Positions 1 through 13,014 of a stretch of DNA of 13,014 nt are shown here, piece by piece (within the stretch, counting starts at the first letter, position 1; each line of letters starts with the position of its first letter). The notes below the pieces were generated by a model. The model worked only from the letters and a program-made list of their open reading frames with translations, had not been told where the DNA came from and searched no databases. The stretch is from NCBI GenBank assembly GCA_018902765.1, contig JAHIQC010000171.1, positions 1-13,014 of the forward strand, given 5' to 3'. Origin of the DNA: Actinomycetota bacterium (GTDB lineage Bacteria > Actinomycetota > Coriobacteriia > Anaerosomatales > JAHIQC01). A program made the translations under genes and the position numbers.

Positions 1-2
1 CG

Positions 3-635
3 CTGGTTGTCGAGAATGGTTCGCGAATGCAGTCGTTGAGCCGTGCGCTGTTCGGCTCGAACGTCGGTGTCGTGATTGATCACGTCCCGAATGCGTCGCT
101 CGCGCCATGGGGTCGGGCCCCCTCGAGAGGTTGGGCGGGCTACAAGGTAACAAGTGGTCTGCCGGATGTCGCAAGCCGCGCGGTGCCCGATATCTTCTAC
201 TTCCTCGCCAGCAACTGCATGCTGATGCTGGTTCCCATAACGTTCATTGCGGCGCACGAGCCGTATGGAGTGCGCTTGGCCGCCGCGATTCTCAGTGTGG
301 TTCCGTTTGGATGTATGCTTCTTCGCCGCCGAGTGGCTTTGGCCGGTCTCTTGGGCGCGCCGAATGATCACATGTATCAGGTTGTTGACTCTCTGTTTCC
401 TTGGGTGGGGCGAATCGATGCACTTGGGCGTCCGCTGTTCGGATACCTGTGGCGCGGGAACGCGTGGGTGGGATACCCGTGTCGCAGGAACGGCCACCAC
501 ACGGTCGTTGTCGCCTTTCGCGATCACTCTGCACTAGCGCCCGATTTGCCCCTGCTTGATCGGGGTATGTGGCGCCGAATGCTCTGGTTTGGTGCTCAGT
601 ATCCAGGGTCGTCGACTGCTGACGCTGATGCCTAG
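3..635 (+). CDS. Partial gene, small hypothetical membrane protein
   Basis: I do not recognise the family. The frame is open through the left edge, with sense codons from base 3, so the true start may lie outside the window; the first ATG inside is at 27 and would give 202 aa. Counting from that ATG, residues 55-75 and 82-99 are hydrophobic and look like two membrane segments joined by a short charged loop, followed by an Arg triplet (100-102). The C-terminal half is soluble, with several Trp, Gly and His residues. Third codon positions are strongly GC-rich, which supports real coding. No ribosome binding site can be seen before the ATG at 27, which fits a truncated gene. Function is unknown. 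It is the only gene left of the first tRNA 3'-end repeat, so it may belong to another island segment or to the flanking chromosome. Confidence 0.5.
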   Translation: MVVENGSRMQSLSRALFGSNVGVVIDHVPNASLAPWGRAPSRGWAGYKVTSGLPDVASRAVPDIFYFLASNCMLMLVPITFIAAHEPYGVRLAAAILSVVPFGCMLLRRRVALAGLLGAPNDHMYQVVDSLFPWVGRIDALGRPLFGYLWRGNAWVGYPCRRNGHHTVVVAFRDHSALAPDLPLLDRGMWRRMLWFGAQYPGSSTADADA

Positions 636-960
636 CGTTCTGCAAAGGGGCCACGCCGTCGAGCATGTGTATTGCACCCATGCCTTCCTGATTGCCCGGA
701 CTGGCGCTTGAGAGTCGTGCGGTCCGATGGGAAATTATCTGGCTCGGGCGGATTACCCCTTCGAGGGTTCACTCGAAGACCGTTGGAGCCCCAGGGCCTT
801 TGGCGCTGAGGTGATGTCGCCCAGAGGTCGCCTGTTGCATCCTGGATGGATCAGAACGTCGCGGGTTGCCACAGATCTGGACAGCTCTCCTTACCATTGA
901 TGACCTGCGACAAGATGGTTCCCATCGGTGCTGCACCACGCTCGATGAAACCCCCGCTTT
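636..960. other. Gene-poor stretch left of first tRNA-end repeat
   Basis: I see no convincing gene here. A 7-bp inverted repeat with a 6-nt loop lies at 759-778 (CTTCGAG / CTCGAAG) but has no T-tract. At its right end the stretch contains the string TGAAACCCCCG (945-956), which also occurs just before the third tRNA-end copy. Confidence 0.4.
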
Positions 961-987
961 GGGATTCGAATTCCCTTGGGGGCACCA
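961..987 (+). repeat. tRNA-Glu 3'-end fragment, att-like copy 1
   Basis: This segment repeats the T-arm, acceptor 3' strand and CCA of a tRNA-Glu, sharing GATTCGAATTCCCTTGG with the tRNA gene at 5159-5233. It has five G residues before CACCA, where the tRNA gene has four. The 5' half of the tRNA is missing, so this is not a tRNA gene. Integrases of the tyrosine recombinase family commonly target tRNA 3' ends and leave such direct repeats. The preceding CCCCC (951-955) can pair with GGGGG (978-982) around the T-loop, giving a fold like a tRNA minihelix. Confidence 0.8.
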
Positions 988-1186
988 TAAAACCGCAGGT
1001 CAGGGGCTGTGTTTGGGTCGACTTCGGGCCTGAAATCGGGCACCAAATCGTGCCGTTCTGAGGACCATGCTGAGGGCAAAACCCCAGCTCAGAGGCCATT
1101 TCTGCTTCATCGTGGTGCCCAGAAATCCCTGTTGGTGGGGATCGGCCCTCGACGCCGGCTTGGTGCCCGATTTGGTGCCCGAAGTA
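988..1186 (+). repeat. Degenerate ~200-bp repeat beside att-like copy 1
   Basis: This segment is collinear with 6521-6712, which also follows a tRNA-end copy. Matching landmarks in the same order are CATAAA-CCGCAG, CAGCTCAGAGGCCATTTCTG, ATCCCTGTTG, CTCGACG-CGGC and GCCCGATTTG. Internally, a CAGCTCAGAGG-like unit occurs at 993-1006 and 1083-1095, about 90 bp apart. Near the end TGGTGCCC occurs twice (1162-1180), the reverse complement of the tRNA terminus GGGCACCA. On the minus strand both repeat copies are open in the corresponding frame around EAEMASEL. I infer attachment-site arm DNA or the decayed 3' flank of an integrase gene. Confidence 0.6.
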
Positions 1187-1205
1187 GCTTGGCATAAAAA
1201 AGACT

Positions 1206-1230
1206 ACAGTTGTCGGTAACTGTGGTAACT
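1206..1230 (+). promoter_or_regulatory. Probable operator of the AbiE operon
   Basis: A perfect inverted repeat ACAGTT-6 nt-AACTGT (1206-1211 and 1218-1223) overlaps a direct repeat of GGTAACT (1215-1221 and 1224-1230). It ends 8 bp before the abiEi ATG. AbiEi antitoxins are known to bind inverted repeats in their own promoter and repress it, so autoregulation is likely. A possible -10 (TATATG, 1231-1236) runs almost into the start codon, which suggests a very short or absent leader. Confidence 0.55.
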
Positions 1231-1238
1231 TATATGCC

Positions 1239-1853
1239 ATGAGGACCCCATCGGACATGGAGCTCGCACGCGCGACGGCCGCCTTCGAGAGTGCTGGCGG
1301 AGTGCTCGGCACCTCCGAGGCGCTTTCCTCGGGCATCGAGGAGCGCACGCTGTACTGGATGCGTGATGCAGGCCTCGTCGAATCGCTCTCCCGAGGCGTC
1401 TATCATCTTTCCGCGTCGCCGCTGCCCGCATACCCCAGCGTGGCCGCGGTCCTCAGGCGTGTCCCGCGCGCCGTTCTCTGCCTGGTGAGCGCGCTGGAGT
1501 ACCACGGGATTGGCACCCAGATCCCGGCTGCCGTCCAGATTGCCCTGCCGAGGGGAGTCAAGGCGCCGAGGATCGCCTACCCGCGTATCCAGCGGTTCTC
1601 GATGAGCGCCGAGGCTATGGCGGCCGGCGTCGAAGAGCACGACATGGACGGAACGCCCATCCGGGTGTTCGATCTGGCCAAGACCGTCGCCGACTGCTTC
1701 AAGTACCGCAACCGCATCGGACAGGACGTGGCCATTGAGGCACTGCAAGAGACGATCCGTTCTCGCCGCGCGACGCCCGCGCAGGTGATGCGCTACGCCA
1801 AGGTCGATCGGGTGGAGCAGGTCATGGGCCCCTACGTCCAGGCACTGATGTGA
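1239..1853 (+). CDS. abiEi: AbiEi-type antitoxin and autorepressor
   Basis: This is a 204-aa protein of the AbiEi type, the antitoxin and transcriptional repressor of type IV toxin-antitoxin systems. Residues about 8-60 form the expected N-terminal winged-helix region, with the family-typical run of start-site helices, RGVYHLS (about 52-58) and an Ala/Pro-rich turn. The rest carries the AbiEi_4-like features ALEYHGIGTQ (about 87-96) and VFDLAKTVADCFKYR (about 143-157), the latter characteristic of the C-terminal antitoxin domain. The first ATG lies directly after the operator repeats and has no clear Shine-Dalgarno sequence, so translation could be leaderless; an internal ATG at 1257 is an alternative. 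The stop codon overlaps the start of the next gene by 4 nt, so the pair is probably translationally coupled. Confidence 0.87.
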   Translation: MRTPSDMELARATAAFESAGGVLGTSEALSSGIEERTLYWMRDAGLVESLSRGVYHLSASPLPAYPSVAAVLRRVPRAVLCLVSALEYHGIGTQIPAAVQIALPRGVKAPRIAYPRIQRFSMSAEAMAAGVEEHDMDGTPIRVFDLAKTVADCFKYRNRIGQDVAIEALQETIRSRRATPAQVMRYAKVDRVEQVMGPYVQALM

Positions 1854-2764
1854 ACATGGGGACCGCGATCGAGATACGCCGCCGACTGAAGGCTCGAGCA
1901 GTAGAGCTGGACCTGGACTTCCAGCAGGCGGTTCTCTACTACGCGATGGAGCGGTTCCTCTTCCGACTGTCGCACACACAGTGGTCGGATCGTCTCCTGC
2001 TCAAAGGCGCCGTCATGCTGCGCGTGTGGGATGCCGCCGTCGCGCGGCCGACCCGCGACATCGACTTCCTTGGGCGCGTCGACAACACCCCGGAGGCGAT
2101 CCGCGGCATCGTCGCCGAGTGCCTCTCGATCCGGCTCGACGACGGCCTCGCGTTCGAATCCGAGATTCACGCCGAGCCCATCACGGTTGAGGATCGGTAT
2201 CCCGGCGTCCGCGTGAAGATCGCAGGTGACTTGGGCGGAGCGCGGTTCGTGCTACGCCTCGACGTCGGGATCGACGACGCCGTTGTGCCGGACCCTGGTT
2301 GGGTCCGCTACCCCGCTCTGCTGGACGACGAGTATCCGAGGATCCTCGCCTACCAACCCGCCACCGCCATCGCCGAGAAGTTCCAGGCGATGATCGAGAT
2401 TGGGCTCGCCAACAGCCGGATGAAGGACTATCACGACATCTGGATGCTCTCGCGCACTCTGGAGATCGACGGTCAGGATCTTGCGGACGCTATGCGCGCA
2501 ACGTTTCAGCGCCGCGACACCGAGCTGCCAGCCGAGACGCCGGCGGAGCTCACGCGCGAATACACCGGACAGGCGGAGACGTCACGGATGTGGGACACCT
2601 ATCGGAAGGGATTCTCCGCATCGGCTAGCGGTCTGCCTGAGGATCTTCAAGACGTAGCCGACGCCATTGCCGCGTTCTTGATGCCCGCTTCCATCGCGGC
2701 GGCCAGCACCGGCGGCTTCGCAAAGACATGGACGCCGATTACGGGATGGGCGCAGAAGGGCTGA
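1850..2764 (+). CDS. abiEii: AbiEii-type nucleotidyltransferase toxin
   Basis: This is a 304-aa nucleotidyltransferase of the AbiEii/AbiGii (MNT-fold) toxin family. Motifs visible in order are LLKGAVMLR (50-58), the metal-binding pair RDIDF (D70, D72), a third acidic position in LRLDVG (D138), AEKFQAMI (K177) and RMKDYHDIW (K192, D193, D196). These match the four conserved AbiEii motifs, so the enzyme looks intact. Members bind nucleotides, and related mycobacterial MenT toxins add pyrimidines to tRNA acceptor ends. Expression causes reversible growth arrest, which gives abortive infection when the cell is attacked by phage. The GTG start at 1850 overlaps the antitoxin stop (GTGA); an in-frame ATG at 1856 is possible. 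The cognate antitoxin is the gene immediately upstream. Confidence 0.9.
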   Translation: MNMGTAIEIRRRLKARAVELDLDFQQAVLYYAMERFLFRLSHTQWSDRLLLKGAVMLRVWDAAVARPTRDIDFLGRVDNTPEAIRGIVAECLSIRLDDGLAFESEIHAEPITVEDRYPGVRVKIAGDLGGARFVLRLDVGIDDAVVPDPGWVRYPALLDDEYPRILAYQPATAIAEKFQAMIEIGLANSRMKDYHDIWMLSRTLEIDGQDLADAMRATFQRRDTELPAETPAELTREYTGQAETSRMWDTYRKGFSASASGLPEDLQDVADAIAAFLMPASIAAASTGGFAKTWTPITGWAQKG

Positions 2765-2787
2765 CGGTCCGGAGGACCCGTGGTCAG
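2761..2787 (+). terminator. Bulged hairpin at end of AbiE operon
   Basis: CTGAC (2761-2765) pairs with GTCAG (2783-2787), and GGTCC (2766-2770) pairs with GGACC (2774-2778). The loop is 3 nt and there is a 4-nt bulge on the 3' side. The stem includes the abiEii stop codon. There is no following T-tract, so this may only stabilise the mRNA end. Confidence 0.3.
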
Positions 2788-2800
2788 CTCGACGCCCTCC

Positions 2801-2917
2801 GATTTGGTGCCCGATTTGGTGCCCAAATACATGGTGACTGTTGGTACTCGTTGGGACCTATTGGGACTCGCCGCAGCTCCGCCGTACCAACGAGTCCCAA
2901 TAGTCACCAATAGTCAC
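2801..2917. repeat. Cluster of short repeats left of att-like copy 2
   Basis: GATTTGGTGCCC occurs twice in tandem (2801-2812 and 2813-2824) and matches 1169-1180 beside copy 1. Next come several copies of an ATTGGGACTC-like unit. On the plus strand they lie at about 2840-2849, 2850-2858 and 2860-2869. On the minus strand they lie at about 2884-2891, 2892-2902, 2902-2909 and 2909-2915. A 13-bp perfect inverted repeat is formed by 2858-2870 and 2891-2903. Multiple short, oriented sites next to a core site are what integrase arm-type binding regions look like. This reading is an inference. Confidence 0.5.
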
Positions 2918-2928
2918 AAGCACAATCA

Positions 2929-2954
2929 GGATTCGAATTCCCTTGGAGGCACCA
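2929..2954 (+). repeat. tRNA-Glu 3'-end fragment, att-like copy 2
   Basis: This segment shares GGATTCGAATTCCCTTGG with copy 3 and GATTCGAATTCCCTTGG with the tRNA gene. It ends in GAGGCACCA, with one G-to-A change relative to copies 1 and 3. No CCCCC block lies upstream, and the 200-bp repeat does not follow it. It separates the AbiE block from the CWB2 protein gene. Confidence 0.8.
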
Positions 2955-3074
2955 GTATAAGCGCAGGGCAGGGGGGTGAATCCTCTGGCCTGTTTGCGTG
3001 GATGACGCGTTGCCTAGGCTCGTTCGACCTGTCACGATGTCCCCCAAGCATCTACGAGGGGGTCGAAGGTCGGA

Positions 3075-5033
3075 TTGGTTAAGCCAAGGGTGTTCGGCGC
3101 GTGTTTTGCGGTGTCGATCGCGTTACTCGTGGGACTCGCGGTATTTCCGTCAACTGCGAGGGCCGACGTCACCCTCATTCCGGACACGGTGGGCTCACGC
3201 GATGTTGTCTACGACGAAGCCCGCAGTCTCCTCTACATCAGCCGCGGCCAATACATCTACCGGCATGACCCCGCGACAGGGGTGTCTCTTGCGCCCGTGA
3301 TGGTCGGAATCGACTTGATGGGGATGGACCTCGATGCGTCAGGGGACCATCTGCTGGTCGCTGACCGGGTCGGGGCGGGCGTGACCGGTGCGGTCCGCCG
3401 AGTCGATCTGGACGACTGGTCTGTGGAGAGCCTGAGTTATCCTTTGGAACCCGGGGAACTGGGCGGGTTCGCCGTCGCGGCTGGGTATGACGACAGCATC
3501 GTGGTGAGCGGTTTGTACTCGGGATCGGGATGGATACCGTTGCGTAGGCGAGATCCCGAAACAGGGACGTGGTCGACGCTTCAGGTCAGTCCGGCAAAGA
3601 GCTACTCAGGTGCGATGCTGAAGGCAAGCGCCGATCGCCGGACGATTTGCATCGCCGAAGCGAACAATTCCTGGGGGATCTACGGGTACTACAAGCCGGC
3701 GACGGGCCAGCTGAGCATGCAGGGCATGTCCCGGTTCCTCTACGAGATCACGGCGAACGCCGATGGCACGCGCATGGTGGTGCCGAGCTACCAGGGTCTC
3801 GCGATGCTCGATTCCGGCTTCGCGGAGGTCGCCGATATCCCTGAAATGGGGGTCTACCTCAACAGCATCTACTCGCCAGACGGGGACACCCTCTATGCGG
3901 CGACTGTGTATGGTGTGGACGTCATTCACCCCGCGACCGGCGAGCTGCTTGCGGAGATCGGGTGCCCCGGACTCCAGTGGGTGGGAAACCAAGCGATGCA
4001 GATAGGGCGCATGGCCATCACACCCGATGCTTCGAGGCTGTTCATCACGACACTGGACGGCGTATATGTGCGCTCTGTCGATGGGATCGCCGAACCAGGC
4101 GTCCAACGCATTGCCGGGGCCGATCGCTATCTCACTGCCATCGCGAACTCCAAGATGGCATACCGCGGAGGAGCGGATGCGGTTGTGATCGCGACCGGCA
4201 CGAACTGGCCTGACGCACTCGGAGGATCGGCGCTAGCAGGGGCACTCGACGGCCCGCTGCTGCTCACTACAACGTCGGATCTGCCCGATGCGGTCGCCGC
4301 TGAGATTAGGCGACTCGGGGCGACGAAGGCGTATGTCCTCGGAGGACCCGGCGCCGTGGGCCCGGGGGTCGAGGTTGAGCTCAAGTCCATGTTGGGCCAA
4401 GCGAACGTAGTCCGATTGTCAGGGTCCGACCGATATGCTACAGCTGCTCGCGTTGCGGATGAGGTCGTCGACGTCGCGAACACGCTCGGTTTCGGCTATG
4501 ACGGATCCGCGCTGGTCGTCACCGGCGGCAACTACCCTGATGCGCTTGCAGGAAGCCCACTCGCGGACCAGATGGTGTGGCCTGTTTTGCTTGTCCGCCC
4601 GACCACGGGCGAACTCTACCTCCCCAACGGAACGACCGACGCAATCATCCTCGGCGGGAAGGCAGCGGTGGGACAGGTCGTCGAGGATCGACTGAAGGCC
4701 GACCTAGGCGAGGATGCGGTCATCCGCATCGCCGGTCCGAACCGCTACGCCACCGCGGCCCTTGCTGCAGAGCACGGTGTCGCGATCGGAATGTGCTTCG
4801 ACCGCGTCGGTGTGGTCTGCGGCGAGAACTTCCCCGATGCGCTCTCCGCTGGAGTGGCGCGTGGGGCATTCGGCTCGGTCATGTTGCTCACGCGCTCCAC
4901 CGACCTTCCGCCTGAGACGCAGTCGATCCTCTCAAGGAATGCCAAGAGCATCAGAAACGCCTACATTATCGGTGGCACGAAAGCCGTGAGCGACAAGGTC
5001 AAGGCCGCCGTCGAGGCGGCCATCGGGTCGTAG
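3075..5033 (+). CDS. Secreted beta-propeller-like protein with three CWB2 repeats
   Basis: This is a 652-aa exported protein. Residues 1-30 form a Sec signal peptide: Lys3 and Arg5, a hydrophobic core at about 8-25, and an ARA cleavage site before Asp31. Residues about 31-335 contain repeated blade-like units (for example YDEARSLLYISRGQYIYRHD, and later SPDGDTLYAATVYGVDVIHP), suggesting a YVTN/beta-propeller fold. Residues about 342-652 hold three cell-wall-binding type 2 repeats, beginning near 343 (RIAGADRY), 446 (RLSGSDRY) and 549 (RIAGPNRY). Each has the typical NWPDAL/NYPDAL/NFPDAL and LGG/IGG motifs. CWB2 modules anchor proteins non-covalently to the cell wall in Firmicutes and Actinobacteria. 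The start is a TTG with GAAGG 5 nt upstream; the Lys/Arg N-terminus supports it. The gene lies alone between att-like copy 2 and the tRNA. The ligand of the propeller half is unknown; adhesion or surface sensing is possible. Confidence 0.88.
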   Translation: MVKPRVFGACFAVSIALLVGLAVFPSTARADVTLIPDTVGSRDVVYDEARSLLYISRGQYIYRHDPATGVSLAPVMVGIDLMGMDLDASGDHLLVADRVGAGVTGAVRRVDLDDWSVESLSYPLEPGELGGFAVAAGYDDSIVVSGLYSGSGWIPLRRRDPETGTWSTLQVSPAKSYSGAMLKASADRRTICIAEANNSWGIYGYYKPATGQLSMQGMSRFLYEITANADGTRMVVPSYQGLAMLDSGFAEVADIPEMGVYLNSIYSPDGDTLYAATVYGVDVIHPATGELLAEIGCPGLQWVGNQAMQIGRMAITPDASRLFITTLDGVYVRSVDGIAEPGVQRIAGADRYLTAIANSKMAYRGGADAVVIATGTNWPDALGGSALAGALDGPLLLTTTSDLPDAVAAEIRRLGATKAYVLGGPGAVGPGVEVELKSMLGQANVVRLSGSDRYATAARVADEVVDVANTLGFGYDGSALVVTGGNYPDALAGSPLADQMVWPVLLVRPTTGELYLPNGTTDAIILGGKAAVGQVVEDRLKADLGEDAVIRIAGPNRYATAALAAEHGVAIGMCFDRVGVVCGENFPDALSAGVARGAFGSVMLLTRSTDLPPETQSILSRNAKSIRNAYIIGGTKAVSDKVKAAVEAAIGS

Positions 5034-5158
5034 CCCCATTTCGCCCGCACCCTGGTGCTCCAGAATCGCGAAGGCGGTGCCCCCCGGCAGCGTCGGCATT
5101 TGGGCAGGTCTCGGGCGTACGCTAGGGCTCGGGACGCTTTCTGCCGAGGATAACTGTT

Positions 5159-5233
5159 GCCCCCATCGTCTAGTGGCCAAGGACATCGCCCTCTCAGGGC
5201 GGGAACGGAGATTCGAATTCCCTTGGGGCACCA
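5159..5233 (+). tRNA. tRNA-Glu(CTC), probably with a damaged acceptor stem
   Basis: The sequence starts GCCCCCATCGTCTAGTGG and folds as a tRNA. The D-arm is GTC/GAC, the anticodon stem TCGCC/GGCGG encloses the loop CTCTCAG (anticodon CTC, Glu), the T-loop is TTCGAAT and CCA is encoded. Two oddities stand out. The 3' acceptor strand has only four G residues where five are needed to pair with the 5' GCCCCCA, so the stem is one base short. The T-stem also carries an A-C mismatch. The three fragment copies nearby all keep five bases in the GGGGG/GGAGG block before CACCA. The gene may therefore be impaired or a pseudogene created by integration events at its 3' end. Most bacteria carry other tRNA-Glu genes. 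Confidence 0.82.
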
Positions 5234-5241
5234 AAGAATAG

Positions 5242-5280
5242 ACGAACCCGCGGCTCATCGAGTTGCGGGTTTGTTGTCTT
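5242..5280 (+). terminator. Terminator after tRNA-Glu
   Basis: A 10-bp stem is formed by 5242-5251 and 5265-5274, including AACCCGC / GCGGGTT and one G-T wobble, with a 13-nt loop. The T-rich tail is TTGTTGTCTT. It starts 9 nt after the tRNA CCA, as expected for a tRNA transcription stop. Confidence 0.7.
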
Positions 5281-5323
5281 CCGTGGCGGATGCGCCGACG
5301 CAGCATGCAGCGCTAAACACTAA

Positions 5324-5345
5324 CGTGATTGCATGATTAATCACG
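5324..5345. promoter_or_regulatory. Inverted repeat, possible operator
   Basis: CGTGATT (5324-5330) and AATCACG (5339-5345) form a perfect 7-bp inverted repeat. The overlapping TGATTAATCA (5334-5343) is itself a palindrome. It lies about 100 bp upstream of the 53-aa gene in otherwise empty DNA and could bind a regulator of that operon. No strong promoter boxes can be assigned. Confidence 0.35.
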
Positions 5346-5446
5346 AATGCGGCAAGAGCGGTGCCCGAATTTGTCGTTGTGAGTTTACGTGGCGTCTACG
5401 GTGACAATATGGTAGATTGTCGTTGTTCAGTTACCGAGGGGATGCG

Positions 5447-5608
5447 ATGACAACTTCAGCAGTTGGTCGCGCGCTTCGGGGGCGGCCCTCCCGAATCGCG
5501 GTGTGTAGGCGATTCGCCACCGCCATCGATGAGCTCGGCAAGTACGGCGGGCTTCCCACTCCGGTTGAAGCCAAGCAGCTGGTGGGCGGAGGGTCGTCGC
5601 CAGAATGA
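5447..5608 (+). CDS. 53-aa basic peptide, possible truncated Fic N-terminus
   Basis: This small gene has an ATG start preceded by a good ribosome binding site (GAGGGG, 5436-5442). Its TGA overlaps the next gene's ATG by 4 nt (ATGA), so the two form a coupled operon. The peptide is rich in Arg and Ala, then carries GGLPTPVEAKQL (34-45) and a Gly/Ser tail. From memory, GRP..., a regular helix, and GGLPTPVEA resemble the start of actinobacterial Fic/DOC proteins just before their Fic fold. Nothing of the Fic catalytic motif follows in any frame here. It may thus be a truncated relic. Alternatively it is a genuine small partner, such as an antitoxin, of the membrane protein. I cannot choose between these. 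Confidence 0.5.
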   Translation: MTTSAVGRALRGRPSRIAVCRRFATAIDELGKYGGLPTPVEAKQLVGGGSSPE

Positions 5609-6198
5609 ATGACAAGAGTGAGGGCGCAAGGCGCTTGGGACACGCAGTAGCCGCACTTGCGTGCGCTGCTCTAGGGGCCGTCTACTGGGCTTGGGCGAGT
5701 CACGTGGGCAGTTCGATGCTGTACGGGGTTCAACACGCGCCGCGCACATTGGATGGCTTCTTGGTGAAGATCGGTTGTGCCTTGGGTGCGATCTTCCCAT
5801 ACTGGTCTGCATCTGCTTGGGGCTACGACTGGGAGATGTGGCCATCACTTCAGTTCTGGGCTGTAGCCCTTGTGCTCCCGATAGTTGTGGCACTGGTCTA
5901 TGGTCTGGTAGTGGGGGCGAAAGCGTCCCGTGAGTTCCTGCCCGCGGCATGGGCGCTGTGCGGATGGATTGTGGTGTCGCTAACGCTGTTCCCTTGGTTC
6001 TCTGGATTTGCTGCGCCGTTGGCGCTTCGTTTGGCGGGAGATTCGTTCATGCCGTCCGTTAGGATCATGGTCACAGGTGCGGTTTCCAGGAATCTAGTCG
6101 CGATGCCGTATCTGGTGTTCTGGGTGCTGCTGGCCACGCCCAAGCTATCATCATTGATCGTGGATGTCAGTAGGCGAGTGAATAAGCGATTGAGCTGA
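5605..6198 (+). CDS. Multi-spanning membrane protein of unknown function
   Basis: This is a 197-aa hydrophobic protein that I do not recognise. Likely membrane segments are at about 12-31, 51-68, 83-104, 114-134 and 160-178. The N-terminus (NDKSEGARR) and the basic C-terminus (SRRVNKRLS) are probably both exposed, and there are many Trp residues (28, 30, 67, 72, 76, 79, 85). A GGAGGG at 5588-5593 precedes the ATG by 11 nt, and the ATG overlaps the stop of the 53-aa gene. The pair occupies the block between the tRNA gene and att-like copy 3, which makes it mobile cargo by position. A small soluble protein coupled to a membrane protein in a defence island could be an abortive-infection pair, but there is no motif evidence for this. 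Confidence 0.65.
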   Translation: MNDKSEGARRLGHAVAALACAALGAVYWAWASHVGSSMLYGVQHAPRTLDGFLVKIGCALGAIFPYWSASAWGYDWEMWPSLQFWAVALVLPIVVALVYGLVVGAKASREFLPAAWALCGWIVVSLTLFPWFSGFAAPLALRLAGDSFMPSVRIMVTGAVSRNLVAMPYLVFWVLLATPKLSSLIVDVSRRVNKRLS

Positions 6199-6447
6199 GC
6201 CGGATTGCGGGTTGAGACAGCAACCGTGCCTGAGGTCTCGGGCACAGACATGGGTGGCTCCTGTCTTCGCGGCAGCGCGCTTCATTCGCTCCGAGTTGCG
6301 ACGAGCTGCCTCCCGACGCAACCGCTGGCACTCTCGGCGTACGTTTGCCGTCGCCGAGATGTCGCCCAGCGCTCTCGATGCGGGACAGAACGCGGCGATC
6401 TGCGATGGCGCAGTGTAGACCACGACACCGCCGGCGACCTGCAACAA
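6151..6447 (-). CDS. Doubtful coding remnant, minus strand
   Basis: An open frame of up to 98 codons begins at a TTG with no clear ribosome binding site, a few codons after a stop. Third positions are GC-rich over about 6240-6447, and the product has a helical, Arg-rich middle (NVRRECQRLRREAARRNSERM). Its last part overlaps the end of the membrane protein gene convergently and looks non-coding. I recognise no family. It may be a decayed small gene or a chance frame. Confidence 0.22.
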   Translation of the reverse strand: MLQVAGGVVVYTAPSQIAAFCPASRALGDISATANVRRECQRLRREAARRNSERMKRAAAKTGATHVCARDLRHGCCLNPQSGSAQSLIHSPTDIHDQ

Positions 6448-6483
6448 TGCAGCTCGGACAGCACGAACTCACACTCGTTGAAA
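6199..6483. other. Stretch without a confident gene
   Basis: Apart from the doubtful minus-strand frame there is no supported gene, and no clear terminator follows the membrane protein gene. The right end carries TGAAACCCCCG (6479-6489), the same string that precedes att-like copy 1. Confidence 0.35.
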
Positions 6484-6520
6484 CCCCCGTGTCAGGATTC
6501 GAATTCCCTTGGGGGCACCA
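6484..6520 (+). repeat. tRNA-Glu 3'-end fragment, att-like copy 3
   Basis: This is a copy of the tRNA-Glu T-arm and acceptor 3' end with five G residues before CACCA. It is identical to copy 1 from GGATTC through CACCATAAA. CCCCC (6484-6488) can pair with GGGGG (6511-6515) around the T-loop, as in copy 1. It marks the left boundary of the defence-gene block. Confidence 0.8.
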
Positions 6521-6712
6521 TAAATCCGCAGTTCAGAGGCCATTATTGGCCTGATATTGGGCCCAAGATCGGGGTTCCGACTTCGTCGGTTTGGAGCCGG
6601 TTTGAGGACAAAATCGCAGCTCAGAGGCCATTTCTGCCTCATTTTGGCGCCCAAGCATCCCTGTTGCTGAGAATCGCTCTCGACGTCGGCGTGTAGCCCG
6701 ATTTGTCGCCCA
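6521..6712 (+). repeat. Degenerate ~200-bp repeat beside att-like copy 3
   Basis: This is the partner of the repeat at 988-1186. An internal duplication of a CAGYTCAGAGGCCATT unit lies at 6526-6543 and 6615-6631, 89 bp apart, almost the same spacing as in the first copy. The terminal part reads GCCCGATTTGTCGCCC where the first copy has GCCCGATTTGGTGCCC. The minus strand is open in the same frame in both copies (NEAEMASELRFCPQ here). Confidence 0.6.
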
Positions 6713-7009
6713 ATTCACCGTGAATGCTTTCCTTCCATGCCGCTGTTCGGGCTTGGGAGACTGACCCCACCTGTCGCTTGATTGTGGACGGAAGTTCGCC
6801 ACCGTATCGAGTGCGGCAAGGAAGATGAGGCAGTCCTCTCGGGTCTCGCCGAGGAGCTCGGTCGCTCTGCCGATCGTTACGGTGGAGGCCTCCACCTCGT
6901 CTTGGTCACTGAGGACCAACCAACGTGATCCGGACCATGACGGTGCTGCCATTTCGGCATCGTTTGAGTACTGGTTCGATGCAAAATCGAGTGAACACTC
7001 GGCGCGGGA
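6713..7009 (-). pseudogene. Possible gene remnant, minus strand
   Basis: Between a stop at 7010-7012 and the 200-bp repeat, the minus strand is open with GC-rich codon use. It encodes CSLDFASNQYSNDAE, then MAAPSWSGSRW and EVEASTVTIGRATELLG. An ATG at 6952 is available but has no good ribosome binding site. The frame then continues into the repeat, which is unlikely to be coding. It looks like the middle of a decayed gene downstream of the large ATPase. I cannot assign a family. Confidence 0.25.
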
Positions 7010-7102
7010 TCAGACAGCTTGGCCTGACTCGGGGCGCGTTGCGGTTGAGATGGCGTGGCATCGGGGTGCTTGCGCGGGTATTACACGGAGCGCGCGGGAT
7101 GG

Positions 7103-9727
7103 CTAGTGCGTTGGTGGCGACTCCAGCTTCTTGCGCCTCGCAATAACCTCCTGGGCTCTGGCATCGGCGGCTTTCTTGAAGGCCCTCAGCTGCTCGATGT
7201 CCGCAGCAATCTCGGTGTCCTTCGGAATCACGGTGGTGCCGCCCCCGGCGGGAGTCCGGTGGGCATCGACGATGTTGGACGCCTTGGTCATCGCCCAGAA
7301 GACCGTGCTGTGGTCCTCATCCTCGACGAACACGCCCTTGAGCATCTGCGCATGGACGGCCTTGTCGAAGGGGCCGACCACGGAGCGAAGGAGCGACTCC
7401 TCGACCACACGCTCCCACGCGGCGCGAATCAGGTCATAGCAGTCCACGACCTTGCCCCGCCGGGCGATGTCATTCGGGTCCATCGCCGCGACCTCGTCGG
7501 CCAGCTTCTTGATATGTTTGATGAGGTCGTTCAACTTCATCGCCTCGGGGTAGAGACCGTCGACCGGCACCCCGGTTCCGTCGGATGTCCGTGCGACCGC
7601 ATGCTGTCGCACCGGAACCTGCGCCAGCGCAGCCGCTTGGTCGATGGCGTAGAGAAACGCAAGATCGTGGCTGAGGATGATGACCTGTCGGTGCTTGGCC
7701 TCCTCGACGAGGCGGGTGGCGAGCTTGTCCCGATGCTTGTGGTCCAGCGAGGAGACCGGGTCATCGAGGACGATTGCGCTGGAGTGCCCCTGCTGCCCGA
7801 GCTCCGCGAGGAATGCCGCCATCGCCAGACAGCGATGCTCCCCCTCGCTCAGAATCTCCTCGATCTTGGTGTTCCTCGGCGCGTTCTTCAGCCTCAGGTA
7901 GTGGAGAACTCCTCCACCGTCGCCCTTCTTGACGAACTCCACTTTGAGCGACTCTGCGTCCAGCGCATCGAGCTCCGTGTTCAGCGCCAGGCAGAGGGCA
8001 TCGGTCAGCACCGCTTGTGTCGTCTTCGTGGCCTGGCGGGAGACGTGGGCGGTGTCGATTGTGTTCGAGAGCACTTGGAGCCTTCGCTTCGTCGCGGCGG
8101 CCCCGGCGCTCTCGATGATTGTCGGTAGAACCTTCGCGAGCGCGATTCGGTTGTTCAGCAGACTCAGATTGCCCTTCAGCTTCACGAGGGCATCGGCGTT
8201 GGAGTTCTTGTCGAGTTCGTCGGCCTCCTTCGTCAGCTTCGTGGCCAGCGCGGTCACGGTGCTGATGCCGGCGGCGGGACCGATGAGCTTCGACCACTGG
8301 TCGTGGGAGGAGACCGCCTCGGCGGAGGTCTGCCATTTGGTGAAATCCGTGCGCATGGTCTTGAGTGCCGTCGCCGTGGCATCGGCGCGCTCAAGGACCT
8401 GCTCGACGAACGCATCATCAATCCCGCCGATGCCCTTGGCTGCCTCGATGGCACCGGTGCGAAGGTCCCCGTAGACCTTCGCCGCATCGCGGGCGCGTTT
8501 CTCAGCCTGGTTCCCGATGAAGTCGGCGAACCGGGTGAGACGGTCCTTCGCGGTCTCGTCGAGCGTCTGGTGGCAGAGCACGCAGCGGCTGCCGTCGCCG
8601 ACCACCGGGAACTCCTCGCCGGGGAACGCGACCTCGTTGGAGAACGCCTTGGCATCCAGGAACATGGCCTTCCACTGCTCCGTGCCGACGCCGGACACGA
8701 GCTCGCCCTCGAAGGCGGCCTTGGACGCCAACTTCGCCGCCTCGTCCTCGTCGGAGGCCTTCTTCATCGCATCCCCGAGGAGCTTCACCGAGTCCTGAAT
8801 CTTGATCTGGGCGGCGGTAATCTTCTGAGCGGTGGAGGCGAGCCGGGTTGCGAGAGTCCTGCGGGAGACGGCGAGCTTCTTCGGGTCATCGTTCTCAAGC
8901 TGGGTGATCTGGGTCTGTAGGCGCGCCGCCTCCTTCTTCTCCTCGTCGCTCACCTTGCCGAGCATGTTGAGCGCGCTGAGTTTCTGCCCGGAGTTGTCCA
9001 GGGCAACCGCGTCGACCGCCGTCTTCACCGTCGGATGGTCGAACTCGGTGATACATCGTGGAACCTGGATGACAGCCGCCTCCTCTGCGAGGCGTGCCTT
9101 GATGCGCTTGTAGGAGGCTCCGAGCTCGTCGAACACCTCCAGGCCATAGGGCCGGTAGGCGAGTTCGCCCTCCTTCTCGACGTAGAGGCGCGCGCACTTC
9201 GAGTCGAAGACGGCGACGCTCGCGAGTGATTCTGAGGAATCGACACCGTCGGTCCATGGTTCGGTGATGTCGCCGCTGCCATCGGTGTAGACGAACTTCG
9301 CCGTGGCCGCCGAGGGTGGGGTGCTTCCGGAGAACACGTCGGGCAGGATGCGGGGCTGGGCGTGCCGGGACCGGCATGCGCTCTTGAGCACCTTCGAATA
9401 ACCGCTCTTCCCGGACCCATTATCGCCGTAGATCACTGTGAGACCCTGGGGGCCACCGAAGGTCAGGGTCTGGTCGGGGGCCAGCGCGTTGACGCCGGCC
9501 TTGTGCTCCAGGGAGACGAGCGAGATGGGCTTCGCACCCGTTGGCTGCGGGTCCGGAATCGTCGGCTCCTTGAACTCGCCCTTGGCTGGTGGCTCCTTCA
9601 GCAGCTTGATGATGTCGTCCTCGTCGGCCTCGGTGAGTTCCCCCTTCACGACGAGACGGCGGACCGCCTCCTGCTCCCAGGGCTTCAGCGATTTCGACCA
9701 GGTGATGATGGATTCAAAGATGTTCAC
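7103..9727 (-). CDS. Zinc-hook ABC ATPase, RloC/PrrC-like putative anticodon nuclease
   Basis: This is an 874-aa defence-type ATPase. A helical N-terminus (1-65) precedes Walker A GDNGSGKS (101-108). A long Lys/Ala/Glu-rich, probably coiled-coil region (about 205-600) is interrupted by a CVLC zinc-hook motif (C382, C385). Then come the ABC signature SEGEHR (627-632), Walker B IVLDDPVSSLD (652-662) and the switch histidine LSHD (685-688). The C-terminal part contains R768-x3-E772, with H806 34 residues later and H823 further on. The RloC and PrrC anticodon nucleases carry an R-x3-E...H active site after an ABC ATPase, and RloC also has a zinc hook, so the match is good in layout. I therefore infer a tRNA-cleaving, phage-triggered suicide enzyme, but a plain Rad50/SbcC-like ATPase is possible. 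The GTG start is chosen because GGAGGGG lies 5 nt upstream; an upstream ATG at 9850 lacks this. Confidence 0.82.
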   Translation of the reverse strand: MNIFESIITWSKSLKPWEQEAVRRLVVKGELTEADEDDIIKLLKEPPAKGEFKEPTIPDPQPTGAKPISLVSLEHKAGVNALAPDQTLTFGGPQGLTVIYGDNGSGKSGYSKVLKSACRSRHAQPRILPDVFSGSTPPSAATAKFVYTDGSGDITEPWTDGVDSSESLASVAVFDSKCARLYVEKEGELAYRPYGLEVFDELGASYKRIKARLAEEAAVIQVPRCITEFDHPTVKTAVDAVALDNSGQKLSALNMLGKVSDEEKKEAARLQTQITQLENDDPKKLAVSRRTLATRLASTAQKITAAQIKIQDSVKLLGDAMKKASDEDEAAKLASKAAFEGELVSGVGTEQWKAMFLDAKAFSNEVAFPGEEFPVVGDGSRCVLCHQTLDETAKDRLTRFADFIGNQAEKRARDAAKVYGDLRTGAIEAAKGIGGIDDAFVEQVLERADATATALKTMRTDFTKWQTSAEAVSSHDQWSKLIGPAAGISTVTALATKLTKEADELDKNSNADALVKLKGNLSLLNNRIALAKVLPTIIESAGAAATKRRLQVLSNTIDTAHVSRQATKTTQAVLTDALCLALNTELDALDAESLKVEFVKKGDGGGVLHYLRLKNAPRNTKIEEILSEGEHRCLAMAAFLAELGQQGHSSAIVLDDPVSSLDHKHRDKLATRLVEEAKHRQVIILSHDLAFLYAIDQAAALAQVPVRQHAVARTSDGTGVPVDGLYPEAMKLNDLIKHIKKLADEVAAMDPNDIARRGKVVDCYDLIRAAWERVVEESLLRSVVGPFDKAVHAQMLKGVFVEDEDHSTVFWAMTKASNIVDAHRTPAGGGTTVIPKDTEIAADIEQLRAFKKAADARAQEVIARRKKLESPPTH

Positions 9728-10162
9728 GAGCTCCCCTCCGTTGAATCCGATTCTACGCCAGAGGAGCCCGGTTCTAGTCATCAGGCGAAATGGGGCGTCG
9801 ATGGCGGGTAGCACCCGAAGGCAACCGGCGTCGCCAACCGCATACCACAACCGGTCGGGCGGATACTCGCACTCGACGGTCCAGGAAGCTTGGGGTGGTC
9901 AACTTTTCGATGGACAAACACACCATCTGGCGGCAGGACAGCTCTTCCGCACGCCTCGGGGGTGGCGGGTGCGCGCCCAGTGCGACTGTGCAGACTGCGC
10001 GTGAAGATGGGTCCCCAACGGGTGATCTGCATGGACTGGAGCCGCCGTCGACGCTCACGGTGGCACAGTGAGCTGGAGGGGTGTCATGCAGAGTAGCTAA
10101 GATGTGGTGTGAAGGTTCTACCGATTGCTCAACTGTAGGTTATCTAGAGAAGGGCCACTCGC
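9728..10162. promoter_or_regulatory. Divergent intergenic region between the two ATPase genes
   Basis: These 435 bp separate the minus-strand ATPase from the plus-strand HNH gene and must hold both promoters. I see no strong consensus boxes. The sites that set the starts are GGAGGGG (minus strand, 9733-9739) and AGAGAAGGG (plus strand, 10146-10154). Several overlapping short frames occur (for example a plus-strand frame from an ATG at 9914 to 10071), but none has a good ribosome binding site or a recognisable product. Confidence 0.4.
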
Positions 10163-11338
10163 GTGCGCGCCAACTTCTCGAAGCCGGTGGCCGCAGTCGC
10201 CGCCGCAAGGGCCGGGTATCGATGTAGTCATCCCGACTGTGGGAAGACGACGATTGGCCCTGGCGCCGCGCGAAATGAGTCGGCCTCCATTGGGGTCGCT
10301 GCGCATATCTACTCAGCAGCACCTCAAGGTCCGCGCGGGCAGGGAGGTTTGTCCGGGGCCCAACTGCGCGACTTGAGCAACGCGATATGGCTGTGCCAGA
10401 GCTGCTCTCGAATCGTTGATGCGAATCGTGGAGACAAGTATCCGCCGGCGGTCCTGCTCGGTTATCGCGATCTCAGGGAGTTTAAGACTTCGTGCGAGAT
10501 GGGTGACGTATCGGATCTGCAGGGTTGGTTCGATGAGATCGTTGTGGGAGGAGCGATGCTTTCCGGGGAGTCATCGATACGTCTCGGGAAGGCAACCGTC
10601 TTTCGCGGCCGGAACGACAGTGGCAAGACCATGGTCTGTGACTGGATTGCCGGAACACAGTCCCGAGAGCGTCTCGCGCGCTGGCGGGATTCTGAACCCC
10701 CGCCGCATCTCGTTCTTCGCATGCTGCACCGAGCTGGCGTGAGTGAGCTGGGCGTCGCAGTGAGAGAGGGCACGATTGTCTACACATTGGATGGCGCATC
10801 GGCTCCCCTCAATCCGCTGGACTACCGGATCGTCTATCTGAGATCCACCGCGACATCAATGGAGGAGACGGCTCTCGATCGCATTGCCCATGCAGTCGGG
10901 ATTGACTACGACACTGCCGCGGGTCTGTCATCCGTCATCGCACAGAATCCAGGCTCCTTCGTTACAGGCGCTCGGGTCGAGGGAGATGACCTGCATGTTG
11001 GTCTCTCGGGGAACGGCGACATGTTGCCGTTCTCAAGGCTGTCGGGAGGTGAGAGTTGGCTCGTGACTATCGAATTCGCGTTAGCGCTGGCAGTGGCGGA
11101 GGCGCTGTATCGGCCGACATTGCTCGTGATCGACAACGCCGTTGGCTCACTGGACCGAGTGGCGACTGAGAGACTCGTTGCACGACTATCGACACCGGAA
11201 TTCAGATTTCAGACCATAGTCGTCGCCACAGACCAAGAATCGCCGTTCTTCGGATGGCAGTTGTACGATTTCGGGGGTACCCGTGGCACGATTGTTCCCG
11301 CCTATGAGAATGCGCAAATATCGGGAAATGGCTCCTAG
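10163..11338 (+). CDS. HNH nuclease fused to compact ABC ATPase
   Basis: This is a 391-aa two-domain protein. Residues 1-115 form an HNH module: C21/C26, GVAAHI with H48, GPR (56-58), then SNAIWLCQSCSRIVD (72-86) with N73, C78 and C81. Residues 130-391 form an ABC-type ATPase: Walker A GRNDSGKT (149-156), signature LSGGE (293-297), Walker B LLVIDN (320-325) and D-loop GSLD (328-331). Only about 135 residues separate Walker A from the signature, so there is no room for long coiled coils. The position after the Walker B Asp is Asn rather than Glu, and the expected switch His is Asp or Gln (VVATDQES), so hydrolysis may be slow or altered. Septu defence uses a separate ATPase (PtuA) and HNH nuclease (PtuB); here both functions are in one chain. 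The GTG start has AGAGAAGGG 8 nt upstream. A SIR2 gene follows 67 nt downstream, probably in the same operon. Confidence 0.85.
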   Translation: MRANFSKPVAAVAAARAGYRCSHPDCGKTTIGPGAARNESASIGVAAHIYSAAPQGPRGQGGLSGAQLRDLSNAIWLCQSCSRIVDANRGDKYPPAVLLGYRDLREFKTSCEMGDVSDLQGWFDEIVVGGAMLSGESSIRLGKATVFRGRNDSGKTMVCDWIAGTQSRERLARWRDSEPPPHLVLRMLHRAGVSELGVAVREGTIVYTLDGASAPLNPLDYRIVYLRSTATSMEETALDRIAHAVGIDYDTAAGLSSVIAQNPGSFVTGARVEGDDLHVGLSGNGDMLPFSRLSGGESWLVTIEFALALAVAEALYRPTLLVIDNAVGSLDRVATERLVARLSTPEFRFQTIVVATDQESPFFGWQLYDFGGTRGTIVPAYENAQISGNGS

Positions 11339-11405
11339 ATAGTGACTGGGTGCGGCTCCGTCATGCACCTCGGAGCTCCAGACAGCATTGTGGGAGGGGT
11401 TGTCA

Positions 11406-13014
11406 ATGGTGCCAGTCGGCGCGTCAACGGAGGACATCGCCAGGACGTTTGTCAGCTCCACGAGCCGGGCGATGCTCTTCGGCGCAGGATTGTCGGCATC
11501 TGAGCTGCCGCAGTTCGGACAGCTGTTCGAGTCATCCTTGAGTGCCTTGGCTGCCAGCGACGCGCAGATGGTCGGATTCGCGGACCTACTTACTGACACG
11601 GCCGCTGCCGGTTGCTCAAAGCGTCCGCGCCCAGAGGAGTTCTTCGCAGCGGTTGAGGCGGAGGCGCCAGGCGCGGGTCTGTCCCTGGCTCAATCCGCAT
11701 ACTCGACGGGCAACCCCGGCCCCGCTCACTACATGGCAGTCGAGGTATCGCGCCACTCGGACGCCCCCATCTTGACCACCAACTTCGATACGCTGCTTGA
11801 GGCCGCAGCAGGCGATGCTGCGGTGGAAGTCAGGCATCTCCACGGCACCACGGAGGACCGCAGTTCCATCGCGGTGGCGGTCAACAACGTCGCGGGCCAC
11901 AACGCACGCAGGGTCAGACGGTTCGCGGGCTCAGTTCTTCGTGGCAGCGTCGTCCTTGTCGCGGGCTACCAGGGTCTAGATAGTGACGTGTTTCCTCTGC
12001 TCAATGAGGCTGATCACCTGCTCTGGCTCGTCTTTGCTGATCCAACCGCCGACCCGGTCGTCCTCGCGAGCCAACGATTTCCGCACCTCGCGCACTTGAG
12101 GAATCGGGTGACGGTGTTCTGCGACGACGTGCAGGGCGTGCTTGCAGCGATTGCTGCGGCCGACGGCTACACGCCTCCGTGTCCGCCGCCCGCTGTGTCG
12201 TCAGTGACACCTGACTGGGAGTCCGCCGTTCGCCAATGGGCCGCAGGATTGGCACCGTTGAAGCGGCGCCTCGTGATTGCTCGGCTCCTGAGCCACGCCG
12301 GTCACTTCGAGGAATCTGGCGCGCTCTACGAAGCGATTACGACCGAGGCACGCGGGTCTCGGAAGCCTCAAGAGGAAGCGGCTGCGATTGCTGGAACGGT
12401 CAGAGTGGTCGGCTCCAGTCTCGGTGACTACGACGCCGCAAGGAAGGGTCTCGATCGACTCATGACGCTCTCCGCACTGCCCGGTATCCGAGGGCGTACG
12501 TCGTTGATATCGGCTCTGCTCAACACAATGGAGGCAGCAGCCGTCGTTGGGGTGCGATTCCCTCGAGCGAGATACGTGGCCGCGCTCTTGCCGCCTTGGA
12601 CGTCCGGGGACTATGCGCGGGGAGGGAAGCTGATTCGACAGGCTGCTGCAAGACTGATGCGACGACGCAGACGCCTCATGAGTCGTGCTCTGTTTCGAGC
12701 GGCTCTACTGCTTGCCGCATGGCGTGGTGATTTCGAAGAGGGTGTTGTTGTCCGGTGGTATCAGGCCCTTTCCGATGTCGAGATAGGAATGTACGACAGG
12801 GCGTACGGCCGGCTAAGCGCCATCCCTCCCACGGACCTGGACTTCGTCGGTGTCACGTTTCGATTCTGGTTCGACTGGCTGCTGCGCGAATTCGACCGTC
12901 TTGGAATCAGGGGCGAGCCCCCCATTCCTAAGTACGGTGCCAATCTCCCGCCCAATCCGGGCGCATCATTGCTGGACGACGTTTCTCGTTTGTCCACCGC
13001 GCGACTGAACGGCC
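11406..13014 (+). CDS. SIR2-domain defence protein, 3' truncated by window end
   Basis: The frame is open for 536 codons to the right edge, so the C-terminus is missing. Residues about 20-255 form a SIR2-like NAD-binding domain. The nucleotide loop is MLFGAGLSASELPQF (23-37), followed by ILTTNFDTLLE (122-132) with N126 and D128, HLHG with the candidate catalytic H146, and GYQGLDSD (187-194). In defence systems such domains usually destroy NAD+ to stop phage growth. From about 270 onward the protein is alpha-helical with repeat-like units (LLSHAGHFEESGALYEAI, AWRGDFEEGVVVRW) resembling TPR repeats, a likely sensor or scaffold. The ATG is preceded by GGGAGGGG with a 6-nt spacer. The preceding gene encodes the HNH-ATPase fusion, suggesting that the two work together, with the SIR2 protein as effector. 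Confidence 0.85.
   Translation, partial: MVPVGASTEDIARTFVSSTSRAMLFGAGLSASELPQFGQLFESSLSALAASDAQMVGFADLLTDTAAAGCSKRPRPEEFFAAVEAEAPGAGLSLAQSAYSTGNPGPAHYMAVEVSRHSDAPILTTNFDTLLEAAAGDAAVEVRHLHGTTEDRSSIAVAVNNVAGHNARRVRRFAGSVLRGSVVLVAGYQGLDSDVFPLLNEADHLLWLVFADPTADPVVLASQRFPHLAHLRNRVTVFCDDVQGVLAAIAAADGYTPPCPPPAVSSVTPDWESAVRQWAAGLAPLKRRLVIARLLSHAGHFEESGALYEAITTEARGSRKPQEEAAAIAGTVRVVGSSLGDYDAARKGLDRLMTLSALPGIRGRTSLISALLNTMEAAAVVGVRFPRARYVAALLPPWTSGDYARGGKLIRQAAARLMRRRRRLMSRALFRAALLLAAWRGDFEEGVVVRWYQALSDVEIGMYDRAYGRLSAIPPTDLDFVGVTFRFWFDWLLREFDRLGIRGEPPIPKYGANLPPNPGASLLDDVSRLSTARLNG

Follow-up and report, generated by a model that had tools for sequence, protein, structure and literature searches.

As a sequence-only reading of this locus proposed, a gene for an HNH nuclease fused to an ABC ATPase and the SIR2-like gene behind it might constitute a new defence operon; the question is whether the two genes form one system or whether the fused protein acts by itself. 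The window (the whole stretch of DNA analysed, 13,014 nucleotides) is an entire contig of an incomplete Actinomycetota genome, and consequently the SIR2-like gene is cut short, and a third gene, if present, would lie out of view. The features on which the argument turns are as follows:

10163..11338, plus strand: HNH-ABC ATPase fusion gene, 391 aa, GTG start (open reading frame, profiles and 30 other full-length loci)
10163..10507, plus strand: HNH nuclease domain (aa 1-115) with H48 and N73; C21, C26, C78 and C81 are its probable zinc ligands
10520..11323, plus strand: compact SMC/Rad50-type ABC head, aa 120-387 (predicted structure; no coiled coil in the model)
10607..10630, plus strand: Walker A motif GRNDSGKT, aa 149-156, with K155 (present in 48/48 aligned sequences)
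11132..11137, plus strand: Walker B D324, then N325 where the catalytic Glu is expected (Glu at 325 in 7/48)
11339..11405, plus strand: intergenic gap of 67 bp, in which a simple scan showed neither a promoter-like nor a terminator-like site
11406..13013, plus strand: SIR2-like gene, at least 536 aa, ATG at 11406, cut by the contig end (weak profiles and ordered motifs)
11481..11495, plus strand: SIR2 motif GAGLS, aa 26-30 (motif scan)
11775..11789, plus strand: SIR2 motif TTNFD, aa 124-128 (motif scan)
11835..11846, plus strand: SIR2 motif HLHG, aa 144-147, with H146 (motif scan)

The proposal that one polypeptide joins an HNH domain to a compact ABC ATPase is borne out by the single open reading frame, the HNH profiles and the modelled head. 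The HNH part matches the PADLOC models PDC-M68A (5.9e-17) and CBASS HNH effector (7.3e-16), the former over model positions 1-108 of 253 and so not over the whole model, as membership of PDC-M68 (a PADLOC candidate) would call for; it also matches solved Cap5-type chains in sequence comparison, and it is by analogy with Cap5 that the four cysteines are assigned their probable zinc-binding roles. The ATPase part matches SMC_N at 2.7e-6, under Pfam's cut-off; in the structure model (pLDDT 91.6) the head is of the SMC/Rad50/RecF type, with SMC, Rad50 and RecF as its nearest folds, and a viral structure library yielded assorted ABC, AAA and SMC-type proteins, none of them informative. No single Pfam, NCBIfam or PADLOC model, as searched, spans both domains.

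That a SIR2-like protein follows was also read correctly: the three motifs occur in the expected order, H146 lies in HLHG as claimed, and the profile matches are weak (SIR2_2 4.8e-4, below Pfam's cut-off; PRK00481 0.0037; PADLOC SIR2 0.0055). The open reading frame is longer than any on the plus strand of 500 random 2-kb sequences of equal GC (longest 298 aa), and the single-sequence structure model of the protein has a pLDDT of 38, too low to be used, which leaves the TPR-like C-terminus of the sequence-only reading as a putative feature. Protein searches, with about 8,000 top candidates scored in each, gave no convincing homologue (the sole extra match, P0026, has an E-value of 8.9), and none beyond the protein itself was found in plasmid tblastn, 296 genomes of its class, or the PDB. 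With the SIR2 proteins of defence (DSR, Thoeris ThsA, SIR2-HerA, short pAgo-SIR2) it shares the ordered SIR2 motifs and a long C-terminal part, and it may resemble DSR; it differs in its weak profile matches and in that the searches gave no convincing homologue, and is known here as a partial gene.

The surroundings are rich in defence genes. An AbiEi/AbiEii pair at 1239-2764 (PADLOC) and a 915-aa PDC-S06 protein at 7103-9850 on the minus strand (PADLOC 4.6e-177) mark the window as a defence island; amid this stretch lies a 652-aa protein (3075-5033, plus strand) with cell-wall-binding CWB2 repeats (Pfam 2.9e-50).

Distribution and active-site residues of the fused protein

The fused protein belongs to a widely dispersed family. 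A protein search recovered 24 proteins, the window's own among them, and the closest relatives, the metagenome proteins P0002-P0005, are 45-59% identical to it. An alignment-based genome scan gave 40 loci, with both domains in 24 (L031-L053 and L062, counting L045, whose N-terminus is cut) and the HNH part or little more in the other 16; both domains are also present in two (L002, L003) of the 18 loci from a viral scan; and of 116 plasmid records found by tblastn, two reach 80% coverage or more and one other also matches both domains, so that three plasmids carry a full-length gene. One further full-length locus (L080) came from a phylum sample of 396 genomes, which also contains two matches restricted to the HNH part, of which one lies at the edge of a contig; a single-protein scan of genome contigs returned no matches. 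Besides the window, 30 full-length loci were thus available, all with both domains in one open reading frame, and the named hosts of the family span ten phyla: Actinomycetota, Myxococcota, Verrucomicrobiota, Acidobacteriota, Pseudomonadota, Binatota, Nitrospinota, Bacteroidota, Neomarinimicrobiota, and Bacillota.

The genes beside the fusion vary from locus to locus, and in some settings it stands alone. It occurs in 10 of 5,426 E. coli genomes, annotated nine times as 'HNH endonuclease' and once as 'hypothetical protein'; in strain EC12, the one carrier of the ten whose surroundings were inspected, it is a lone gene in a P2-like prophage, flanked by genes for tail-fibre assembly and the tail sheath, a position that may be the Z/fun cargo site of P2. 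The HNH-ATPase of the P2-like prophage has the accession WP_050487813.1. The viral locus L002 has the same gene setting. Defence hotspots in P2-like phages are described in passages of PMC9122126.

HNH domains of this type also occur in other company. In L081, a 2,137-aa protein (5261-11674, plus strand) bears a Cap5-type HNH near its N-terminus and no ABC head, and about 1.1 kb away a SIR2-RES protein is encoded on the opposite strand (2791-4110, minus strand); in the genome of L038, a further HNH of the Cap5-like type seen in the fusion lies within a 1,317-aa open frame (G068:C244:31046-31378).

To compare the active sites, 48 sequences were aligned: the window, 22 proteins of the protein search, L002, L003, and 23 genome loci (the alignment leaves out P0001, which is the window's own protein, the half-length P0023, L045, the plasmids and L080). 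H48 and K155, the residues singled out from the sequence, are invariant in all 48, as is the HNH residue N73. By contrast with the P-loop lysine, the Walker B Glu is present in 7/48 and the H-loop His in 5/48, the two together in 3/48; the Glu is scattered over the tree, requiring at least six changes. Since most members lack the Glu and the His while keeping the P-loop Lys, the residue pattern suggests a head that is probably an ATP-occupied pairing switch and not a cycling motor; as seven sequences keep the Glu, and three of them the His too, some Glu-bearing members, of which L050 is one, may hydrolyse ATP.

The same observations bear on whether the protein is a DNA-repair or restriction-type housekeeping nuclease with no tie to phage defence. 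Its head is closest to the folds of SMC, Rad50 and RecF, and HNH domains are found in restriction enzymes too, both of which would fit such a role; it is nevertheless unlikely, in view of the patchy distribution (full-length matches in 0/60 related genomes and in 1/395 others of the phylum sample, with four candidates scored per genome), carriage on a prophage and on plasmids, and the degenerate hydrolysis residues.

Possible partners of the fused protein

If the two genes of the window formed a conserved system, SIR2 genes should recur beside the fusion. None of the 30 other full-length loci was found to have a SIR2 gene next to the fusion, although for one of them (L042) the contig stops about 0.2 kb after the fusion and its downstream side is unreadable. 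With co-location defined as the same contig and within 10 kb, the SIR2_2 profile gave one co-located match in the 30 non-window genomes and records, in the Binatia locus L039, 4.4 kb downstream and with other open reading frames between, and no match whatsoever in the two virus records (L002, L003); because the SIR2 gene of the window itself escapes this search, it could also overlook SIR2 genes that are divergent. When the window's SIR2 protein was compared by tblastn with the loci collected by then, one chance-level match resulted (E 0.88). A six-frame scan for SIR2 motifs in the window and 26 loci, and also in L071-L074, L080 and L081, was positive in the window alone, though it missed the SIR2 genes of L039 and L081. 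Finally, Pfam and PADLOC tallies of 100 neighbour open reading frames from 26 loci (each 120 aa or longer and no more than 2.5 kb away) contain no SIR2 family among the best 25 of 78 families and the best 25 of 96, which could leave a one-member family hidden; the frames were chosen by length, and wrong ones are possible in GC-rich DNA.

With four approaches, each with limits of its own, giving no adjacent case in these loci, SIR2 as a conserved partner is rejected. The sequence-only reading had itself held that rare adjacency of the homologues would refute its operon, and rare adjacency is what the loci display; what stands of the candidate is its defence setting, with AbiEi/AbiEii and PDC-S06 close by, and what falls is the pairing as a system. 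A 2020 survey of ABC ATPases by Krishnan et al. is a likely place for earlier mention of HNH-ABC fusions. No description of the HNH-ATPase/SIR2 pairing was found in titles and the openings of abstracts, or in passages of the DefensePredictor paper (PMC13092281), and we make no claim that it is absent from print.

A narrower version of the operon, limited to this lineage, would have the HNH-ATPase sense or cut phage DNA, with NAD+ depletion by the SIR2 protein serving as a second arm. The two genes lie on one strand, 67 bp apart and with no terminator-like site by simple scan, and they are alike in GC3 (0.65 for the fusion and 0.69 for SIR2), lower than most genes of the window (AbiE 0.81-0.83, PDC-S06 0.85, CWB2 0.75; an open reading frame at 5605-6198 also has 0.65), which would fit joint acquisition; moreover, the neighbourhood survey does not extend to the flanks of the closest relatives, P0002-P0005. 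Set against 30 loci that yielded no SIR2 gene beside the fusion, and searches that gave no homologue of the SIR2 protein (P0026, at E 8.9, being the one other match), these points leave the lineage-specific operon quite unlikely. The SIR2-like gene seems instead to be a separate defence-type neighbour in the same island and not a fixed partner, and the pairing adds little of value unless it is met again.

A second neighbour deserves the same scrutiny, namely the RloC-like AAA protein PDC-S06 as the true functional partner in place of SIR2. It adjoins the fusion in the window and, upstream and on the same strand, in two related Opitutae loci (L032 4659-9266, L033 5368-9242); in total, the PDC-S06 of the window has a full-length homologue in 4 of the 27 genomes and records searched, and in three of those four that homologue adjoins the HNH-ATPase. 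These two Opitutae are, however, near-sisters, the genes are divergent in the window, 23 of the 27 showed no full-length homologue, and PDC-S06 is common without the fusion, occurring at 80% coverage or more on 160 plasmids, as against three with a full-length HNH-ATPase; such a partnership is accordingly highly improbable, and as an obligate partner PDC-S06 is rejected for most loci. Known defence genes are few among the neighbours in relatives: PDC-S06 leads the PADLOC tally of 100 neighbour open reading frames with a count of two, so the defence-island setting is not general among relatives. A single-protein scan of viral contigs with PDC-S06 gave no matches. The protein itself has a zinc-hook-like CVLC motif at aa 423-426, and R809, E813 and H833 are conserved in an alignment of three sequences, all of which may be features of RloC/PrrC-type anticodon nucleases; its true start probably lies downstream of the annotated one.

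Known systems and a proposed mode of action

Combinations of an ABC ATPase with a nuclease are already known, and the HNH-SMC-head family adds a variant to them. In Septu, including retron-Septu, the PtuA ABC ATPase and the PtuB HNH are products of two genes, whereas in the window and the 30 other loci an ABC head and an HNH domain form one polypeptide; the HNH is, in addition, nearest by sequence to Cap5-type chains, and the Walker B Glu is mostly missing. OLD proteins resemble the fusion in uniting an ABC ATPase and a nuclease in a single polypeptide, and passages of PMC12887533 give an OLD precedent for ATP binding without required hydrolysis; they differ in carrying TOPRIM at the C-terminus, where the fusion has its HNH at the N-terminus. 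No Pfam TOPRIM family matches the fused protein up to E 1, and the head reaches aa 387 of 391. The closest named HNH type is that of Cap5, the CBASS HNH-SAVED effector, and the HNH domain is of this type; in Cap5, according to PMC8568899, these domains contain a zinc finger and associate side by side. In the fusion, however, SAVED is replaced by the ABC head (aa 120-387), and PADLOC gave no CD-NTase match for any of the five window proteins scanned. The Cap5-type HNH thus appears as a module linked to differing partners. Lamassu LmuB, too, is an SMC-like ATPase whose Walker B site is altered, by a Glu-to-Gln change expected to slow hydrolysis (PMC10586767), but LmuB has coiled coils and works with LmuA, whereas the protein of the window has a fused nuclease and a compact head.

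Given a two-domain layout that is constant in 30 other loci and ten named phyla while the neighbours vary, and a gene that stands alone in a P2-like prophage and rides three plasmids, we favour with reasonable though far from full confidence a nuclease that is self-contained and encoded by a single gene, and that would most likely be an effector against phages or plasmids on the OLD/Septu principle, with the SIR2 gene as a separate neighbour. In its ATP-bound state the SMC-type head would hold the nuclease in check or position it, with ATP-bound heads pairing and thereby holding the HNH domains; infection, whether through an altered nucleotide pool, DNA ends or some other phage trigger, would change the pairing of the heads, and the paired HNH domains would then cut DNA or another nucleic acid. 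Published cases offer parallels: in the OLD of Retron-Eco8, cleavage is independent of ATP hydrolysis, yet mutants of the ATP site abolish defence (passages of PMC12887533), and in one Septu, which cleaves tRNA-Tyr, Walker A, Walker B and HNH residues are required (parts of PMC13096335).

A bolder scheme would make the HNH-SMC-head proteins hydrolysis-impaired ATP sensors that free the nuclease when the nucleotide pool is upset, with SIR2 as a true partner in this lineage whose NAD+ depletion amplifies the energy collapse, in a two-effector suicide relay; we regard it as very unlikely. Should the single-gene effector be confirmed, the family would be the equivalent of Septu and OLD in a single gene, spread over phyla, and its scattered loss of the Walker B Glu would suit it well as a model for ABC heads as ATP-binding switches in defence, a question shared with Lamassu LmuB and Retron-Eco8 OLD.

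A repeat of the tRNA-Glu 3' end

The window also carries a tRNA gene whose 3' end recurs outside it:

5158-5232, plus strand: tRNA-Glu(CTC) gene
962-986, 2929-2953 and 6495-6519, plus strand: copies of the tRNA-Glu 3' end outside the tRNA gene (0 expected in shuffles)

Two of these copies flank the AbiE pair. In its 25-base form, allowing up to two mismatches, the repeat occurs at 12 places in the incomplete genome (0 for a reversed-pattern control), one of which is a tRNA-Glu(TTC) gene, and a longer, 245-bp version has 14 matches, itself included. Strong hairpins lie beside the four copies that were folded (z -3.0 to -6.7). It is possible that the repeat is att- or cassette-like. When proteins near the repeat were scanned with PADLOC, five of eight had no match, and other copies adjoin ordinary-looking genes. 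Elsewhere in the same genome, a second AbiEi/AbiEii pair (PADLOC; L088 207-2101) has a copy at 2228-2252, and an Upx-like gene (PADLOC; L085 1303-4980) has one at 803-827.
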